Below, in pieces: positions 1-64,000 of a stretch of DNA of 64,000 nt. The stretch is from assembly GCF_011759505.1 (NCBI RefSeq), contig NZ_JAAOYO010000004.1:434001-498000 (forward strand), in the 5' to 3' direction. Source of the DNA: Curtobacterium salicis. GTDB lineage: Bacteria; Actinomycetota; Actinomycetes; Actinomycetales; Microbacteriaceae. The notes below the pieces were generated by a model that was given only the letters and a program-made list of their open reading frames with translations, was not told where the DNA came from and did not search any database. The position numbers and the translations under genes are program-made. The first letter of the stretch is position 1. Each line of letters starts with the position of its first letter.

Positions 1-53
1 TCGCGGAGCGTCGATATCGCGGATCGTCGAACCACGGCTACCGTCGGACCCCG

Positions 54-1451
54 ATGGCTGTCTCACGGTCCCGCGCCTGGTCGGCCCTGGCCGCTGTGCT
101 CGTCGGCCTGCTCGCCGCCGGTACGGCCTGGGAACGGCTCGGCCCCCTGGCCCGCGGGACGGCCTGGGCGGAGGACGCCGGCCTGTTCCTGCGGGAGCGG
201 CTGGCACTCGGTCCGGTCGACAGCCTCCTGCACCCCTACGCGGGCTACCTGCACCTCGGACCGCGCCTGGTCGTCGACGCGGCGCTGCTGCTGCCGGTGG
301 ACCGGTACGCCCTGGCCGTGTCCGCGATCTGCTGCGCGCTCACCGGGGCGGTGTGCGCCGCGGTGTTCGTGCTGGCGCGGGACGCCGTGCCGTCGTGGCC
401 GTTCCGCCTGCTGCTCGCCGCCGCACCGGTCCTGCTCCCGACCGCACCGTGGGAGATCTCCGGCAACGCCGCGAACCTGCACACCTTCGGCCTGGTCCTC
501 GCACCGTGGCTCGTCGCCCACCGCGTCCGGACGTGGGGCGGTGCCCTCGTGCTGGCGGTCGTCACCGTGCTGGTGGTCGGGACCGAGGCGCAGGCCGTGC
601 TCTTCCTGCCGCTCCTCGCGCTCAGCTGGCGGTCCGCGTCACCATCGACCGGGCCACGCGCGGGGGAGCGCCCGGTCCGGCCCTGGTCCTCGCGCCTCCG
701 GCCACTGCCGGTGACGCTCGCCGCGGTCGTGGTCGGGACCGCGCAGGTGGTCACCGCACTCACCACGGAACGCGAGTCCGAACCGGGCGACCCCGCACCG
801 TCCGACGTCGTCACCGGGTGGCTCCTGCAGACCGTCGGCGGGCTCTGGCGTGCCGACCTCGGGGCCGTCGGACGTGCCGTGGCCGACGGCGGCTGGGGCG
901 TCGTCGCCGTCCCCGCCGTCGCCCTCGGCGTGGTCGTCACCCTCGGCGTGGTCGTCGCGGCCGGCACCCGGCGGCGCCGGGCCGCCGTCCTGGCCGCAGC
1001 ACTCGCCGTGGGGTCCGGCGCGGTGTGGACCGCGGCGCTCGTCGCGAACGCGTCCGCGGACGGCCACTGGTCCAGCGCGGCGCGGCACGCGCTGATCGAG
1101 GCCACGCCGTCCCGCTACGGCGCCGCAGCAGGGCTGCTCGTCACCGGCGCGGTCGTGGTCGCGGCATCGGTCCTGGTCGACCGGCCGCGTCCGGCCGGTC
1201 CGGCGCGTCGGACGGGAGGCGCGATGCGCGTCGTCCTCGCCGTCACCGGCTGGTGCGTGGTGGCGGTGGTCGTCGCCTCCTGGGTGGGCAACGTCCCGGG
1301 CACCGCACAGCGGAGCGCCGGGCCGGCGTGGCAGCCCCAGTTCGCCGACGCCCGGACGTGGTGTCGCGCGGACCCGGACCGGGAGCTGCTCATCGGGGCG
1401 CTGCCGTGGAACGCGCGCGTCCCGTGCTCGCTCGTCCTGCGCTCCCCCTGA
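54..1451 (+). CDS. Polytopic membrane protein, GT-C glycosyltransferase-like
   Basis: This encodes a 465-residue protein with about ten hydrophobic segments spread from residue 8 to 412 and a short outside-facing C-terminal tail that holds two cysteines. The first loop, after the N-terminal helix, contains an acidic ED pair (WAEDAGLFL) followed by PYAGYLH. That arrangement is common in GT-C lipid-linked-sugar glycosyltransferases, where an acidic pair in the first extracytoplasmic loop is catalytic. The gene sits next to an O-antigen-ligase-type gene and two acyltransferases, so a role in surface glycan assembly fits the context. The family assignment is inference from layout; a plain hypothetical membrane protein is the alternative. 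The 53 bases upstream hold an imperfect 14-bp direct repeat (1-14 and 17-30) and no clear promoter. Confidence 0.6.
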   Translation: MAVSRSRAWSALAAVLVGLLAAGTAWERLGPLARGTAWAEDAGLFLRERLALGPVDSLLHPYAGYLHLGPRLVVDAALLLPVDRYALAVSAICCALTGAVCAAVFVLARDAVPSWPFRLLLAAAPVLLPTAPWEISGNAANLHTFGLVLAPWLVAHRVRTWGGALVLAVVTVLVVGTEAQAVLFLPLLALSWRSASPSTGPRAGERPVRPWSSRLRPLPVTLAAVVVGTAQVVTALTTERESEPGDPAPSDVVTGWLLQTVGGLWRADLGAVGRAVADGGWGVVAVPAVALGVVVTLGVVVAAGTRRRRAAVLAAALAVGSGAVWTAALVANASADGHWSSAARHALIEATPSRYGAAAGLLVTGAVVVAASVLVDRPRPAGPARRTGGAMRVVLAVTGWCVVAVVVASWVGNVPGTAQRSAGPAWQPQFADARTWCRADPDRELLIGALPWNARVPCSLVLRSP

Positions 1452-1488
1452 GCGCAGGAGCGTCCCGGGCACGTGGGCCGTCAGCGCG

Positions 1489-1537
1489 TGTCGGCTGTCA
1501 GGGCATGTCGGCTGTCAGGGCATGTCGGCTCTCAGGG
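1489..1537. repeat. Three tandem copies of a 17-bp unit
   Basis: Units begin at 1489, 1506 and 1523 with the core TGTCGGCTGTCAGGG; the third copy has one change (CTC for GTC). The array fills the gap between two convergent genes, and its last copy contains the stop codon of the leftward ligase-type gene. The function is unknown. Confidence 0.8.
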
Positions 1538-2938
1538 CCGTGCGGCCCAACGGAACTCCCGCTTCGTGCGCGGGGTCCGCACCCCGTCACCGACGGACGC
1601 CGGTTCCTCGGTGACCAGGACGATCCGGGACTTGATCGCGATGAGGGCGAAGAAGACCCAGTTGCCCTGGTAGAGCAGCCGCGACTCGGCGACGGCCTGG
1701 ACCAGGAGCGCGACGACGACGAGCAGCGGGAAGAGCGTGACCGGGTCGAACGGCCGGGGCGCGAGGTCCGGGCCGAAGCCGGCGCGCGTGGCGCTCGACC
1801 ACGACCGGCCCAGCGTGGTCAGGACGTACAGGGCGAACAGCGCGAGCCCGACCAGGCCGGTCTGCATCCACACGTCGAGCGCGGCGTCGTGCGCCTGCAG
1901 GTACTGCACGCCGTGCCGGGGGGCCAGGTCGGCGAGCAGGGGGATGTTCGGCCACCAGTAGCCGATCCACCCCCACCCCACGACGGGGTGCTGCTCGACG
2001 AGGCCCCACACCTGCTGCCAGATCGTGCCCCGTCCGGTCAGGTCCGAGGAGCGTCCGAGCAACCCGGTGAGCGGACCCCGGGCGGTCACGGCGACCCCCA
2101 CCACGACGACCGCGGCGACGGCGAGCCCGGCGTACCGCGGTCCGCGACGGCCGCTCGGCACCCGACGCATCCAGAGCGCGACGGCAGCCGCGACGACGAC
2201 CACGACCGCGGCGACGAGGACGGTGGAGGACCGGGTGAGGCCGAGCACGAGTGCCGCGACGACGAGCCACCCGATCGCCTGGTTGCGTCGCAGCCGCCCC
2301 TCGGCGAACTGGACGGCGACGGCGATCGCCGCGAGCAGGGCCACCATCGCGAGCAGGTTGGCGTTGCCGGGCAGACCCTGGATGCGCCCGCCCGTGAAGA
2401 GTTCGGACCGCGAGAAGTAGAAGGCGTCCGGGACGTCCCGATCGCCGTAGTCCGTCCAGATCGGTGCGATCGGGTGCCGCACGAACAGCGCGACGACCGC
2501 CTCGAAGAGCAACGACAGCCCGAGCACCCAGCGGAAGGCGAGGCTCGTGGCGTCGAGGATCCGACGCCACGTCAGCGTCGAGGCGATGGCGAAGGCGACG
2601 ACCGCGCACACGACCTGCGCCACCAGGCTCGCGAGCGTCGCCGGACGCCAGTGCGACCACAGCACGGTGACCAGGCACCAGGCCAGGAACAGCCAGAGCG
2701 CGCGCGGTGTCCGGGCGATCGGCGGCCGGGCCCGGACGACCACGCTGATGCCCCAGGCACCCTCGAGCGCCCAGACGACTGCCGCGCCGTACCAGGTGAT
2801 GGTGTTCGGGACGGCGTCACCGGCGAAGAGCGTCCCGAGGACCACGGCCGCCAGGGCGAACGCCTCGCGCTCGGGGACCGAGCCGCGGGCGAGGGGCCAG
2901 GTGTTCGTCACGGGGGACAGGCTAGCGCGCACGGTCAC
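1532..2938 (-). CDS. O-antigen ligase / polymerase family membrane protein
   Basis: This 468-residue protein has about eleven membrane segments and a large periplasmic-type loop near residues 270-370. That loop carries GRGTIWQQVWGLVEQHPVVG and QAHDAALDVWMQTGLVG, the Wzy_C signature of O-antigen ligases and polymerases, including the conserved loop histidine. Members join lipid-linked glycans to an acceptor or polymerise them on the outer face of the membrane. The GTG start overlaps the stop of the upstream acyltransferase by 4 bp (GTGA), which implies translational coupling; an in-frame GTG at codon 10 is an alternative start. In a Gram-positive cell the acceptor is more likely a wall or capsule polymer than lipid A, which is inference. 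Confidence 0.8.
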   Translation of the reverse strand: MTVRASLSPVTNTWPLARGSVPEREAFALAAVVLGTLFAGDAVPNTITWYGAAVVWALEGAWGISVVVRARPPIARTPRALWLFLAWCLVTVLWSHWRPATLASLVAQVVCAVVAFAIASTLTWRRILDATSLAFRWVLGLSLLFEAVVALFVRHPIAPIWTDYGDRDVPDAFYFSRSELFTGGRIQGLPGNANLLAMVALLAAIAVAVQFAEGRLRRNQAIGWLVVAALVLGLTRSSTVLVAAVVVVVAAAVALWMRRVPSGRRGPRYAGLAVAAVVVVGVAVTARGPLTGLLGRSSDLTGRGTIWQQVWGLVEQHPVVGWGWIGYWWPNIPLLADLAPRHGVQYLQAHDAALDVWMQTGLVGLALFALYVLTTLGRSWSSATRAGFGPDLAPRPFDPVTLFPLLVVVALLVQAVAESRLLYQGNWVFFALIAIKSRIVLVTEEPASVGDGVRTPRTKREFRWAARP

Positions 2939-5052
2939 CGTCCCAGCGAACCGAGGGCGGAGCGCAGCCGGTCACCCAGGAACGGTGCGAGGGTGGTCGC
3001 GAACGTCGCCGTCAGGTGGGTCGGGTCCCGGTGGGTGAGCACCCCGCCGATGACCGCCGGACAGACCGTCGCCGTGCAGTACCAGTCCGTCATGTCCACA
3101 TACCGTGCCCGGGCGCCGATCGCGGCCACCGCCTGTTCGTTGCCGTCGAAGGCCGTGAGCGCCTGGCTGCGCGGCAGGTCGCACGCGCCGTCGGTGGGTC
3201 CCTGGACCTGCGCCAGGCAGGCCACGACGTCGTCGCGCGCGACCGGGTTGTCCCGGATGGCGATCACCGGCACACCGCGGTCGGTGGCGGTGCGCCAGGC
3301 GGTGACGAGCCCGTCCACCACGGTCTGCTCGTCCGTGCTGCCCGGCGGGACGACGACCGGGCTCTTCGTCGTGGCGTGGGTGACGACGACGGCGTCGAGC
3401 TCGTCGGCGTGGTCGCTGATCCAGGCGGTCGCGGCGCGCTTCCACCCCTGGCAGCTGTCGGTGTAGCCCTGCGTCGGGGCTTCCTGCACGGCGCTCGTCA
3501 GGTAGCACCCGATGTGGCCGGCGACGTCGATGCGCCAGTGCTCGCGTTCCGCGATCGCCCGGTACGCCGTCATCAGCGCGTTGTTGTGCGAGTCGCCGAC
3601 GGCGAGCAGGTGCTTCCGGTAGCCGGACCGCGGCCCCAGTGCGCAGACGTTGAAGTCCGCGGTGCGGTTCGACCAGCACGCGCCACTGTTCGCGTCGTCC
3701 CGCGCGACCGCGGCCGGAGCCGGGACGCGGACGTCGGCGAGCCGCGGGTCGGTGCAGGGGTCCGACGAGCCGATCCGGGCCGCGGCGCCGAAGCACGCGA
3801 CGTCGCCGCGCTCGAGCCGGGCCGCGTAGGCGGCGGCCTGCTGGACCTGGACCTGCAGCGCGGTGAGCGTCCCCGCTCCGAGGGCGACGACGGCGACGGT
3901 CGCGACGAGACCGAGCACCGCGGCGCGACGCGGCCGCAGGCGACGCACCCAGGCGGCGTTGCGGACGGGTTCCTCGACGAACAGCGTCGTGAGCGCGGCG
4001 AGCAGGAGCGCGCCGACCAGCACGACCGCCTTGCCCCGGGTGCCCAGGGGGTGCCCGAGCACGATCGGCAGGAGCACGACGGCGGGCCAGTGCCAGAGGT
4101 AGACGGCGTAGGAGATCCGCCCGGTGAACGCGACCGGGGCCAGCCGGCCGACGGTCTCCAGACCGCTCCGACCGCCGGCGGTCACGACGAGGGCCGCCGA
4201 CAGGACGGGCAGCAGCGCGGCCGTCCCCGGGAAGGGTGTCGACGGGGTGATCACGAACAACGACGCGACCAGACCCGCGGCACCGAGCCACGCGCCTCCC
4301 GTCCGGACGGCCCGCACCCGGGGCGCGTCGATGCGTGCGAGCGGGACCGTCGCGACGAGCCCGCCGATCGCGAACTCCCAGCCGCGGGTGGCGGTGGAGA
4401 AGTAGGCGATGCCGGGGGCCGTACGGGTCTCGACCACGCACCAGACCAGGGAGACCGCCGCGACCAGCCCGAGCAGCACCCGCGCGGTCCCGACGGGACC
4501 GCCAGCCCGGGTGCGCCGCAGCACCGGTCCGGCGAGCAGGAGCAGGAGCGGCAGGGCGATGTAGAACTGCTCCTCGACCGACAGCGACCAGAAGTGCTGG
4601 AAGGGCGAGGGCTGGTTGTCGCTCGCCAGGTAGTCGACCGCGTCCGAGGCGAGTTGCCAGTTCTGCAGGTACACCGTCGAGGCGATGAGCTCGCGGCCGT
4701 ACTGGCCCCAGAGCGAGCTCGGCACGAGCAGGAGCACGGCGACGCCCGTCACCACGATCGTCAGGAACGCACCGGGCAGCAGACGTCGCGCGCGTCGGGC
4801 CCAGAACGCGCCGAGGGCGATGCGGCCCGACCGGACCTGTTCGCGGAGCAGGTGCCCGGTGATCAGGTACCCGGAGATGACGAAGAAGACGTCGACCCCG
4901 ACGAAGCCGCCCGGCAACCGGTTCGGCCACAGGTGGTAGACCACCACGGCCAGGACCGCGAAGGCCCGGAGCCCCTGGATGTCCCACCGGGTGCCGGTGG
5001 TGGGACCGGCGGCGGTGCCGGCGTCGGACGGGGCGGAGACGGGCGAGGACAT
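2935..5052 (-). CDS. Acyltransferase-3 / SGNH fusion, O-acetyltransferase
   Basis: This is a 705-residue OafA/YrhL-type protein. The N-terminal part (residues 20-390) is an acyltransferase-3 membrane domain opening with RWDIQGLRAFAVLAVVVYH, with further conserved blocks GGFVGVDVFFVISGYL and FWSLSVEEQFY. The C-terminal part (about 440-700) is an extracytoplasmic SGNH domain with G486-D-S-H and D676-P-T-H, so the Ser and Asp-His catalytic residues are intact. Such proteins move acetyl groups across the membrane and O-acetylate surface polysaccharide. A second copy (5093-7195) lies immediately upstream in the same direction, 40 bp away, and the ligase-type gene overlaps its end. Confidence 0.9.
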   Translation of the reverse strand: MSSPVSAPSDAGTAAGPTTGTRWDIQGLRAFAVLAVVVYHLWPNRLPGGFVGVDVFFVISGYLITGHLLREQVRSGRIALGAFWARRARRLLPGAFLTIVVTGVAVLLLVPSSLWGQYGRELIASTVYLQNWQLASDAVDYLASDNQPSPFQHFWSLSVEEQFYIALPLLLLLAGPVLRRTRAGGPVGTARVLLGLVAAVSLVWCVVETRTAPGIAYFSTATRGWEFAIGGLVATVPLARIDAPRVRAVRTGGAWLGAAGLVASLFVITPSTPFPGTAALLPVLSAALVVTAGGRSGLETVGRLAPVAFTGRISYAVYLWHWPAVVLLPIVLGHPLGTRGKAVVLVGALLLAALTTLFVEEPVRNAAWVRRLRPRRAAVLGLVATVAVVALGAGTLTALQVQVQQAAAYAARLERGDVACFGAAARIGSSDPCTDPRLADVRVPAPAAVARDDANSGACWSNRTADFNVCALGPRSGYRKHLLAVGDSHNNALMTAYRAIAEREHWRIDVAGHIGCYLTSAVQEAPTQGYTDSCQGWKRAATAWISDHADELDAVVVTHATTKSPVVVPPGSTDEQTVVDGLVTAWRTATDRGVPVIAIRDNPVARDDVVACLAQVQGPTDGACDLPRSQALTAFDGNEQAVAAIGARARYVDMTDWYCTATVCPAVIGGVLTHRDPTHLTATFATTLAPFLGDRLRSALGSLGR

Positions 5053-5092
5053 CGCCGTCAGTTTACGGTCGGTGTGCCCGCCCGACGTCCGC

Positions 5093-7195
5093 TCACCGGG
5101 CGTCGCGCAGGGCCCGTTCGATGCCGCGCTGCAGGAAGGGCTGCAGGGTCTTCGCGAACGTGTTCGTGATGTGCGTCTTGTCGCGGTACACGAGCACGCC
5201 GCCGATCACCGCCGGGCAGGTCGTGTCCGTGCAGTAGAGGTCGGTCAGGTCGATGACCTGCGCGCGCCGCCCGATCCGCTCGGCCGCTCGCTCCTGCCCG
5301 TCGAACGGCGCGGTGCCCGCCGTCCGCGTCTGGTCGCACGCGGTCGTGGTCGGACCGGTCATCTCCGCGACGCAGGTGACGACGCGCGCGGCGGGCACGG
5401 GGTTGTCGCGGACGGCGATCACCGGCACACCGGCGTCGGTCGCGCTCTTCCAGGCCGTCACCAGGCCGTCCACCGTGGCGTCGTCGGCCGAGGTGGTGCC
5501 AGACGGGACCACCGGGCGCGACGTCGCGGAGTGGGTGACCAACACGGCGTCGAGGTCCGCTGCGTTCCGCTGGATGTACTGCATCGCCCGCTGCTTCCAG
5601 GTGGTGCAGCTCGCGAGCAGCCCCGCCGACGGCGCCGACTGCTGGGCGGCGGTGAAGTAGCAGCTCGGGTGGCCCGCCACGTCGATGCGCCAACCGTTCG
5701 CGTCGGCGATGCGCTCGTACACGTCGATCAGGGCGTTGTTGTGCGAGTCGCCGAGCGCGATGAAGCGCTTCGTGTACCCGGTCTCGGACCCCAGCGTGCA
5801 CCGGTCGAAGCGGCCGCCCCCGTCGGACCAGCACTCGCCGCGGTTCGCATCGTCGCGCTTGGCGTTCGCCGGCGCCGGGACCCGGACCGAGCGGAGGTCC
5901 GGGTTCACGCACGGGTCCGCGGAGCCGATCTCGGCCGCGGCACCGAAGCACCGGACGTCGCCGCGCTCGAGTCGTGCTGCGGCGGCCCGGGCCTGCGTCT
6001 GCTCCACCTGCAGGGTGGTCAGCGTGCCGGCGCCCAGCGCGACGACCGCGACCGTGGCGACGAAGGCGGTCAGCGCGACGCGGCGCGGCCGCCAGCTCCG
6101 GACCCGGGAGGCGAACCGGAAGGGCTCCTCGACGAGGAGTGTGGACAGGGTCCCGACCACGAGCGAGCCGACCAGCACGACGATCCGTCCGACCAGGTCG
6201 AGGTCACGTCCCAGGACGAACGGTGCCAGCACGATGGCCGGCCAGTGCCACAGGTAGACCGCGTACGACGTCCGGCCGATGTGCGCCACCGGCGTCCACC
6301 GCCCGACCGTCTCGAGCGCCGTCCCACCGCCGAGGAGCACGACGAGCGTCGCGCCGACGACGGGCAGGAGCGCGGCCGACCCGGGGAAGGGGGTGTCACC
6401 GTCCAGGACGGCGAGCGACGCCACGAGGAAGGCGATGCCGGCCCAGGTGCCCGCGGCGCGGAACAGTGCACCGTGGCGCGAGGCGGCGGTGCCGATCGGC
6501 AGGGTCGCCGCGAGCCCGCCGAGGGCGAACTCCCACGCGCGGGTGGCGGTCGAGAAGTACGCGACGCCGGGGGAGGTCTGCGTCTGGACGACGCTCCACG
6601 CCAGCGAGGCCCCGACGACGACGAGCAGCACCACCCGGACGACCACGGCCGGCGACGCCCGCCGACGGCTGAGCACCCGGACCGACGCGACGGTCGCGAT
6701 GAGCACGAGCGGCAGGGCGATGTAGAACTGCTCCTCGACGGAGAGCGACCAGAAGTGCTGGAAGGGTGACGGGTCGTCGTCGCCGGCCAGGTAGTCGACC
6801 GCGTCCGATGCGAGCTGCCAGTTCTGCAGGTAGACCGTCGAGGCGATCAGCTGCCGCCCGTACTGCCCCCACAGGGTGGAGGGGACGACGAGCAACACGG
6901 TCACCCCGGTCGCGGCGATCGCGAGGAACGCCGCGGGCAGCAGGCGGAGGGCGCGACGGGACCAGAACCGGGCCAGGGCGATCCGCCCGCTGGCGAGCAG
7001 CTCGCGGAGCAGGTGCCCGGTGATCAGGTAGCCGGACACGACGAAGAAGACGTCGACGCCGACGAAGCCGCCCGGCAGACGGTGCGGCCACAGGTGGTAC
7101 AGGACGACCGCCAGCACCGCGAAGGCCCGGAGAGCCTGGATGTCCCACCGGGTACCGTCGGCACGGCGGGATCGGGCGGCGGGCGTCTCAGACAT
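5093..7195 (-). CDS. Acyltransferase-3 / SGNH fusion, paralogue
   Basis: This 700-residue protein has the same layout as its downstream neighbour: RWDIQALRAFAVLAVVLYH at the start of the acyltransferase-3 domain, then an SGNH domain with G482-D-S-H and D672-K-T-H. Much of the membrane domain matches residue for residue, so this is a tandem duplication. The SGNH parts have diverged more, which suggests a different acceptor sugar or position. I chose the ATG at 7195 because homology to the paralogue starts a few residues later, and the in-frame sequence further upstream lies opposite manA and is not protein-like. The start is 66 bp from manA, read divergently, so a shared promoter region lies between them. 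Confidence 0.9.
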   Translation of the reverse strand: MSETPAARSRRADGTRWDIQALRAFAVLAVVLYHLWPHRLPGGFVGVDVFFVVSGYLITGHLLRELLASGRIALARFWSRRALRLLPAAFLAIAATGVTVLLVVPSTLWGQYGRQLIASTVYLQNWQLASDAVDYLAGDDDPSPFQHFWSLSVEEQFYIALPLVLIATVASVRVLSRRRASPAVVVRVVLLVVVGASLAWSVVQTQTSPGVAYFSTATRAWEFALGGLAATLPIGTAASRHGALFRAAGTWAGIAFLVASLAVLDGDTPFPGSAALLPVVGATLVVLLGGGTALETVGRWTPVAHIGRTSYAVYLWHWPAIVLAPFVLGRDLDLVGRIVVLVGSLVVGTLSTLLVEEPFRFASRVRSWRPRRVALTAFVATVAVVALGAGTLTTLQVEQTQARAAAARLERGDVRCFGAAAEIGSADPCVNPDLRSVRVPAPANAKRDDANRGECWSDGGGRFDRCTLGSETGYTKRFIALGDSHNNALIDVYERIADANGWRIDVAGHPSCYFTAAQQSAPSAGLLASCTTWKQRAMQYIQRNAADLDAVLVTHSATSRPVVPSGTTSADDATVDGLVTAWKSATDAGVPVIAVRDNPVPAARVVTCVAEMTGPTTTACDQTRTAGTAPFDGQERAAERIGRRAQVIDLTDLYCTDTTCPAVIGGVLVYRDKTHITNTFAKTLQPFLQRGIERALRDAR

Positions 7196-7249
7196 CCGGG
7201 GAAGTCTACGGAAGAACGACCCGTGCGGCCGCACGGCACCGCCGTCCAA

Positions 7250-7255
7250 TACGCT
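7250..7255 (+). promoter_or_regulatory. Candidate -10 element of a leaderless manA transcript
   Basis: TACGCT lies exactly 6 bases before the ATG of manA, and no Shine-Dalgarno sequence is visible. This places the predicted start of transcription at or next to the ATG. The same spacing recurs at galE, the RDD gene and the pdtaS-like gene. Confidence 0.45.
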
Positions 7256-7261
7256 CGACCC

Positions 7262-8488
7262 ATGTTCCTCGGCATCACGAACACCCCGCGCGACTACGCC
7301 TGGGGATCCGTCTCCGCGATCCCCGAACTCCTCGGACGGACCGTCACCGGTGTCCCGCAGGCCGAACTCTGGCTCGGCGCCCACCCCGGCAGCCCGAGCG
7401 TCGTGGTGAACCCGGCCATGGTCGGCGGCGCCGACACCGTCCTCGACTGGATCACCGCCGAGCCGCAGACCGCCCTCGGCGACGACCGCACCGGGCTGCC
7501 CTTCCTGCTCAAGGTCCTCGCCGCCGCGGCGCCGCTCTCGCTGCAGGCGCACCCGACACCCGAGCAGGCACGCGAGGGCTTCGAACGAGAGGACGCGGCG
7601 GGCGTCCCGATCGACGACCCCGCCCGCAACTACAAGGACCCGTTCCCCAAGCCCGAGCTCGTCGTCGCCCTGAGCGAGCGGTTCGAGGCGCTCAGTGGTT
7701 TCCGCCCGGTCGCCGACGCGCTCGCCGAGGTCGAGACGCTCGACGCCGGGTCCGGTCGTCTGGGTCCGCTGGCCGTGCACCTGCGGCAGGGGCTCGAGGA
7801 CACCGTGCGGTGGCTCGAGGAGACCGACGACTCGGCCGCGGCCGTGATCGGCGCGGTCGGACACCTGGCGCAGGAGGCCGTCGACGCCGCTGACCGGACC
7901 GGTACGGCCGTCTCGCCGAACACCGCCACCGCCGCGGACCTCGCCGGCGCGTACCCGGGCGACCCGGGCGTCGTCGTGTCGCTCCTGATGCACCGCGTCA
8001 CGCTCGCCCGCGGTCAGGCCATGTACCTGCCGGCGGGGAACATCCACGCCTACCTCGACGGCCTGGGCATCGAGCTGATGGCCCCGTCGGACAACGTGCT
8101 CCGCGGCGGCCTCACCCCGAAGCACGTCGACGTCCCCGAGCTCCTGCGCGTCCTCGACTTCACGGCGTACCCGGCACCGCTGCTCGAACCGGAGCACCTC
8201 AGCCCGGTGGTCGACCGCTTCGCCCCGGAGGGCGTCGGCTTCGCGCTCGTCCGGGTCACGAGCGACGGACGCCCGGTCGGTCTCACCACCGGCGGCACGG
8301 CCCCGCTGTCGGGCCCGTCGATCGCGATCTGCACCGAGGGCGTCGTCACGCTGGTCGGGGCGCACTCGGCGACGCTGCTCCGCCAGGGGGAGTCCTGCTA
8401 CATCACGCCCGACGAGGGTGACGTGTCGGTGGAGGCCGACGCCGGCAGCGGACGCACCGCGACGGTCTTCATCGCCACCGGCGCGTAG
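7262..8488 (+). CDS. manA: Mannose-6-phosphate isomerase, class I
   Basis: This 408-residue cytosolic zinc enzyme interconverts fructose-6-phosphate and mannose-6-phosphate, feeding GDP-mannose and mannan or lipomannan synthesis. It has the type I PMI layout: DYAWGS near the start, LQAHPTPEQAREGF with a metal-binding His around residue 95, and the active-site stretch LPAGNIHAYLDGLGIELMAP. Length is typical of the family. The ATG at 7262 was chosen because the protein family begins there and a -10-like hexamer sits 6 bases upstream. It follows the polysaccharide cluster divergently and precedes galE, another sugar-precursor gene. In M. tuberculosis manA lies close to manB in the same conserved neighbourhood. 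Confidence 0.95.
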   Translation: MFLGITNTPRDYAWGSVSAIPELLGRTVTGVPQAELWLGAHPGSPSVVVNPAMVGGADTVLDWITAEPQTALGDDRTGLPFLLKVLAAAAPLSLQAHPTPEQAREGFEREDAAGVPIDDPARNYKDPFPKPELVVALSERFEALSGFRPVADALAEVETLDAGSGRLGPLAVHLRQGLEDTVRWLEETDDSAAAVIGAVGHLAQEAVDAADRTGTAVSPNTATAADLAGAYPGDPGVVVSLLMHRVTLARGQAMYLPAGNIHAYLDGLGIELMAPSDNVLRGGLTPKHVDVPELLRVLDFTAYPAPLLEPEHLSPVVDRFAPEGVGFALVRVTSDGRPVGLTTGGTAPLSGPSIAICTEGVVTLVGAHSATLLRQGESCYITPDEGDVSVEADAGSGRTATVFIATGA

Positions 8489-8569
8489 GGCCCGCGCGGA
8501 GCCGCGGCCGCACGGAGGCGCGTCCGCACTGGGGCGCGTCGGTCCGGCGGTCGCCGCGCACCGTTCCGC

Positions 8570-8575
8570 TAGCGT
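8570..8575 (+). promoter_or_regulatory. Candidate -10 element of a leaderless galE transcript
   Basis: TAGCGT ends 6 bases before the galE ATG and no ribosome-binding site is present, so the transcript probably starts at or beside the start codon. Confidence 0.45.
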
Positions 8576-8581
8576 GGCGGC

Positions 8582-9544
8582 ATGAGTTGGTTGGTCACCG
8601 GCGGTGCCGGGTACATCGGGTCCCACGTCGTCCGAGCGCTGGTCGCGGCGGGCATCGACACGGTCGCGTTGGACGACCTCTCGAGCGGCTTCCGGCAGTT
8701 CGTCCCGGAGGGCGTCCCGTTCGTCGAGGGCACGATCCTGGACGGTGCGCTCCTCGCGCGCACGCTCCGCGAGCACGACGTCACGGGCGTCGTCCACGTC
8801 GCCGGGTTCAAGTACGCGGGTGTCTCGGTCGAGCGTCCGTTGCACACCTACGAGCAGAACGTCACCGGCATGGCGACCTTGCTCCGTGCGATGGCGGACG
8901 CCGGCGTCGACAAGGTCGTCTTCTCCTCGAGCGCGGCGGTCTACGGCACCCCGGACGTCGACGTGGTCGTCGAGGAGACCCCGAAGGCCCCGGAGTCCCC
9001 GTACGGCGAGTCGAAGCTCATCGGCGAGTGGCTGCTCCGAGACATGGAGGTCGCCGCGGGCTTCACCACGACCTCGCTCCGCTACTTCAACGTCGTCGGC
9101 TCGGGGGAGCCGGACCTGTACGACGCCAGCCCGCACAACCTCTTCCCGCTCGTCTTCGACGCGCTGCTGGCGGGTCGGACGCCGCGGATCAACGGCGACG
9201 ACTACGCCACGCCGGACGGCACGTGCGTCCGCGACTACGTCCACGTCGCCGACCTGGCGCACTCCCACGCGGTCGCGGCGCGGAAGCTCGAGGCCGGCGA
9301 GCCGCTCGAGCGCGCCTACAACCTCGGCAGCGGCGACGGCGTGAGTGTCCGCCAGATCATGGACGCGATGGCCCGGGGGACCGGCATCGACTTCCGGCCC
9401 GAGGTCGCGCCGCGCCGCGCCGGGGACCCGGCCCGCATCGTCGCGACCGGCGAGGCCGCGGGGCGGGACCTCGAGTGGGCGATGCGGCACTCGCTCGACG
9501 ACATGGTGACGAGCGCGTGGGAGGCCCGGCAGCGGGCCGCGTAG
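8582..9544 (+). CDS. galE: UDP-glucose 4-epimerase
   Basis: This 320-residue short-chain dehydrogenase/reductase-fold enzyme interconverts UDP-glucose and UDP-galactose with bound NAD. The Rossmann motif TGGAGYIGSH is at residues 5-14, a Ser-rich SSSAAVYG stretch supplies the catalytic Ser/Thr, and YGESK is the YxxxK active site. The C-terminal half has the usual RDYVHVADLA sugar-binding block. Length is slightly short of the common 330-340 residues but nothing essential is missing. It lies between manA and whiB2 and fits the sugar-nucleotide supply role of this neighbourhood. Confidence 0.95.
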   Translation: MSWLVTGGAGYIGSHVVRALVAAGIDTVALDDLSSGFRQFVPEGVPFVEGTILDGALLARTLREHDVTGVVHVAGFKYAGVSVERPLHTYEQNVTGMATLLRAMADAGVDKVVFSSSAAVYGTPDVDVVVEETPKAPESPYGESKLIGEWLLRDMEVAAGFTTTSLRYFNVVGSGEPDLYDASPHNLFPLVFDALLAGRTPRINGDDYATPDGTCVRDYVHVADLAHSHAVAARKLEAGEPLERAYNLGSGDGVSVRQIMDAMARGTGIDFRPEVAPRRAGDPARIVATGEAAGRDLEWAMRHSLDDMVTSAWEARQRAA

Positions 9545-9560
9545 ACGCCGTCTGCCCGTC

Positions 9561-9590
9561 GCGCCCCGCGTCCGGCCCGGACAGGGGCGC
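9561..9590. terminator. Two-tier hairpin after galE
   Basis: Outer arms GCGCCCC and GGGGCGC enclose inner arms TCCGG and CCGGA, all perfect. There is no U-tract, which is usual for high-GC actinobacteria. It sits 17 bp after the galE stop and upstream of the whiB2 promoter. Confidence 0.6.
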
Positions 9591-9697
9591 GCGGCGTCGG
9601 CGTCCCTGTCCCCCGAAGGCCCCACAGACACGCCGCGACACGCCCGAATGGGGGACATGCCACGGCGGAAGCCGGAGGGGCTTCTATGATCCGCGAC

Positions 9698-9726
9698 TTG
9701 ACTCCGGGTAATCACACCGATGTAAT
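9698..9726 (+). promoter_or_regulatory. Sigma70-type promoter of whiB2
   Basis: TTGACT, a 17-bp spacer and TGTAAT form a near-consensus housekeeping promoter, unusually good for this genome. Start of transcription would be near 9733, giving a leader of about 49 bases that contains AAGGGG before the chosen GTG at 9782. Confidence 0.75.
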
Positions 9727-9781
9727 TACACCGACGACATCGTCGTCAGGGTCCGAACCGAGACGTCAAGGGGTGATCAGG

Positions 9782-10105
9782 GTGAGCGCATCCGACTTCG
9801 AAGCCGGAGTGCCGGACGACTGGCACGTCGACCCCGTCGCGCTCGGCGTCCCGGGCGTCCGACGGCCGACCGAGGCCGACGAGGAGAACCCGCTCTCCTG
9901 GCAGGTCGACTCGCTCTGCGCGCAGACCGACCCGGAGGCGTTCTTCCCCGAGAAGGGCGGCTCCACCCGCGAGGCGAAGAAGATCTGCACCTCGTGCGAG
10001 GTCCGATCGCAGTGCCTCGAGTACGCGCTCGAGAACGACGAGCGCTTCGGCATCTGGGGCGGCCTCTCCGAGCGCGAGCGTCGCAAGCTCCGCAAGCGCG
10101 CCTGA
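9782..10105 (+). CDS. whiB2: WhiB2/WhmD-type iron-sulfur regulator
   Basis: This 107-residue protein has the four cluster-binding cysteines C46, C69, C72 and C78 and the turn GIWGG at 90-94 followed by a basic tail, the hallmark of Wbl transcription factors. The block CAQTDPEAFFPEKGGSTREA is characteristic of the WhiB2/WhmD branch, which controls septation and division genes. The GTG at 9782 was preferred over upstream in-frame starts because AAGGGG sits 8 bases before it and a strong promoter lies at 9698-9726; upstream starts would fall before the transcript begins. The neighbours match the whiB2 region of mycobacteria. Confidence 0.92.
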   Translation: MSASDFEAGVPDDWHVDPVALGVPGVRRPTEADEENPLSWQVDSLCAQTDPEAFFPEKGGSTREAKKICTSCEVRSQCLEYALENDERFGIWGGLSERERRKLRKRA

Positions 10106-10180
10106 GGTCTCCACAGGTTCACGCCGCGCCGCCGTGCGCGGCCGGCACCGCGCCTCCCGGCCCGTAGAGTCGCTCCCGTC

Positions 10181-13033
10181 ATGCAGCCCAGTGCCTCCTC
10201 GCCCCGCGTCACCGCGATCCTCGTCGCAGCCAACGGGTCGGACCATCTCGACCGCACCCTGAACGCCCTGGCGGCGCAGACGCGCCCGCCGGAGGGCCTC
10301 GTGGTGGTCGACGTCGGCTCGACCGACGGGTCCACCTCGGAACTCTCCTTCGGTGGCAGCGCCCAGCTCTCCCGCATCGCACCCGGACGGCCGTTCGGAG
10401 AAGCTGTCCGGCACGGCGAGCAGGTCGCACCCCGCGCCGCAGCCGAGGACGGCGTCGACGAGTGGCTCTGGCTCGTCGGCCACGACAACAGTCCGACTCC
10501 CGGCACCCTCGCCGCACTCCTCGCCGCCGTCGAGATCGCCCCCTCGGTCGCGATCGCCGGCCCGAAGCTCGTCAACGTCGACGACCCGGCCCGGATCGCG
10601 GCGTTCGGCGAGAGCATGACCCGGATGGGGCGCTCGATCACCCTCGTCCAGGACGAGCTCGACCAGGGCCAGCACGACCGTCACACCGACGTGCTCGGCG
10701 TCTCCGCCGGCGGCATGCTCGTCCGTCGCTCGGTCTGGAACAGCCTCGGCGGCTTCGACCCGGCGCTGCCCGACGTCGACGCAGCCCTCGACTTCTCGGT
10801 GCGGGCCCGACTGGCCGGACACCGTGTCGCCGTCGTCCCGGAGGCCCGGGCCACGAGCGCCGGCCCGATCGAGGAGTTCGGCCGAGCGAAGGTGTCCGAG
10901 CGTCGCCGTGTGCGGATGCACCGCCAGGCGCAGCTGCACCGACGGCTCACGTACGCATCCGCCGGCGTCCTCTGGATCCACTGGCTCACCCTCGTGCCCT
11001 TCGCACTCGGTCGCGCGATCGGACACCTCGTCGCCAAGCACCCCGCAGCGGTCGGCGGCGAGCTCGCCGCGGCGTTCGCGGTCGCCTTCGGTGGCGGGGT
11101 CGGACGGGCGCGGCGCACCCTCGCGGCGAACCGGAAGACCGGCTGGGCGGCCATCGAACCGCTCCGGGTCAGCTGGCGCCGCGTGCACGAGCACCGCACC
11201 ACGTCCCGCGACGTCGAACTCGCCCGCGTCGAGGACGCACCGATCGCCCGCGCGTCGTTCCTGGCGGACGGCGGCATCTGGGTCGTCCTGGCGGCCGTCG
11301 TGCTCAGCGTCGTCACGCTCTTCCCGCTGCTCGGGTCGCCCGCGCTCACCGGCGGGGGACTCCTGCCGCTGAGCACCGACGTCGGCGAGCTCTGGCGGAA
11401 CGTCGGGTACGGGTGGCACTCCCTCGGCACGGGCTTCACCGGCCCCTCCGACCCCTTCGCCGCGGTGCTCGCCGTCCTCGGCTCGATCACGTTCTGGTCG
11501 CCGTCGACCTCGATCGTCCTGGTCATGCTGCTGTCCTTCCCGCTCGCCGCACTCGGCGCGTGGGCCGCGGTGCGCAAGGTGACGACCCGCACCTGGGTGC
11601 CGGTGATCGGCGCCGTCCTCTACACGGTGGCACCGGCACTCGTCGGGGGCGTCACCACCGGGCACCTCGGCGCCGTGATCGCCCACGTGCTGCTGCCCTG
11701 GCTGTTCCTCACGCTCGTCGAGGCACACCGCTCGTGGGCGTCGGCGTCCGGTGCGGCCCTGCTCTTCGCGGTCGTCGCGGCGTCGGCCCCGTCGCTGCTG
11801 CCGGTGCTCCTGATCGGCTGGCTCGTCGCCCTCGTCGTCGGCTGGCGGCACGCGCACCGACGGGTCTTCGTGCCGGTGCCGGCCGCCGTGCTGTTCGTCC
11901 CCCTCGTGCTCGCGCAGATCGCCCGCGGCAACCCGCTCGCCGTCTTCGCGGACCCCGGCGCGCCGTCGGCCACGCCGGCCCCGAGCGCCCTGCAGCTCGC
12001 GATCGGGCAGCCCCTCCCGGACTGGAACGGCTGGCTCACCGCCGTCGCCCCGCTCGGCCTCGGGGACGCCGTCCTGCCGGTCGTCATGGCCGTGCTGGCG
12101 CTGCCGGTCGCAGCGAGCGCCGTCGGAGCCGTCCTCGGACACCGGTGGTCGCTCGCCGGCACCGCGCTCGTCGCCGCCCTCCTCGGCTACGCGACCGCGT
12201 TCGGGGCGACCCACCTGGCCGTGACCGGCGTCGGTTCGACCACCACCATCGTCTGGCCGGGCAGCGCGCTCTCGGTGTTCACCCTGGGGATCGTCGTCGC
12301 CGCGTGCATCGGCGTCGACACCGTGCCCCGCCTGGCCCCGGTCGTCGGCCTCGTCGCCTCGGTCTTCGCCGCCGTCGCGGTCGCCCCGGCGTTCGCCGCG
12401 TTCTACCTGGACCGTGCGGCCATCCAGCCGACCTCGGGCCGGGTCCTCAGCGCCTACGTGAACGCCGAGGCGCAGGCGAACCCCGACGTCGGCACGCTCG
12501 TCGTGCAGCCGCAGACCGACGGCTCGCTCGCCGTCGCCCTCGAGCGCGGCCAGGGCTCCACGCTCGACGACCAGTCGACGCTCGACGCCACCGCACTGTC
12601 GCTCAGCCGGTCGGGCAGCCGTCTCGCCACGCTCGCGGGAAACCTGGCGAGCCGTAGCGGGTACGACCCCGAACCCGCGCTCGGCGAACTCGGCATCAGC
12701 TTCGTCCTGCTCGACGACGCCCCGGACGACGCCGAGGCGCGCGCGGTGCACGACCGTGCGGCCGGCGCGATCGGCCAGGACGCCCGCTTCACGAGCATCG
12801 GCGAGACCACCAACGGCGCCCTGTTCCACTACGAGGGCGACGTCGACCGGACCAGCACCGGCTCGGCCGCCGCGAAGGCCACGCACGTGCTGTACCTGGT
12901 CGTCATGGGCGTGGTGTTCGGCGCGGCCGCACTGCTCGCCGTGCCGACGGCACCGCGCCGACGTCGAGCGACGTCGAACGTGATCGAGGCCGACGAACCC
13001 GCCACCACCTTCGACGAGGAGCGCGACGAATGA
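10181..13033 (+). CDS. Large GT2 glycosyltransferase with membrane C-terminus
   Basis: This is a 950-residue protein. Residues 5-230 form a family 2 glycosyltransferase (TAILVAANGSDHLDRTLNAL, then VVDVGSTDGS, and GGFDPALPDVDAALDFSVRA late in the domain). Residues 360-760 hold about a dozen hydrophobic helices, and a soluble outside-facing domain and a final helix (about 905-925) follow. It probably transfers a sugar to a lipid or wall glycan at the membrane. Genes of this architecture followed by a DUF5719 protein and located beside whiB2 are a conserved actinobacterial arrangement. A -10-like TAGAGT lies 10 bases upstream of the ATG. Its stop overlaps the next start by 4 bp (ATGA). The exact substrate is unknown. 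Confidence 0.85.
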   Translation: MQPSASSPRVTAILVAANGSDHLDRTLNALAAQTRPPEGLVVVDVGSTDGSTSELSFGGSAQLSRIAPGRPFGEAVRHGEQVAPRAAAEDGVDEWLWLVGHDNSPTPGTLAALLAAVEIAPSVAIAGPKLVNVDDPARIAAFGESMTRMGRSITLVQDELDQGQHDRHTDVLGVSAGGMLVRRSVWNSLGGFDPALPDVDAALDFSVRARLAGHRVAVVPEARATSAGPIEEFGRAKVSERRRVRMHRQAQLHRRLTYASAGVLWIHWLTLVPFALGRAIGHLVAKHPAAVGGELAAAFAVAFGGGVGRARRTLAANRKTGWAAIEPLRVSWRRVHEHRTTSRDVELARVEDAPIARASFLADGGIWVVLAAVVLSVVTLFPLLGSPALTGGGLLPLSTDVGELWRNVGYGWHSLGTGFTGPSDPFAAVLAVLGSITFWSPSTSIVLVMLLSFPLAALGAWAAVRKVTTRTWVPVIGAVLYTVAPALVGGVTTGHLGAVIAHVLLPWLFLTLVEAHRSWASASGAALLFAVVAASAPSLLPVLLIGWLVALVVGWRHAHRRVFVPVPAAVLFVPLVLAQIARGNPLAVFADPGAPSATPAPSALQLAIGQPLPDWNGWLTAVAPLGLGDAVLPVVMAVLALPVAASAVGAVLGHRWSLAGTALVAALLGYATAFGATHLAVTGVGSTTTIVWPGSALSVFTLGIVVAACIGVDTVPRLAPVVGLVASVFAAVAVAPAFAAFYLDRAAIQPTSGRVLSAYVNAEAQANPDVGTLVVQPQTDGSLAVALERGQGSTLDDQSTLDATALSLSRSGSRLATLAGNLASRSGYDPEPALGELGISFVLLDDAPDDAEARAVHDRAAGAIGQDARFTSIGETTNGALFHYEGDVDRTSTGSAAAKATHVLYLVVMGVVFGAAALLAVPTAPRRRRATSNVIEADEPATTFDEERDE

Positions 13034-14427
13034 GCACGAGCACCGCGCGCCGCTGGGCCCTCCGCGGCACCGCCACCGCCGTGGCCGTGATCGTCGCGGC
13101 GGGCACGATCGCCGCCGCGCACACCCTCGGCACCACCGAGGACCCGGGACACCCCGCCGGACGCTCCGTCACCCCGGTGCCGGCGGCCGCCGAGCGGGTC
13201 TGCGCCGGCAGTGCCCTGCGACTCTCCGACGACGCCGGCAACGACGCGACCCGGGCGAGCACCATCGGTTCGCCGGAGATCGCGACCGCGACGACCGGCG
13301 ACCGGGTCGACCGTAGCGACCTCGACGGGTCGAGCACCGGCAGCAGCGACCCGACGCTCCTCACCGCCCCGGCCGGCGACACCGCGCCGCAGGTCGCCGG
13401 CAGCAGCTACCAGAGCGTGTCCGACGGTGACGTCGTCGGCGTGGGGGCAGCCTCCTGTGACGACCCGTCGCAGTCGACGTGGCTCGTCGGCGGGTCGACC
13501 GAGACCGGTCGCACCACGCTGGTCACCCTCGCCAACCCGACGGACGTCAACGCGACCGTCGACCTGACCATCGCCGACACCAGCGGGACGGTGAGCGCGC
13601 CCGGGACCTCCGGCATCGTCGTCGCACCGAACTCGCAGAAGGTCGTGCCGCTGTCCGGCTTCGTGACCGACCAGGGCTCGACCGTCGTGCACGTGACCTC
13701 CTCCGGCGGGCAGATCGTCGCCCACATGCAGGAGACCGTGGTCCGGACGCTCACCCCGGGCGGGTTCGACATCGTCTCCGGCGGGGCGGCCCCGTCCCGC
13801 CAGCAGGTGATCCCCGCGGTCGTGCTCGAGGACGCCGAGGGCGCGCAGCGGGGCGAGGACACCGCCGATGCGGCACCGGTCCTCCGGCTCTACGTACCGG
13901 GGACGGCCGTCGCCCGGGTCACCCTCGGGATCACCACGGCGGACGGCGGCGGCACCACGGTCGACGCGACCGCCGAGCCCGGCGTGGTCACCGACGTGCC
14001 GCTCGACGACTTCCCGGACGGCCGGTACTCGTTCACGATCGACTCCTCGGTGCCGATCGTCGCGGGCGCCCGCACCACGACGCCCACCGACGACGGGCGG
14101 ACCGACCTCGGCTGGTTCGCCTCCGCCGAGCCGCTCTCCGCCACCACGGTCACCGCGGTCGCCGCCGGATCCGGTGCCCGACTCAACCTCGTCAACCCGA
14201 CCCGGGAGGACGCCACCGTCACGGTGCGCTCCGGCGGTGACGCGCAGGAGGTCCAGGTCACGTCCGGGTCGACGGCCACGGTCAGTGTGCCCAGCGCGCA
14301 ACAGCTCACGATCACCGGCGCCGACGGGCTGGTCGCCGGGGTCACCTACCAGGGTGACGACGGCATCGCCGGGTTCCCGGTGCGGCCGGAGACCGAGGTC
14401 TCGAGCCCGGTGCGCGTCTACCCGTAG
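13030..14427 (+). CDS. DUF5719 family secreted or anchored protein
   Basis: This 465-residue protein has an N-terminal signal anchor (residues 10-32) followed by an outside-facing, Thr/Ser/Val-rich, mostly beta-sheet domain without membrane helices. It matches the DUF5719 pattern found directly after the large GT2 protein in related genomes. No catalytic motif is visible. The 4-bp overlap with the glycosyltransferase implies translational coupling and joint action at the cell surface. The biochemical role is unknown. Confidence 0.8.
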   Translation: MSTSTARRWALRGTATAVAVIVAAGTIAAAHTLGTTEDPGHPAGRSVTPVPAAAERVCAGSALRLSDDAGNDATRASTIGSPEIATATTGDRVDRSDLDGSSTGSSDPTLLTAPAGDTAPQVAGSSYQSVSDGDVVGVGAASCDDPSQSTWLVGGSTETGRTTLVTLANPTDVNATVDLTIADTSGTVSAPGTSGIVVAPNSQKVVPLSGFVTDQGSTVVHVTSSGGQIVAHMQETVVRTLTPGGFDIVSGGAAPSRQQVIPAVVLEDAEGAQRGEDTADAAPVLRLYVPGTAVARVTLGITTADGGGTTVDATAEPGVVTDVPLDDFPDGRYSFTIDSSVPIVAGARTTTPTDDGRTDLGWFASAEPLSATTVTAVAAGSGARLNLVNPTREDATVTVRSGGDAQEVQVTSGSTATVSVPSAQQLTITGADGLVAGVTYQGDDGIAGFPVRPETEVSSPVRVYP

Positions 14428-14443
14428 GCGACGCTGCCGGCCG

Positions 14444-14884
14444 TCACCAGTGGCGGTAGCGGTCCGGTGCCAGGTCCCACGGGTCCTTGTCGATGAGTTC
14501 GGCGACGGCGCGGAACACCGCGGTCTCGACCACGATCCGACGGTCCACGTCGTCCTTCTCGGGGCTGTGCGTGACCCGCTCGACCGGGATCCGGAACACC
14601 GTCACCCGTCGCTCGTCGCGTTCCACCCGCCAGCGGGGCAGTTCGTCCGGCAGCCCGGTGTCGGTGGGCATGTCCGCGACCTGGAACACCACGCCCGCCA
14701 GTTCCTCCGGCCAGAGGCCGACCAGGTAGTGCGCGGTGTCGCCGACGATCCGGTCGAAGGCCTCGGCCCGGGTGATCACCGGTGCGAGTTCCGGCCCGGT
14801 GACGCTCGACCGGTGGCCGCGGCCGTGCCGGGAGCGTCCCCGTGCACGGTCGACCGGGGTGACGATCCTGGGCTTGCGGCGCAT
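14444..14884 (-). CDS. Zincin-like 'metallopeptidase family' protein lacking HExxH
   Basis: This 146-residue protein matches the DUF1025-type family: RAEAFDRIVGDTAHYL, VVFQVADMPTD and TVFRIPVERV are the recognisable blocks. In peptidase members a C-terminal HExGH helix binds zinc; here the matching helix reads VVETAVFRAVAELI and has no histidine pair, so it is probably not an active peptidase. Loss of the motif is frequent among actinobacterial copies. The ATG at 14884 precedes a basic N-terminus (MRRKPRIV). It is convergent with the DUF5719 gene and divergent from the DUF3499 gene, as in related genomes. Confidence 0.75.
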   Translation of the reverse strand: MRRKPRIVTPVDRARGRSRHGRGHRSSVTGPELAPVITRAEAFDRIVGDTAHYLVGLWPEELAGVVFQVADMPTDTGLPDELPRWRVERDERRVTVFRIPVERVTHSPEKDDVDRRIVVETAVFRAVAELIDKDPWDLAPDRYRHW

Positions 14885-14952
14885 CCGGCCATCGTACGCG
14901 GCGGGACCCCGCACGGGCTCCCCGCGGCGCGGCCGGTAGGGTCGACTGCGGT

Positions 14953-15180
14953 ATGGACGTACGGATCTGCAGCAAGGTCGCCTGTGGCGCGGGCGCCTCG
15001 GCGACCCTGACGTACGACTACGCCGACTCGATGGTCGTCGTCGGACCGCTCTCCGGCCGGGTCGAACCGCACGGGTACGACCTCTGCGCGCGCCACGCGG
15101 CGACCCTGCGGGTCCCACAGGGCTGGCGTGTGATCCGGCGGGACCCGCCGCCGCGGACGCCGGAGCGTCCGCCGTCCTGA
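14953..15180 (+). CDS. DUF3499 family protein
   Basis: This is a 75-residue small protein with the DUF3499 signature CSKVACG at residues 6-12, TLTYDYADS in the middle and YDLCARHAATL near the end. Four features (CxxxxC, a further Cys and a His) could make a small metal site. The family is restricted to actinobacteria, is usually beside the whiB2 and zincin-like genes, and has no assigned function. A -10-like TAGGGT lies 10 bases before the ATG. In mycobacteria manB (phosphomannomutase) follows this gene; here ahcY follows directly. Confidence 0.85.
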   Translation: MDVRICSKVACGAGASATLTYDYADSMVVVGPLSGRVEPHGYDLCARHAATLRVPQGWRVIRRDPPPRTPERPPS

Positions 15181-15306
15181 CGGGCCGGACCGGTGGGACG
15201 GGAGGCACGGCGCACGTCCTCCTGCACCGTGCGCACGTCCGGCGTCGCTGTCCACACACGTCGCCACACTCCCGCCCTGGTCGGCGGTGCGTGGGAGACT
15301 GACGCC

Positions 15307-16800
<1,494 letters not shown>

Positions 16801-16837
16801 GCGGCGCCGGCCGGGGGCGCCACGGCCGCCGAGGTCG

Positions 16838-17707
16838 TCAGCGCGGGAAGCCCGGCGGACGTGCGCCGGCCGCGGCGCTCGCACGGTCCAGTGTGCGTGC
16901 GCGCCCGGTGAAGGCCCGCAGGTCGCGGGACCGCCGTAGCGCGACGACCCCGGCGAGGAACTCCTCAGCCGGCACGGGGGGCACCGGGGCGGCGTACTCG
17001 GCGACCTCCGCCGCGAGGGCCCGGGCCACCTCGGCGCGGAGTCCGGGCTGCACGGTGACCGCGCCCCGGAAGAACGCCGCGATCCGGTTCTCGAGCCGTT
17101 GCGGCAGTCGGCGGACGTCGGCCACGCCCGCCCAGCCGACCAGCGACGGTGGCAGGGTCACGACGGGATCGACCGACCGTCGCAGGCGCTCGTGCTGCAC
17201 GACGGTGCCCGCCAGCAGGTCACCCAGGCGTCGCGGACGAGACCCGAACAGCGCGACGACCATGGCCAGCGACCCCACGGTGAGCCAGAGTTCCAGGAGC
17301 CCGACGAGTGCCCGGGTGAACGCGTGGCGGAACGACACCGCGCCGCCGTCGACCCGGACCACCCTGGTGCCGACGGCGTACCGGCCGACGCTCCGACCCC
17401 GGGTGGCGGTCTCCACGGCGGCGGGGACGAGCACGAACACGACGACCACGACGACGATCTGGGCCGCCGCGGACCACGCGCTGTCGATGCGGGACGGCCA
17501 GACCCGGGACGCTCCGATCAGCAGCACCACGAGCAGCGCGACGAGGCACAGCGCGTCGAGGAGTGCGGCCGCGCCCCGCAGCACGATGCCGGCGGGGACG
17601 ACGTCGAGCGCGACGGCCTCACCGACGACGAGCGCGTCGTCGGTGTCGTCCAGGGCGCGGACGAAGCGGCGGTCCGCGAGGTCCCGGGGCGTGGCGCGCT
17701 TCGGCAT
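16838..17707 (-). CDS. RDD family membrane protein
   Basis: This 289-residue protein has an RDD domain: AALLDALCLVALLVVLL contains the aspartate of the first helix, and RSVGRYAVGTRVVRVDGG is the conserved loop between helices. Three to four membrane segments lie between residues 40 and 170, followed by a soluble basic C-terminus ending in Arg. It is divergent from the SpoIIM gene; the same pair occurs as Rv3695 and Rv3694c of M. tuberculosis. A -10-like CAGAAT on this strand sits 6 bases before the ATG at 17707. Function is unknown; roles in transport or membrane stress have been suggested for RDD proteins. Confidence 0.85.
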   Translation of the reverse strand: MPKRATPRDLADRRFVRALDDTDDALVVGEAVALDVVPAGIVLRGAAALLDALCLVALLVVLLIGASRVWPSRIDSAWSAAAQIVVVVVVFVLVPAAVETATRGRSVGRYAVGTRVVRVDGGAVSFRHAFTRALVGLLELWLTVGSLAMVVALFGSRPRRLGDLLAGTVVQHERLRRSVDPVVTLPPSLVGWAGVADVRRLPQRLENRIAAFFRGAVTVQPGLRAEVARALAAEVAEYAAPVPPVPAEEFLAGVVALRRSRDLRAFTGRARTLDRASAAAGARPPGFPR

Positions 17708-17781
17708 GGGATCATTCTGTCGGAACACGACCACGAGCGGTCGGGGACCGGGCCCGGCCGGGCCGGCACGAGGGGGAGCGC

Positions 17782-18777
17782 ATGGACCTGGACGCCTACG
17801 CGGAGACCCACCGCGCGCGGTGGACCGAGCTCGACCGGCTCGCTCGACGACGTCCGGGGTCGGGAGACGACGTCGACCGGATGCTCGCCGACTACCAGTC
17901 GGCCGCCACGGACCTCGCCCGCATCCGGCAGGTGGCACCGCGGTCGGCGACCGGGGACCGGCTGTCGCTGACCCTGCACCGTGCGCGTCTCCGGTTCACG
18001 GGGACGCCGGTCGACCCGGCCACGGCCGTCGTCCGGTTCTTCGCCCTGCAGCTGCCGGCCGCGCTGTACCGGATCCGGTGGGTGACGATCTGGGTCGCGG
18101 TCGCCACCGTCCTCATCGCGGGCATCACGGCGGTCTGGATCGCGTCGACCCCGGGTGCGGTGGCGACGTTCGGCACGGACGCGGCGCTCCGGCAGTACGC
18201 CACGCAGGACTTCGTCGACTACTACTCCGACCACGGGCTCGGGGCGTTCACCGCGCAGGTGTGGACGAACAACGCGTACATCGCCGCGAGCATGGTCGCA
18301 TTCGGCATCACCGGGCTCTTCGTCCCGTACTCGATCGTGCAGAACGCGATGGGCCTCGGCGTCTCGGCGTCGATCATGCACGCCCAGGGTCGGCTCGGGG
18401 ACTTCTTCCTCTACATCGCGCCGCACGGGCAGCTCGAGCTCTACTCGGTCTTCCTGGCGGGTGGCGCCGGCCTGATGATCGCCTGGTCCTGGATCGCACC
18501 CGGTCAGCGGACCCGGGCGCAGGCGCTGGCGGAGGACGGCCGCGCGCTCATCACCGTCGCGATCGGCCTCGTGCTCACCCTGCTGCTGTCCGGCATCGTC
18601 GAGGGGACCGTCACGCGGCAGGACTGGCCGTGGCCGGTGAAGATCGGCATCGGCACGGTGGCGCTCGTGCTGGTCCTCGTGTACCAGTGGGTCGTCGGAG
18701 GCCGTGCGCATCGGGCGGGGGAGCGCGGGGACGTCGACGCCTTCGACCGGGGCGCGACCGAGATCGTCGCCGGCTGA
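17782..18777 (+). CDS. Stage II sporulation protein M family membrane protein
   Basis: This 331-residue protein has a soluble helical N-terminus (1-100, LARIRQVAPRS region) and a membrane part with about six helices from residue 105 to 310. The core FVDYYSDHGLGAFTAQVWTN and FFLYIAPHGQLELYSVFLAG are SpoIIM signatures. In sporulating firmicutes SpoIIM anchors a wall-hydrolase complex; in non-sporulating actinobacteria it occurs beside RDD, DUF58 and MoxR genes and its role is unknown. AGGGGGAG lies 4 bases before the chosen ATG. The orientation is opposite to both flanking genes. Confidence 0.85.
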   Translation: MDLDAYAETHRARWTELDRLARRRPGSGDDVDRMLADYQSAATDLARIRQVAPRSATGDRLSLTLHRARLRFTGTPVDPATAVVRFFALQLPAALYRIRWVTIWVAVATVLIAGITAVWIASTPGAVATFGTDAALRQYATQDFVDYYSDHGLGAFTAQVWTNNAYIAASMVAFGITGLFVPYSIVQNAMGLGVSASIMHAQGRLGDFFLYIAPHGQLELYSVFLAGGAGLMIAWSWIAPGQRTRAQALAEDGRALITVAIGLVLTLLLSGIVEGTVTRQDWPWPVKIGIGTVALVLVLVYQWVVGGRAHRAGERGDVDAFDRGATEIVAG

Positions 18778-18808
18778 CGCCACGCGAGCGCCCACCGGAG
18801 CGGTGCGG

Positions 18809-20128
18809 TCAGAGCCTCCCGGCGGCCTTCGCGCGGAGGTAGGCGTCCGCGGTGCGGGGAGGGACCTCCTCCGGCAGGCCGCGCACGACCTCCGCCCCGG
18901 CGCGACGGGCGACGTCGGCGACGCCGTCGGCGTCGAGCAGCGCGCGCTCCGCTGCGGCCCGTCGGTAGACGTCCCCCGATCCCGATCCCGATCCTGATCC
19001 TGCCCGGCCACCGCCGGGACCCGCCATCCGCACCACGGCGGGGTCCTCGACGGCGGTCACCACCACCGCGTGCCGCCGGGCGAGGACGGGCAGCACGGTG
19101 AGGAGGTCGCCGGACGCCCCCACCGAGGCGAGGCTCGTCGCGAGCACCACGAGGGCACGTTGCGTGGTGACGGCGTCGACGATCCCGGGCACGGCGGCCC
19201 AGTCGGTCGGGCGCAGGTGCGGTTCCGCCAGCGCGAGGGTCTCGCCGAACCGCTGCACGACGTCCGAGCGGGTGGCGCTGTGGACCCGGCCGCGCACGGC
19301 GTCGTCGAGCACGACCAGGTCGACCCGGTCACCGGCCGCCGCGGCGAGGGCGCCGAGGAGCAGGGCCGTCTCGATGGCCGTGTCGAGGCGCGGTTCGTCG
19401 TCGACGCGACCCGCGCCGGCGCGTCCGGAGTCGACGACGACCACGACGCGGCGGTCGCGTTCCGGTCGCCACGTCCGGACGACGAGGTCCTGGCGGCGCG
19501 CGGTGGCCCGCCAGTCGATCGACCGGACGTCGTCGCCCCGGACGTAGTCGCGGAGCGAGTCGAACTCGGTGCCGTGCCCGCGGAGCTGCAGCGTGGTCTC
19601 ACCGTCGAGTTCGCGCAGCCGCGCCAGCCGGGAGGGCAGGTGCCGGCGCGACCGGAACGGCGGGGTGACGACCAGTTCGCCCGGCGACGGGACGACACGT
19701 TGCCGGGCGACCAGACCGAACGGACCGGACGCCCGGACCGCGATGCCGGTGGTGGTCCGCCGCCCCCGGCGGAACGGGGTGAAGCGCATCCGAGCGGTGC
19801 GGCGCTCGCCGGCCGGCACCGTCAGGCGGATGCGGCGCGGCTCCTGGCCGGCGGAGGGTTCCCACATGTCGCGGACCAGGGCGCGGAGGACCCGACGGCC
19901 GTCGTTCGCCAGGACGAGTGTGCCGTCGGCAGCGGCGTCGCGACGGGTGAGACGTGGCATCCGTCGTTCCACCCGGACGTGTCGCAGGTCCGCGGCGAGG
20001 GACAGGTCCACGGCGCTCGCCAGCAGCAGCAGGCCGGTCCACGCCACCGCACCCCACCCGCTGCCGAGCAGCACGGTGAGGACGACGGCGACCGCCAGGA
20101 GCGCGACGAACCGGCCGGAGAGCGCCAC
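18809..20128 (-). CDS. DUF58 domain protein (MoxR-associated)
   Basis: This 439-residue protein has two N-terminal membrane helices (7-50), an immunoglobulin-like stretch and the DUF58 core GTEFDSLRDYVRGDDVRSID, followed by a vWA-like domain (VVVVDSGRAG). DUF58 proteins are thought to act with the MoxR ATPase in maturing or assembling membrane or metal-containing complexes. The GTG at 20128 overlaps the TAG stop of moxR by one base, so the genes are coupled. A Gly/Ser repeat (SGSGSGSG) near residue 370 is encoded by a short repeat at about 18977-19005. It is equivalent to Rv3693. Confidence 0.88.
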   Translation of the reverse strand: MALSGRFVALLAVAVVLTVLLGSGWGAVAWTGLLLLASAVDLSLAADLRHVRVERRMPRLTRRDAAADGTLVLANDGRRVLRALVRDMWEPSAGQEPRRIRLTVPAGERRTARMRFTPFRRGRRTTTGIAVRASGPFGLVARQRVVPSPGELVVTPPFRSRRHLPSRLARLRELDGETTLQLRGHGTEFDSLRDYVRGDDVRSIDWRATARRQDLVVRTWRPERDRRVVVVVDSGRAGAGRVDDEPRLDTAIETALLLGALAAAAGDRVDLVVLDDAVRGRVHSATRSDVVQRFGETLALAEPHLRPTDWAAVPGIVDAVTTQRALVVLATSLASVGASGDLLTVLPVLARRHAVVVTAVEDPAVVRMAGPGGGRAGSGSGSGSGDVYRRAAAERALLDADGVADVARRAGAEVVRGLPEEVPPRTADAYLRAKAAGRL

Positions 20129-21135
20129 TAGATCGGCACCCGGACCTGGTCGAGGACCTGCTGGAGCACGCCGTCGGCGTCGACGCCCTCGAGCTCCGCG
20201 TCGGCGGCGATCCGCAGTCGGTGCCGCCACACCGGCAGGAGCATCGCCTGGACGTGGTCGGGCGTGATGGCGTCGTAGCCGGTCAACCACGCCCACGCCT
20301 TCGCGGCGGCCAGCAGCGCCGTGGACCCGCGCGGGCTGACGCCGATGCGGACGGACGGCGCCTGGCGGGTGGCGCGGGCCAGGTCCACGACGTAGGCGAG
20401 CACGTCGTCGCGGGCACCGACCGCGCGGACGGCACGCTGGGCAGCCCGGACCTCGTCGACCCCGACCACGGGCACGATCCCGGCCGAGCGGACGTCGCGC
20501 GGTACGAAGCCGTCGGCGTGACGTCGGAGGACCTGCCACTCGACGTCGCGCGGCGGCAGGTCGAGGGTCAGCTTCATGAGGAACCGGTCGAGCTGCGCCT
20601 CGGGCAGCGTGTAGGTGCCCTCGAACTCGATGGGGTTCATCGTCGCGGCGACGAAGAACGGGTCCGGCAGCATCCGGGCGGAGCCGTCCACGCTGACCTG
20701 GCGCTCCTCCATCGCCTCGAGCAGGGCCGACTGGGTCTTCGGCGGGGTGCGGTTGACCTCGTCGGCGAGCAGCACGTTCGTGAACACCGGCCCCTCGCGG
20801 AACGGGAAGGTGCCGGTCGAGGCGTCGAACACGAGCGAACCGGTCACGTCGCCGGGCATCAGGTCCGGGGTGAACTGGATGCGCTTGGTGTCGAGGGACA
20901 TCGCTGCGGCGAGGCTCCGGACGAGCAGGGTCTTCGCGACGCCGGGGACACCCTCGAGCAGGACGTGGCCCTGGGCGAGCAGACCGACGATCATCCCGGA
21001 GACGGCACCCTCCTGCCCGACGACGGCCTTGCCGACCTCGGCACGGACGCGCCCGAGGACCTCCCGGAGCGGGTCGCCCGCGGGTGTCGACCCGGCGGCG
21101 GGTCCGGCGGGCGTGGTGGTGGGCAGGTCGGTCAC
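20128..21135 (-). CDS. moxR: MoxR family AAA+ ATPase
   Basis: This 335-residue AAA+ ATPase has Walker A GVPGVAKT near residue 60 and Walker B VLLADEVNRTPPKTQSALLE near residue 125. The sensor motif ATMNPIE follows, then arginine-finger-containing PEAQLDRF. MoxR proteins act as chaperone-like remodelers, usually with a DUF58 or vWA partner encoded next door, as here. It overlaps DUF4350 by 4 bp and DUF58 by 1 bp, so the four genes DUF4129-DUF4350-moxR-DUF58 form one leftward operon. Confidence 0.93.
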   Translation of the reverse strand: MTDLPTTTPAGPAAGSTPAGDPLREVLGRVRAEVGKAVVGQEGAVSGMIVGLLAQGHVLLEGVPGVAKTLLVRSLAAAMSLDTKRIQFTPDLMPGDVTGSLVFDASTGTFPFREGPVFTNVLLADEVNRTPPKTQSALLEAMEERQVSVDGSARMLPDPFFVAATMNPIEFEGTYTLPEAQLDRFLMKLTLDLPPRDVEWQVLRRHADGFVPRDVRSAGIVPVVGVDEVRAAQRAVRAVGARDDVLAYVVDLARATRQAPSVRIGVSPRGSTALLAAAKAWAWLTGYDAITPDHVQAMLLPVWRHRLRIAADAELEGVDADGVLQQVLDQVRVPI

Positions 21136-22406
21136 GATCGTCCTCCTGGTGGTGTTCGGGTGGTCGGTTCCGTCAGGTCTGCCTGCGACGCGGTCGGTGC
21201 AGGCCGGGAGGCCCGTCCCACGTCCCCGGCGCGTGCTCGGTGGACCGCGTGTTCGAGTTCGTCCAGGGCCGCGGCCCCGGCGACGAGCGCTCGGTCGTCA
21301 CCGGTGCTGCCGCCGACGAGGACGGCGCCGACGTCGTCGGCGGATCGTCGCGTCACGGCCGCCGCGCGTCGGACGACCTCGTCCACGTGCGCCGATCGGG
21401 GCAGACCGAGGTCCCGCCCGATCCGTCGGAGGGCCGCGAGGCGCAGGGTGTCGAGCGCATGCGTGCGATCACGGACGCGGGCGTAGAGCCGTCCGCGGCC
21501 CTCAGTGGTCTCTGCTGCACGCACCACCACCGGCAGGTGTTCGACGACGAGCGGGCCGAGACGCCGTCCTCTCCAGAGCGCGGCGGCGACGGCGACCAGC
21601 CCGAGGACGGCGATGGCGCTCGGCACCCACGGCGGGGCGAGGTCGCCGAGCGAGGGTGCGGCGTCGGTGCCGTCCGCCGTCGGCACGTACCAGACCAGGT
21701 GGTCGCCGCTGCCGAGCAGCCCGAGTGCGAGGGCGGCGTTGCCCGCCCGGGTGACGGTGTCGTTGCGCAGCGCGCCCGTCGTGCCGAGGACCGTGACCCG
21801 GCCGTCCGCCGTGTCCGTGCGGAGGAGGCCCCAGCGGGTGTCCGCGCCGGAGCCGGACCGGGCGCAGCGCTCCACGGCGGGGTCGGCGGTGTCGTAGGTC
21901 GCGCCGATGACACTGACGGAGCCCGCGGTGCGGGCCGCCGGGATCGGGCAGGTCGTCGTCGACGCCACGCGGGTCGACGAGGTGCTGCCCGCGGGCCGTG
22001 CGTCGACCCCGAACGACTCGAGGACACCCGGGTCCGTCGTGACCAGGACCACGTCGGATGCGGTGCGGGCGATGCGCCGGGCGACACCGCGGTCGAGCAC
22101 CCGGGCGGAGTCGTCGACCAGGACCGTCCCGGTCGTGCCGCCGTCGAGCGCGTCCGCGTCGTGGACGACGTCGACCCGGGTGCCCCGCTGTTCGAGCACC
22201 CGGACCACGGCCCGGGAACCACTCGCGGTGGTGGACGTCGGGTCGAGCGGTACGTCGTCCGGACGGTCGCCCCGGCCGACGGCGGCGGTCAGTGCCGCGA
22301 GCAGCAGTCCGACGACGACCACGGCGACCCAGGTGATGATCCGGACGCCGCGGTCGGTCCGCTCCGGCCCGTCCAGGGTCCCGGCAGCAGTGGCGGCGGC
22401 GCTCAC
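21132..22406 (-). CDS. DUF4350 domain membrane protein
   Basis: This 424-residue protein has one N-terminal helix (residues 26-48), an outside-facing DUF4350 domain (VRVLEQRGTRVDVVHDADAL, VLVTTDPGVLE), a second helix near 275-295 and a cytosolic Arg-rich tail. It is equivalent to Rv3691. DUF4350 resembles a GATase-like sugar- or ligand-binding fold, but no activity is known. It overlaps both moxR and the DUF4129 gene by 4 bp. Confidence 0.8.
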   Translation of the reverse strand: MSAAATAAGTLDGPERTDRGVRIITWVAVVVVGLLLAALTAAVGRGDRPDDVPLDPTSTTASGSRAVVRVLEQRGTRVDVVHDADALDGGTTGTVLVDDSARVLDRGVARRIARTASDVVLVTTDPGVLESFGVDARPAGSTSSTRVASTTTCPIPAARTAGSVSVIGATYDTADPAVERCARSGSGADTRWGLLRTDTADGRVTVLGTTGALRNDTVTRAGNAALALGLLGSGDHLVWYVPTADGTDAAPSLGDLAPPWVPSAIAVLGLVAVAAALWRGRRLGPLVVEHLPVVVRAAETTEGRGRLYARVRDRTHALDTLRLAALRRIGRDLGLPRSAHVDEVVRRAAAVTRRSADDVGAVLVGGSTGDDRALVAGAAALDELEHAVHRARAGDVGRASRPAPTASQADLTEPTTRTPPGGRS

Positions 22407-23044
22407 GCGGGCACCGCCGGCTGGTCCGTGGGGGTGGGGCGGGCCTCCCGGACGGCGCGTCCGGCCGCGAGGACGAGACGCGCGGCGGACTCGTCGGCCT
22501 CGATCCCGAGGTAGCGGACGGCGTCGAACGTGTCCGAGGCGTGGCGCAGCACGTCATCGAGCTGCGGGAACGGCACGGCGGCACGGTCGGCGATGGCCCG
22601 CGCGGTGGCGCCGGGCACCAGGAGGACCAGGTCCCGTTCGCCGAGTCCGCGGGCGAGGGCGCGGTACCCCTCGAGGACCGCGGTCGCCCAGTCGCCGGAG
22701 CGGAAGGCGGCGGTGGCGGCGGCGGACACGGCCTCTGCGGACCGGAGGTCGTCGTCGTCGAAGACCCCGCCGGGCGCGGTCGGGCGGAGGCGTGCACGGC
22801 GGCGGGGCAGCCCCCGGGTGACGACGACGAGGACGACCACGGCGACGAGCACGACGATCGCGACGACGAGCAGGGTGCGGCCGAAGCCCGGCGCACCGAT
22901 GCCGTCCGGGGCGAGCGAACCGAGCCAGTCGAGGAACGACCGCGAGGCTCGGTCCCACCAGGTCGCCTGGGCGCCGCGGTACTCCCGGTGGGCGAGTTCC
23001 CGCTCGAGCAGTCGGCGCGCTCCGCCGGGGCCGAGGGTGCTCAT
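22403..23044 (-). CDS. DUF4129 domain membrane protein
   Basis: This 213-residue protein has a cytosol- or outside-facing start with REYRGAQATWWDRASRSFLD, one strong helix at about residues 58-80 and a DUF4129 domain (ATAAFRSGDWATAVLEGYRA, LDDVLRHASDTFDAVRYLG). DUF4129 is usually a C-terminal part of transglutaminase-like membrane proteins and also stands alone beside MoxR/DUF58. The ATG at 23044 overlaps the previous stop by 4 bp. Function is unknown. Confidence 0.8.
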   Translation of the reverse strand: MSTLGPGGARRLLERELAHREYRGAQATWWDRASRSFLDWLGSLAPDGIGAPGFGRTLLVVAIVVLVAVVVLVVVTRGLPRRRARLRPTAPGGVFDDDDLRSAEAVSAAATAAFRSGDWATAVLEGYRALARGLGERDLVLLVPGATARAIADRAAVPFPQLDDVLRHASDTFDAVRYLGIEADESAARLVLAAGRAVREARPTPTDQPAVPA

Positions 23045-24444
23045 CCGCGGCCGTCCGGTGGGTCCTGTGGCTCGGGAGACCAGGGCTCCGGGGACCAGGG
23101 CTGCGGCGCCCACGGTTGCTGGGGTTGCTGCTGCTGCTGCGGTGCCCACGGCTGTTGCGGCTGCTGCTGCTGCGGCGCCCACGGTTGCTGCGGTTGCTGC
23201 TGCTGCGGTGCCCACGGCTGCTGCGGCGCCCACGGCTCCGGCGGCCAGCTCCGCTGCTGTGGCCAGCCCTGCTGGGGCGGCCAGGGCGGGCGCGCCACCG
23301 GCGCGTGCGGTGCGAACGGGTCGGCGGGCTGCCCGGTGTCCAGGTGGGACGCGATCCGCTGGTCCAGCGCCTCGGTGCGGATGCGGCGGTCGATGGCCAG
23401 GAAGGTCACGACGGAGGCGCTCAGCACGTCCGTGACGCACTGCACGGCGATCACGAGCAGGCTGCCGATGACCAGGGCGACGATGCTGCCGGCCGTCGGC
23501 GCGCTGGCCGACGTGGTCTGCCCGAGCGGGTCGAACACGCCGGACAACAGGGTGGCCCCGATCGTGAGCGGGATGCCGGCGATGCTCGCGGCGAACCCGA
23601 GCACCACCTGCACGAGCAGCAGGATCCCGAACGTGCGCCAGAACGCGCCGCGGGTGAGCCGCCACGACTGCCCGGCAGCCGAGAAGACGCTGCGCCCCTC
23701 GAGGGCGATCGTCGGCACCGTGAACGCGAAGCGCGTGGCCAGGAAGGCGATGAGCACCAGGAAGCCGAGGACCATCAGGACGACCACCAGCACGAACCAC
23801 CCCGCCGAGCTGTTGCCCGCGGCCAGCGCTGCCACGAACGCGATCACGACGACGACGAAGACGACACCGACCACGACACCGGCCGCCAGCTGCAGCAGGA
23901 TCCAGCCGATGACCGACCTCCGGCGACCGGCGAGCAGGGACCACAGACCGCGGAAGGTGCCGCGGCGCCCGAGGACCCGCTGCCCGGTGTCGACCGCGAC
24001 CGGGGCGACGAGGAACCCGCGCGCCAGGGTGCTCAGGAACGGCAGGCCGATCGCCAGGACCGCGTACAGCGTGACCGTGCCGGCGATGACCGTGTCGGAA
24101 CTGCCGTCCCCGCTGCCGTCCACCGCGGACAGGACCCGGCTCTGCAGGACCCGCTGGCCGACCGTCGACCCGAGGGTGGACAGCAGCCCGAGCACCCCGG
24201 ACAGCAGGACGGCCCAGAGCAGCAGCACGCGGGCGTTGCGGCGGAAGACGGTGAAGGCGCCCGCGAGCACGTCGCCCAGACCGAGCGGCCGCAACGGGAT
24301 CACCGGGCGGGACGCCGGCGGCAGTGGGGCCGGGCCGCCGACGGGCGGCCACGGTGTGGGGGAGGCGGGCGTGCCTCCCGGCTGTCCGACCGACCCGGGT
24401 CGCGGCTGTTGCGCCCCCGGGACCTGCCAACCGTCGTCGACCAT
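23041..24444 (-). CDS. GPDP-membrane-domain-like protein with Pro/Gln/Trp repeat tail
   Basis: This 467-residue protein has a Pro-rich N-terminus (1-48), six or so membrane helices between residues 60 and 350 in the pattern of the glycerophosphodiester phosphodiesterase membrane domain (LGDVLAGAFTVFRRNARVLL; GRSVFSAAGQSWRLTRGAFW), and a C-terminal tail from about residue 385 built from QQPWAPQQQ-type units. No phosphodiesterase catalytic domain is present. The tail resembles low-complexity scaffolding tails. It is the first gene of the leftward operon, and its stop overlaps DUF4129 by 4 bp. It starts 144 bp from mtrA, divergently. Role unknown. Confidence 0.75.
   Translation of the reverse strand: MVDDGWQVPGAQQPRPGSVGQPGGTPASPTPWPPVGGPAPLPPASRPVIPLRPLGLGDVLAGAFTVFRRNARVLLLWAVLLSGVLGLLSTLGSTVGQRVLQSRVLSAVDGSGDGSSDTVIAGTVTLYAVLAIGLPFLSTLARGFLVAPVAVDTGQRVLGRRGTFRGLWSLLAGRRRSVIGWILLQLAAGVVVGVVFVVVVIAFVAALAAGNSSAGWFVLVVVLMVLGFLVLIAFLATRFAFTVPTIALEGRSVFSAAGQSWRLTRGAFWRTFGILLLVQVVLGFAASIAGIPLTIGATLLSGVFDPLGQTTSASAPTAGSIVALVIGSLLVIAVQCVTDVLSASVVTFLAIDRRIRTEALDQRIASHLDTGQPADPFAPHAPVARPPWPPQQGWPQQRSWPPEPWAPQQPWAPQQQQPQQPWAPQQQQPQQPWAPQQQQQPQQPWAPQPWSPEPWSPEPQDPPDGRG
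23088..23290. repeat. Coding tandem repeats for Pro-Gln-Trp tail
   Basis: Repeated units near GGCGCCCACGGTTGC and GTTGCTGCTGCTGC run through the end of the membrane protein gene; several units are nearly identical. Such arrays vary in copy number by slippage. Confidence 0.7.
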
Positions 24445-24588
24445 CGGACCGCCCCCTCGCCTGGTCGCTGCCGGAACGCGCGACCGTGACCATCCTGTCG
24501 GAAAACCTGCGGTGACGAGCGCTCGGCTATCGTGAGCGGAGAGCACCCGTCCCGGGGTGCCCCACCTGCCCCACGGAGTCCGCATCCC

Positions 24589-25266
24589 ATGACACCGCGC
24601 ATCCTCGTCGTCGACGACGACCAGGCCCTCGCCGAGATGATCGGCATCGTCCTGCGCTCGGAGGGCTACGAGCCCGACTTCAGCGCCGACGGCAACGACG
24701 CCGTCGAGGCCTTCCACGCGACGAAGCCCGACCTCGTGCTGCTCGACGTCATGCTGCCGGGCATCGACGGCATCGAGGTGTGCCGACGCATCCGCGCCGA
24801 GAGCGGCACCCCGATCATCATGCTGACCGCGAAGGGCGACACCGCCGACGTGGTCGCCGGGCTCGAGAACGGAGCGGACGACTACGTCGTCAAGCCGTTC
24901 AACCCGAAGGAACTCGTCGCCCGCATCCGGACGCGCCTGCGCCCGACCGCCACCGACGCCACCGTCCTGCACGTCGGCGACCTGGTCGTCGACGTCCCCG
25001 GGCACGAGGTCCGCCGCGGTGACGCCGCGATCGCCCTCACCCCGCTCGAGTTCGACCTGCTGCGGGCGCTCGCCGAGAAGCCCAGCCAGGTGTTCACGCG
25101 CGAGATGCTCCTCGAGCAGGTCTGGGGCTACCACTACAAGGCGGACACCCGCCTGGTGAACGTGCACGTGCAGCGCCTCCGCGCGAAGATCGAGCACGAC
25201 CCGGACAACCCGCGCATCGTGACCACCGTCCGCGGGGTCGGGTACCGGGCCGGCACGCAGAGCTGA
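24589..25266 (+). CDS. mtrA: DNA-binding response regulator MtrA
   Basis: This 225-residue OmpR-class regulator has a receiver domain (1-115) with acidic pocket D9-D10-D11, phospho-acceptor D53 (LLDVMLPGIDG), T80 and K102-type residues. A winged-helix domain (130-225) contains LTPLEFDLLRAL and RGVGYRAG. In actinobacteria MtrA with MtrB controls cell-wall, division and osmoprotection genes and can affect dnaA expression. The start at the ATG 24589 gives the family N-terminus MTPRILVVDDD. mtrB begins one base after the stop, then lpqB overlaps, the classic mtrAB-lpqB operon. Confidence 0.96.
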   Translation: MTPRILVVDDDQALAEMIGIVLRSEGYEPDFSADGNDAVEAFHATKPDLVLLDVMLPGIDGIEVCRRIRAESGTPIIMLTAKGDTADVVAGLENGADDYVVKPFNPKELVARIRTRLRPTATDATVLHVGDLVVDVPGHEVRRGDAAIALTPLEFDLLRALAEKPSQVFTREMLLEQVWGYHYKADTRLVNVHVQRLRAKIEHDPDNPRIVTTVRGVGYRAGTQS

Positions 25267-25267
25267 C

Positions 25268-26932
25268 GTGCCGTCGTCGTCGGTGCCGGCACCGTTCCGC
25301 CGGACGCGTCGGCGGATCCGCACCTGGCTCCGCCGGATCTGGCGCGGGATCGCCTACCTCTGGCGCCGCTCGCTGATGGTCCGCTCCGCGGCGATCACCG
25401 TCGCGACCACCGGGCTCGCCGTCGCCGTGATCGGCACCGCGGTCATGGTGAGCATCTCGACCAACGTCTACGCGCAGCGCCGCGACCAGATCGAGGCCGA
25501 GTCCGCGCGGGCGACCATCGTCGCGCAGAACATCTTCGACGCGGCCACCGCGGCCGAGGACAACAACCAGACCGAGCTCGAGTCGCTGCAGAGCGAGGCG
25601 CAGACCGCGATCCTCTCGAACACCACCAGCCCGGGCGGCACGAGCATCGCGATCGAGCGGACACCGGGGGCGCGGACGCCGCAGATCCTGCAGAACGTCG
25701 CCAGCACCGGCTTCCCGGACGCCGTCATCACCGACGAGCTGCGGAAGCGGGTCGCCGCGGACACCGGGGAACTCAGCCTGCAACCCGTCCGGCTCGAGGG
25801 CCCGGGCGGACGCGGACCCGGGCTCGCCGTCGGCTCGACCCTGCAGATCCCGAGCGCCGGCCAGTACGAGCTCTACATCGTGTACGACCTGTCGGACGCG
25901 CAGCAGACCCTGGACTTCGTGTCGCAGACGCTCTCGATCGGCGGCGTCGCGCTCATCGTGCTCATCGCCCTCGTCACCTCGCTCGTGGTGCGTCTGGTCG
26001 TCGTCCCGATCCGCGGTGCTGCCGAGACCAGCCGGAAGATCGCCGCCGGTCGCCTGGACGAACGCATCCCGGTCCGCGGCGAGGACGACATCGCCACCCT
26101 CGCCCGCAGCTTCAACGACATGGCCGACGCCGTCAGCCGACAGATCACCCAGCTGGCGGAGCTCTCCCGCGTGCAGCAGCGGTTCGTGTCCGACGTCTCC
26201 CACGAACTCCGCACCCCGCTCACCACCATCCGTCTGGCCGGCGACCTGCTCTTCGACGCCCGACACGCCTTCGAGCCCTCGGTCGCCCGGTCGGCGGAAC
26301 TGCTGCACGCGCAGGTCGACCGGTTCGAACTCCTGCTCGCCGACCTGCTCGAGATCTCGCGGTACGACGCGCAGGCGGTCGAGCTCGAGACCGAGACCGT
26401 GGTGCCGGCCGCGCTCGCCGCGGACATCGTCGAGGAGTTCCGTCCCCTCGCCGACCGAGCCGGCATCGACCTGCGCCTGGCCACCCCGGGCGGACACACG
26501 ACCATGCAGCTCGACGCCCGACGCATCCGCCGGGTGCTCCGCAACCTCGTCGGCAACGCGATCGAGCACGGCGACGGTCGGCCCGTCGACGTCGTGGTCG
26601 ACAGCGACTCCCGCTCCGTCGCCATCGCCGTGCGCGACCGCGGAGTGGGGATGCCCGCCGAGGACACCGCCCGCGTGTTCGACCGGTTCTGGCGAGCCGA
26701 CCCCAGTCGCAAGCGCACCATCGGCGGCACCGGACTCGGACTCGCGATCAGCCTCGGTGACGCCCAGCTGCACGGCGGCCGCATCGACGTCTGGTCGCGG
26801 CCGGGCGAAGGGTCGGCGTTCGTGCTCACCCTGCCGCGACGCAGCAGTGAAGCACCGCCGACGTCGGCGATCCCGCTGCCCGCGCTCGACGAGTCCTACG
26901 CGGGACCGACCGGAACGGAGGACCCGGCATGA
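25268..26932 (+). CDS. mtrB: Sensor histidine kinase MtrB
   Basis: This 554-residue membrane kinase starts with GTG. A very basic N-terminus precedes helix 1 (about 40-62). An extracytoplasmic sensor region (63-220) and helix 2 (223-245) follow. HAMP spans 246-298, the dimerisation domain carries H312 in SDVSHELRTPL, and the ATPase domain has NLVGNAIEHG (N box) and GGTGLGLAI (G box). It phosphorylates MtrA and is modulated by LpqB. The C-terminal 40 residues are a Pro/Ser-rich tail. Confidence 0.96.
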   Translation: MPSSSVPAPFRRTRRRIRTWLRRIWRGIAYLWRRSLMVRSAAITVATTGLAVAVIGTAVMVSISTNVYAQRRDQIEAESARATIVAQNIFDAATAAEDNNQTELESLQSEAQTAILSNTTSPGGTSIAIERTPGARTPQILQNVASTGFPDAVITDELRKRVAADTGELSLQPVRLEGPGGRGPGLAVGSTLQIPSAGQYELYIVYDLSDAQQTLDFVSQTLSIGGVALIVLIALVTSLVVRLVVVPIRGAAETSRKIAAGRLDERIPVRGEDDIATLARSFNDMADAVSRQITQLAELSRVQQRFVSDVSHELRTPLTTIRLAGDLLFDARHAFEPSVARSAELLHAQVDRFELLLADLLEISRYDAQAVELETETVVPAALAADIVEEFRPLADRAGIDLRLATPGGHTTMQLDARRIRRVLRNLVGNAIEHGDGRPVDVVVDSDSRSVAIAVRDRGVGMPAEDTARVFDRFWRADPSRKRTIGGTGLGLAISLGDAQLHGGRIDVWSRPGEGSAFVLTLPRRSSEAPPTSAIPLPALDESYAGPTGTEDPA

Positions 26933-28641
26933 CCCCGACCGACCGACCGACTCCGAGGTCGCGCCTCCGGCTGGCGCTCACCGCCGCGCTCGCCGCCGCG
27001 ACGCTGCTCGGCGCCACCGCCTGTGCCGCGATCCCCACCGGCGGTCCCGTCCGCTCCGGGCAGTCGATCACCGACGAGTCGCCCACCGGCGGCGTGGACT
27101 ACCGCCCGACCGGCCCCGAGGACGGGGCGGACCAGACCGAGCTCCTCACACAGTTCATCGACGCCGCCACCGGTGCCCAGAACGACTACGCCGTCGCCCG
27201 CGAGTTCCTCAGCAGCGGCTTCTCACAGAAGTGGAACCCACGACAGAGCGTCACCATCCGGCAGGGCGACGGCGAGGTCGAACGGGTCGGCGACCAAGAG
27301 CTCACCTACACGCTGACGGCGAGTGCCTCGGTCGACGCCGACGGCGAGTACACGCAGGCCGTGCGTCCGACGTCCTCGACGCTGACCTTCCAGTTCGTCC
27401 GCGAGGGCGGCCAGTGGCGCATCGCCTACGCCCCCGACGGGATCATCCTCTCGCCCGTCAACTTCACCTCCGTGTTCCAACCGCACGCGCTCTACTTCTA
27501 CGACCCCACCTACCGGTTCCTCGTCCCCGACGAGCGCTGGTTCCTCGCGCGCTCCTCGACCAGCACCCGCATCGTCAGCGCACTGCTCGCCGGCCCCGCC
27601 GAGTGGCTCGAGGGCACCGTCGTCTCGTCGTTCCCCGAGGGCACCCAGCTCTCCCTGAACGCCGTCACCATCGAGAGCGGCAGTGCACAGGTCGACCTGT
27701 CGGGCGAGGCGCTGAAGGCGAACACGGTGGAGAAGGTCCGGATGCGCGAACAGCTCACCGAGTCGCTCTCCTCCGTCGCCACGATCTCCTCGGTCGACCT
27801 CACCGTCGAGGGCGTCCCCGTCCCGTTGCCCGACTCCAGCGGCACGAGCGCGCAGCGGAACCCGGACGTCGACGCCCGGCCCCTCGTCGTGCAGGACGGC
27901 AGCGCCGGCTACGCCACCCCGAGCACCGGGGACGTCACCGCGCTCGGCGGCGGCATGAGCGACCGCATCGCCGGGCTCGAGCCACGATCGCTCGCCCTGT
28001 CCGCGTCCGGCACGGTCGCCGTCGTGGGCAACGACGACGGGGTCTTCGTCGTCCGCACGGGCAAGGACCCGCTGCGCATCGACACCCGCGACGACCTCGT
28101 GCCGCCGACCCTCGACGACCAGGGCTTCGTCTGGGTCGCCGAACGGTCGGACAGCCGGTCGATCACCGCGTACGGGCTCGGCGGCGACCCGCACACGGTC
28201 ACCTCGACGCTCCCCGAGGGGAAGCTGGTGTCCTTCCAGGTGTCCCGGGACTCCACGCGGGCCCTGGCGCTCCTCGACACGGAGGACGGGGCGGCCCTCT
28301 ACGTCGTCGCGATCACCCGAGGGTCCGACCGGGCACCGACCTCGCTCGGCCCGCCCGTCCGGGTCCAGGCGGCGGAGGGCACCCCCGTCGGCGCCACGTG
28401 GGTCGACGAACTCGACGTCGCCTCGGTCGGACGCACCACGGTCGGCTCGAGCGTCGTCCGTACCACCGTCGGCGGGCAGTGGGACACCCTGGCGAAGCCC
28501 GACGGGCGGGCCACCGCGATCGCCGGAGGCAGCGGCAGCGCGCTCCTGCTGCGGAAGTCGGACGGGTCGGTGCTGCAGCTGAACGGCGGTGGGTGGGAGA
28601 CCACCGGCATCGAGGCGCAGGTGCTCGGCGTGCAGCGCTGA
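26929..28641 (+). CDS. lpqB: Lipoprotein LpqB
   Basis: This 570-residue lipoprotein overlaps mtrB by 4 bp (ATGA). The signal peptide (1-31) ends in a lipobox with C32 (LLGATAC). A GerMN domain lies around residues 190-300 (FYDPTYRFLVPDERWFL start) and a beta-propeller-like LpqB domain fills the C-terminal half. It acts on the outer face of the membrane, interacts with the MtrB sensor domain and affects MtrA phosphorylation. Length is usual for the family. Confidence 0.95.
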   Translation: MTPTDRPTPRSRLRLALTAALAAATLLGATACAAIPTGGPVRSGQSITDESPTGGVDYRPTGPEDGADQTELLTQFIDAATGAQNDYAVAREFLSSGFSQKWNPRQSVTIRQGDGEVERVGDQELTYTLTASASVDADGEYTQAVRPTSSTLTFQFVREGGQWRIAYAPDGIILSPVNFTSVFQPHALYFYDPTYRFLVPDERWFLARSSTSTRIVSALLAGPAEWLEGTVVSSFPEGTQLSLNAVTIESGSAQVDLSGEALKANTVEKVRMREQLTESLSSVATISSVDLTVEGVPVPLPDSSGTSAQRNPDVDARPLVVQDGSAGYATPSTGDVTALGGGMSDRIAGLEPRSLALSASGTVAVVGNDDGVFVVRTGKDPLRIDTRDDLVPPTLDDQGFVWVAERSDSRSITAYGLGGDPHTVTSTLPEGKLVSFQVSRDSTRALALLDTEDGAALYVVAITRGSDRAPTSLGPPVRVQAAEGTPVGATWVDELDVASVGRTTVGSSVVRTTVGGQWDTLAKPDGRATAIAGGSGSALLLRKSDGSVLQLNGGGWETTGIEAQVLGVQR

Positions 28642-28670
28642 GGGCGGGCGCGCCGTGCTCCGGCGGCGGC

Positions 28671-28742
28671 GCTCGTCCGCAGCGCCCGTCCTCCACAGCG
28701 CTCGTCCTCCACAGGCGGCACGGACCGGAGGCTCGTCCACAG
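28671..28742. repeat. Four near-copies of a 12-15-bp unit ahead of comF
   Basis: GCTCGTCCGCAG (28671), GCCCGTCCTCCACAG (28684), GCTCGTCCTCCACAG (28700) and GCTCGTCCACAG (28731) fill the 150-bp gap between lpqB and comF. Three end in TCCACAG, loosely like half of a DnaA box. The function is unknown. Confidence 0.65.
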
Positions 28743-28791
28743 TCCGTCCGGTCGGCCTGCGTCCGGCTCAGCGGCCCGGGACGATCGGTGC

Positions 28792-29517
28792 ATGGCAACG
28801 CTCCCCGTCCCCCTGGCACCCCCGATCACCTCCGCGGATGCCGACCGTCCCTGGCTCGACGCGTGCTCGTCGGTCCTCGCCCTGTTCCTGCCCGTCGAGT
28901 GCGTCGGATGCGGCGCATCGGACCGCGCGCTCTGTCGCCGCTGCCGGCGGACACTCGACGCGCTCCCGGGTCGCACGCGGCTCGTGGGCGGCGTCCGCCT
29001 CGACGCCGCCCACGAGTACGACGGTCTGGTCCGGACCCTGGTGCTCGAGTGGAAGCTGCGCGGACGGGTGGACGTCGTCCGCGACCTCACCGGGCGCACC
29101 GCAACGCTCGTGCGGGCAGCGCTCGCCGCGGCACCGGACGGCGCGGTGGTCCTCCGCGTCCCACCCTCGGTCCGCGGGCACCGGCAGCGCGGCTTCGACC
29201 CGGTCGTGACGGTGCTGCGCCGGGCCGGTGTCCGCCGTTCCCGCACGCTCCGGCGAGTGGCACCACCGATCGGCACCGCGCCTCCCGGCAACCTGCCGGG
29301 CGGGACGACCGGTCACGGACAGAAGGAGCGGAACGCGCTCGAACGGGTCGCGGCCACCGTCGGGACCCTCGTCGCCGAGGACGTCGCGGGGCGTGACGTC
29401 GTGCTCGTGGACGACGTCGTGACCACCGGCGTGACGATGGCAGAGGCCGTCCGTGCCGTCCGTGCCGCGGGTGGGCGTGTGGTCCGGTGCGTGGCCGTCG
29501 CCACGGTGGAGGTGTGA
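28792..29517 (+). CDS. comF: ComF family phosphoribosyltransferase-like protein
   Basis: This 241-residue protein has the ComF layout. An N-terminal zinc ribbon (CVGCGASDRALCRRC) is followed by an amphipathic linker (LVRTLVLEWKLRGR), and a PRTase domain has the PRPP-binding motif VVLVDDVVTTGVTM at about residues 202-215. In naturally competent bacteria ComF helps import or process transforming DNA; in actinobacteria the role is unproven. Rv3242c is the M. tuberculosis equivalent, also between lpqB and hpf. Confidence 0.9.
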   Translation: MATLPVPLAPPITSADADRPWLDACSSVLALFLPVECVGCGASDRALCRRCRRTLDALPGRTRLVGGVRLDAAHEYDGLVRTLVLEWKLRGRVDVVRDLTGRTATLVRAALAAAPDGAVVLRVPPSVRGHRQRGFDPVVTVLRRAGVRRSRTLRRVAPPIGTAPPGNLPGGTTGHGQKERNALERVAATVGTLVAEDVAGRDVVLVDDVVTTGVTMAEAVRAVRAAGGRVVRCVAVATVEV

Positions 29518-29721
29518 GCCGTGTCCCGCGATTGGAGCGACGGCGGGTCCGACCAGGACGAGTGCGGGAACGCCGAGGTGGGCGTCCGCTGGGCATCCGG
29601 TGGAGGTCTCCGGCACGCGGGCTCCCTCGGGCACGGGCAGAGGCCGCAGGGTCTAGCCTCGCGGCAAGGCGTTGGTGTTCGCCGGACGGAGGCGAACCGC
29701 CGAGTGTGGATGGGAGCCGCC

Positions 29722-30444
29722 ATGGACGTGACGATCACGGGCCGCAACGTCGGGGTCACCGACCGATTCCGGGCCTACGTGGAGCAGAAGTCCGAGAAGA
29801 TCGACGTGCTCGCCGACCGGGCCCTCGCGTTCGAGGTGCGGGTGAGCCGGCACCACGAGAAGAGCAGCGGCGCGCAGGGCGAGGACCGCGTCGAACTGAC
29901 GCTCATCGGGCCCGGACCGCTGGTCCGTGCCGAGTCTGCGGCGTCGGACAAGTACGCCGCCTTCGACCTGGCGTTCGCGCGCATCGCCGAGCGCCTGCGT
30001 CGGGCACGCGACCGCAAGAAGGTGCACCGCGGACGTCACCGTCCGACCTCCGTGGCCGAGGCTTCGGGTGCGGCGTTCGAGGGCATGGGCGTGGAGCCCG
30101 CCGACGGCAAGCTCATCGAGGAGGTCGCCACCGGTGCCGTCCCCGTGGTCGACGCCGACCAGGGAACCGAGCGCGAGGACGAGGACGCGGCGTACTCGCC
30201 GGTCGTCATCCGGCAGAAGGTCTTCGAAGCCGCCCCGATGACGGTGGACGACGCGCTGTACCACATGGAGCTCGTCGGGCACGACTTCTACCTCTTCGTC
30301 GACTCCGAGACCCACCGTCCGAGCGTCGTCTACCGCCGCAAGGGCTGGGACTACGGCGTGATCGGCATCGACGAGAACCCGGGCGCCGACGCCCGGGGGA
30401 GCGAGCACGTCCTCGTTGAGGAGTCCGCGCCCGCCACCGCCTAG
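29722..30444 (+). CDS. hpf: Long-form ribosome hibernation promoting factor
   Basis: This 240-residue protein has an N-terminal S30AE/YfiA domain (1-105, MDVTITGRNVGVTDRF; ending in basic KKVHRGRHRP). A variable acidic linker follows, then the C-terminal dimerisation domain (about 180-230, VIRQKVFEAAPMTVDDALYH and YRRKGWDYGVI) that lets long HPF join two 70S ribosomes into 100S particles. The ATG at 29722 is the family start; an ATG four codons upstream is a possible alternative. A -10-like TAGCCT lies near 29654, so a leader of about 60 bases is likely. Confidence 0.95.
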   Translation: MDVTITGRNVGVTDRFRAYVEQKSEKIDVLADRALAFEVRVSRHHEKSSGAQGEDRVELTLIGPGPLVRAESAASDKYAAFDLAFARIAERLRRARDRKKVHRGRHRPTSVAEASGAAFEGMGVEPADGKLIEEVATGAVPVVDADQGTEREDEDAAYSPVVIRQKVFEAAPMTVDDALYHMELVGHDFYLFVDSETHRPSVVYRRKGWDYGVIGIDENPGADARGSEHVLVEESAPATA

Positions 30445-30464
30445 CCGGCGGATCGCACCACCTC

Positions 30465-30501
30465 CGAGTGCGCACGGTCCCTCCGGGGTCGTGCGCACTC
30501 G
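30465..30501. terminator. Terminator after hpf
   Basis: Perfect 12-bp arms CGAGTGCGCACG (30465-30476) and its complement (30490-30501) with a 13-base loop, followed by TGTTGCT. It separates hpf from secA. Confidence 0.75.
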
Positions 30502-30593
30502 TGTTGCTCCCAGCGCCGGACGTCGGTGGGTTGCTAGCATGACTGGCTGATCGGGCGCGTCGACCGCGCACGACGACTTCGTAAGGAGCTCAC

Positions 30594-33377
<2,784 letters not shown>

Positions 33378-33393
33378 CGCGCAGCGCCGTCGT

Positions 33394-33433
33394 GACGGGA
33401 GGCTCGGTACCAGCTGGTACCGGGCCTCCCGTC
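33394..33433. terminator. Bidirectional terminator, secA / Rv3235-type
   Basis: Arms of 18 bp beginning GACGGGAGGC and ending GCCTCCCGTC, with a single mismatch and the loop AGCT, sit between two convergent genes. Confidence 0.8.
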
Positions 33434-33441
33434 CGTCGTCG

Positions 33442-33927
33442 TCAGAGCATGCCGATGGCGGTCGCCCGCCACCGCCCCTTCCGCTCCTCGAGGCGGATGG
33501 CGACCGCACGCGCGTGACTGCGGGTGTGCACGACCACAGCGGCTTCGGCGACCCCGTCCCGCGGACGGCTCACGACGACGCCGCCCACGTGGATCACCGG
33601 GCGGTGACGACGGCGGCGCGCTGCCGACCGCGCACGTGCCGCGAGAGCTGCACGGTGCTGCAGATGGCGTTGGACCTCCTCCGTGATCCACCGCGAGATC
33701 GTCTCGACCTCTCGAGCTCCGGTGAGGATCTCGGCGACGCAGAGCGCCAGCGAGCGGGCGGTCTCTCCGGGGTCCGGCAGAGCCGGTGATGGCGCCGCCG
33801 GCGGACCGTTCTCGTGCTGCTCGTCGTGTCCCGCATGCTCGGCGTGCTCGTCTCGGCGGCGCTCCAGCCCCTCGTCCACGTCCTGTGCGTGCGGCTCGTC
33901 ATCGATCCGTCGTGCGCTCTCCGCCAC
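33442..33927 (-). CDS. Rv3235 family protein
   Basis: This 161-residue protein has an acidic, His-rich disordered N-terminus (1-50) and a folded C-terminal region with ARSLALCVAEILTGAREVET, a basic stretch (RARSAARRRRHRP) and a beta-rich end. This matches the actinobacterial Rv3235 family found between secA and pdtaS. Function is unknown; it has no membrane segment. It reads toward secA. Confidence 0.8.
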   Translation of the reverse strand: MAESARRIDDEPHAQDVDEGLERRRDEHAEHAGHDEQHENGPPAAPSPALPDPGETARSLALCVAEILTGAREVETISRWITEEVQRHLQHRAALAARARSAARRRRHRPVIHVGGVVVSRPRDGVAEAAVVVHTRSHARAVAIRLEERKGRWRATAIGML

Positions 33928-34049
33928 CCCGGCCCCTTTCGTCAGGCTGAGCGTAGGGTCCGTGGAACATCACATACGGCTGGATTCGGGGACCTGTGGA
34001 GAGCTTCGAGTTGTCCACAACGGCGACCGGACCTCTGATGGGCCGCGCC

Positions 34050-34055
34050 TAGACT
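34050..34055 (+). promoter_or_regulatory. Candidate -10 element of a leaderless pdtaS transcript
   Basis: TAGACT lies 6 bases before the GTG at 34062 with no Shine-Dalgarno sequence between. Confidence 0.5.
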
Positions 34056-34061
34056 TGTCGG

Positions 34062-35558
34062 GTGTCGACCCTCAGTGACCTCGTCCTCGCGCAAGGCCGT
34101 TCCTCCGAAGCCGACGTCGAGTGGCTGCACCTGCTCGTCGGGGACTGGCAGCTGCTCGCCGACCTGTCCTTCGCAGACATGGTGCTGTGGGTGCCGACCA
34201 AGGACGACTCGACCTTCGTGGCGGTGGCGCACGCACGCCCGTCCTCGGCGGCGACGCTGTTCTACCGCGACATCGTCGGGCAGGAGATCCGCGAAGAGTG
34301 GCGTGACCAGGTGACGCAGAGCTTCACGGGGAGTCGTGTGGTCGACTCCGCCGAGCCCGACTGGTACGAGGACACCCCGACCCGTGTCCGTGCGATCCCG
34401 GTGCTCCGCCGCCTCACCGCGAAGAGCGCGCAGACCACCGACCGCCCGATCGCGGTGGTCACCCGGCACTCGAACCAGGACGAGTCACGCACGCCGAGCC
34501 GGCAGGAACTCAACTTCACGGCCAGCGCGAACGACCTGTTCGGCATGATCGCCACCGGGGACTTCCCGGACCTCGGCGCCCCGGCCGGGCCCCGACGTGG
34601 TGCGCCGCGTGCCAGCGACGGACTGCTCCGTCTCGACACCGACGGCGTCGTGACGTTCGCCAGCCCGAACGGCCTCAGCGCCTTCAACCGGATGGGCTTC
34701 GACGGCGAACTCGAGCGGAAGTCCCTCGCCGAGGTCACCACCGAGCTCCTCGGCGCGCAGCTGGACGTCGACGAGTCCCTGCCGCTCGTCGTCACCGGAC
34801 GGGCGCCGTGGCGGGCCGACATCGAGGCGAAGGGCGTCACGGTGACGCTCCGCTCGATCCCGCTCCGCGACCACGGTGAGCGCATCGGGGCCGTCGTGCT
34901 CTGCCGTGACGTGACCGAGATGCGTCACCAGGAGCGCGAACTCATCACCAAGGACGCGACGATCCGCGAGATCCACCACCGGGTGAAGAACAACCTGCAG
35001 ACGGTCGCGTCCCTCCTCCGGATCCAGGCGCGCCGCACCCACTCGGACGAGGCTCGGACGTCGCTGCAGAACGCGATGCGTCGAGTCGCGGCGATCGCCG
35101 TCGTCCACGACACCCTCTCGACCGGACTCAGCCAGACCGTCGACTTCGACGAGGTGTTCGACTCCGTCCTCAAGCTCGTCACCGAGGTCGCCGCCTCGCA
35201 CAACACGACGGTGCACCCGAAGAAGACGGGGGAGTTCGGCGTGCTCCCGTCAGAGGCGGCGACCCCGCTCGCCCTCGGGCTGACGGAACTCGTCACGAAC
35301 GCGGTCGAGCACGGGTTGGACGGCCGCGACGGCGAGGTCGAGATCGTCGCGAACCGGCACGAGGACCACATCGAGATCCAGGTGCGTGACAACGGCGTCG
35401 GTCTGCCGGAGGGCAAGGTCGGTTCCGGCCTCGGCACCCAGATCGTCCGGACGCTCATCCAGGGCGAGCTCGGCGGCACGATCGACTGGCACACCCTGAC
35501 CGGCAGTGGCACCGAGGTCACGATCTCGATCCCGTTCCGCTGGCTCACCGCGGGCTGA
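34062..35558 (+). CDS. pdtaS: PdtaS-type sensor histidine kinase
   Basis: This 498-residue soluble kinase has an N-terminal GAF-like domain (1-150), a PAS domain (about 185-290) and a HisKA_2 domain whose phospho-acceptor lies in EIHHRVKNNLQ (His305/306). An HWE/HATPase domain with NAVEHGLDGR (N box) and GSGLGTQIV completes it. There is no membrane helix. In mycobacteria PdtaS phosphorylates the RNA-binding antiterminator PdtaR and responds to nitric oxide or copper. The cognate PdtaR gene is not in this window. It lies close to whiB1, as in M. tuberculosis. Confidence 0.92.
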   Translation: MSTLSDLVLAQGRSSEADVEWLHLLVGDWQLLADLSFADMVLWVPTKDDSTFVAVAHARPSSAATLFYRDIVGQEIREEWRDQVTQSFTGSRVVDSAEPDWYEDTPTRVRAIPVLRRLTAKSAQTTDRPIAVVTRHSNQDESRTPSRQELNFTASANDLFGMIATGDFPDLGAPAGPRRGAPRASDGLLRLDTDGVVTFASPNGLSAFNRMGFDGELERKSLAEVTTELLGAQLDVDESLPLVVTGRAPWRADIEAKGVTVTLRSIPLRDHGERIGAVVLCRDVTEMRHQERELITKDATIREIHHRVKNNLQTVASLLRIQARRTHSDEARTSLQNAMRRVAAIAVVHDTLSTGLSQTVDFDEVFDSVLKLVTEVAASHNTTVHPKKTGEFGVLPSEAATPLALGLTELVTNAVEHGLDGRDGEVEIVANRHEDHIEIQVRDNGVGLPEGKVGSGLGTQIVRTLIQGELGGTIDWHTLTGSGTEVTISIPFRWLTAG

Positions 35559-35569
35559 ACGGCTCGCGA

Positions 35570-35631
35570 GACACCGGTGTCGCTCGGACGAGCCGCGGGA
35601 AGACGCGGTGTGACCGGCGGACACCGGTGTC
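35570..35631. repeat. Two identical 12-bp palindromes
   Basis: GACACCGGTGTC occurs at 35570-35581 and 35620-35631, exactly 50 bp apart, in the gap after the kinase gene. A 50-bp spacing is close to five helical turns, as for paired operators, but no promoter is evident here. Confidence 0.6.
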
Positions 35632-35691
35632 CAGCGGGCTCCGACCGAGGTGCGCTGCGCGTCGCGGCGACGCCCGGTGCGACGACGCGGG

Positions 35692-35738
35692 CACGACGAC
35701 GCCCGCCGGCCCCGAGGGGCACGGCGGGCGTCGTCGTG
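35692..35738. terminator. Bidirectional terminator, pdtaS / whiB1
   Basis: Perfect 17-bp arms starting CACGACGACGCCC (35692-35708) and the complement (35722-35738) lie between two convergent genes; a strong intrinsic terminator for both. Confidence 0.8.
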
Positions 35739-35757
35739 TGCTGTCAGTCCTGCTGCG

Positions 35758-36006
35758 TCAGGAGGCGCGGCGAGCGCGGGCAGCGCGGCGCTTGAGTGCG
35801 CGCCGCTCGTCCTCGCTGAGGCCACCCCAGACTCCGGAGTCCTGGTTGTTCTCGAGTGCGTACTGGAGGCACATCTCGGTCACGGTGCAGCGAGCACAGA
35901 CCGACTTGGCCTTCTCGATCTGGTCGACGGCCGGGCCGGTGTTCCCGACGGGGAAGAAGAGCTCGGGGTCCGCGGTGAGGCAGGCTGCCTGGTCACGCCA
36001 ATCCAT
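35758..36006 (-). CDS. whiB1: WhiB1-type iron-sulfur regulator
   Basis: This 82-residue Wbl protein has C9, C37, C40 and C46 as cluster ligands, the turn GVWGG at 58-62 and a basic end (RRALKRRAARARRAS). Length and the block MDWRDQAACLTADPELFFP are typical of WhiB1, an essential nitric-oxide-sensing protein that binds the housekeeping sigma factor in mycobacteria. Its position beside a pdtaS-like gene matches Rv3219-Rv3220c. Confidence 0.93.
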   Translation of the reverse strand: MDWRDQAACLTADPELFFPVGNTGPAVDQIEKAKSVCARCTVTEMCLQYALENNQDSGVWGGLSEDERRALKRRAARARRAS

Positions 36007-36224
36007 GTGGTGGTGCTCCTTGCGTTAGATGCTCGAACGGCAGGCCGGGGCCGTGATTCGGGGGATCGGGACTCTGCACATGCTCATGTGACGTACGGGA
36101 GGCTTCCTGTGGGGAGGAGCCCGCTCGGGGAGAGTTCGACGCCCGCAGAACGCTCGGGGGAGGAGCGTCGAACCACGGGAGACGCACACCACATCGTGCC
36201 GTCCAAACGACCTCGAACATCGTT

Positions 36225-36238
36225 CCATACTGGTATGG
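36225..36238. promoter_or_regulatory. Operator-like inverted repeat between whiB1 and a membrane gene
   Basis: CCATAC, two bases and GTATGG make an inverted repeat in the 265-bp divergent gap (36007-36271). It lies 34 bp before the GTG of the rightward gene. No experimental binding protein is implied. Confidence 0.4.
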
Positions 36239-36271
36239 CCAAATCAAGGGTTTCACTGCTGGAGGATCGCT

Positions 36272-36691
36272 GTGCCTGACACCACTCCGGACGACCAGGT
36301 CGTCCCCCGGGGGCGGCCCGCTGCGCTCCTCGTGCTCATCGTCGTCGTCGGACTCGAGTTCCTGGCGATGGCAGCGGTGACCGTCTTCCTGCTCGTCGAG
36401 CTGCTCACGGCGGCCGCAGCGAACGTCGCCTCGGCCATCGCACTCGTCGTCCTGGCCGTCCTCGCCACCGTGTGGCTCGGCGCGATGCTCGCCGGGCTCC
36501 GCCGTGGCCGGGCCTGGGTCCGGAGCGGCATCATCGTCTGGCAGGTGCTGCAGGGAGCCCTGGCGATCGGTGCGTTCCAGGGCGCGTCGCGCGTTCCTGC
36601 TGTCGGGTGGGCGCTGCTCATCCCCGCGCTCCTCGCGATCACGCTGGTCCTGTCCAAGTCGGTGACCGCTGCCCTCGTACGACGCGACTGA
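36272..36691 (+). CDS. Small membrane protein, unknown
   Basis: This 139-residue protein has four hydrophobic helices (about 18-42, 46-70, 83-105 and 110-130), an Arg/Gly N-terminus and no recognisable motif. GGAGG stands 6 bases before the GTG start. It is divergent from whiB1 and convergent with bcp. It resembles many short actinobacterial DUF-type membrane proteins; no function can be given. Confidence 0.7.
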   Translation: MPDTTPDDQVVPRGRPAALLVLIVVVGLEFLAMAAVTVFLLVELLTAAAANVASAIALVVLAVLATVWLGAMLAGLRRGRAWVRSGIIVWQVLQGALAIGAFQGASRVPAVGWALLIPALLAITLVLSKSVTAALVRRD

Positions 36692-36713
36692 CGTCCCCCG
36701 ATGTCGTACGAGG
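36673..36713. terminator. Inverted repeat between convergent genes
   Basis: Perfect 11-bp arms CCTCGTACGAC (36673-36683) and complement (36703-36713) with a 19-base loop; the left arm overlaps the last codons of the membrane gene. Confidence 0.55.
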
Positions 36714-36729
36714 ACCGACTCCGGCGGGG

Positions 36730-37200
36730 TCAGACCAGCCCGAGCTTCTTCCGCAGGCTCGCCACGTGGCCGGTGGCCTTGACGTTGTAGAGCGGCAGCT
36801 GGACCGCGCCGTCCTCGGCGACGACGATCGTGGACCGGATGGTGCCGGTCACGATCTTGCCGTAGTTGTTCTTCTCGCCCCAGGCGCCGTAGGCCCGGTG
36901 GACGGCGAGGTCCGGGTCGCTGAGCAGGGGGAAGCTCAGCGCCTGCTCGTGGTGGAAGCGCTGCAGGGCGGGCAGGTCGTCCTTCGAGACGCCCAGCACC
37001 TCGTAGCCGGCAGCCTGCAGGGAGGACATGTTGTCGCGGAAGTCGCAGGCCTCGGTCGTGCACCCCGGGGTGGAGGCCGCAGGGTAGAAGTACACGATGA
37101 CCTTGCGTCCGCGCAGGTCGGCGAGCGAGTGCTCGGTACCGTCCTGGTCGGGGAGGGTGAAGTCGGGGGCGGTGTCGCCGGCGGCGAGACGGTCGCTCAA
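36730..37200 (-). CDS. bcp: Thioredoxin-dependent peroxiredoxin (Bcp/PrxQ)
   Basis: This 156-residue cytosolic peroxidase reduces hydroperoxides with electrons from thioredoxin. The active-site block is YPAASTPGCTTEACDFRDN with peroxidatic C47 and resolving C52, the atypical two-Cys pattern of PrxQ. The region FPLLSDPDLAVHRAYGAWG is also conserved. Length is typical. It reads away from the tRNA gene; 112 bp separate the two. Confidence 0.95.
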   Translation of the reverse strand: MSDRLAAGDTAPDFTLPDQDGTEHSLADLRGRKVIVYFYPAASTPGCTTEACDFRDNMSSLQAAGYEVLGVSKDDLPALQRFHHEQALSFPLLSDPDLAVHRAYGAWGEKNNYGKIVTGTIRSTIVVAEDGAVQLPLYNVKATGHVASLRKKLGLV

Positions 37201-37312
37201 GTGGGGCTCCTGTTCGTTCGGCGCCCCGAGTGGTCAAGGGCACGCAGAAGTCATGCTATTGTTGATTCCCGTCGCGGGGCGCACGCCGAAGCGGCAAGAC
37301 AACTCCACACAC

Positions 37313-37388
<76 letters not shown>

Positions 37389-37401
37389 GAAGTCCAGATG
37401 A

Positions 37402-37436
37402 GGCCCGGGATCGCGAAAGCGGTCCCGGGCCTTTTC
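37402..37436. terminator. Terminator downstream of tRNA-Lys
   Basis: Arms GGCCCGGGATCGC and GCGGTCCCGGGCC with a GAAA loop, then TTTTCT; a textbook intrinsic terminator. If attL ends in the tRNA, this hairpin is brought by the phage and also stops integrase-side transcription. Confidence 0.85.
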
Positions 37437-37470
37437 TCGTTGGGCCAACGGAAACCCAACGCTTTCGGCG

Positions 37471-38619
37471 TCAGCGGCCGAGCTGCTCGAGGTGTTCGCG
37501 GACGTCAGGCGCGTCGTGGATCCGGCCTGTGTAGTGCTGCTCGGTGACGCGGGTGTTCGAGTGCCCGAGCAGCGCGGCCGCGGTGTCGAGGTCGACCCCG
37601 TCGCGGATGAGCTTGCCGACGGTCTTCCGGAACGACTTCGGGGTGATCCAGTCGTCGTACCCGTGGTGGTCGCGGAAGTCGCGCCACTGCCGGCGCATGT
37701 TGTTCGGTGAGCGGAGCGTCCCGGTCGACGACGGGAACACCCACTCCGTGTAGGCGTCTGCGCGGCGCTGCATGAGCATGGCGACGGCGAACGGGGGCAG
37801 GGGGAGCCTGCGCCACGACGAGGCTGTCTTCGGGTGCTCCTGGCGTTGCAGGCCCTCGCCGCGGACCTGGACGACGGTGCCGGTGATCGTGACGGTCGGG
37901 ACGTCGGCGCCGAGGTCGACGTCCACCCACCGGATGGCGAGCAGCTCGCCGGTCCGGACGGCGGTCGCCATGAGCATGTCGACCAGGTCGCCGAGCTCCG
38001 CGGTGCGTACCCGGCCGCCCTTGTCGATGCCGGTGTCCCAGGCACGGAGCCGCTGCCGGAGCACGACGACGTCGGCTGATGCGATGGTCAGCACCTCGCC
38101 GCGGGTGACGGCGACGGCGCGTGCCTCGGTGACGGGGTTCGTGCCGGCGGCGCCGTGCCGGACGGCGAGGGAGAACATGCCCTTCAGGATCACCCGGGCG
38201 GTCTTCGCCGCCGAGGGGGACTTCGCGATGAGCGCGCCGAGGTGCCTGTCGACGACGGGCACGGTGACCTCGCGGATCCGGAGAGCGCCGAGCGCGGGCT
38301 CGATGTGGGTGCGGAGCGATCGCCGGTACGCCTCGAGGGTGCCGGATGCGACCTTCCGCTCGAGGAGCGTGTCGTACCAGCGGTCGGCGAGGACCCGCAC
38401 GTGGCTCTCGGCGGTGATCTCGCCGCCGTGGAGGCGTGTCCGGTCCCGGAGGTGCTCGACGAGCGTGTCCTCCGCCTGACGGCCCGTGGAGCCGGTGCGC
38501 TCGACGAGTCGGGTGACGCCGTCGAAGTCGCGGAAGCGGGCCTTCGCGACCCAGAGCTTCCCGCGGCGGCTGCGGGTGATCTGCCCCCAGGTGCCGAGGA
38601 CGAGTGGTGGGCGGGGCAT
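37471..38619 (-). CDS. int: Tyrosine-type site-specific integrase
   Basis: This 382-residue phage integrase has an N-terminal arm/AP2-like DNA-binding part (1-65), a SAM-like core-binding domain (70-165) and a catalytic domain. Visible catalytic residues are R222 (TAVRTGELL), K264, R331, H353 (LGHS) and nucleophile Y363 (EQHYTG). In the HxxR box, His is replaced by Lys (K328-S-F-R331). The gene ends 83 bp from the tRNA-Lys 3' end and reads toward it. Its ATG overlaps the ImmA stop by one base, so int is the last gene of the leftward lysogeny operon. Confidence 0.94.
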   Translation of the reverse strand: MPRPPLVLGTWGQITRSRRGKLWVAKARFRDFDGVTRLVERTGSTGRQAEDTLVEHLRDRTRLHGGEITAESHVRVLADRWYDTLLERKVASGTLEAYRRSLRTHIEPALGALRIREVTVPVVDRHLGALIAKSPSAAKTARVILKGMFSLAVRHGAAGTNPVTEARAVAVTRGEVLTIASADVVVLRQRLRAWDTGIDKGGRVRTAELGDLVDMLMATAVRTGELLAIRWVDVDLGADVPTVTITGTVVQVRGEGLQRQEHPKTASSWRRLPLPPFAVAMLMQRRADAYTEWVFPSSTGTLRSPNNMRRQWRDFRDHHGYDDWITPKSFRKTVGKLIRDGVDLDTAAALLGHSNTRVTEQHYTGRIHDAPDVREHLEQLGR

Positions 38620-39032
38620 CAGGCGCTGACGAGCCGGTGGCCGGCGTAGATGCGGGGGCCGAACTTGCGGAGCACGTAGCGGCGGAAGTCGTGGACGACG
38701 GCGGGGGTCACGTTGAGCTCCTCGGCGATGTAGTGGGTGTCGGGGCTGACGCGCTCGAGGGCTGCGTAGTCCTCGGGGTGCACGAGCAGCGTCGCGGCGT
38801 AGGAGTCGGCCTGGCGCTCGATGGCGCTGTCCCGGCCGGTGTCGCAGGTGTGCCCGTGGAAGACGTGCCCGAGCTCGTGCGCGAGGACGGAGCGCCGCTC
38901 GGACGGTGTCAGTCGGATGTCCAGGTAGATGCGGCTCTCGAGCGGGGAGTAGGCGCCGAGGAGGTCATCGGGCAGGTGCCCCATGACGACGCGGACGCCG
39001 TAGTCCCGTGCGATGTCCATCAGCTCTCTCAC
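38619..39032 (-). CDS. ImmA/IrrE family metallo-endopeptidase
   Basis: This 137-residue zinc peptidase has H52-E-L-G-H56 (AHELGHVFHGH) and a downstream ERQADSYAATLL that supplies the third ligand. ImmA-type proteins cleave phage or ICE repressors to trigger induction. The gene lies directly downstream of the HTH repressor (17 bp), which supports that pairing; the cleavage itself is inference. It is coupled to int by TGATG. Confidence 0.9.
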   Translation of the reverse strand: MRELMDIARDYGVRVVMGHLPDDLLGAYSPLESRIYLDIRLTPSERRSVLAHELGHVFHGHTCDTGRDSAIERQADSYAATLLVHPEDYAALERVSPDTHYIAEELNVTPAVVHDFRRYVLRKFGPRIYAGHRLVSA

Positions 39033-39049
39033 GTTGCCCCCGTGGGTGG

Positions 39050-39511
39050 TCAGTCGGCAGCCGGTTCGTCTGCCTTGCGCTGGCCGCGGCGTGCGGCCTT
39101 GGGGAGGGCCTCGAGGTGCGACGTGTCAGGGATGACGTCGTAGTCCTCGGAGGTGTCCTCATCTTGCGGGGTGGGTACGACACTGAGGTTCGGCTTCAGG
39201 CCCCAGCGTGCGAGGTCTGCGGCGTCGGCGGCAGCGAGGGTGTCGAAGTAGGTGGCACCGTGCCGGCGGATAGCGATCTCGGCGTTGCGGAGGATCTCGG
39301 CGGGCTCGATGTCGAGTCCGTGGCAGAGGCGGCCGAGCTCTTCGACGTCGATGACGCGGGCGCCGCGGAGGCTCTTGGAGACGGTCGAGTAGGGGAGCCG
39401 GCTGCGTTCGCCGAGCTCGCGGACGCCGATGTTGCGGCGGCTCGATTCCGCACGCAGCTCAGCGCTCACTGCCTGGCTCAGCGGACCCAATTCACGACTG
39501 TTCGTTCCCAT
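39050..39511 (-). CDS. Phage HTH repressor (probable ImmA target)
   Basis: This 153-residue protein has an N-terminal Cro/C1-type helix-turn-helix (residues 10-70; VRELGERSRLPYSTVSKSLR) and a C-terminal extension without a LexA-like Ser/Lys protease dyad, which fits cleavage by a separate peptidase. The ATG at 39511 was chosen over an upstream start because a good promoter (TTGTGG, 17 bp, TAGTTT) ends 7 bases before it, giving a leaderless message. TGGAAA repeats around this promoter are candidate operators. Confidence 0.8.
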   Translation of the reverse strand: MGTNSRELGPLSQAVSAELRAESSRRNIGVRELGERSRLPYSTVSKSLRGARVIDVEELGRLCHGLDIEPAEILRNAEIAIRRHGATYFDTLAAADAADLARWGLKPNLSVVPTPQDEDTSEDYDVIPDTSHLEALPKAARRGQRKADEPAAD

Positions 39512-39512
39512 G

Positions 39513-39602
39513 TGGAAAAAACTAGCCAGAAATGGAAACAACCACAAGTCTCCCTTGCGGCGGACACACATGGGCGCATACTGGTCCACATGGAAACACA
39601 GA
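39513..39602. promoter_or_regulatory. Divergent lysogeny control region with three operator-like repeats
   Basis: Leftward promoter: TTGTGG (complement of 39542-39547), 17-bp spacer, TAGTTT (complement of 39519-39524), 7 bases to the repressor ATG. Rightward promoter: TTGCGG (39555-39560), 16 bp, CATACT (39577-39582), 7 bases to the Cro-like ATG. Direct repeats TGGAAAAAACTA (39513), TGGAAACAACCA (39533) and TGGAAACACAGA (39591) lie at the promoters and the two starts. Confidence 0.6.
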
Positions 39603-39850
39603 GCTACAGCGAGCAAGTGGCGGGAGAGGTCCGAGCGGCCATCGGACGCGCCGGCCTGACGCAGTCCGCCGTGTCGACGAAGACCGGCATCTCCGGCGCG
39701 ACGCTGTCCCGGAAGCTGTCCGGGAAGGTCGCGTTCGACGTCGAGGAGCTCAACGCGATCGCCGAGGCGCTCGGCCTCGTCACGTACGAGCTGATGCCCC
39801 GGACGAAGCCGGCGGCGCAGCGCGCTGAGGCGCTGGCGGTGGCCTCGTGA
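39590..39850 (+). CDS. Cro-like HTH regulator
   Basis: This 86-residue protein is almost entirely a helix-turn-helix domain (LTQSAVSTKTGISGATLSRK, then VEELNAIAEALGL). It is transcribed opposite the repressor from a shared 78-bp region and starts the rightward early operon, so a Cro role fits. The promoter -10 ends 7 bases before the ATG, so the transcript is probably leaderless. Confidence 0.8.
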   Translation: METQSYSEQVAGEVRAAIGRAGLTQSAVSTKTGISGATLSRKLSGKVAFDVEELNAIAEALGLVTYELMPRTKPAAQRAEALAVAS

Positions 39851-40056
39851 GCATCGACCTCGCTCAGACCCGACCCGACGACGAGCAGCTCGTCGACATC
39901 GCCAGGGCGGCCGAGTACCTCGGCCTGAAGGTGAAGACCCTCTACGAGTGGCGTCGCCTCCGGAAGGGGCCCGTCGCGACGAAGGTCGGGCGCCTCGTGA
40001 AGTACCGCCTCGGCGACCTGCGCGCGTACGTCGCCGCGCAGCGCGACGCCGCCTGA
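39847..40056 (+). CDS. Excisionase-like MerR/HTH_17 protein
   Basis: This 69-residue protein is an HTH_17 excisionase fold (LVDIARAAEYLGLKVKTLYE, ending KYRLGDLRAYV). GTG start overlaps the Cro-like stop by 4 bp. It may direct excision with the integrase or act as a transcription factor. Confidence 0.75.
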   Translation: MSIDLAQTRPDDEQLVDIARAAEYLGLKVKTLYEWRRLRKGPVATKVGRLVKYRLGDLRAYVAAQRDAA

Positions 40057-40138
40057 CCTCTCTCCCCCTCTGATCTTCTGCCGCCCGGCTACCGACAGCC
40101 CGGCGGGATCACTTCTCTCACCCCGAAGGGGCAACGAC

Positions 40139-40534
40139 ATGTTCCGTGGTACCTCCATGCCTGCAGCCGGGCGGAAGCTCGCTGCGCTGATCCGCTCGGA
40201 GGAGCTGATCTTCGACCACGACGGCCACATCTGGCGCGTCCACTCCACCGCTCAGGTGCACGACCAGGTCGTGCTCACGATTCGCAACGAGCTCGGCGAG
40301 CGGTCCGTCGTCGAGGTCCCGCTCGATGCGACGCTGCCGGTCCCGATCACTGGGACGACGGAGGGGCAGCGGACGTTCCTCCGTGGCGCTCCGTGGTTCC
40401 TGTTCGCGATCGTCGTCGCGCTGATCTCGTGGGTGGTGGAGGTCCCGATCGCTGGCGGCCTGCTGCTCCTGGTGGTCGTGTCGGTGCTGATCGGTGCGGT
40501 CGCGATGCTGACGCCGCCGCGAGGTGTCCGATGA
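40139..40534 (+). CDS. Phage membrane protein, unknown
   Basis: This 131-residue protein has a soluble first half (DGHIWRVHSTAQVHDQVVL) and two adjacent membrane helices at about 83-100 and 103-122. AAGGGG lies 6 bases before the ATG. It is the first gene after a short 82-bp gap that shows no other feature. It could be a superinfection-exclusion or accessory protein, but nothing shows this. Confidence 0.6.
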   Translation: MFRGTSMPAAGRKLAALIRSEELIFDHDGHIWRVHSTAQVHDQVVLTIRNELGERSVVEVPLDATLPVPITGTTEGQRTFLRGAPWFLFAIVVALISWVVEVPIAGGLLLLVVVSVLIGAVAMLTPPRGVR

Positions 40535-40869
40535 GCGCCGACATCCAGCAGGCCCGTGCCGCGCTCGCGAAGTGGCGCAAGGGGAGCACGCCTGGCCCGT
40601 GGGGCATCAGCGCGACCAGCAACGAGCTGCGAGCACGTGACCCGTGGAACGGCTTCTTGCTCGGCACCTGGGCGAACGCTTCCGGAGCAGACCAGGCCTT
40701 GATCGTCGGTACCGCGGGCAACCCCGAACTCTGGGACTCGCTCGACGGGATGCTCAAGGTGGCGAACGAGTGGAAGCACGGTGCGCCGAGCAAGAACGTC
40801 ATGTTCGTGAAGCACGCCGAGCGCATCGCCGCCGCGATCATCGCCGCCGACGAAGCGATGAGCCGGTGA
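40531..40869 (+). CDS. Phage hypothetical protein (TPGPW type)
   Basis: This 112-residue soluble protein has GSTPGPWGI near the start and ALIVGTAGNPELWDSLDGML in the middle, a pattern seen in several phage early proteins of unknown role. It is coupled to both neighbours by 4-bp overlaps (ATGA, GTGA). Confidence 0.6.
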   Translation: MSADIQQARAALAKWRKGSTPGPWGISATSNELRARDPWNGFLLGTWANASGADQALIVGTAGNPELWDSLDGMLKVANEWKHGAPSKNVMFVKHAERIAAAIIAADEAMSR

Positions 40870-41144
40870 GCGCCGTGGAGCTGCCGGTGCACCTGCAGAT
40901 CGCTCTCGCGGAGTACCCGCAGTGCCAGAAGCGGACGCGGCGGACGCAGGAGCACGTCGAGCGGTGCGCGAAGCCGTCGGAGTGGGCGATGCGGTGCAAC
41001 CACTGCGACGCGGTGTCCTTCGTCTGCGAGGAGCACGGCGCAGAGATCGCGGACTTGCAGCGTCCACAGGCGTGCTCGGCGTGCAACACGGTCGGGCTGG
41101 TGCCGTTGCGGTGGACGTGGACTCACCTGCGGTGCGGCTCGTGA
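40866..41144 (+). CDS. Phage small zinc-ribbon-like protein
   Basis: This 92-residue protein has cysteine pairs RCNHC, FVCEEH and ACSAC that could bind one or two zinc ions. GTG start with a 4-bp overlap on each side. Function unknown. Confidence 0.6.
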   Translation: MSAVELPVHLQIALAEYPQCQKRTRRTQEHVERCAKPSEWAMRCNHCDAVSFVCEEHGAEIADLQRPQACSACNTVGLVPLRWTWTHLRCGS

Positions 41145-41680
41145 TCATCGTCGGCCTGGACCTGTCTCTGGCGAGCACAGGGGTCGCGGTGATCCGAGAC
41201 GGGCAGGTGTCGCTCGAACGGGTCGATGCAGCTGCGTCGGACGACCCGCTGCTGTCGTGGCGTCGCATCGAGTCGACGGCTCAGAGGACGCTCCGCCAGG
41301 TGCCGGCCGGGGCGCTCGTCGTCCTCGAGGGGCCGTCGTGGGGTTCTCGGTTCGGGAAGCCGGACGAGCGGCACGCGCAGCGGTGGATGGTCCGTGGCCC
41401 GCTCCTCGCGTGCGGTCACGTCGTCGTCATCGTGTCACCCCGGACTCGGGCGAAGTACGCCGCCAACGACGGCAAGGCGCAGAAGCGGGCGGTGCTCGCG
41501 TCGATGCGGGCCCGTCATCCCGATCTGACGATCCGGGACCACAACGTGGCCGACGCTCTCGCCCTCGCGGCGATGGGTGCGCGGTCCTTCGGCTCACCGA
41601 TCGATGGAAAGCCGAGCAAGCAGCAGATCGAGGCCATGGGCGCAGTGTCCTGGCCTATCAACGAAGGGAGCGCGTCGTGA
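41141..41680 (+). CDS. RuvC-like Holliday-junction resolvase
   Basis: This 179-residue protein of the RNase H fold has first catalytic Asp in IIVGLDLSLASTG (D7), Glu in VVLEGPSWG (E63) and an Asp pair region DHNVADALALAA near residue 132. These are the RuvC acidic residues. Phages use it to resolve recombination or replication intermediates. It starts with GTG overlapping the previous stop by 4 bp and precedes the exonuclease/RecT pair. Confidence 0.8.
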   Translation: MIIVGLDLSLASTGVAVIRDGQVSLERVDAAASDDPLLSWRRIESTAQRTLRQVPAGALVVLEGPSWGSRFGKPDERHAQRWMVRGPLLACGHVVVIVSPRTRAKYAANDGKAQKRAVLASMRARHPDLTIRDHNVADALALAAMGARSFGSPIDGKPSKQQIEAMGAVSWPINEGSAS

Positions 41681-42051
41681 GCGTGCAGATCATGAAGCGG
41701 AAGCTCGAAGAAACCCGGGACGGCCTGCAGGAGGTGGACGTCGACGGGGCGCTGGCTCACGCGCAGCTGGGGCACAAGGTGACGGCGATCGTCACGTACG
41801 AGGTCATCGAGCACCGTGACAACGCGGACGGGCAGTCGACGCTGGTGAAGGCCGTGCACATCGAGCCGATGGGTGGTGACCTGTTGGTGTCGGCGCAGGG
41901 GCTGCAGCAGTCGGCGTACCAGGTGCGGACGGGGAACGAGACGCTCGGCATCTTCGACGCTGAGCAGGCCCCGGCGGACGACGAGGACCCGGACGCGACG
42001 GTCACCGACTTCGGTGCCGCCCTGGCGAGCCCGTTCGGCGGCGACCAGTGA
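41677..42051 (+). CDS. Phage hypothetical protein in the recombination module
   Basis: This 124-residue acidic soluble protein contains GHKVTAIVTYEVIEHRDN and a central beta-rich region. No motif is recognisable. Overlaps the RuvC-like gene and the exonuclease gene by 4 bp each, so co-expression with the recombination genes is certain in design but function is unknown. Confidence 0.6.
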   Translation: MSVQIMKRKLEETRDGLQEVDVDGALAHAQLGHKVTAIVTYEVIEHRDNADGQSTLVKAVHIEPMGGDLLVSAQGLQQSAYQVRTGNETLGIFDAEQAPADDEDPDATVTDFGAALASPFGGDQ

Positions 42052-43196
42052 GCCCCGCGGTGCGGACGTCGCTCCCCGCCGAGCTCGAGGCGCGTGCCGG
42101 GGCGTCGGACCAGGACCGGACGCAGTGGCTGCTCGCCCGGGCACAGGGTGCCACGGCGACAGAGGTACGGGACCTGTGGCTCATCGCCCACGGCTTCTCG
42201 GCGTACACGTCGCAGCAGAAGCTCATCGACCAGAAGTGCGCGCTGCTCCTCGCTCCGGACGACAAGGCACGGGAGGCAGCCGCCACCGCGACGCTGCTCT
42301 CGACACCGGTGATCCTGTGGGGCAAGGAGCGTGAGCCGGTCATCGCGGAGCAGCTGCGGGTGTCGCACGGGATGCTGCCGGAGTCGCGGGTGTTCCGCTC
42401 GGCGTCGAACGCACGTCACCTGGCGTCGCCCGACGGTGTCCGCCTGAACGACGCGGGTGAGCTCGAGGTGTCGGAGATCAAGACCGCTGGCATGGACGTC
42501 AGCGTCGGCACGGAGGCGTACCGGAAGAAGGGCTACGCGATCCAGCAGCAGTGGGTCATGGGCGTGCTCGGAGCGAAGCGGTCGCTGTACGCGTGGGAAC
42601 TCCGTGAGGGGCAGCCCGGCGCGTTCGAGTCCGGGCACCCGTTCGGCGTGGACGTCGAGTGGGTCGAGTTCGACGCGGACCTGTTCGCGGAGCTCATCGT
42701 CATCGCCGACCAGTTCCTCGAGCGGCTCGACGCAGCGCTGGCTGCTGCTCGTGCCGGCGACGAACAGGTGATCGACGAGGAGCTGGACACGCTCGCCGTG
42801 AACTACCTCCGCGGCCTCGACCTCGAGAAGGAGGCGAAGGCGCTGAAGGAACCGGCGTACCGCGCGATGTTCGAGCGGCTGGACGCGGGGGAGGCGGTGG
42901 TGCAGGAGTCGCCGCTGGCTCGTGTGTCGTTCACGCCGGCGGTCGTCGAGGAGAAGCCGGTGTTCGGCATCGATCGGGCGGCGGCGGAGGCGGCTCGTCC
43001 GGCGGGGCTGTACGAGCGCCTGCAGCTGGCGGAGGACGACTTCGACCAGGCGGAGGCGGCGCTGAAGCGTGAGCGGCTGGCGGTCGAGGCGTTCGAGGCG
43101 GAGCACATCCGGCAGACCGGTGTGGAGCAGGTCGTGGTGAAGAAGGCAGCGCTGCGGGTCACCGCGGCCAAGGGCACGAAGGAGAAGGCAGCGTGA
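42048..43196 (+). CDS. YqaJ-type phage exonuclease
   Basis: This 382-residue protein has a YqaJ/lambda-exonuclease fold in residues 80-230. A Glu in KEREPVIAEQL is followed by the acidic block LASPDGVRLNDAGELEVSEI that carries Asp and the ExK pair (EIK). The C-terminal third is helical. It resects double-strand ends and hands single strands to the annealing protein encoded next. The 4-bp overlap with RecT/Bet supports a Red-like pair. Confidence 0.85.
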   Translation: MSPAVRTSLPAELEARAGASDQDRTQWLLARAQGATATEVRDLWLIAHGFSAYTSQQKLIDQKCALLLAPDDKAREAAATATLLSTPVILWGKEREPVIAEQLRVSHGMLPESRVFRSASNARHLASPDGVRLNDAGELEVSEIKTAGMDVSVGTEAYRKKGYAIQQQWVMGVLGAKRSLYAWELREGQPGAFESGHPFGVDVEWVEFDADLFAELIVIADQFLERLDAALAAARAGDEQVIDEELDTLAVNYLRGLDLEKEAKALKEPAYRAMFERLDAGEAVVQESPLARVSFTPAVVEEKPVFGIDRAAAEAARPAGLYERLQLAEDDFDQAEAALKRERLAVEAFEAEHIRQTGVEQVVVKKAALRVTAAKGTKEKAA

Positions 43197-44137
43197 CGAA
43201 CGCAGTGGCAGCGCTCCCGTCAACGGGAGACGAGACGAAGTGGACGGCGTCCGAGGCGGCGCTCGTCGAGGCGGCCGGTCTGGTGACGGGCCCGCCTGCA
43301 GCACGCCGGCTGGCGCCGCGTCCGGTGGTCGAGGCGTTCCTGATGCACGCGCAGCGGACCGGGCTGGACCCGATCGCGCGGCAGATCTACTGCATCGAGC
43401 GTGGCGGCAAGTGGGGCACGCAGGTGTCGATCGACGGTGCTCGGTTGGTCGCCGAGCGGACCGGTCAGTACCGCGGGCAGACGGCGGTGCAGTGGACGGC
43501 TGACGGTGTGACGTGGGTCGACGTGTGGCTCGCGAGCGAAGCCCCGAAGGCGGCCCGTGTGGGTGTGCACCGTGATGGGTTCGTGGAGCCGCTGTACGCG
43601 GTGGCAACGCTGGACGCGTACAACGCGGGCGGTCCGATGTGGCGGAAGATGCCGGCGCTGATGCTCGGGAAGTGCGCCGAGATGCTGGCGCTGCGGAAGG
43701 CGTTCCCGCAGGACTTGTCGGGGCTGTACTCGACGGAGGAGATGGACCAGGCGCAGTCCGGGCGTCCGCAGCAGGCGCCGGTGGTGCAGGAGCAGCAGCC
43801 GGCGCTCGTGGAGGAGCCGCAGGTGGCGCCGACGGACTGGTTCGCGGAGGCCGCGGCGGTGTCGTCGAAGGACGAGGCGAACGCGTTGTGGCGGCGGATT
43901 CCGAAGCAGGAGCGGTCGGGTGAGCTGCAGGCGGCGATCGGTGCTCGTCTGGTGGCGCTGGCGGAGCCGGTGAAGGCGGCGGAGCCGGAGTGGGCGGAGC
44001 AGCAGTCGGCGGAGTCGACGACGGACTGGGCAACGGCGGAGGTGCCGCAGTCGGAGGACGAGGTGGAGACGGTCGACGGTGTGCTCGAGGGCACGGAGGT
44101 CGACGGGACGCCGAGCGCCGGCGGGTACGACCGATGA
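43193..44137 (+). CDS. RecT/Bet family single-strand annealing protein
   Basis: This 314-residue protein has an annealing domain in residues 25-180 (LAPRPVVEAFLMHAQRTGLD; ARQIYCIERGGKWG; VSIDGARLVAERTGQY; PALMLGKCAEMLALRKAFP) that matches Bet/RecT. The C-terminal third is acidic and Gln-rich, a probable SSB- or exonuclease-contact tail. It lies directly after the YqaJ gene, giving a complete two-component recombination system. Confidence 0.9.
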   Translation: MTNAVAALPSTGDETKWTASEAALVEAAGLVTGPPAARRLAPRPVVEAFLMHAQRTGLDPIARQIYCIERGGKWGTQVSIDGARLVAERTGQYRGQTAVQWTADGVTWVDVWLASEAPKAARVGVHRDGFVEPLYAVATLDAYNAGGPMWRKMPALMLGKCAEMLALRKAFPQDLSGLYSTEEMDQAQSGRPQQAPVVQEQQPALVEEPQVAPTDWFAEAAAVSSKDEANALWRRIPKQERSGELQAAIGARLVALAEPVKAAEPEWAEQQSAESTTDWATAEVPQSEDEVETVDGVLEGTEVDGTPSAGGYDR

Positions 44138-44328
44138 GCCAGATGGATCTGCGACCGGGCATGCGTCTCCGCAGCAAGAGCAACGGGGCAGTGGTGACCG
44201 TGCTCAAGGTGCACCAGGACGGCGCCGTGGAGGTCCGTGTCGGCTCCAACGGTCCGACGGCCACGACGAACGCCAACTACCTTGCGTGGTTGTACCGGCC
44301 GGTGGACGAGTCGGAGCAGGCGTCGTGA
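44134..44328 (+). CDS. Phage small KOW-like protein
   Basis: This 64-residue protein has a short beta-rich PGMRLRSKSNGAVVTVLK start, reminiscent of small SH3/KOW folds, but no assignable function. 4-bp overlaps at both ends. Confidence 0.55.
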   Translation: MSQMDLRPGMRLRSKSNGAVVTVLKVHQDGAVEVRVGSNGPTATTNANYLAWLYRPVDESEQAS

Positions 44329-44837
44329 GCGCGGTGGATGCCACGACGGCTGAGGTCGTGGAGCGGCCGCCGCTGGATCCCCGGATCGCGAACGTCTTGG
44401 CTTCGGTCGGCATCCACCGGCCGGATCCGGACGACCGGCTGCACGTCGCCCTCGTGAACGCGGTCGGGCGGACGCTACTCGGCGCGTACGGGGACCAGCT
44501 CGCTGCCATGCGCTTCGAGGTCGTCGCTGCGCTGCAGGCCGCTGGTGAGGCGTACGCGACTGCCAGGACGGACTACGAGGCGTACATCGACCGGGAGACG
44601 GTGCGGCTGGTGATGGGCGCCGACAAGGTCGCTCGGACGCTGGCGGAGCAGATGGCTCGCGCGTCGGACAAGGGGTACGAGCTGAAGCTCGCGTTCCTCC
44701 TCGCTGAGAAGCGGGACCAGTTCCTCCGGAAGCTGCTTGATGCGTTCGCGGCTGCCGGTGAGAACCACAGGACGTCGCGTGCGGATCAGCGGGCTGCTGA
44801 CCGGATGCACGCGCAGGGCTACACGGGAGCGAGCTGA
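44325..44837 (+). CDS. Phage helical protein, unknown
   Basis: This 170-residue protein is mostly long helices from residue 50 on (RFEVVAALQAAGEAYATART, ELKLAFLLAEKRDQFLRK), with possible coiled coil. GTG start overlaps the previous gene. No motif recognised. Confidence 0.6.
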   Translation: MSAVDATTAEVVERPPLDPRIANVLASVGIHRPDPDDRLHVALVNAVGRTLLGAYGDQLAAMRFEVVAALQAAGEAYATARTDYEAYIDRETVRLVMGADKVARTLAEQMARASDKGYELKLAFLLAEKRDQFLRKLLDAFAAAGENHRTSRADQRAADRMHAQGYTGAS

Positions 44838-45205
44838 TGGCTGAGAACACGATGCTGGTGCGTCGCGGTGACGTGGTGCACGTCCGCGGCTGCGAGCTCA
44901 TCGGGGGCGCGTACGTCGTCCCGGTGATCCACCCCGACGGGGGCATGAAGTTCTGCACCCGGTGTGGTGCGACGCCGACGCCGAAGGTGATGGCGGGTGC
45001 GCTGAACGCCGGCGTGTACGGGAAGACCGTGGCGGTGCCGGAGTCGGGTCTGGATGCGCCGTTCGAGGGTCGTGTGATCGCGATCTCGCATGACGGGTCG
45101 ATCACGGGCCGCACGGTGACGACGTTCACGTTCGAGCCGGCGCCCGGTGGTCGGGCGCGGGTCCTGACGGTGGACTCGACGGTCCGGGTCGAGGTGCGGC
45201 GATGA
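44837..45205 (+). CDS. Phage beta-rich protein, unknown
   Basis: This 122-residue protein has FCTRCGATPTPK, a single CxxC, and a beta-rich second half. It could bind a metal but the pair alone is weak evidence. Coupled by overlaps on both sides. Confidence 0.55.
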   Translation: MAENTMLVRRGDVVHVRGCELIGGAYVVPVIHPDGGMKFCTRCGATPTPKVMAGALNAGVYGKTVAVPESGLDAPFEGRVIAISHDGSITGRTVTTFTFEPAPGGRARVLTVDSTVRVEVRR

Positions 45206-45534
45206 GCGACTACGACGTCTTCGTCCGGGTGTCCGTGCCGAACGCGGTGTTCAAGACGCTGCGGCAGGTCGCTGACGCTGAGCGGACGTCGGTGGCGGTG
45301 GTGATCCGTGAGGTGCTGCGGACCTACGTGCCGCCGACGACCACGCCGCGCGCTGCCGAGGGCAGTGTCGATGAGCAGGTGCTGAAGCTCAACGAGAAGG
45401 GCATGACGGACCACGAGATCGCGGCGGAGCTCGGGATCAGCCACTCGTCGGTGGCGAAGCGGCGGAAGCGCCTGCTACTGCCGGCGCATGGCTGGCAGCG
45501 CCGCCTTGACGAGCAGCGGAAGGCCGCATCGTGA
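45202..45534 (+). CDS. Phage ribbon-helix-helix plus HTH protein
   Basis: This 110-residue protein has a CopG/Arc-like start (VRVSVPNAVFKTLRQVADAE, VAVVIREVLRTYV) and a C-terminal helix-turn-helix (GMTDHEIAAELGISHSSVAK). It is probably a DNA-binding regulator of early or late genes; the target is unknown. Confidence 0.6.
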   Translation: MSDYDVFVRVSVPNAVFKTLRQVADAERTSVAVVIREVLRTYVPPTTTPRAAEGSVDEQVLKLNEKGMTDHEIAAELGISHSSVAKRRKRLLLPAHGWQRRLDEQRKAAS

Positions 45535-45896
45535 GCTCGCAGACGCCGGCGCCGCTCCTCGCCGCCCTCGAGGCGCGTGACGGGCGACGGTCGGCGTGGA
45601 CGGGCAACGAGTCCGACACCCTCGTGCCGCAGCACCGGCAGGGCGGCATGGGCGGCCGTCGGTCGAAGCACCGGCTGTCGAACGTCGTCTGGTTGGAGTC
45701 GTCGATCAACGGCGAGATCGAGGCGGATCCGGAGATGCAGGCGGAGGCGGTCCGGCGGGGCATCAAGATCGGCGGCCATGACGACCCGGAGCTGGTGGAG
45801 GTGCGGCACGCGGTGCACGGCCTGGTCCTGCTCCGCGACGACGGCGGCGTGCACTACGCGTGGCCGCCGACGGACGGGAGCGCGTCGTGGGGCTGA
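45531..45896 (+). CDS. Phage degenerate HNH-like protein
   Basis: This 121-residue protein contains LVPQHRQGGMGGRRSKHRLS and NVVWLESSINGEIE, which resemble the HxxGMGG...N part of a treble-clef HNH fold often annotated as an HNH or VSR-like protein in actinophages. The usual cysteine pair and catalytic His-Asn-His set are incomplete, so nuclease activity is doubtful. Confidence 0.45.
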   Translation: MSSQTPAPLLAALEARDGRRSAWTGNESDTLVPQHRQGGMGGRRSKHRLSNVVWLESSINGEIEADPEMQAEAVRRGIKIGGHDDPELVEVRHAVHGLVLLRDDGGVHYAWPPTDGSASWG

Positions 45897-46030
45897 GCAG
45901 GACCGCGGTGCTGGCTCACCTGGCCCGGTGGGAGGCGCACCGGAACCCGCTCGTCGCGGCGATGGCGGAGGGCATGAGGACCCGCATCGAGGCGGGCGAG
46001 ATGGACGAACGAGAGGAGGAGGAACCGTGA
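45887..46030 (+). CDS. Phage 47-residue protein
   Basis: This short reading frame starts with GTG inside the end of the previous gene (10-bp overlap) and stops at the TGA that overlaps the next GTG by 4 bp. The overlap chain seen throughout this operon, and absence of any gap, support it. The sequence is helical and Arg/Glu-rich (ending REEEEP). Function unknown. Confidence 0.55.
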   Translation: MGLSRTAVLAHLARWEAHRNPLVAAMAEGMRTRIEAGEMDEREEEEP

Positions 46031-46893
46031 GCTTGAAGGTGATCACGTGGGTGCTGTACGAGGCGCCGGTGACGACGCAGTCGCACCTGCTCGTGCTGCT
46101 CGCCCTCGCGGACCGGGCGCACGACGACGGGTCGGCGGCGTACCCGGCTCGGGAGTGGATCGCAGATCGGGCCCGCTGCTCGGTGCGGAGTGTGGCGTCG
46201 CATCTGCGGGCGCTCGAGGACGCCGGGCTGATCCGGAAGGGCGACCAGGATCTGGTGTCGCACTTCCGTGCGGACCGTCGTCCAGTGGTCTACGACGTCG
46301 TCATGACGGCAGGCAAGTCCTGCACCCCGCCGGTTCACGACGTGCAATCTGACGCGCCACGGGGTGCGAGATCGCGTACTCACGACGTGCAACCTGTTGC
46401 ACACAAACCGTCCCTCTTCTCCTTCGGAGAAGAACCCGTCCAGAACCCGTCCATCGCGCGGGAGGACGACTGGTTCGAATTGGTCTGGACGGTGTGGCCG
46501 AAGCACGACAAGAAGAAGCCCGCTCGGGAGAAGTTCGTGCGGCTCGTGAGGTCGAAGGTGATCGGGCTCGAGGTGCTCGTCGCCGCGATCAGGGACCACG
46601 GGCAGGCGTACACGGCAGGCGGTTGGGACGAGCAGTTCGTGCCCGGGCTGCTGCCCTGGCTGAACCAGGAGCGGTGGAACGACCCGCTCCCGCGACCGCG
46701 TCATGGACGCATGCAGGAACGACAGGACGACACCCTCGCGCTGATCGCGCGGATGGCTGAGGAGGACGCACGAGATGAACAAGCAGGAGACCGCCGCGCT
46801 GTTGGCATGGGCGCAGGGCATCGACAGCCGTCCGCTGACCGAGTTCTCGGCGCGGGCGTGGCACCAGCTGGTGGGCCACGTGCCGTTCGATGA
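46027..46893 (+). CDS. Phage replication initiator-like wHTH protein (late frameshift suspected)
   Basis: This 288-residue reading frame has an N-terminal winged helix (residues 15-85, SVRSVASHLRALEDAGLI) and a C-terminal block ELVWTVWPKHDKKKPAREKF followed by GLLPWLNQERW, the pattern of phage replication proteins with a DnaD-like or helicase-recruiting end. It lies two genes upstream of dnaB. The last 38 codons run into the next gene, have poor third-position GC and are not protein-like. All other pairs here overlap by 1-17 bases, so a one-base change near 46770 is likely to have shifted the natural stop. Confidence 0.7.
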   Translation: MSLKVITWVLYEAPVTTQSHLLVLLALADRAHDDGSAAYPAREWIADRARCSVRSVASHLRALEDAGLIRKGDQDLVSHFRADRRPVVYDVVMTAGKSCTPPVHDVQSDAPRGARSRTHDVQPVAHKPSLFSFGEEPVQNPSIAREDDWFELVWTVWPKHDKKKPAREKFVRLVRSKVIGLEVLVAAIRDHGQAYTAGGWDEQFVPGLLPWLNQERWNDPLPRPRHGRMQERQDDTLALIARMAEEDARDEQAGDRRAVGMGAGHRQPSADRVLGAGVAPAGGPRAVR

Positions 46894-47125
46894 GGCGCTG
46901 GCGGCGGTGCAGCAGCACTACCGCGAGGAGCACCGGTGGATCATGCCGTCGGACGTCCTCGAGCGGTGTGCACCGGATCAGCCGCGGCTCGGCATCGACG
47001 CGACGGCCGAGCTGATGGCGGAGCAGAAGCAGGCGTGGTGTGAGGCGCACGGCGTGACCGTCGAGGAGTTCGACGAGCACGAGGGCGACACCGAGTGGAT
47101 CGAGGCGGTGAGCCGCCGTGGATGA
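46775..47125 (+). CDS. Phage helicase-loader-like protein (G39P type)
   Basis: This 116-residue protein starts MNKQETAALLAWAQGI and contains AWHQLVGHVPFDEALAAVQQH and REEHRWIMPSDVLERC, a layout found in small actinophage proteins related to the loader/inhibitor of phage helicase. It is directly upstream of dnaB and overlaps it by 8 bp, which fits a loader. Third-position GC is high in this frame, so it is the genuine frame of 46775-46893. Confidence 0.65.
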   Translation: MNKQETAALLAWAQGIDSRPLTEFSARAWHQLVGHVPFDEALAAVQQHYREEHRWIMPSDVLERCAPDQPRLGIDATAELMAEQKQAWCEAHGVTVEEFDEHEGDTEWIEAVSRRG

Positions 47126-48425
47126 CGTGCAGCAGTTCGACCAGGTCGCGGAGCAGACCGTCGTCGGTGCGATGCTCCTCGACCGGGACGCCATCTGGAC
47201 CGCCCTCGACGTCCTGACGCCGGCGGACTTCTACAGCCCGAAGCACGAGCACATCGCCCGCGCCGCGGCGTCCCTCGCGGAGCGTGACGAGCCGTCGGAC
47301 ACGATCGCGGTGATCAACGAGCTGCAGCAGAAGGGCCTCATCGGCAACGTCGGCGGGGACGCGTACCTGTTCCAGCTGACGTCGATGGTCGCGACGACGG
47401 CGAACGTCGGCTACCACGCCGACATCGTCCGGCAGAAGGCGATCCGCCGGCGTCTCGCGCAGGCCGGTCTGCAGATCACGCAGATGGGGTCCGCGACCGA
47501 GGGTGACCCGATGAAGCTCGTCGACGAGGCGCAGCAGGCGCTCGAGTTGGTGGCGAAGAACACGCGCGTCGCCGTGCACCCGGTCGGGGACACGATCGAC
47601 GCGACGATCGCCCGGCTGGCGGAGAAGCCGGAGTTCATGTCGACGGGGTTCGAGTCCCTCGACAAGCTGATCGGCGGCCTCGCCGGCGGGAACCTCGTCG
47701 TCATCGGCGCCCGTCCCGGTGAGGGGAAGACGATCTTCGGGATGAACCTGGCGACGATGCTCGCCCGCCGCGGCATGGTCGTGTACGTCTCGCTCGAGAT
47801 GTCGGAGGACGAGCTGCAGTTGCGCCTCATCGCGCAGTTCGGCGAGGTCCACATGAAGTCGCTGCGGAACCACGCGCTGAACGACGAGCAGCGGAAGCGG
47901 GTCGCGATCGCCAGGCAGAAGATGCAGGGCGCGCCGATCTTCATCGACGACCGGTCGACGACGCTCGCGGAGATGCGGGCGTTCATCCGGTCGGTGTCGC
48001 GACGCGGGCCGCTTGCGGGCGTCGTCGTGGACTACCTGCAGCTGTTCGAGGGCGGCGACCCGAAGCAGTCTCGGCAGGAGTTCGTCGGGTCGATGTCGCG
48101 GCAGCTGAAGCTCCTCGCTAAGCAGCTCGGCGTGCCGGTGATCGCCCTGTCGCAGCTGAGCCGGCAGGTGGAGGGCCGGAAGTCGCGGGTGCCGATGCTG
48201 TCGGACCTGCGTGAGTCGGGGTCGATCGAGCAGGACGCGGACGTGGTGCTGCTGCTGTCGTACGACCGGAAGACGCCGGCGGATCTGACGGTCGCGGTGG
48301 CGAAGAACCGGCATGGGGAGAACGGGGAGGTGTCGTTGATCTGGCAGGGCCAGTTCGCGCGCCTCAGGGACAGGGGTTGGTCGCCGCACGGTGCGGTGCC
48401 ACTTGACGGAGCGGAGGCCGCCTGA
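47118..48425 (+). CDS. dnaB: Replicative DNA helicase DnaB
   Basis: This 435-residue phage DnaB-family helicase has a helical N-terminal domain (1-100), a linker and a RecA-like core with Walker A GARPGEGKT (197-205). Walker B-like GVVVDYLQLF and the SQLSRQVEGR loop follow. It unwinds the fork as a hexamer, 5' to 3'. It starts with GTG and overlaps the loader-like gene; no dnaG-like primase gene lies in the visible part of the prophage, so host primase is presumably used. Confidence 0.95.
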   Translation: MDDVQQFDQVAEQTVVGAMLLDRDAIWTALDVLTPADFYSPKHEHIARAAASLAERDEPSDTIAVINELQQKGLIGNVGGDAYLFQLTSMVATTANVGYHADIVRQKAIRRRLAQAGLQITQMGSATEGDPMKLVDEAQQALELVAKNTRVAVHPVGDTIDATIARLAEKPEFMSTGFESLDKLIGGLAGGNLVVIGARPGEGKTIFGMNLATMLARRGMVVYVSLEMSEDELQLRLIAQFGEVHMKSLRNHALNDEQRKRVAIARQKMQGAPIFIDDRSTTLAEMRAFIRSVSRRGPLAGVVVDYLQLFEGGDPKQSRQEFVGSMSRQLKLLAKQLGVPVIALSQLSRQVEGRKSRVPMLSDLRESGSIEQDADVVLLLSYDRKTPADLTVAVAKNRHGENGEVSLIWQGQFARLRDRGWSPHGAVPLDGAEAA

Positions 48426-48757
48426 TGGCGACGAAGAAGACGATCACGAAGACGACCACCGAGGTCAGGAACGTGTTCACGGTGATGACGGACCTCGGAG
48501 ACCAGCACGTCTCTCGGCGCTTCGAAGGGGCATGGGCCAGTAGCGAGCGTGACCTCGAGGACCCCAACGTCGTCGGGCGATCGATCGACCAGCAGTTCGC
48601 TGAGCTCTGCCAGGAGTGGGGGCTGGGCCACCAGACAGCGCTGAGCGTGTTCCAGATCGAGAAGCGGACGACGCACTACGTCCAGGAGGTCGACATCGAA
48701 GCGACCGAGATGAGCAGGCGCGTCGTCGAGACAGGCGCTACGGACGGGAGCGACTGA
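48425..48757 (+). CDS. Phage hypothetical protein
   Basis: This 110-residue protein has a basic start (MATKKTITKTTTEVRNVFTV) and a tail rich in Glu/Thr, mixed alpha/beta. 1-bp overlap with dnaB and ATG overlap with the next gene. Function unknown. Confidence 0.6.
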   Translation: MATKKTITKTTTEVRNVFTVMTDLGDQHVSRRFEGAWASSERDLEDPNVVGRSIDQQFAELCQEWGLGHQTALSVFQIEKRTTHYVQEVDIEATEMSRRVVETGATDGSD

Positions 48758-48963
48758 TGGGCGTCACGAGGACGAGAACCGAGACCATCGCCGACGCGTG
48801 GGCTGACGACTTCGGCGGCGTGTCCGTCGAGGTCCGCGGCACGCAGGCGCAGCTCGAGATCGCGGAGGCAGCCCAGCTCCGCGACGAGCTGGACGAAGCA
48901 ATCAGCGCGGCACTGGCTTGCCGCATCGAGAAGGCCGCCCCGGCGGCAGAGACGGAGAACTGA
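48757..48963 (+). CDS. Phage small hypothetical protein
   Basis: This 68-residue protein has the helix [20 protein letters not shown], suggesting a helical dimer, and ends 1 bp before ssb. No motif. Confidence 0.6.
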
Positions 48964-48964
48964 G

Positions 48965-49450
48965 ATGGCTGGCGAAACGATCATCACCGTGGTGGGGAAC
49001 CTCACCGCAGACCCCGAGCTCCGGTACACGCAGAACGGTAAGGCCGTCGCGAACTTCACGATCGCGTCCACGCCGCGGACGTTCGACCGGCAGGCGAACG
49101 AGTGGAAGGACGGCGACGCGCTGTTCCTCCGGTCCAGCGTCTGGGGCGAGTTCGCCGAGCACGTGTCCGGGTCGCTGACGAAGGGCAGCCGCGTCATCGT
49201 CCAGGGCCGTCTCCGTCAGCGGTCGTACCAGGACCGCGAGGGCAACCAGCGCACGAGCATCGAGCTCGAGGTCGACGAGATCGGCCCGTCCCTCCGGTAC
49301 GCCACCGCAGCGGTCACACGGGCCACCAGCGGCCGAACGGGAGGCCAGGCGGCTGACAACCCGTCCTGGGCTCCGCAGGGCGCTCAGCAGCCGCAGGCGG
49401 ACACGTGGACGCAGCCCGGCGGCACGTACGACGACGAGACCCCGTTCTGA
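48965..49450 (+). CDS. ssb: Single-stranded DNA-binding protein
   Basis: This 161-residue protein has the SSB OB-fold (1-112; [39 protein letters not shown]). A Gly/Gln-rich linker and the acidic tip YDDETPF that binds replication partners follow. It protects unwound DNA from the DnaB fork and can work with RecT. ATG preceded by GAGA spacing. Confidence 0.95.
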
Positions 49451-49770
49451 TGGGAATCACGGCTCAGCGCGTCCCGAGTGAGCTCGAGCGGCGTGTGCTG
49501 TACAAGCTCAGCGAGCCCGTCACGACTGACGAGATGCCCGACCCGTTTACGCACGTCGTGGTCAGCCTCGGCAGCCTCGGTGACACGTGTGCGTTCCCCG
49601 CAAGCGCCAGTGGGGCGATCCTCGACTTCTTCGGCTTCGGCTTCGCGGACGGCCCGAACCGGTGGCTGACCGACGGGGAGCTCGACGACTACGTCGAGCA
49701 TTGCATCCAGCAGCACGAGAAGGACGGCGGGGCAGGCACGACCGACTACGAGAGCAGGAGCAACGCATGA
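49450..49770 (+). CDS. Phage hypothetical protein
   Basis: This 106-residue protein has LERRVLYKLSEPVTTDEMPD at the start and an acidic tail (LTDGELDDYVEHCIQQHEKD). It overlaps ssb by 1 bp and the next gene by 4 bp. Function unknown. Confidence 0.6.
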   Translation: MGITAQRVPSELERRVLYKLSEPVTTDEMPDPFTHVVVSLGSLGDTCAFPASASGAILDFFGFGFADGPNRWLTDGELDDYVEHCIQQHEKDGGAGTTDYESRSNA

Positions 49771-50423
49771 CCGACACCCTCGAGCTCGACGACGAGACCG
49801 CCCTCGCCCTCGCCGCCGCACGAGCACGCCGCACCCTCAACGACGCACCGGGCCTCATCGCGTACGCCCGCAGCCTCGCCGTCCCCTCCCTCGGCGTCAT
49901 GAGCGACGGCATGCCCCGGGCCACGTCGAAGGAGGCGCCGCTCCCGTTCCGCGCTGACGCGATCGACGACACCGACGACGCGTACGCCCGCATCGTGCAG
50001 TGGGTGACGAACTGGGCCGACCGCCTCCAGGTCAACCCACCCGCGACCGTCGTCGTCGTGTGGAAGCGCGACGGGCAGGAGCAAGGCTTCCGCGCCGAAG
50101 CCACCCCGGCCGGCGCCGGGCAGCTGGTGCAGATCCTCGTCACCTGGCTGCTCATCCGGTGGGACGCGATCCTCACCGACAGCGCCGGACCCGTGTTCAT
50201 CGACGACGTGAACGACATCTTCCGAGCCCTGTCCGGCAAGTACCCGCGAGCACCACGACGACCCCGCGACGTCCACGCCCGCCAGTGCCCGGTCTGCGGA
50301 GAGCACGCCATCGGCGCGGTGTGGCACTCCGAAGACGTCCACGACGTCGCCGTGCAGTGCGAGGCGTGCACGTACGAGGTCCCGACGAAGACGTACCGGC
50401 AGGTCCTGGACTGGATCGGATGA
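49767..50423 (+). CDS. Phage protein with C-terminal zinc ribbon
   Basis: This 218-residue protein has a helical N-terminal part and a C-terminal zinc ribbon RQCPVCGEHAIGAVW ... AVQCEACTYEV with two CxxC pairs. It precedes the last HTH gene of the early operon. Similar proteins occur in actinophages without assigned roles. Confidence 0.65.
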   Translation: MTDTLELDDETALALAAARARRTLNDAPGLIAYARSLAVPSLGVMSDGMPRATSKEAPLPFRADAIDDTDDAYARIVQWVTNWADRLQVNPPATVVVVWKRDGQEQGFRAEATPAGAGQLVQILVTWLLIRWDAILTDSAGPVFIDDVNDIFRALSGKYPRAPRRPRDVHARQCPVCGEHAIGAVWHSEDVHDVAVQCEACTYEVPTKTYRQVLDWIG

Positions 50424-50614
50424 CGGCGGAGATCCTCACCCTCGACGCGGCAGCGAAGCGGATCCGCCGCAGCAAGCGGACCATCAAGCAGTGGGCCACC
50501 AACGGGATGGACACGGTGCTCTACCAGGGACGCCGGTACGTCCGCCTCGACGTCCTCGTGCAGTACGCGGCAGAGCACGGACGACGGCGAGGACGGGCCC
50601 GCGACTCGCCGTAA
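50420..50614 (+). CDS. Phage small HTH protein
   Basis: This 64-residue protein has LDAAAKRIRRSKRTIKQWAT followed by a basic tail, an HTH_17/MerR-like winged fold. It is the last gene before the terminator and may be a late-gene regulator. Confidence 0.65.
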   Translation: MTAEILTLDAAAKRIRRSKRTIKQWATNGMDTVLYQGRRYVRLDVLVQYAAEHGRRRGRARDSP

Positions 50615-50629
50615 ACCTGAACTGCCCTC

Positions 50630-50645
50630 CCAGTGTGTACACTGG
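50630..50645. promoter_or_regulatory. Palindromic operator-like site
   Basis: CCAGTG and CACTGG flank a 4-base centre TGTA, 15 bp after the last early gene. It may be an operator or a small hairpin. Confidence 0.4.
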
Positions 50646-50686
50646 CGCTAGCGAACCTCCACGCCGGGTCACCGGAACGGAGCAAC

Positions 50687-50719
50687 CGAAGGCCCTCACC
50701 ATCATGGTGGGGGCCTTCG
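50687..50719 (+). terminator. Terminator ending the early operon
   Basis: A 14-bp stem starting CGAAGGCCC with a 5-base loop ATCAT and closing GGGCCTTCG (one G-T pair) stands 72 bp after the last early gene. Confidence 0.75.
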
Positions 50720-50947
50720 TCGTACCCCCGGTGAGGCGTCGTTGCCCCGGGCCACGGGGCTGATCCGCCCGGCCGTCGGTGGCGAACGGATCCCGGGCCG
50801 GTGTTCTTGAGGGAGACGCCGGCCCATGACTTCGGCGGGGACGTCAACGCGGCCGCGCTGACCGCGAAGGACCGCCACAATCCGGACTGACCTGTCACCC
50901 CGGAGCGGTACCTGCGTCCCCGCCGTCCACCCTGTGAGGAGCAGCCG

Positions 50948-51235
50948 ATGCCTCGAGGTGGAAGCCGCCGGCACACGGAGATGCGCGCCGAGGAGAAGAC
51001 CCGGTGGCGCGCCGTCAACGCCCCCTGCTCCCTCTGCGGTCAGGCGACCATCGACTGGGACGCACCAGCGAACACGCCGGACGCCCTCGAGGTGGACCAC
51101 ACCCTGCCGGTGAAGACGCACCCGCACCTCGAGTTCGAGCCGTCGAACCGGAAGCCGTCGCATCACCGCTGCAACCGCGCGAAGGGCGCCGGCGCTGCAG
51201 CCCCCGGCATCGGCGTCACATCGGAGGCATGGTGA
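50948..51235 (+). CDS. HNH endonuclease next to terminase
   Basis: This 95-residue protein has a CSLC pair, LEVDHTLPVKTHPH and HHRCNRAKG, a complete HNH motif with the second Cys pair replaced by one Cys. Phage HNH proteins beside terminase help specific cutting at cos sites in some siphoviruses. The position before the small terminase fits that role. Start ATG with GAGG upstream. Confidence 0.8.
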   Translation: MPRGGSRRHTEMRAEEKTRWRAVNAPCSLCGQATIDWDAPANTPDALEVDHTLPVKTHPHLEFEPSNRKPSHHRCNRAKGAGAAAPGIGVTSEAW

Positions 51236-51453
51236 TCAGGCAGTGGCTCGTGCGGCGCCGAGAGCAGGCGCTCGAAGAACTCGGCGAGGTGCTTCGCGCG
51301 CAGGATGAGAACCAAGCCGGGTACCTGGCTGGAGGCGACCGAAACCTGCTCGTCGCGCAGGTGGAGGCCATGTTCGAGGAACCGGGTGCTCGGCGCCGGC
51401 TACACCGCGCAGACCGCGCGCTCGATCTCTGGACGCTCGGCGGGCGCTGGTGA
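51229..51453 (+). CDS. Phage hypothetical protein
   Basis: This 74-residue helical protein (RRREQALEELGEVLRAQDEN) starts with ATG (or GTG three bases on) and overlaps HNH. Possible late-module accessory. Confidence 0.55.
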   Translation: MVIRQWLVRRREQALEELGEVLRAQDENQAGYLAGGDRNLLVAQVEAMFEEPGARRRLHRADRALDLWTLGGRW

Positions 51454-51752
51454 TCTGCCACACCCCCGACTGCCCGGCATCACAGTCGGTAGACGAGTTC
51501 GGTCGGAGGCCCAGCGTGGAGCACGGTCCGATCACCCACTCCGTCCTCGGCACCACCGGACACCACCTCCTGAACCGGCACACCCGCGGCGAACTGCCCG
51601 ACCACCTGCACACGTGGACACCGGCCGCTCTCGACCGGGCACACGCCGACCTGACCGCCGAGATCGACCGCACCACCCGGTACCTCGCGGCTCTCATCGA
51701 CACCCGGTACACGGTCATCACCCACGGGGTGGACGGTGTGCACCCACGGTGA
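51450..51752 (+). CDS. Phage hypothetical protein
   Basis: This 100-residue His- and Thr-rich protein has EHGPITHSVLGTTGHHLLNR and TAEIDRTTRYLAALID. GTG start overlaps the previous stop. Function unknown. Confidence 0.55.
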   Translation: MICHTPDCPASQSVDEFGRRPSVEHGPITHSVLGTTGHHLLNRHTRGELPDHLHTWTPAALDRAHADLTAEIDRTTRYLAALIDTRYTVITHGVDGVHPR

Positions 51753-51921
51753 CCGGGAAGCGTGCACCTGCCACCGCACCAGGACGAACCGTTGGCCGAT
51801 CGCGGCCAACACCACTGACCACCTGCACGGCGAGGACGTAACCGACGCAGTCGGCTTCGGGGGCACCGCCAAGGCTTTCGACCGGGGACGGCATCCCGGC
51901 CGCCGTGCAGGCCAGACCTGA
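51736..51921 (+). CDS. Phage small Cys/His-rich protein
   Basis: This 61-residue frame opens VCTHGDREACTCHR, with three Cys and two His that could bind a metal. GTG start, 17-bp overlap with the previous gene. Support is modest. Confidence 0.4.
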   Translation: MCTHGDREACTCHRTRTNRWPIAANTTDHLHGEDVTDAVGFGGTAKAFDRGRHPGRRAGQT

Positions 51922-51940
51922 GCAATGAGAGGATCCCCGC

Positions 51941-52141
51941 ATGGGAACGAAGCAGATGCTCGCGAAGTACCTCGCAGTGCGATCGCCGACTCGCCCTCAC
52001 ACCCACACGCGAAGTGAACGAGCCGTCGACGCCGCACTCCGAGTTCTGGAGAGCCCCCTACACGCAGCCACCGCGCTCTGGCGCCCCGCTGTGGTCATAG
52101 CAGCCACCAGCACGCTCGTAGCCGTCCTCCTGACCCGCTGA
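51941..52141 (+). CDS. Phage small membrane protein
   Basis: This 66-residue protein has a basic N-terminal half and one C-terminal helix (WRPAVVIAATSTLVAVLLTR), a tail-anchored layout. GAGGA lies about 10 bases upstream of the ATG. Function unknown. Confidence 0.5.
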   Translation: MGTKQMLAKYLAVRSPTRPHTHTRSERAVDAALRVLESPLHAATALWRPAVVIAATSTLVAVLLTR

Positions 52142-52269
52142 GGGGTAGGGGCGGTCAGATCGCCACGACCCCGAGCACGGGCCCAACCGCCGGGAGTGAT
52201 CTTCCCCATCCGGGGTTGGGGTTCTCGTGACATCACGTCACGCGTCACGCGCACGAGGAGGTGTCACGC

Positions 52270-52722
52270 ATGGTCTCGGATGAGGTGAAGCGGGCGGCTG
52301 CTCGTGAGCGGGCGCGGAAGTACCGGGCGCGGAAGCGTGAGTCGGAGGGATCGGCACGTCCTGAGCGGCGTGACGTTCAGCCGGGCAGGGTGATGCGCGA
52401 TGCGGTGGACCGGTCGCTGGCGGCGATGAAGTGGTTGACGCCGTCGGATGACGGTGCGGTGTCGCAGGCTCGGCTGCTGGCTGAGCAGGTGGACGTGCTG
52501 ACGGCGGAGGGCGCGACGACGAAGCTGCTGGCTGCGCATCGTGCGCTGTCGTCGGTGTTGGGGGCGCTGGCGGGAACGCCGACGATGCGTCTGCAGCATG
52601 AGCTCCGGTCGCTGCGTGCGGCGGGGCGGACGGACGAGGAGCCCGATGAGCGCGACGACGAGCAAGAGCGCCCGGACAGCGTCACGGCCATCCCGCGGCC
52701 GGCAGCCCGCCGTCCGGCGTAA
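52270..52722 (+). CDS. Terminase small subunit-like protein
   Basis: This 150-residue, highly charged helical protein (VKRAAARERARKYRARKRES at the start) is placed directly before the large terminase. ATG at 52270 with GAGGAG 9 bases upstream; a GTG at 52261 is a poorer alternative. It overlaps the large subunit by 77 bp. Small terminases bind the packaging site, and sequence alone would not prove the family. Confidence 0.7.
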   Translation: MVSDEVKRAAARERARKYRARKRESEGSARPERRDVQPGRVMRDAVDRSLAAMKWLTPSDDGAVSQARLLAEQVDVLTAEGATTKLLAAHRALSSVLGALAGTPTMRLQHELRSLRAAGRTDEEPDERDDEQERPDSVTAIPRPAARRPA

Positions 52723-54304
52723 GCGGTTCGGGTCGGTCACGCCGCGCATCTGGACGCGGCCGCTGCGGAAGCTGACGCCGGAGACGTCGCTCGGCTTCGA
52801 CGCTGTCGCGTTCGCGGACTGGGTGCGCGACCGGCTCGAGCAGATCGCGGCGGCGGACCCCGATCAGGCGGATGTCCTCGAGATCGTGCCGCGGCTGCTC
52901 GAGTGGCAGCGGTGGCTGCTGATCCACGCGCTCGAGCTGCTGCCGGGCCCGGAGCTGATCTTCCGGTTCCGCACGGTCCTGCTGCTGGTGAGCCGCCAGA
53001 ACGGCAAGACCGTGATCCTGATCTACCTGCTGCTGTGGCGGCTGTTCCAGGACGGCGCTCGCACGATCGTCGGGACGGCGCAGTCGCTCGACATCGCCGA
53101 GGAGGCGTGGGACGCGGTCCGCCAGGTGGCGGAGGCGATCCCGGAGCTGTCCGACGACGTGAAGAAGATCCGCACGGCGAACGGCCGGCAGGCGATCATC
53201 CTCGACACGAACCAGCGGTACAAGATCGCGGCGGCGAACCGTCGCGGCGGCCGCGGCCTGTCTGGCGACTGCGTCGTCCTCGACGAGCTCCGTGAGCACC
53301 AGTCGTGGGATGCATGGTCGTCGGTGTCGAAGACGACGCTCGCCCGGCAGCGTGCACAGGTGTGGGGCGTGTCCAGCGCGGGCAACGCGACGTCGCTGGT
53401 GCTCCGGCATCTGCGGAAGGTGGCGCTCGCCGCACTCGGCATCGACGAGATGCGTGACGCAGCAGAGGCCGCGGCTGACATCGACGATGACCTGCTGGAC
53501 GACTCGGCGCTCGGCATCTTCGAGTGGTCGGCGGCGCCGGACGCCGATGTGCGCGACCGTGACGCGTGGGCGCAGGCGAACCCGTCCATGGGGCACACGA
53601 TCACCGAGGCGGCGATCGCTGCCGCTCTCGCCACGGACCCGGAGCACGTGTTCCTCACCGAGGTGATGTGCCGGTTCGTGAACACGGCCGCAGCGGGCCC
53701 CTTCCCAAACCGCTCGTGGGAAGCCATCCGCGTGGAGCGCGTCGAACGCGATGCCGCCCGCACGGCCACGTACTGCGTTGACGTCTCGCATGACCGCACC
53801 TGGTCGTCGATCGTCGTCGCGTTCTGGGACACCGTCGGCCGCCGCCGCGTCGAGCTCGTCGCTCGAGCGCCCGGCACCGAGTGGGTCATCCCGTGGCTCC
53901 TCAGTCCGGACCGCAAGATCCAGCCCGAGCACGTGACGCTGCAGACCCGCGGCGCCCCGGTGTCCTCGCTCGTTGACGACTTCGCTCGCGCTGGCATCGA
54001 ACTCGTCGAGTGGCAGGGCCCCGACCTTGCTCGGGCGTCGGGCGTCACGTTCGATGCTGTCCGCCGCGCGGTCGACGAGGACGACCCGCAGGTGGTCCTC
54101 ACGCACGGGAACCAGCCGCCGCTGGACATCGCGGCGACGACCGCGGTCATCAAGCCGCTCGGTGACGGCTGGGTCATCGACCGGCAGAAGTCGCCGGAGG
54201 ACGCCGCTCCGCTCGTCGCGGCGCTTGGAGCGCTGTGGCTGCTCAACACCAACCCCACGATCGTGCGCTCGGCCTACGAGGACGAGGGCGCGTTCGTGCT
54301 CTGA
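52646..54304 (+). CDS. Terminase large subunit
   Basis: This 552-residue packaging motor has Walker A S116-RQNGKT, Walker B C209VVLDELRE and a C-terminal RNase H-type nuclease with the first acidic residue in YCVDVSHDRTW. It uses ATP to pump DNA into the prohead and cuts the concatemer. Length and order are typical. Start ATG inside the small subunit gene. Confidence 0.93.
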   Translation: MSATTSKSARTASRPSRGRQPAVRRKRFGSVTPRIWTRPLRKLTPETSLGFDAVAFADWVRDRLEQIAAADPDQADVLEIVPRLLEWQRWLLIHALELLPGPELIFRFRTVLLLVSRQNGKTVILIYLLLWRLFQDGARTIVGTAQSLDIAEEAWDAVRQVAEAIPELSDDVKKIRTANGRQAIILDTNQRYKIAAANRRGGRGLSGDCVVLDELREHQSWDAWSSVSKTTLARQRAQVWGVSSAGNATSLVLRHLRKVALAALGIDEMRDAAEAAADIDDDLLDDSALGIFEWSAAPDADVRDRDAWAQANPSMGHTITEAAIAAALATDPEHVFLTEVMCRFVNTAAAGPFPNRSWEAIRVERVERDAARTATYCVDVSHDRTWSSIVVAFWDTVGRRRVELVARAPGTEWVIPWLLSPDRKIQPEHVTLQTRGAPVSSLVDDFARAGIELVEWQGPDLARASGVTFDAVRRAVDEDDPQVVLTHGNQPPLDIAATTAVIKPLGDGWVIDRQKSPEDAAPLVAALGALWLLNTNPTIVRSAYEDEGAFVL

Positions 54305-54319
54305 CACATGGAGGTCGCC

Positions 54320-56263
54320 GTGGGACTGCTCGACATCTTCCGCGGCAGCCGACTGCCCGTCGACGAGGTCGCTCCGAACGGGGTTCCCGTCGAGTGGCGG
54401 GGCCAGTGGTTCGACCAGGTGATGGGCTTCTCGGTCGAGAAGCTGTGGGAGACGCAGCCGGCCCTTCGCACGGTCGTCACCTTCCGGGCCAGGAACGTCG
54501 CGCAGCTCGGCCTGCATGCGTTCGAGCGTCTCGCTGACGGGGGCCGTGACCGGCTCCGCGACGACCCGCTCGCGCAGCTCATCAAGCAGCCGAACGCGGA
54601 CCAGACGGCGTACGAGCTGCTCTACGAGCTGGTCGCTGCGCTGGATCTCTACGACGAGGCGTACTGGGTCGTGGGGGAGTCGGACACCCCGTCCGGGTTC
54701 GAGATCCGGTCGATACCGTCGGGTTGGGTCACGGGTGTCAGGGGCGGCACGTTTTGGCGGCCTGACGCGTACATCGTGTCCCCGCCGGGGAAGCCGATGT
54801 TCGAGGTCAAGGCCGAGCAGACGATCGTGTTCCACGGCTGGTCGCCGCTGTCCGGCACGCGGGGCACCTCCCCGGTGAAGGCGCTCCGGCAGACGCTGGC
54901 GGAGCAGATCAACGCGCAGGAGTACCGCCTGCAGGTGTGGCAGCGCGGCGGCCGCGCTGGGACCGTGGTGACACGGCCTCAGGGTGCAACGTGGACGCAG
55001 GAGGCGCAGAACCGCTTCATGGCGGCGCTGAAGGAGCGGTTCACCGGGTCCGGTTCGGAAGCCGGCGGCCCGCTCCTGCTGCAGGACGGCATGACGATCG
55101 AACAGCCTGGCTTCTCGGCGAAGGACAACCAGTTCATCGACGCCGCGAAGCTGTCGATCGCGACGGTCGCGTCGGTCTACCACGTGAACCCCACGATGAT
55201 CGGGCAGCTCGACAACGCGAACTTCTCGAACGTCCGCGAGTTCCGCCGCATGTTGTACACGGAGACGCTCGGCCCGCTGCTGGCGCAGATCCAGGACCGG
55301 GTGAACGCGTTCCTGGTGCCCCGCATCACGGACCGGGCGACCGCGTACCTCGAGTTCAACATCGGCGAGAAGCTCCGCGGCTCGTTCGAGGAGCAGGCCG
55401 CGGTTACCTCGACGGCGACAGGCGCGCCGTGGATGACTCGCAACGAGGCGCGGGCGCTAAACAACCTGCCTTCGGTCGACGGCGCGGACGAGCTGATCGT
55501 CCCGCTGAACGTCATCGAGGGCGGTCAGGCGTCACCGCAGGACGGTGGGGCTGCGTCTGGGACGCAGTCGGGGCCACGGCGCCCTGCGAAGCGCTCTCCG
55601 CTGCTGCTGAAGGAGCGGGCGACGCCGAAGCAGGTCAACACCGTGCGGGACGTGTTCGCCGCGTTCTTCGACCGGCAGGCGCGCGCAGTGCTGTCGGCTC
55701 TCGGCGCGAAGGCCGACAGCTGGTGGGACGAGGAGCGGTGGGTCAAGGAACTCTCCGCCGACCTCCTCGCCGCCGGCACACCGTTGACGGTCGACGCAGC
55801 GCGGAAGACGCTCGAGGACGCCGGCATCGACCCGGACACCTACGACGTCGACCGCACCGTGAACTACCTGAAGGCCGTCGCGACGAACACGGCGACCCGG
55901 GTCAACAAGGCGACGAAGGAGCAGCTCGACGCTGCCCTCGACGACGACGACCCGGACGCCGCTGACCACGTGTTCGACGTGGCTGCCGACTCCCGGGCTG
56001 ATCAGTCCGGCCTGACGTACGCGACGGCCCTCGCTGGCTTCGCGACCGTCGAGGCGGTGCACCAGTCCGGCGGGTCCGGTGCGACCAAGACGTGGATCGT
56101 CACGTCCGGGAAGCCGCGCGCCGCGCACGCCGCGATGAACGGCGAGACCGTCCCCTACGACGACTCGTTCTCCAACGGTGCCGCCTGGCCGGGCGACGCT
56201 TCCGCTCTCGACGTCGACGACATCGCCGGCTGCACGTGCGATGTGCAGATCGACTTTCCCTGA
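54320..56263 (+). CDS. Portal protein fused to a MuF-like domain
   Basis: This 647-residue protein has an HK97-type portal in residues 1-400 (DDPLAQLIKQPNADQTAYEL; YRLQVWQRGGRAGTVV; MIGQLDNANFSN) and a C-terminal MuF/head-morphogenesis domain in about 430-647 ending WIVTSGKPRAAHAAMNGET and AGCTCDVQIDFP. These are commonly separate genes, so this is a fusion. The GTG at 54320 was preferred because GGAGGT lies 4 bases before it; an ATG at 54308 is possible. Confidence 0.9.
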   Translation: MGLLDIFRGSRLPVDEVAPNGVPVEWRGQWFDQVMGFSVEKLWETQPALRTVVTFRARNVAQLGLHAFERLADGGRDRLRDDPLAQLIKQPNADQTAYELLYELVAALDLYDEAYWVVGESDTPSGFEIRSIPSGWVTGVRGGTFWRPDAYIVSPPGKPMFEVKAEQTIVFHGWSPLSGTRGTSPVKALRQTLAEQINAQEYRLQVWQRGGRAGTVVTRPQGATWTQEAQNRFMAALKERFTGSGSEAGGPLLLQDGMTIEQPGFSAKDNQFIDAAKLSIATVASVYHVNPTMIGQLDNANFSNVREFRRMLYTETLGPLLAQIQDRVNAFLVPRITDRATAYLEFNIGEKLRGSFEEQAAVTSTATGAPWMTRNEARALNNLPSVDGADELIVPLNVIEGGQASPQDGGAASGTQSGPRRPAKRSPLLLKERATPKQVNTVRDVFAAFFDRQARAVLSALGAKADSWWDEERWVKELSADLLAAGTPLTVDAARKTLEDAGIDPDTYDVDRTVNYLKAVATNTATRVNKATKEQLDAALDDDDPDAADHVFDVAADSRADQSGLTYATALAGFATVEAVHQSGGSGATKTWIVTSGKPRAAHAAMNGETVPYDDSFSNGAAWPGDASALDVDDIAGCTCDVQIDFP

Positions 56264-56272
56264 GGAGGGACG

Positions 56273-57076
56273 ATGACCACCATCAAGACGGCCCCCCTGC
56301 GGGGCGTGAAGGCAGGACCGGAGGACGGGCTCGCCGAGGGCGAGTTCCTCGTGTACCCGTCCACGTTCACCCGCACCCCGGACTCGTACGGCGACGTCGT
56401 CGCGAAGGGCGCGTTCACCGACACCATCACCGAGTGGAAGGAGTCGGGGAACGTCCTCCCGGGCCTGTACGGGCACCGGCTCGACGACCCCGACTTCTAC
56501 GTCGCGTCCGCCACAGACCAGGGCGAGGACGAACACGGCTGGTGGGTGAAGGGCGTGTTCGACCTCGAGTCCCCGAAGGGCGCTCAGGTCTACCGACTCG
56601 TGAAGGGCCGCCGGCTGACGCAGCTGTCGTTCGCGTTCGACGTCCTCGACGAGGGGTCGGTCGAGCTCGACGGGGGCGAGAAGGCCAACGAGCTGCGGAA
56701 GCTCAAGGTCTACGAGTTCTCGTTCGTGCCGATCGGCGCGAACCAGGACACCAGCGTCGTCGCCGTGAAGGCCGCCGCCGATCGCCTCTTCACCGAGGTG
56801 AAGGCGGGTCGAGTGTTCTCCGCGAAGAACGAAGACGAACTCCGCACCGTGCTGACGTCGCTCGACGACGCCCGCGCCGGTGTCACCAAGCTCCTCGCCG
56901 AGCTCGACGACCCGTCCGCTGAGGACGACCCGTCGGGCGACGGCGGGGGAACCGAAAGCGAAGCCAGCGCCGGCCCGGCCAAGGACGAGGAGCCCTCCGG
57001 GGCCAAGTCCGAGGAGCCCATCCGAGCGTCCGTGGAGCTGCTCAAGATCCGCATCAACATGGAAGGAGCCCACTGA
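56273..57076 (+). CDS. HK97 family prohead protease
   Basis: This 267-residue protein has the U35-type fold (EGEFLVYPSTFTRTPDSYGD; LPGLYGHRLDDPDFYVAS; LTQLSFAFDVLDE), with the His and Ser of the catalytic set visible. An acidic C-terminal tail may act in scaffolding. Stop overlaps the capsid start by 1 bp. Confidence 0.9.
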   Translation: MTTIKTAPLRGVKAGPEDGLAEGEFLVYPSTFTRTPDSYGDVVAKGAFTDTITEWKESGNVLPGLYGHRLDDPDFYVASATDQGEDEHGWWVKGVFDLESPKGAQVYRLVKGRRLTQLSFAFDVLDEGSVELDGGEKANELRKLKVYEFSFVPIGANQDTSVVAVKAAADRLFTEVKAGRVFSAKNEDELRTVLTSLDDARAGVTKLLAELDDPSAEDDPSGDGGGTESEASAGPAKDEEPSGAKSEEPIRASVELLKIRINMEGAH

Positions 57077-58293
57077 TGGGCACCACGCTGAAGGAGCAGC
57101 TGAGCGCCGCGCGCAAGGCTGCATCCGACTACATCAAGGGCCTCGAGGTCGACGGCCACGAGATCACCGAGGACGAGCTCGGCGAGGCGCGCAAGAAGTC
57201 GGACCTCGTGACCGAGCTCGCCGGGAAGGTGGAGCGGCAGAAGGGCCTCTCCGACCTCACCGCCGGTCTCACCGGTGCCGTCGAGGACGTCCCTGAGGGC
57301 CGCCCCGCGAAGTCGCTCGGCGAGCACTTCGTCAAGTCGGTCGGCGAGACCATCGCTCGCCAGAAGTCCGAGGGGCGCCGCGTGTCGGCGCAGTCCTCGG
57401 AGTACAAGGCGGCGACGGACGTGCACATCACGCCCGGTCCGCTGGCGCCGGCGCTGCTCCAGGTCGACACGAACATCGTCACCGGTGTCCGTCGTCGCCT
57501 GACGGTCGCGGACCTCCTCGGCTCGGAGACGATCTCCGGCACGGCGCTGACGTACTTCGTGGAGGGCGCGCTCGAGGCCGGCGACTTCGGGATCGTCGCG
57601 GAGAACGGCCAGAAGCCGCAGCTCCACTTCGGCGACCCGGTGGCGGTCACCGAGGCGCTGAAGAAGATCGCGGCGTTCATCAAGGAGTCCGACGAGCTCG
57701 GCGAGGACCTGCCGTTCCTGAAGTCCGCGATCGACGGCCGGCTGCTGTACCAGCTGGGCCTGTTCGAGGAGAACCAGCTCCTCAACGGTTCCGGCACCGG
57801 CACGAACATCCGTGGCCTGCTGAACCGTTCGGGCATCCAGACGCTCACGTCGGCCTCGGCTGACGCGAACGCTGACACCCTGTTCCGAGCGATCACGGCC
57901 ACGGCGCTGAACTCCGGTCTGGACGCAGACGGCATCATCATCAACCCGGCTGACTACCAGGCGCTGCGCCTGTCGAAGGACGCGAACGGCCAGTACTTCG
58001 GCGGTGGGTTCTTCACCGGCCAGTACGGCAACGGGACGATCCAGGAGCAGCCGCCGCTGTGGGGTCTCCGGACGGTCGTCACGCCCGCCATCGCGGCCGG
58101 CACGACGCTGGTCGGCGCGTTCGCGCAGTCGGGTTCGGTCATCCGCAAGGGCGGCGTCGCGGTCGAGGCCACGAACACCAACGAGGACGACTTCACCAAC
58201 AACCGGATCACGATCCGCGCGGAGGAGCGTCTGCTCCTCGCCGTGCGCCGTCCGTCCGGCCTCGTGAAGGTCACCCTCGGCGCTGCGGCGTAG
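57076..58293 (+). CDS. Major capsid protein, HK97 fold
   Basis: This 405-residue protein has an N-terminal helical delta domain (about 1-110, cleaved by the protease in relatives) followed by the HK97 coat (ITPGPLAPALLQVDTNIVTG; FFTGQYGNGTIQEQPPLWGL; NNRITIRAEERLLLAVRRP). It forms the icosahedral shell. A stable hairpin follows the stop. Confidence 0.93.
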   Translation: MGTTLKEQLSAARKAASDYIKGLEVDGHEITEDELGEARKKSDLVTELAGKVERQKGLSDLTAGLTGAVEDVPEGRPAKSLGEHFVKSVGETIARQKSEGRRVSAQSSEYKAATDVHITPGPLAPALLQVDTNIVTGVRRRLTVADLLGSETISGTALTYFVEGALEAGDFGIVAENGQKPQLHFGDPVAVTEALKKIAAFIKESDELGEDLPFLKSAIDGRLLYQLGLFEENQLLNGSGTGTNIRGLLNRSGIQTLTSASADANADTLFRAITATALNSGLDADGIIINPADYQALRLSKDANGQYFGGGFFTGQYGNGTIQEQPPLWGLRTVVTPAIAAGTTLVGAFAQSGSVIRKGGVAVEATNTNEDDFTNNRITIRAEERLLLAVRRPSGLVKVTLGAAA

Positions 58294-58302
58294 CACCCAC
58301 CG

Positions 58303-58332
58303 GCGGGCGCGACCCTACGGGGTCGCGCCCGC
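58303..58332 (+). terminator. UNCG hairpin after the capsid gene
   Basis: Perfect 13-bp arms beginning GCGGGCGCGACCC close on a TACG tetraloop (C(UACG)G in RNA). No U-tract. It could act as an attenuator or mRNA-end stabiliser and limit transcription of downstream head-tail genes. Confidence 0.65.
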
Positions 58333-58363
58333 TCCTACCCCTGCTCACGGAAGGAGCATCCGC

Positions 58364-58525
58364 ATGGCGGACAAGCTGAAGACCTACCGAGTCGGCAACA
58401 CCAACTGGCAGTACATCGAGGGCGAGCAGCCCGAAGGTGCCGTCGAGGTCGACGAGAAGTCGAAGACCCCGGCGAACAAGGCGCGAACGTCGGCCAACAA
58501 GGCCGTCGAGCCCGACACGAAGTAG
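58364..58525 (+). CDS. Small capsid-adjacent protein
   Basis: This 53-residue protein (start MADKLKTYRVGNTNW, Lys/Ala-rich end) has GGAAGGAG 7 bases upstream of its ATG and ends 8 bp before the next gene. Such short genes often follow the capsid gene in siphoviruses and may be head accessories. Function unknown. Confidence 0.7.
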   Translation: MADKLKTYRVGNTNWQYIEGEQPEGAVEVDEKSKTPANKARTSANKAVEPDTK

Positions 58526-58533
58526 GAGGCACC

Positions 58534-59112
58534 GTGGCCGACGACACCACCCCGCAGCCGTTCGCGTTCGCGTCCGCCGAGCAGATGGAGGAGCGCACCG
58601 AGGGGGCGATCCCGAAGGACCGCCCGTTCCTCGCCACCGCGCTCGCCGTCGCGACGCAGATGATCCGCGACCACTGCGGGTGGGTCGTCGGCCCGGTCGC
58701 CACCGACACGCTCTTCCTGGACGGGCCCGGCTCACGCCTGCTCGTCCTCCCCACGCTCCGCATCGTCGAGGTCACCGCCATCCGGCAGTCCGGGCAGCCC
58801 CTCGACTCGACCAGCTACCGCGTCTCGCGCAGCACCGGCATGATCCGGTCCGCGACGCCGTTGTCCGCCGAGTTCGGTGCGATCGAGGTCGACCTTCGGC
58901 ACGGGTACGACCCGGTGCCGGAACCGATCGTCGACCTGACGCTGCAGATGGCCGCCCGGGCCCTCGGATCACCGCTCGGCGTCGTCCGTGAGCAGACCCT
59001 CGTCGCGAACGTCACCTGGTCGACGACGGCTGCCGGCGTCGCCGGCGGCACGGTGATCCTCGAGCACGAGCTCGCGGCCCTCGCCCCGTACACGCTGGGT
59101 CCGCTCCCGTGA
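58534..59112 (+). CDS. Head-tail connector protein
   Basis: This 192-residue protein has a helical N-terminal part, GSRLLVLPTLRIVEVTAI (the gp6-like connector block) and a helical EPIVDLTLQMAARALGSP. It attaches to the portal to begin the neck. GTG start with AGGAGG upstream. Assignment rests on position and the connector block. Confidence 0.8.
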   Translation: MADDTTPQPFAFASAEQMEERTEGAIPKDRPFLATALAVATQMIRDHCGWVVGPVATDTLFLDGPGSRLLVLPTLRIVEVTAIRQSGQPLDSTSYRVSRSTGMIRSATPLSAEFGAIEVDLRHGYDPVPEPIVDLTLQMAARALGSPLGVVREQTLVANVTWSTTAAGVAGGTVILEHELAALAPYTLGPLP

Positions 59113-59447
59113 CGGCGTCGTTCGCCCGCGAGACGATCACCCGACTCCGGTACCCGACCCGCTCCGATCACGGCGTCGACGTCCCCGACTACCGAGCGAC
59201 CGCCGGCGAGCTGCCGATCGGTCGGTGCTGGCTCGAACCGGCCCTGTCGCAGGAGTCCAACGACGGCCGCCTCGCGGTGTCCACCGGCTGGACCGTCGCC
59301 GCGCCGAAGGGCGCAGACGTCGTCTCCACGGACCATGTCCGCTACGAGGGCGTCGAGTACGAGGTGCTCGGCGACCCGCAGCGCGTGAAGTCCCCGACCG
59401 GCGCCCTGGACACCGTCCGCATCGTCTTGCAGCGCTGGGAGGGCTGA
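59109..59447 (+). CDS. Head closure / stopper protein
   Basis: This 112-residue beta-rich protein (RLRYPTRSDHGVDVPDYRAT; VRYEGVEYEVLGDPQRVKSP) matches head-closure proteins by position and by the family pattern. Overlaps both neighbours. Confidence 0.75.
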   Translation: MTASFARETITRLRYPTRSDHGVDVPDYRATAGELPIGRCWLEPALSQESNDGRLAVSTGWTVAAPKGADVVSTDHVRYEGVEYEVLGDPQRVKSPTGALDTVRIVLQRWEG

Positions 59448-59704
59448 TGGCCGGCAGCATCCGTGTCGAGCTGAACTCCGCCGGCGTCGTCGCCCTCCTG
59501 CAGTCCGAGGAGATCAAGGCGGAGCTGCTGCGCCGTGGCGAAGCGATCCAGGCGGCGGCAGGTGGCGCGCCTGACTTCGACGTGATCGCCGTGACGGGCC
59601 GTCAGCGTGCCGCCGTGTACGTCGCGACCGCGAGTGTCCAGGGCATGCTCGCCGAGGCCACCGACCGCACGCTCACGCGAGCTCTCGACGCGGGGAGGAG
59701 CTGA
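59447..59704 (+). CDS. HK97 gp10-like neck protein
   Basis: This 85-residue protein (IRVELNSAGVVALLQSEEIK and an RAAVYVATAS core) fits the small tail-completion/neck protein of HK97-type phages. 1-bp overlap with the gene before it. Confidence 0.65.
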   Translation: MAGSIRVELNSAGVVALLQSEEIKAELLRRGEAIQAAAGGAPDFDVIAVTGRQRAAVYVATASVQGMLAEATDRTLTRALDAGRS

Positions 59705-59705
59705 C

Positions 59706-60125
59706 GTGTCTGATCTGATCGTCTTCCCCGACGTCGAGCAGGAAGCCGGCGACCATCTCACTGCCGCGTTCGCAGCGTCGGAGGCGTTCTCCGACGTCCG
59801 GGCGGCCGGGCGCATCCCGTCGCGCCGACCGCGCCGGTTCGTCCGTCTCCGGGCGACGGGCGGTCAGCAGCTCACCATCAACGTCGACCAGCCGACGCTC
59901 GTCGTCGAGGGCTACGCGGACACGGACACGGACGCTGCCGAGATCACGAACCTCGCCGTCGCGATCCTCATGCAGGCCGGACGCGACCGGCAGCTCGGCC
60001 GCGCCGCGGTCGTCTCCCCGGGCGTCGCCGTCATCGGCCGCCCCCAGAACCTGCCGGACCCGCTCACCGAGCAGGCCCGGTACACCGCGACCATCACGGT
60101 CGCTCTACGCGGGTCCCGCGCGTAG
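59706..60125 (+). CDS. Tail terminator protein
   Basis: This 139-residue protein (LIVFPDVEQEAGDHLTAAFA; PTLVVEGYADTDTDAAEITN; ARYTATITVALRG) fits the tail terminator that caps the tail tube. GTG start. A hairpin follows. Confidence 0.75.
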   Translation: MSDLIVFPDVEQEAGDHLTAAFAASEAFSDVRAAGRIPSRRPRRFVRLRATGGQQLTINVDQPTLVVEGYADTDTDAAEITNLAVAILMQAGRDRQLGRAAVVSPGVAVIGRPQNLPDPLTEQARYTATITVALRGSRA

Positions 60126-60142
60126 CACCACCCAACCGAACC

Positions 60143-60161
60143 GGCCGCCGACTTGGCGGCC
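60143..60161 (+). terminator. Hairpin between tail terminator and major tail genes
   Basis: GGCCGCC and GGCGGCC with a 5-base loop GACTT, then TCTTC; a compact terminator or attenuator. Confidence 0.6.
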
Positions 60162-60189
60162 TCTTCATGCTGCCCGGGAAGGGGCCCTC

Positions 60190-60783
60190 ATGACGAACTC
60201 CGCCTTCAATGTCGTCAACGGCACGCCGGCCGCCACCGGCGGCGTGCTGTACGCACCACTCAAGACGGCGATGCCCGGCACCGCGGTCACCGCCATCCCC
60301 GACGGCTTCACCTCCGGCGGGTACGTGTCCGAGGACGGGCTCACGAAGTCCGAGTCGCGCGACACGAACTCGATCAAGGACTGGTCGGGCCTGACCGTCA
60401 AGAAGTCCCAGACCGGCTACGAGGCGACGTTCCAGTTCGCGTTCCTCGAGTACCTGTCCGAGCACGGCGCGAAGGTCATCTACGGCGCCGACGCGGTCGT
60501 GGTCACCCCGGCGACGTCGTCGCACGGCACGCAGATGCGTGTCGCGGTGAAGGGCAAGGCGTCCCCGCACCTCGCGTGGATCTTCGACATGGCCGACGGT
60601 GACGCGGTCATCAAGATCCTCGTCCCGGACGGGCAGGTCTCCGAGACCGACGACACCGTCTTCGGCAACTCGGACGCCGCCGGCCGCGGCGTGACCCTGA
60701 CGGCCTTCCCCGACGAGGACGGCGTCTTCTTCTACGAGCTCACCGACGACGGCCTCAAGGTCGGCGCGACGACCGGCTCGTAG
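60190..60783 (+). CDS. Major tail protein
   Basis: This 197-residue beta-rich protein (TSGGYVSEDGLTKSESRD; GYEATFQFAFLEYLSEHG; LTAFPDEDGVFFYELTDDG) has the hallmark of the tail-tube protein and sits before the chaperone pair. A hairpin follows. GGAAGGGG is the ribosome-binding site. Confidence 0.85.
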   Translation: MTNSAFNVVNGTPAATGGVLYAPLKTAMPGTAVTAIPDGFTSGGYVSEDGLTKSESRDTNSIKDWSGLTVKKSQTGYEATFQFAFLEYLSEHGAKVIYGADAVVVTPATSSHGTQMRVAVKGKASPHLAWIFDMADGDAVIKILVPDGQVSETDDTVFGNSDAAGRGVTLTAFPDEDGVFFYELTDDGLKVGATTGS

Positions 60784-60791
60784 CCAGACCA

Positions 60792-60826
60792 GCGGGTCGG
60801 GGAAACCGGGACTCGCCCCGGCCCGC
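60792..60826 (+). terminator. Hairpin after the major tail gene
   Basis: An 11-bp stem (GCGGGTCGGGG with CCCCGGCCCGC, one G-T pair) and a 13-base loop follows the stop by 8 bases. No U-tract. Likely dosage control of downstream tail genes. Confidence 0.6.
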
Positions 60827-60863
60827 TGCCACACCCCCAGAGTCCCGATCGAAGGAGTCCCGC

Positions 60864-61274
60864 ATGCCGTACCAGGTCCCCGCCTCGAAGGCGTCGATCA
60901 AGCAGAACCAGTTCGAGTTCAAGATGCCGGCGGGCAAGGTCGCCGACGTCGCCGCCGCGAAGAAGGCGGACCCCGCGCTCTTCGAGGAGTTCGAAGCCGC
61001 CCGGAAGAAGTGGGAAGCGCACGTCGCCCAGTTCGAGAAGGCCGACACCCGCACCTACTCGATCCCGAAGATGCAGTTCCTCCGCCCGAACCTCGTCGAC
61101 AAGATCGACCCCGAGGCACCGAAGGTCGACGTCGTCCGCGACCTCCTCGAGCACTACCACCCGGGCTTCTGGGACCGGTTCGACGACATGTCCCAGGCGC
61201 TCGGCTTCTTCGAGGCGTGGCAGGCCGCATCGGGCACCGAGCTGGGGGAATCCTCGGCCTCCACCGACTCCTAA
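60864..61274 (+). CDS. Tail assembly chaperone, G-type (short form)
   Basis: This 136-residue acidic, Lys/Glu-rich helical protein (ADVAAAKKADPALFEEFEAA) comes between the major tail gene and the tape measure. GAAGGAG precedes the ATG. Close to the end is GGGGGAA, from which a -1 slip joins the next frame (see the following entry). Confidence 0.85.
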   Translation: MPYQVPASKASIKQNQFEFKMPAGKVADVAAAKKADPALFEEFEAARKKWEAHVAQFEKADTRTYSIPKMQFLRPNLVDKIDPEAPKVDVVRDLLEHYHPGFWDRFDDMSQALGFFEAWQAASGTELGESSASTDS

Positions 61275-61630
61275 CCGGGGAGCACGGAGAGGCCGTCCGC
61301 TACGACCTGTTCATGGCCGGGCGATCCCTGGATGACCTGGGATCGTCCGGCTTCTCGTGGATGGACCTGCGCGCCTTCACCCGGTACGCACCACACACAT
61401 CCGCGTTCGCACGCTCCTACCACGGCGAGGCCGCGGCATGGGGGCCGACTGAGCACCTCCTCGCGACGCTCATCGACGTCGAGCAGATCGCGAACTGGCA
61501 GCGCGCCGGCAAGAAGGCCGGCCCCCGCCCGAAGCCGCTCCTCCGACCCGGGCAGCGGAAACGCATCGGCACCACGGTCCTGTCGCTCGACGCGATGGAC
61601 AAGCTCCTGGGGTACTCGCCCCGTACCTGA
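60864..61630 (+). CDS. Tail assembly chaperone, GT-type fusion by -1 frameshift
   Basis: If ribosomes slip back one base at GGGGGAA (61244-61250), translation leaves frame 1 of the G-type gene, joins the downstream frame and continues to 61630, making a product of about 255 residues. The downstream part (YDLFMAGRSLDDLGSSGF...) is in a -1 frame to the first gene, lacks its own good start and ribosome-binding site, and is positioned as the T part of lambda-like G/GT pairs. The A-site change is GAA to GGA, so pairing after the slip is imperfect; efficiency unknown. Confidence 0.7.
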
Positions 61631-61642
61631 TCGGAGGCGACT

Positions 61643-64000
61643 GTGGCTACCGAGCTCGCAACCGCGTACCTGTCCCTCGTCCCCTCGCTGAAGGGCGCTC
61701 AGGGCGCGATCGCTTCGGAGCTCGGCGGCCTCGGCGGGGCCGGAGCGTCAGGTGGCCGTGCACTCGGCGGCGGGATCGTCGGCGCCCTGAAGGGTGCTGT
61801 CGCTCCCGTCGCCGGGATCATGGCCGGCGTCTTCGCCGTCGGCGCAATCGCCGGCTGGGGCAAGGAGCAGATCGACTCCCTGAAGCGCATCGAGCGGCTC
61901 AACGCTCAGAGCGCGTCGGCGATCAAGGCGACGGGCGGCGCTGCAGGCGTCTCCGCGAAGCACATCGAGGACCTGACCGGGTCGCTCGAGAACTCGACTG
62001 CCACGGAGGCGGAGTCGATCCAGGAGGGCGCGAACCTCCTCCTCACGTTCAAGAACATCAAGAACGGCGCCGGCGAGGGCAACGACGTCTTCGACCAGAC
62101 CACCCGCGTCATGACGGACATGTCTCGGGCGATGGGTACCGACGCCAAGGGCGGCGCGATCCAGCTCGGCAAGGCGCTCAACGACCCGGTGAAGGGCATC
62201 TCCGCTCTCTCCCGCGTCGGTGTCACCTTCAGCGAGGACCAGAAGAAGGTCATCCAGTCCCTCGTGGACGCCGGCGACACCATGGGTGCGCAGAAGATCA
62301 TCCTGAAGGAGCTCAACAGCGAGTTCGGCGGCGCTGGTGCGGCGTACGCGGCGACCTACGCCGGCAAGGTCGACCTCCTCGGTCACGCCTGGGGGACCTT
62401 CGGCGAGACGCTGTTCCAGAACGTCACCCCGGCGCTCGGCAGCGTCGCGTCCGGGCTCACCGGCCTCCTGAACAACGTCCTCACCCCACTCGCGGGTACC
62501 GTCTCGACCGGCCTCACCTCCGCGTTCGGCGTCGCGAAGCGCGCCACCATGGACTTCTTCTCCGGCTTCGCTCACGGGGTCGACGACATTGGCACGAAGC
62601 AGGGCTTTTGGCCTGGCTGGGGTGCTGAGGTCGCGGGCGTCTTCATGAAGGTGAAGACCGTGTCGCAGCAGGCGTTCGCGGCCATCGCGCCGTCGTTCGC
62701 TGCTCTGAAGCCTGTCTTCTCCGGGCTGGTGCCGCAGCTCGTTCAGCTCGCGGCTTCCCTCTCGCCGACGGCGATCGCCTTCCGGGCGCTGCAGCCGATC
62801 CTCCCCGCGCTCGGCGCCGCCCTCACGCAGGTCGGCATCGCGCTCGGGGACACGCTGACGGCGGCCCTGACCACGCTGCTGCCGCTGATCGTGTCGATGT
62901 CGGCGTCCCTGTCGACGAGTCTCACCGCGGCGCTCGTCGCGGTGCTGCCGCCGCTGACGAGCATCCTCGTCGCGCTCCTGCAGGTCATCACCCCGGTGCT
63001 GGCGTCGAAGACGGCTCTGCTCGCCCTCGCCGGCGCGTGGGTCGTCTGGAAGGGCGCGATGGCGGGTGTCGCCTTCGCGGGCGTCATCCAGGGTCTCGTC
63101 GCGTCGACGGTCGCGACGACGGCCAGCACTCGGGCGACGATCGCAGGCACGGCTGCGAAGGTCGCTGACAAGGCGGCCACGGTCGCTCTCGTCGCGATGT
63201 ACGCGGGCGACTTCATCGTGAAGATCACCTCCGCGATCGCTGCGACGGTCGCGCAGACGGCTGCGATCATCGCGAGCACCACGGCGATGATCGCCTCCCG
63301 GGTCGCCATGGCCGCGGGGGCTGTCGCGACCGGGGCGGCGACGGCTGCTCAGTGGCTGTTCAACGCGGCGCTGAGCGCGAACCCGATCGGCATCGTGATC
63401 GTCGCGGTCGCAGCTCTCGTGGCGGCGTTCGTCTGGTTCTTCACGCAGACGAAGGTCGGTCAGGCGATCTTCGCCGGGTTCACGTCGTTCCTCCGCACCG
63501 CGTGGGACGCGGTGGTCGCTGGGGTGTCGGCGGCTGTGCAGTTCCTCGGCTCGTTCTTCGTGTCGCAGTTCAACCTGATGCGCGGCGTCGTGATGGTGCT
63601 GGTCGGCGCTGTACAGACCATGGCAGCCGGAGTCGCCGCCGGGTTCAACGTGGCGGTGGGCGCCGCCCGCAGTCTGGCCGCCGGCATCGGCTCGGCGATC
63701 GGCTCAGCGGTGTCGTTCTTCGCGGGGCTGCCGGGTCGGATCCTCGGCGCGGTGTCTGGCCTGGGCGGGATGCTCGTCAGCGTCGGCGCGAACGTAATGC
63801 GCGGCTTCATCTCCGGAGCGCAGTCCGTCGCCGGCGGCATCCGCGATGCGGTTCTCGCGCCGATCCGGAACTCGGTTGAGGCTGTGAAGAGCTTCCTCGG
63901 GATCCACTCCCCGTCGAGGCTGTTCCGCGACATCGGTGGGTTCGTCGGCGAGGGCCTGAAGCAGGGCCTCGCCGGATCCGCCCCGGGCGTGAGCAAGGCG
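61643..64000 (+). CDS. Tape measure protein, partial (runs off the right edge)
   Basis: At least 786 residues are visible. GTG start with GGAGG 5 bases upstream. It has hydrophobic helices near the N-terminus, a central transmembrane-like region with long Ala/Val/Leu stretches, and helical repeats. Early blocks LVPSLKGAQGAIASELGG and VMTDMSRAMGTDAKGGAIQL match actinophage tape measures. It fixes tail length and reaches the membrane during DNA entry. The C-terminus lies beyond the window. Confidence 0.9.
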   Translation, partial: MATELATAYLSLVPSLKGAQGAIASELGGLGGAGASGGRALGGGIVGALKGAVAPVAGIMAGVFAVGAIAGWGKEQIDSLKRIERLNAQSASAIKATGGAAGVSAKHIEDLTGSLENSTATEAESIQEGANLLLTFKNIKNGAGEGNDVFDQTTRVMTDMSRAMGTDAKGGAIQLGKALNDPVKGISALSRVGVTFSEDQKKVIQSLVDAGDTMGAQKIILKELNSEFGGAGAAYAATYAGKVDLLGHAWGTFGETLFQNVTPALGSVASGLTGLLNNVLTPLAGTVSTGLTSAFGVAKRATMDFFSGFAHGVDDIGTKQGFWPGWGAEVAGVFMKVKTVSQQAFAAIAPSFAALKPVFSGLVPQLVQLAASLSPTAIAFRALQPILPALGAALTQVGIALGDTLTAALTTLLPLIVSMSASLSTSLTAALVAVLPPLTSILVALLQVITPVLASKTALLALAGAWVVWKGAMAGVAFAGVIQGLVASTVATTASTRATIAGTAAKVADKAATVALVAMYAGDFIVKITSAIAATVAQTAAIIASTTAMIASRVAMAAGAVATGAATAAQWLFNAALSANPIGIVIVAVAALVAAFVWFFTQTKVGQAIFAGFTSFLRTAWDAVVAGVSAAVQFLGSFFVSQFNLMRGVVMVLVGAVQTMAAGVAAGFNVAVGAARSLAAGIGSAIGSAVSFFAGLPGRILGAVSGLGGMLVSVGANVMRGFISGAQSVAGGIRDAVLAPIRNSVEAVKSFLGIHSPSRLFRDIGGFVGEGLKQGLAGSAPGVSKA

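Follow-up and report, generated by a model that had tools for sequence, protein, structure and literature searches.

Within a 64-kb stretch of Curtobacterium salicis DNA (64,000 nt, hereafter the window), an HTH repressor gene on the minus strand (A of its ATG at 39511) and a Cro-like gene on the plus strand (A of its ATG at 39590) are separated by 78 bp, raising the question of how two promoters and their operators are accommodated in so short a region. Our best explanation, which we consider probable, is that two back-to-back leaderless promoters are controlled by CCA..TGG dyad operators lying on the start codons and in a spacer, and that ImmA releases the control. Gene order, the leaderless promoter signature, and the dyads with their conservation are supplied by the sequence and its comparison with relatives. 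The start positions agree with the compact divergent switch proposed in the first-pass annotation, and the ImmA gene that it placed next to the repressor is supported by the PF06114 match and the HELGH...ERQAD motif (Table 1).

The 35-bp core within the tRNA-Lys gene has a second copy on the same contig (C4:509081-509115, window-equivalent 75081-75115), and this repeat together with the adjoining integrase gene indicates a prophage of about 37.7 kb that extends past the window end. Near the integrase gene, the divergent HTH repressor and HTH Cro-like genes form a CI/Cro-type pair, the Pfam HTH matches of the repressor being below curated cut-offs; the two proteins are related to each other (27% identity over 63 aa, pair E 8e-7). 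The HEXXH-type M78 protease gene beside the repressor gives a gene arrangement of the ImmR/ImmA type. As part of the best explanation, and with the same confidence, the locus is likely to govern the choice between lysis and lysogeny in a temperate phage that has inserted at tRNA-Lys of its Curtobacterium host. The host assignment agrees with a putative sensor kinase encoded at 34062-35558, which shares 99% identity with a protein from Curtobacterium sp. MCPF17_052; in that search the 80 best of 258 loci include 43 from Curtobacterium, the top 41 among them. Among IMG/VR elements, the regulators are identical in two (L012 and L013) and related in a third (L014). The repressor had no match at E 1e-3 among 50,697 phage records and no confirmed match in genome contigs, and in NCBIfam none of the five proteins scored above its cut-off.

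Table 1. Window coordinates and supporting evidence for the attachment site, genes, predicted promoter boxes and candidate operators
Feature	Position	Strand	Evidence
attL core (35 bp)	37352..37386	+	3' part of tRNA-Lys gene 37313-37388 (ARAGORN)
Tyrosine integrase	37471..38619	-	PF00589 3.2e-16; phrog_1 2.4e-46
ImmA-type metalloprotease (Peptidase M78)	38619..39032	-	PF06114 4.9e-11; phrog_87 metallo-protease 3.6e-24; HELGH...ERQAD
HTH repressor, 153 aa, C-terminal tail ...RGQRKADEPAAD	39050..39511	-	phrog_4583 3.4e-7; HTH_31/HTH_26/HTH_3 below Pfam cut-off
Probable operator O-rep, GTTCCCATGTGGAAAA, dyad centre at 5' end of repressor start codon	39504..39519	.	GTTCGTTCCCATGTGGAA kept in L071; TGG to TTG in L014
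Predicted repressor -10 box TAGTTT, 7 nt before ATG	39519..39524	-	direct reading; start ranked 1/3496
Probable operator O2, CCA-GAAA-TGG, in repressor -35/-10 spacer, holds start of second TGGAAA	39526..39535	.	CCA-N4-TGG in L014, L071
Predicted repressor -35 box TTGTGG	39542..39547	-	direct reading; profile -35 part ranks start 10/3496
Predicted Cro -35 box TTGCGG	39555..39560	+	direct reading; profile -35 part ranks start only 348/3496
Degenerate site CACACATGGG, Cro spacer, weak candidate	39565..39574	.	direct reading; family-wide dyads recur at -19..-21
Predicted Cro -10 box CATACT, 7 nt before ATG	39577..39582	+	direct reading; whole profile 11/3496, -10 part alone 93/3496
Probable operator O-cro, TGGTCCACATGGAAAC, dyad centre at 5' end of Cro start codon, holds third TGGAAA	39582..39597	.	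unchanged L012-L014; CCACATGG-AAC kept in L071
Cro-like HTH protein, 86 aa	39590..39850	+	PF13560 3.2e-8; phrog_4583 1.5e-21
HTH_17 protein, excisionase-like, overlaps Cro stop	39847..40056	+	PF12728 2e-9; phrog_66 excisionase and transcriptional regulator 3.5e-8

Both putative -10 boxes stop 7 bases short of their start codons, as the first-pass annotation had stated, with the spacings TTGTGG -17 nt- TAGTTT -7 nt- ATG for the repressor and TTGCGG -16 nt- CATACT -7 nt- ATG for Cro. That annotation also had the two promoters facing each other; they are in fact arranged back to back. To rank the two starts, we used a start-site profile built from 87 starts of the family, 44 of Cro and 43 of repressor genes, with the window and the L071 locus left out. 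When all 3,496 ATG/GTG codons in the window were scored, the repressor start came 1st and the Cro start 11th, bearing out the predicted leaderless signature. The -10 part alone placed them 2nd and 93rd, and the -35 part alone 10th and 348th; on these lower ranks the Cro promoter is the weaker case. A stricter sigma-70 consensus scan of 39000-40200 found no promoter; measured against that consensus both promoters have weak boxes, those of Cro above all. In column frequencies over 46 family Cro starts, TTG near -35, TA near -12/-11, T at -8/-7 and C at -1 stand out, with no purine-rich ribosome-site consensus; 45 family repressor starts show the same leaderless signature, which is seen again in 27 Cro starts from the wider order. 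Leaderless starts at both regulator genes are thus well supported as a prediction from the promoter signature.

The word TGGAAA occurs four times in the 64 kb. Three copies are in the switch, at 39513, 39533 and 39591, which agrees with the earlier placing of three repeats at the ends and in the leftward spacer, the third overlapping the first Cro-like codons; the left site reaches the repressor's own start codon as well, a point absent from that account. A longer pattern was also found, namely a 13-nt inverted repeat matching at 12 of 13 positions, GTTCCCATGTGGA (39504-39516) and TCCACATGGAAAC (39585-39597), with one arm across each start codon. Both arms belong to imperfect 16-bp dyads, each centred directly before the A of its start codon, the dyad at Cro being modest (3/7 outer pairs match). 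Only two places in the 64 kb, the two start sites, lie within 3 mismatches of GTTTCCAYRTGGAAAC, and two such places were obtained in 0/100 shuffles; since this consensus was derived from both sites themselves, the count is a description and not a proof, and with the same consensus and limit no additional operator copies were found in the window. It could be argued that all of this reflects chance or composition, TGGAAA and weak -10 words arising readily in an AT-richer stretch of GC-rich DNA, and the 51% GC of 39500-39610 and the lack of a match in the generic promoter scan fit such an account. We consider it highly improbable, however, as three TGGAAA words were reached in 0/5,000 dinucleotide shuffles of 39500-39610 (mean 0.07) and the 12/13 inverted repeat in 0/300, as the two starts ranked 1 and 11 of 3,496 with the window left out of the profile, and as the elements are conserved in L071.

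Comparison with relatives points to the dyad as the operator unit. In L014, whose repressor and Cro are 84% and 78% identical to those of the window, the Cro site is unchanged, CCA-GAAA-TGG is CCA-TTTC-TGG and the first TGGAAA is TTGAAA, so that word is not essential in L014. The locus L071, from another genus, is more distant (repressor 45% over 83 aa, Cro 51% over 75 aa) and also has an adjoining ImmA-like gene. It keeps GTTCGTTCCCATGTGGAA at the repressor start together with the TA of the repressor -10 box, CCA-N4-TGG (N4 being ACTT) at the same distance as in the window, and TTGCG at the Cro -35 box with CCACATGG-AAC at the Cro start. The arms of CCA-N4-TGG are therefore kept with three different centres, GAAA (window), TTTC (L014) and ACTT (L071), which is the pattern expected of an operator. 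In both the window and L071, each of the two genes also has the right arm (GGGAAC/GGAAAC) within its coding sequence. Free TGGAAA was accordingly set aside as the operator unit: the change in L014 and the greater explanatory reach of the inverted repeat mean that the copies are better read as half-sites of dyads. The earlier proposal of TGGAAA operators thus holds for where the probable operators lie, as comparison indicates (both start codons and the repressor spacer), and gives way to the CCA..TGG dyad as the unit.

Two details of the L014 alignment are recorded separately. Over the first 18 cro codons (window 39590-39643, L014:2126-2179) the two DNA sequences differ by a single silent change, and divergence is greater in the remainder of the protein; the near-unchanged stretch is far longer than the operator and may be the trace of a recombination joint. 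In addition, the N4 of CCA-N4-TGG in the window (GAAA) is the reverse complement of that in L014 (TTTC), as if a small dyad had been flipped in place (39526-39535).

We then asked where dyads lie around the Cro starts of the family. Loci came from searches of 66 genus and 398 family genomes, with up to 30 loci listed from each, plus 14 and 20 stretches hand-picked from the lists with a preference for divergent pairs and short frames. Together these sources gave 52 divergent pairs, 51 of them with ATG/GTG starts, and 46 were left after removal of those at least 65% alike (L012 and L014 dropped). For Cro we took whichever start codon lay closest to where the model begins, giving preference to ATG; the choice of repressor starts carries more uncertainty. 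Around each of the 46 Cro starts, centres between -70 and about +25 were scored for dyads of 7 outer pairs, against a null in which arms were re-paired between loci and column composition was kept. The best centre lay between -1 and the Cro start codon (z 4.1 of 190 centres; in a second run z 3.9 of 192, familywise P 0.013), followed by centres -19 to -21 upstream of the Cro start (z 3.2 to 2.9, familywise P 0.14 to 0.35). A start-centred dyad with at least 5/7 pairs was present at 15/46 Cro starts versus 3.2 expected, and a dyad at -19..-21 in 14/46 loci versus a mean of 2.5 and a maximum of 6 at other places; three of the 46 had both and 20 had neither. Some operators are common to several loci, and collapsing by the first 8 nt left 34, of which 7 carried the start dyad (1.7 expected; P 0.0008 as a single test, mean score P 0.03); among these 34 the start centre was outside the six best centres and not significant familywise. 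At the repressor starts of the family the scan gave no dyad peak at 0. Codon choice in cro codons 2-4 showed no operator footprint (GC3 0.64 with the dyad, 0.65 without). By eye, one related switch (L054:2180-2440) has three GAACCGA-type imperfect dyads between its repressor and Cro starts, in a layout unlike that of the window.

The scan was extended to an order-level set, for which 396 genomes gave 48 with a match at 1e-10 and 18 stretches were hand-picked. The resulting 47 loci yielded 31 pairs, of which 27 passed the filters used before; the set includes one locus, L231, that belongs to the window's own family. The start-codon dyad was found at 4/27 (z 1.4, mean P 0.10) and was not confirmed outside the family; spacer dyads were found at 6/27 versus 1.3 elsewhere (maximum 5).

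These counts bear on another reading, in which the genes are leaderless but the role of true operator falls to the spacer dyads (CCA-N4-TGG plus the degenerate site of the Cro spacer), following the pattern of mycobacteriophage BPs, the likeness of the two starts being due to the initiation context CCAC-ATG and the common ancestry of the proteins (MGT/MET). The three different centres between the kept CCA-N4-TGG arms, the excess of spacer dyads in both sets, the relatedness of the two proteins, the prevalence of C as the commonest base at -1, -3 and -4 of both Cro and repressor starts in the family, and the position of the BPs OR between -10 and -35 (in the accessible text of PMC4557955) are all in keeping with it. 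Still, centre 0 stands out in the family under a null that preserves column base composition, the right arms inside coding sequence are found again at each gene in the window and in L071, and the order-set mean dyad score is not raised at -19 (z -0.1) or -20 (z -1.5), with -21 at z 1.8 (P 0.05). We regard this reading as unlikely, and probable operators on the start codons as well as in the spacer remain our preferred explanation.

Based on this explanation, we infer DNA binding, dimer formation, occupancy, repression and the action of ImmA as follows. The repressor, and probably the related Cro protein too, would bind dyads of about 16 bp of the form CCA..TGG, one centred on each start codon (coinciding with +1), one in the repressor spacer and possibly a fourth, weaker, in the Cro spacer. 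A dimer bound at +1 would exclude RNA polymerase or stop promoter escape. The repressor would then shut off Cro at O-cro and limit itself at O-rep/O2, with Cro acting in the opposite sense; in the simplest scheme, the two related HTH proteins would exclude each other at operators on +1 and in the spacer. The first-pass annotation had further proposed that the DNA-bound repressor blocks the leaderless message as well. That part of the proposal is unsupported: nothing here shows RNA binding, a dyad centred on +1 would block RNA polymerase, and a block of transcription would suffice.

Several parts of this arrangement have counterparts in other phages. The Cro/CI logic is that of lambda, in which cro is leadered and cI undergoes RecA-dependent self-cleavage, and the host of PY54 is not an actinobacterium. 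A leaderless lambda cI message, a further likeness, is cited in PMC4488713, while lambda differs in its tripartite operators (PMC4557955), each as far as the available text goes. PY54 likewise has a divergent repressor/Cro pair and a 16-bp palindromic operator, and RACE found one leaderless message each for cI and cro, beginning at the AUG; PY54 Cro, in contrast, binds only OR3 upstream of cI and not a dyad on the cro start, and its switch as described in the accessible sections has no ImmA (PMC4488713). In BPs, with the gp33 repressor, Prep and PR are divergent, OR is in the -10/-35 spacer of PR and a related ORep sequence overlaps the Prep start, which are the two positions of the candidate operators in the window, but OR and ORep are 113 bp apart, each full operator has two 12-bp half-sites, the repressor is shortened in an integration-dependent manner, and no ImmA belongs to the switch as described in the text available (PMC4557955). 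Nor does the attachment site lie inside the repressor gene as in BPs, the core being at 37352-37386 in tRNA-Lys and the repressor at 39050-39511. Ten phage records from other hosts were compared at the Cro start, and two of them, the close kin Arthrobacter phages Peas and Bridgette, were the sole ones to reach 5/7 pairs, both with 6/7, the other eight having 0 to 4. Like the window, both pair a Cro promoter of the leaderless type with a dyad whose centre falls on the Cro ATG; they differ in operator sequence and in the 140 bp between starts.

Thus, two leaderless messages (PY54) and spacer and +1 operators (BPs) are known parts, going by the accessible portions of those reports, and what is added here is the prediction that, within 78 bp, dyad centre, +1 and start codon coincide at each of the two genes, with a first count of how often this is seen at Cro starts. 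A dyad centred on a leaderless cro start was not found among the titles listed or in the accessible text of PMC4488713, PMC11373665, PMC5401885, PMC8960796, PMC4633059, PMC9862828 and PMC4557955, a search that covered mainly open-access literature. We tentatively suggest, as a possibility that falls short of probable, that operator, +1 and start codon may coincide as a single element across a large class of actinobacterial phages, with the dyad centre on the first base of leaderless cro (here at both genes); the half-sites would then also encode the N-terminal residues of the proteins that they are bound by, and operator and protein N-terminus would evolve in step. To our knowledge, few actinobacterial phage switches have mapped promoters. 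If the proposed switch is right, a module of 78 bp specifies exactly where the 5' end and the operator centre should lie and what the first codons should be, the many relatives would allow operators to be predicted from sequence alone, and leaderless translation would free the gene start to act as an operator. The parts have precedents in other phages, and the single compact arrangement lends itself to comparison across many relatives.

For induction, ImmA would cleave or destabilise the repressor, perhaps via its C-terminal tail, and thereby release Cro. In ICEBs1 of Bacillus subtilis, an HTH repressor is likewise paired with a metallopeptidase, and ImmR is inactivated by ImmA cleavage at F95-M96, according to the accessible text of PMC8960796. 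ICEBs1 differs in having six ImmR sites (same source), and ImmR is not among the best 50 of 455 fold matches of our repressor model. The model (mean pLDDT 70.9) has helices at 10-84 (HTH bundle) and 87-102, the remainder, tail included, being of low confidence; its nearest solved folds are ClgR, an XRE regulator (5woq) and restriction-modification controller C-proteins, with DdrO lower (E 2e-4 to 1e-2). A survey of Curtobacterium prophages, in the part available, also noted M78 genes adjoining integrase genes and pointed to ICEBs1 (PMC9862828).

ImmA might instead be inactive on this repressor and a passenger, induction following another route such as an antirepressor or lost repressor synthesis, which is compatible with the DNA side of the best explanation. 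Cleavage is known only from other systems, and among 42 repressors followed by 450 nt or more of available sequence, 16 have an ImmA-like motif downstream and 26 do not, by a regular expression that may miss some. On the other hand, the repressor-then-ImmA order is the same in the window, L012-L014, L037 and L071, and an RG-(R/K)--D tail is present in 5/42 repressors, all five with ImmA, in a sample that is biased because several such loci first came via an ImmA search and helped build the Cro model. We consider a passenger role rather unlikely, and with ImmA-mediated release still preferred, this biased link hints that the repressor tail may be what ImmA meets.

The RG-(R/K)--D tail is shared by the repressors of the window, L037, L052, L053, L054 and L057, some of which end in PHAE or PHAD; it adjoins ImmA where examined and is a candidate ImmA recognition element. 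As a separate observation, in Mycobacterium phage prophiGD43A-3 (L122) and Propionibacterium phage B3 (L125), a Cro relative lies directly upstream of an annotated antirepressor gene, an induction partner different from ImmA.
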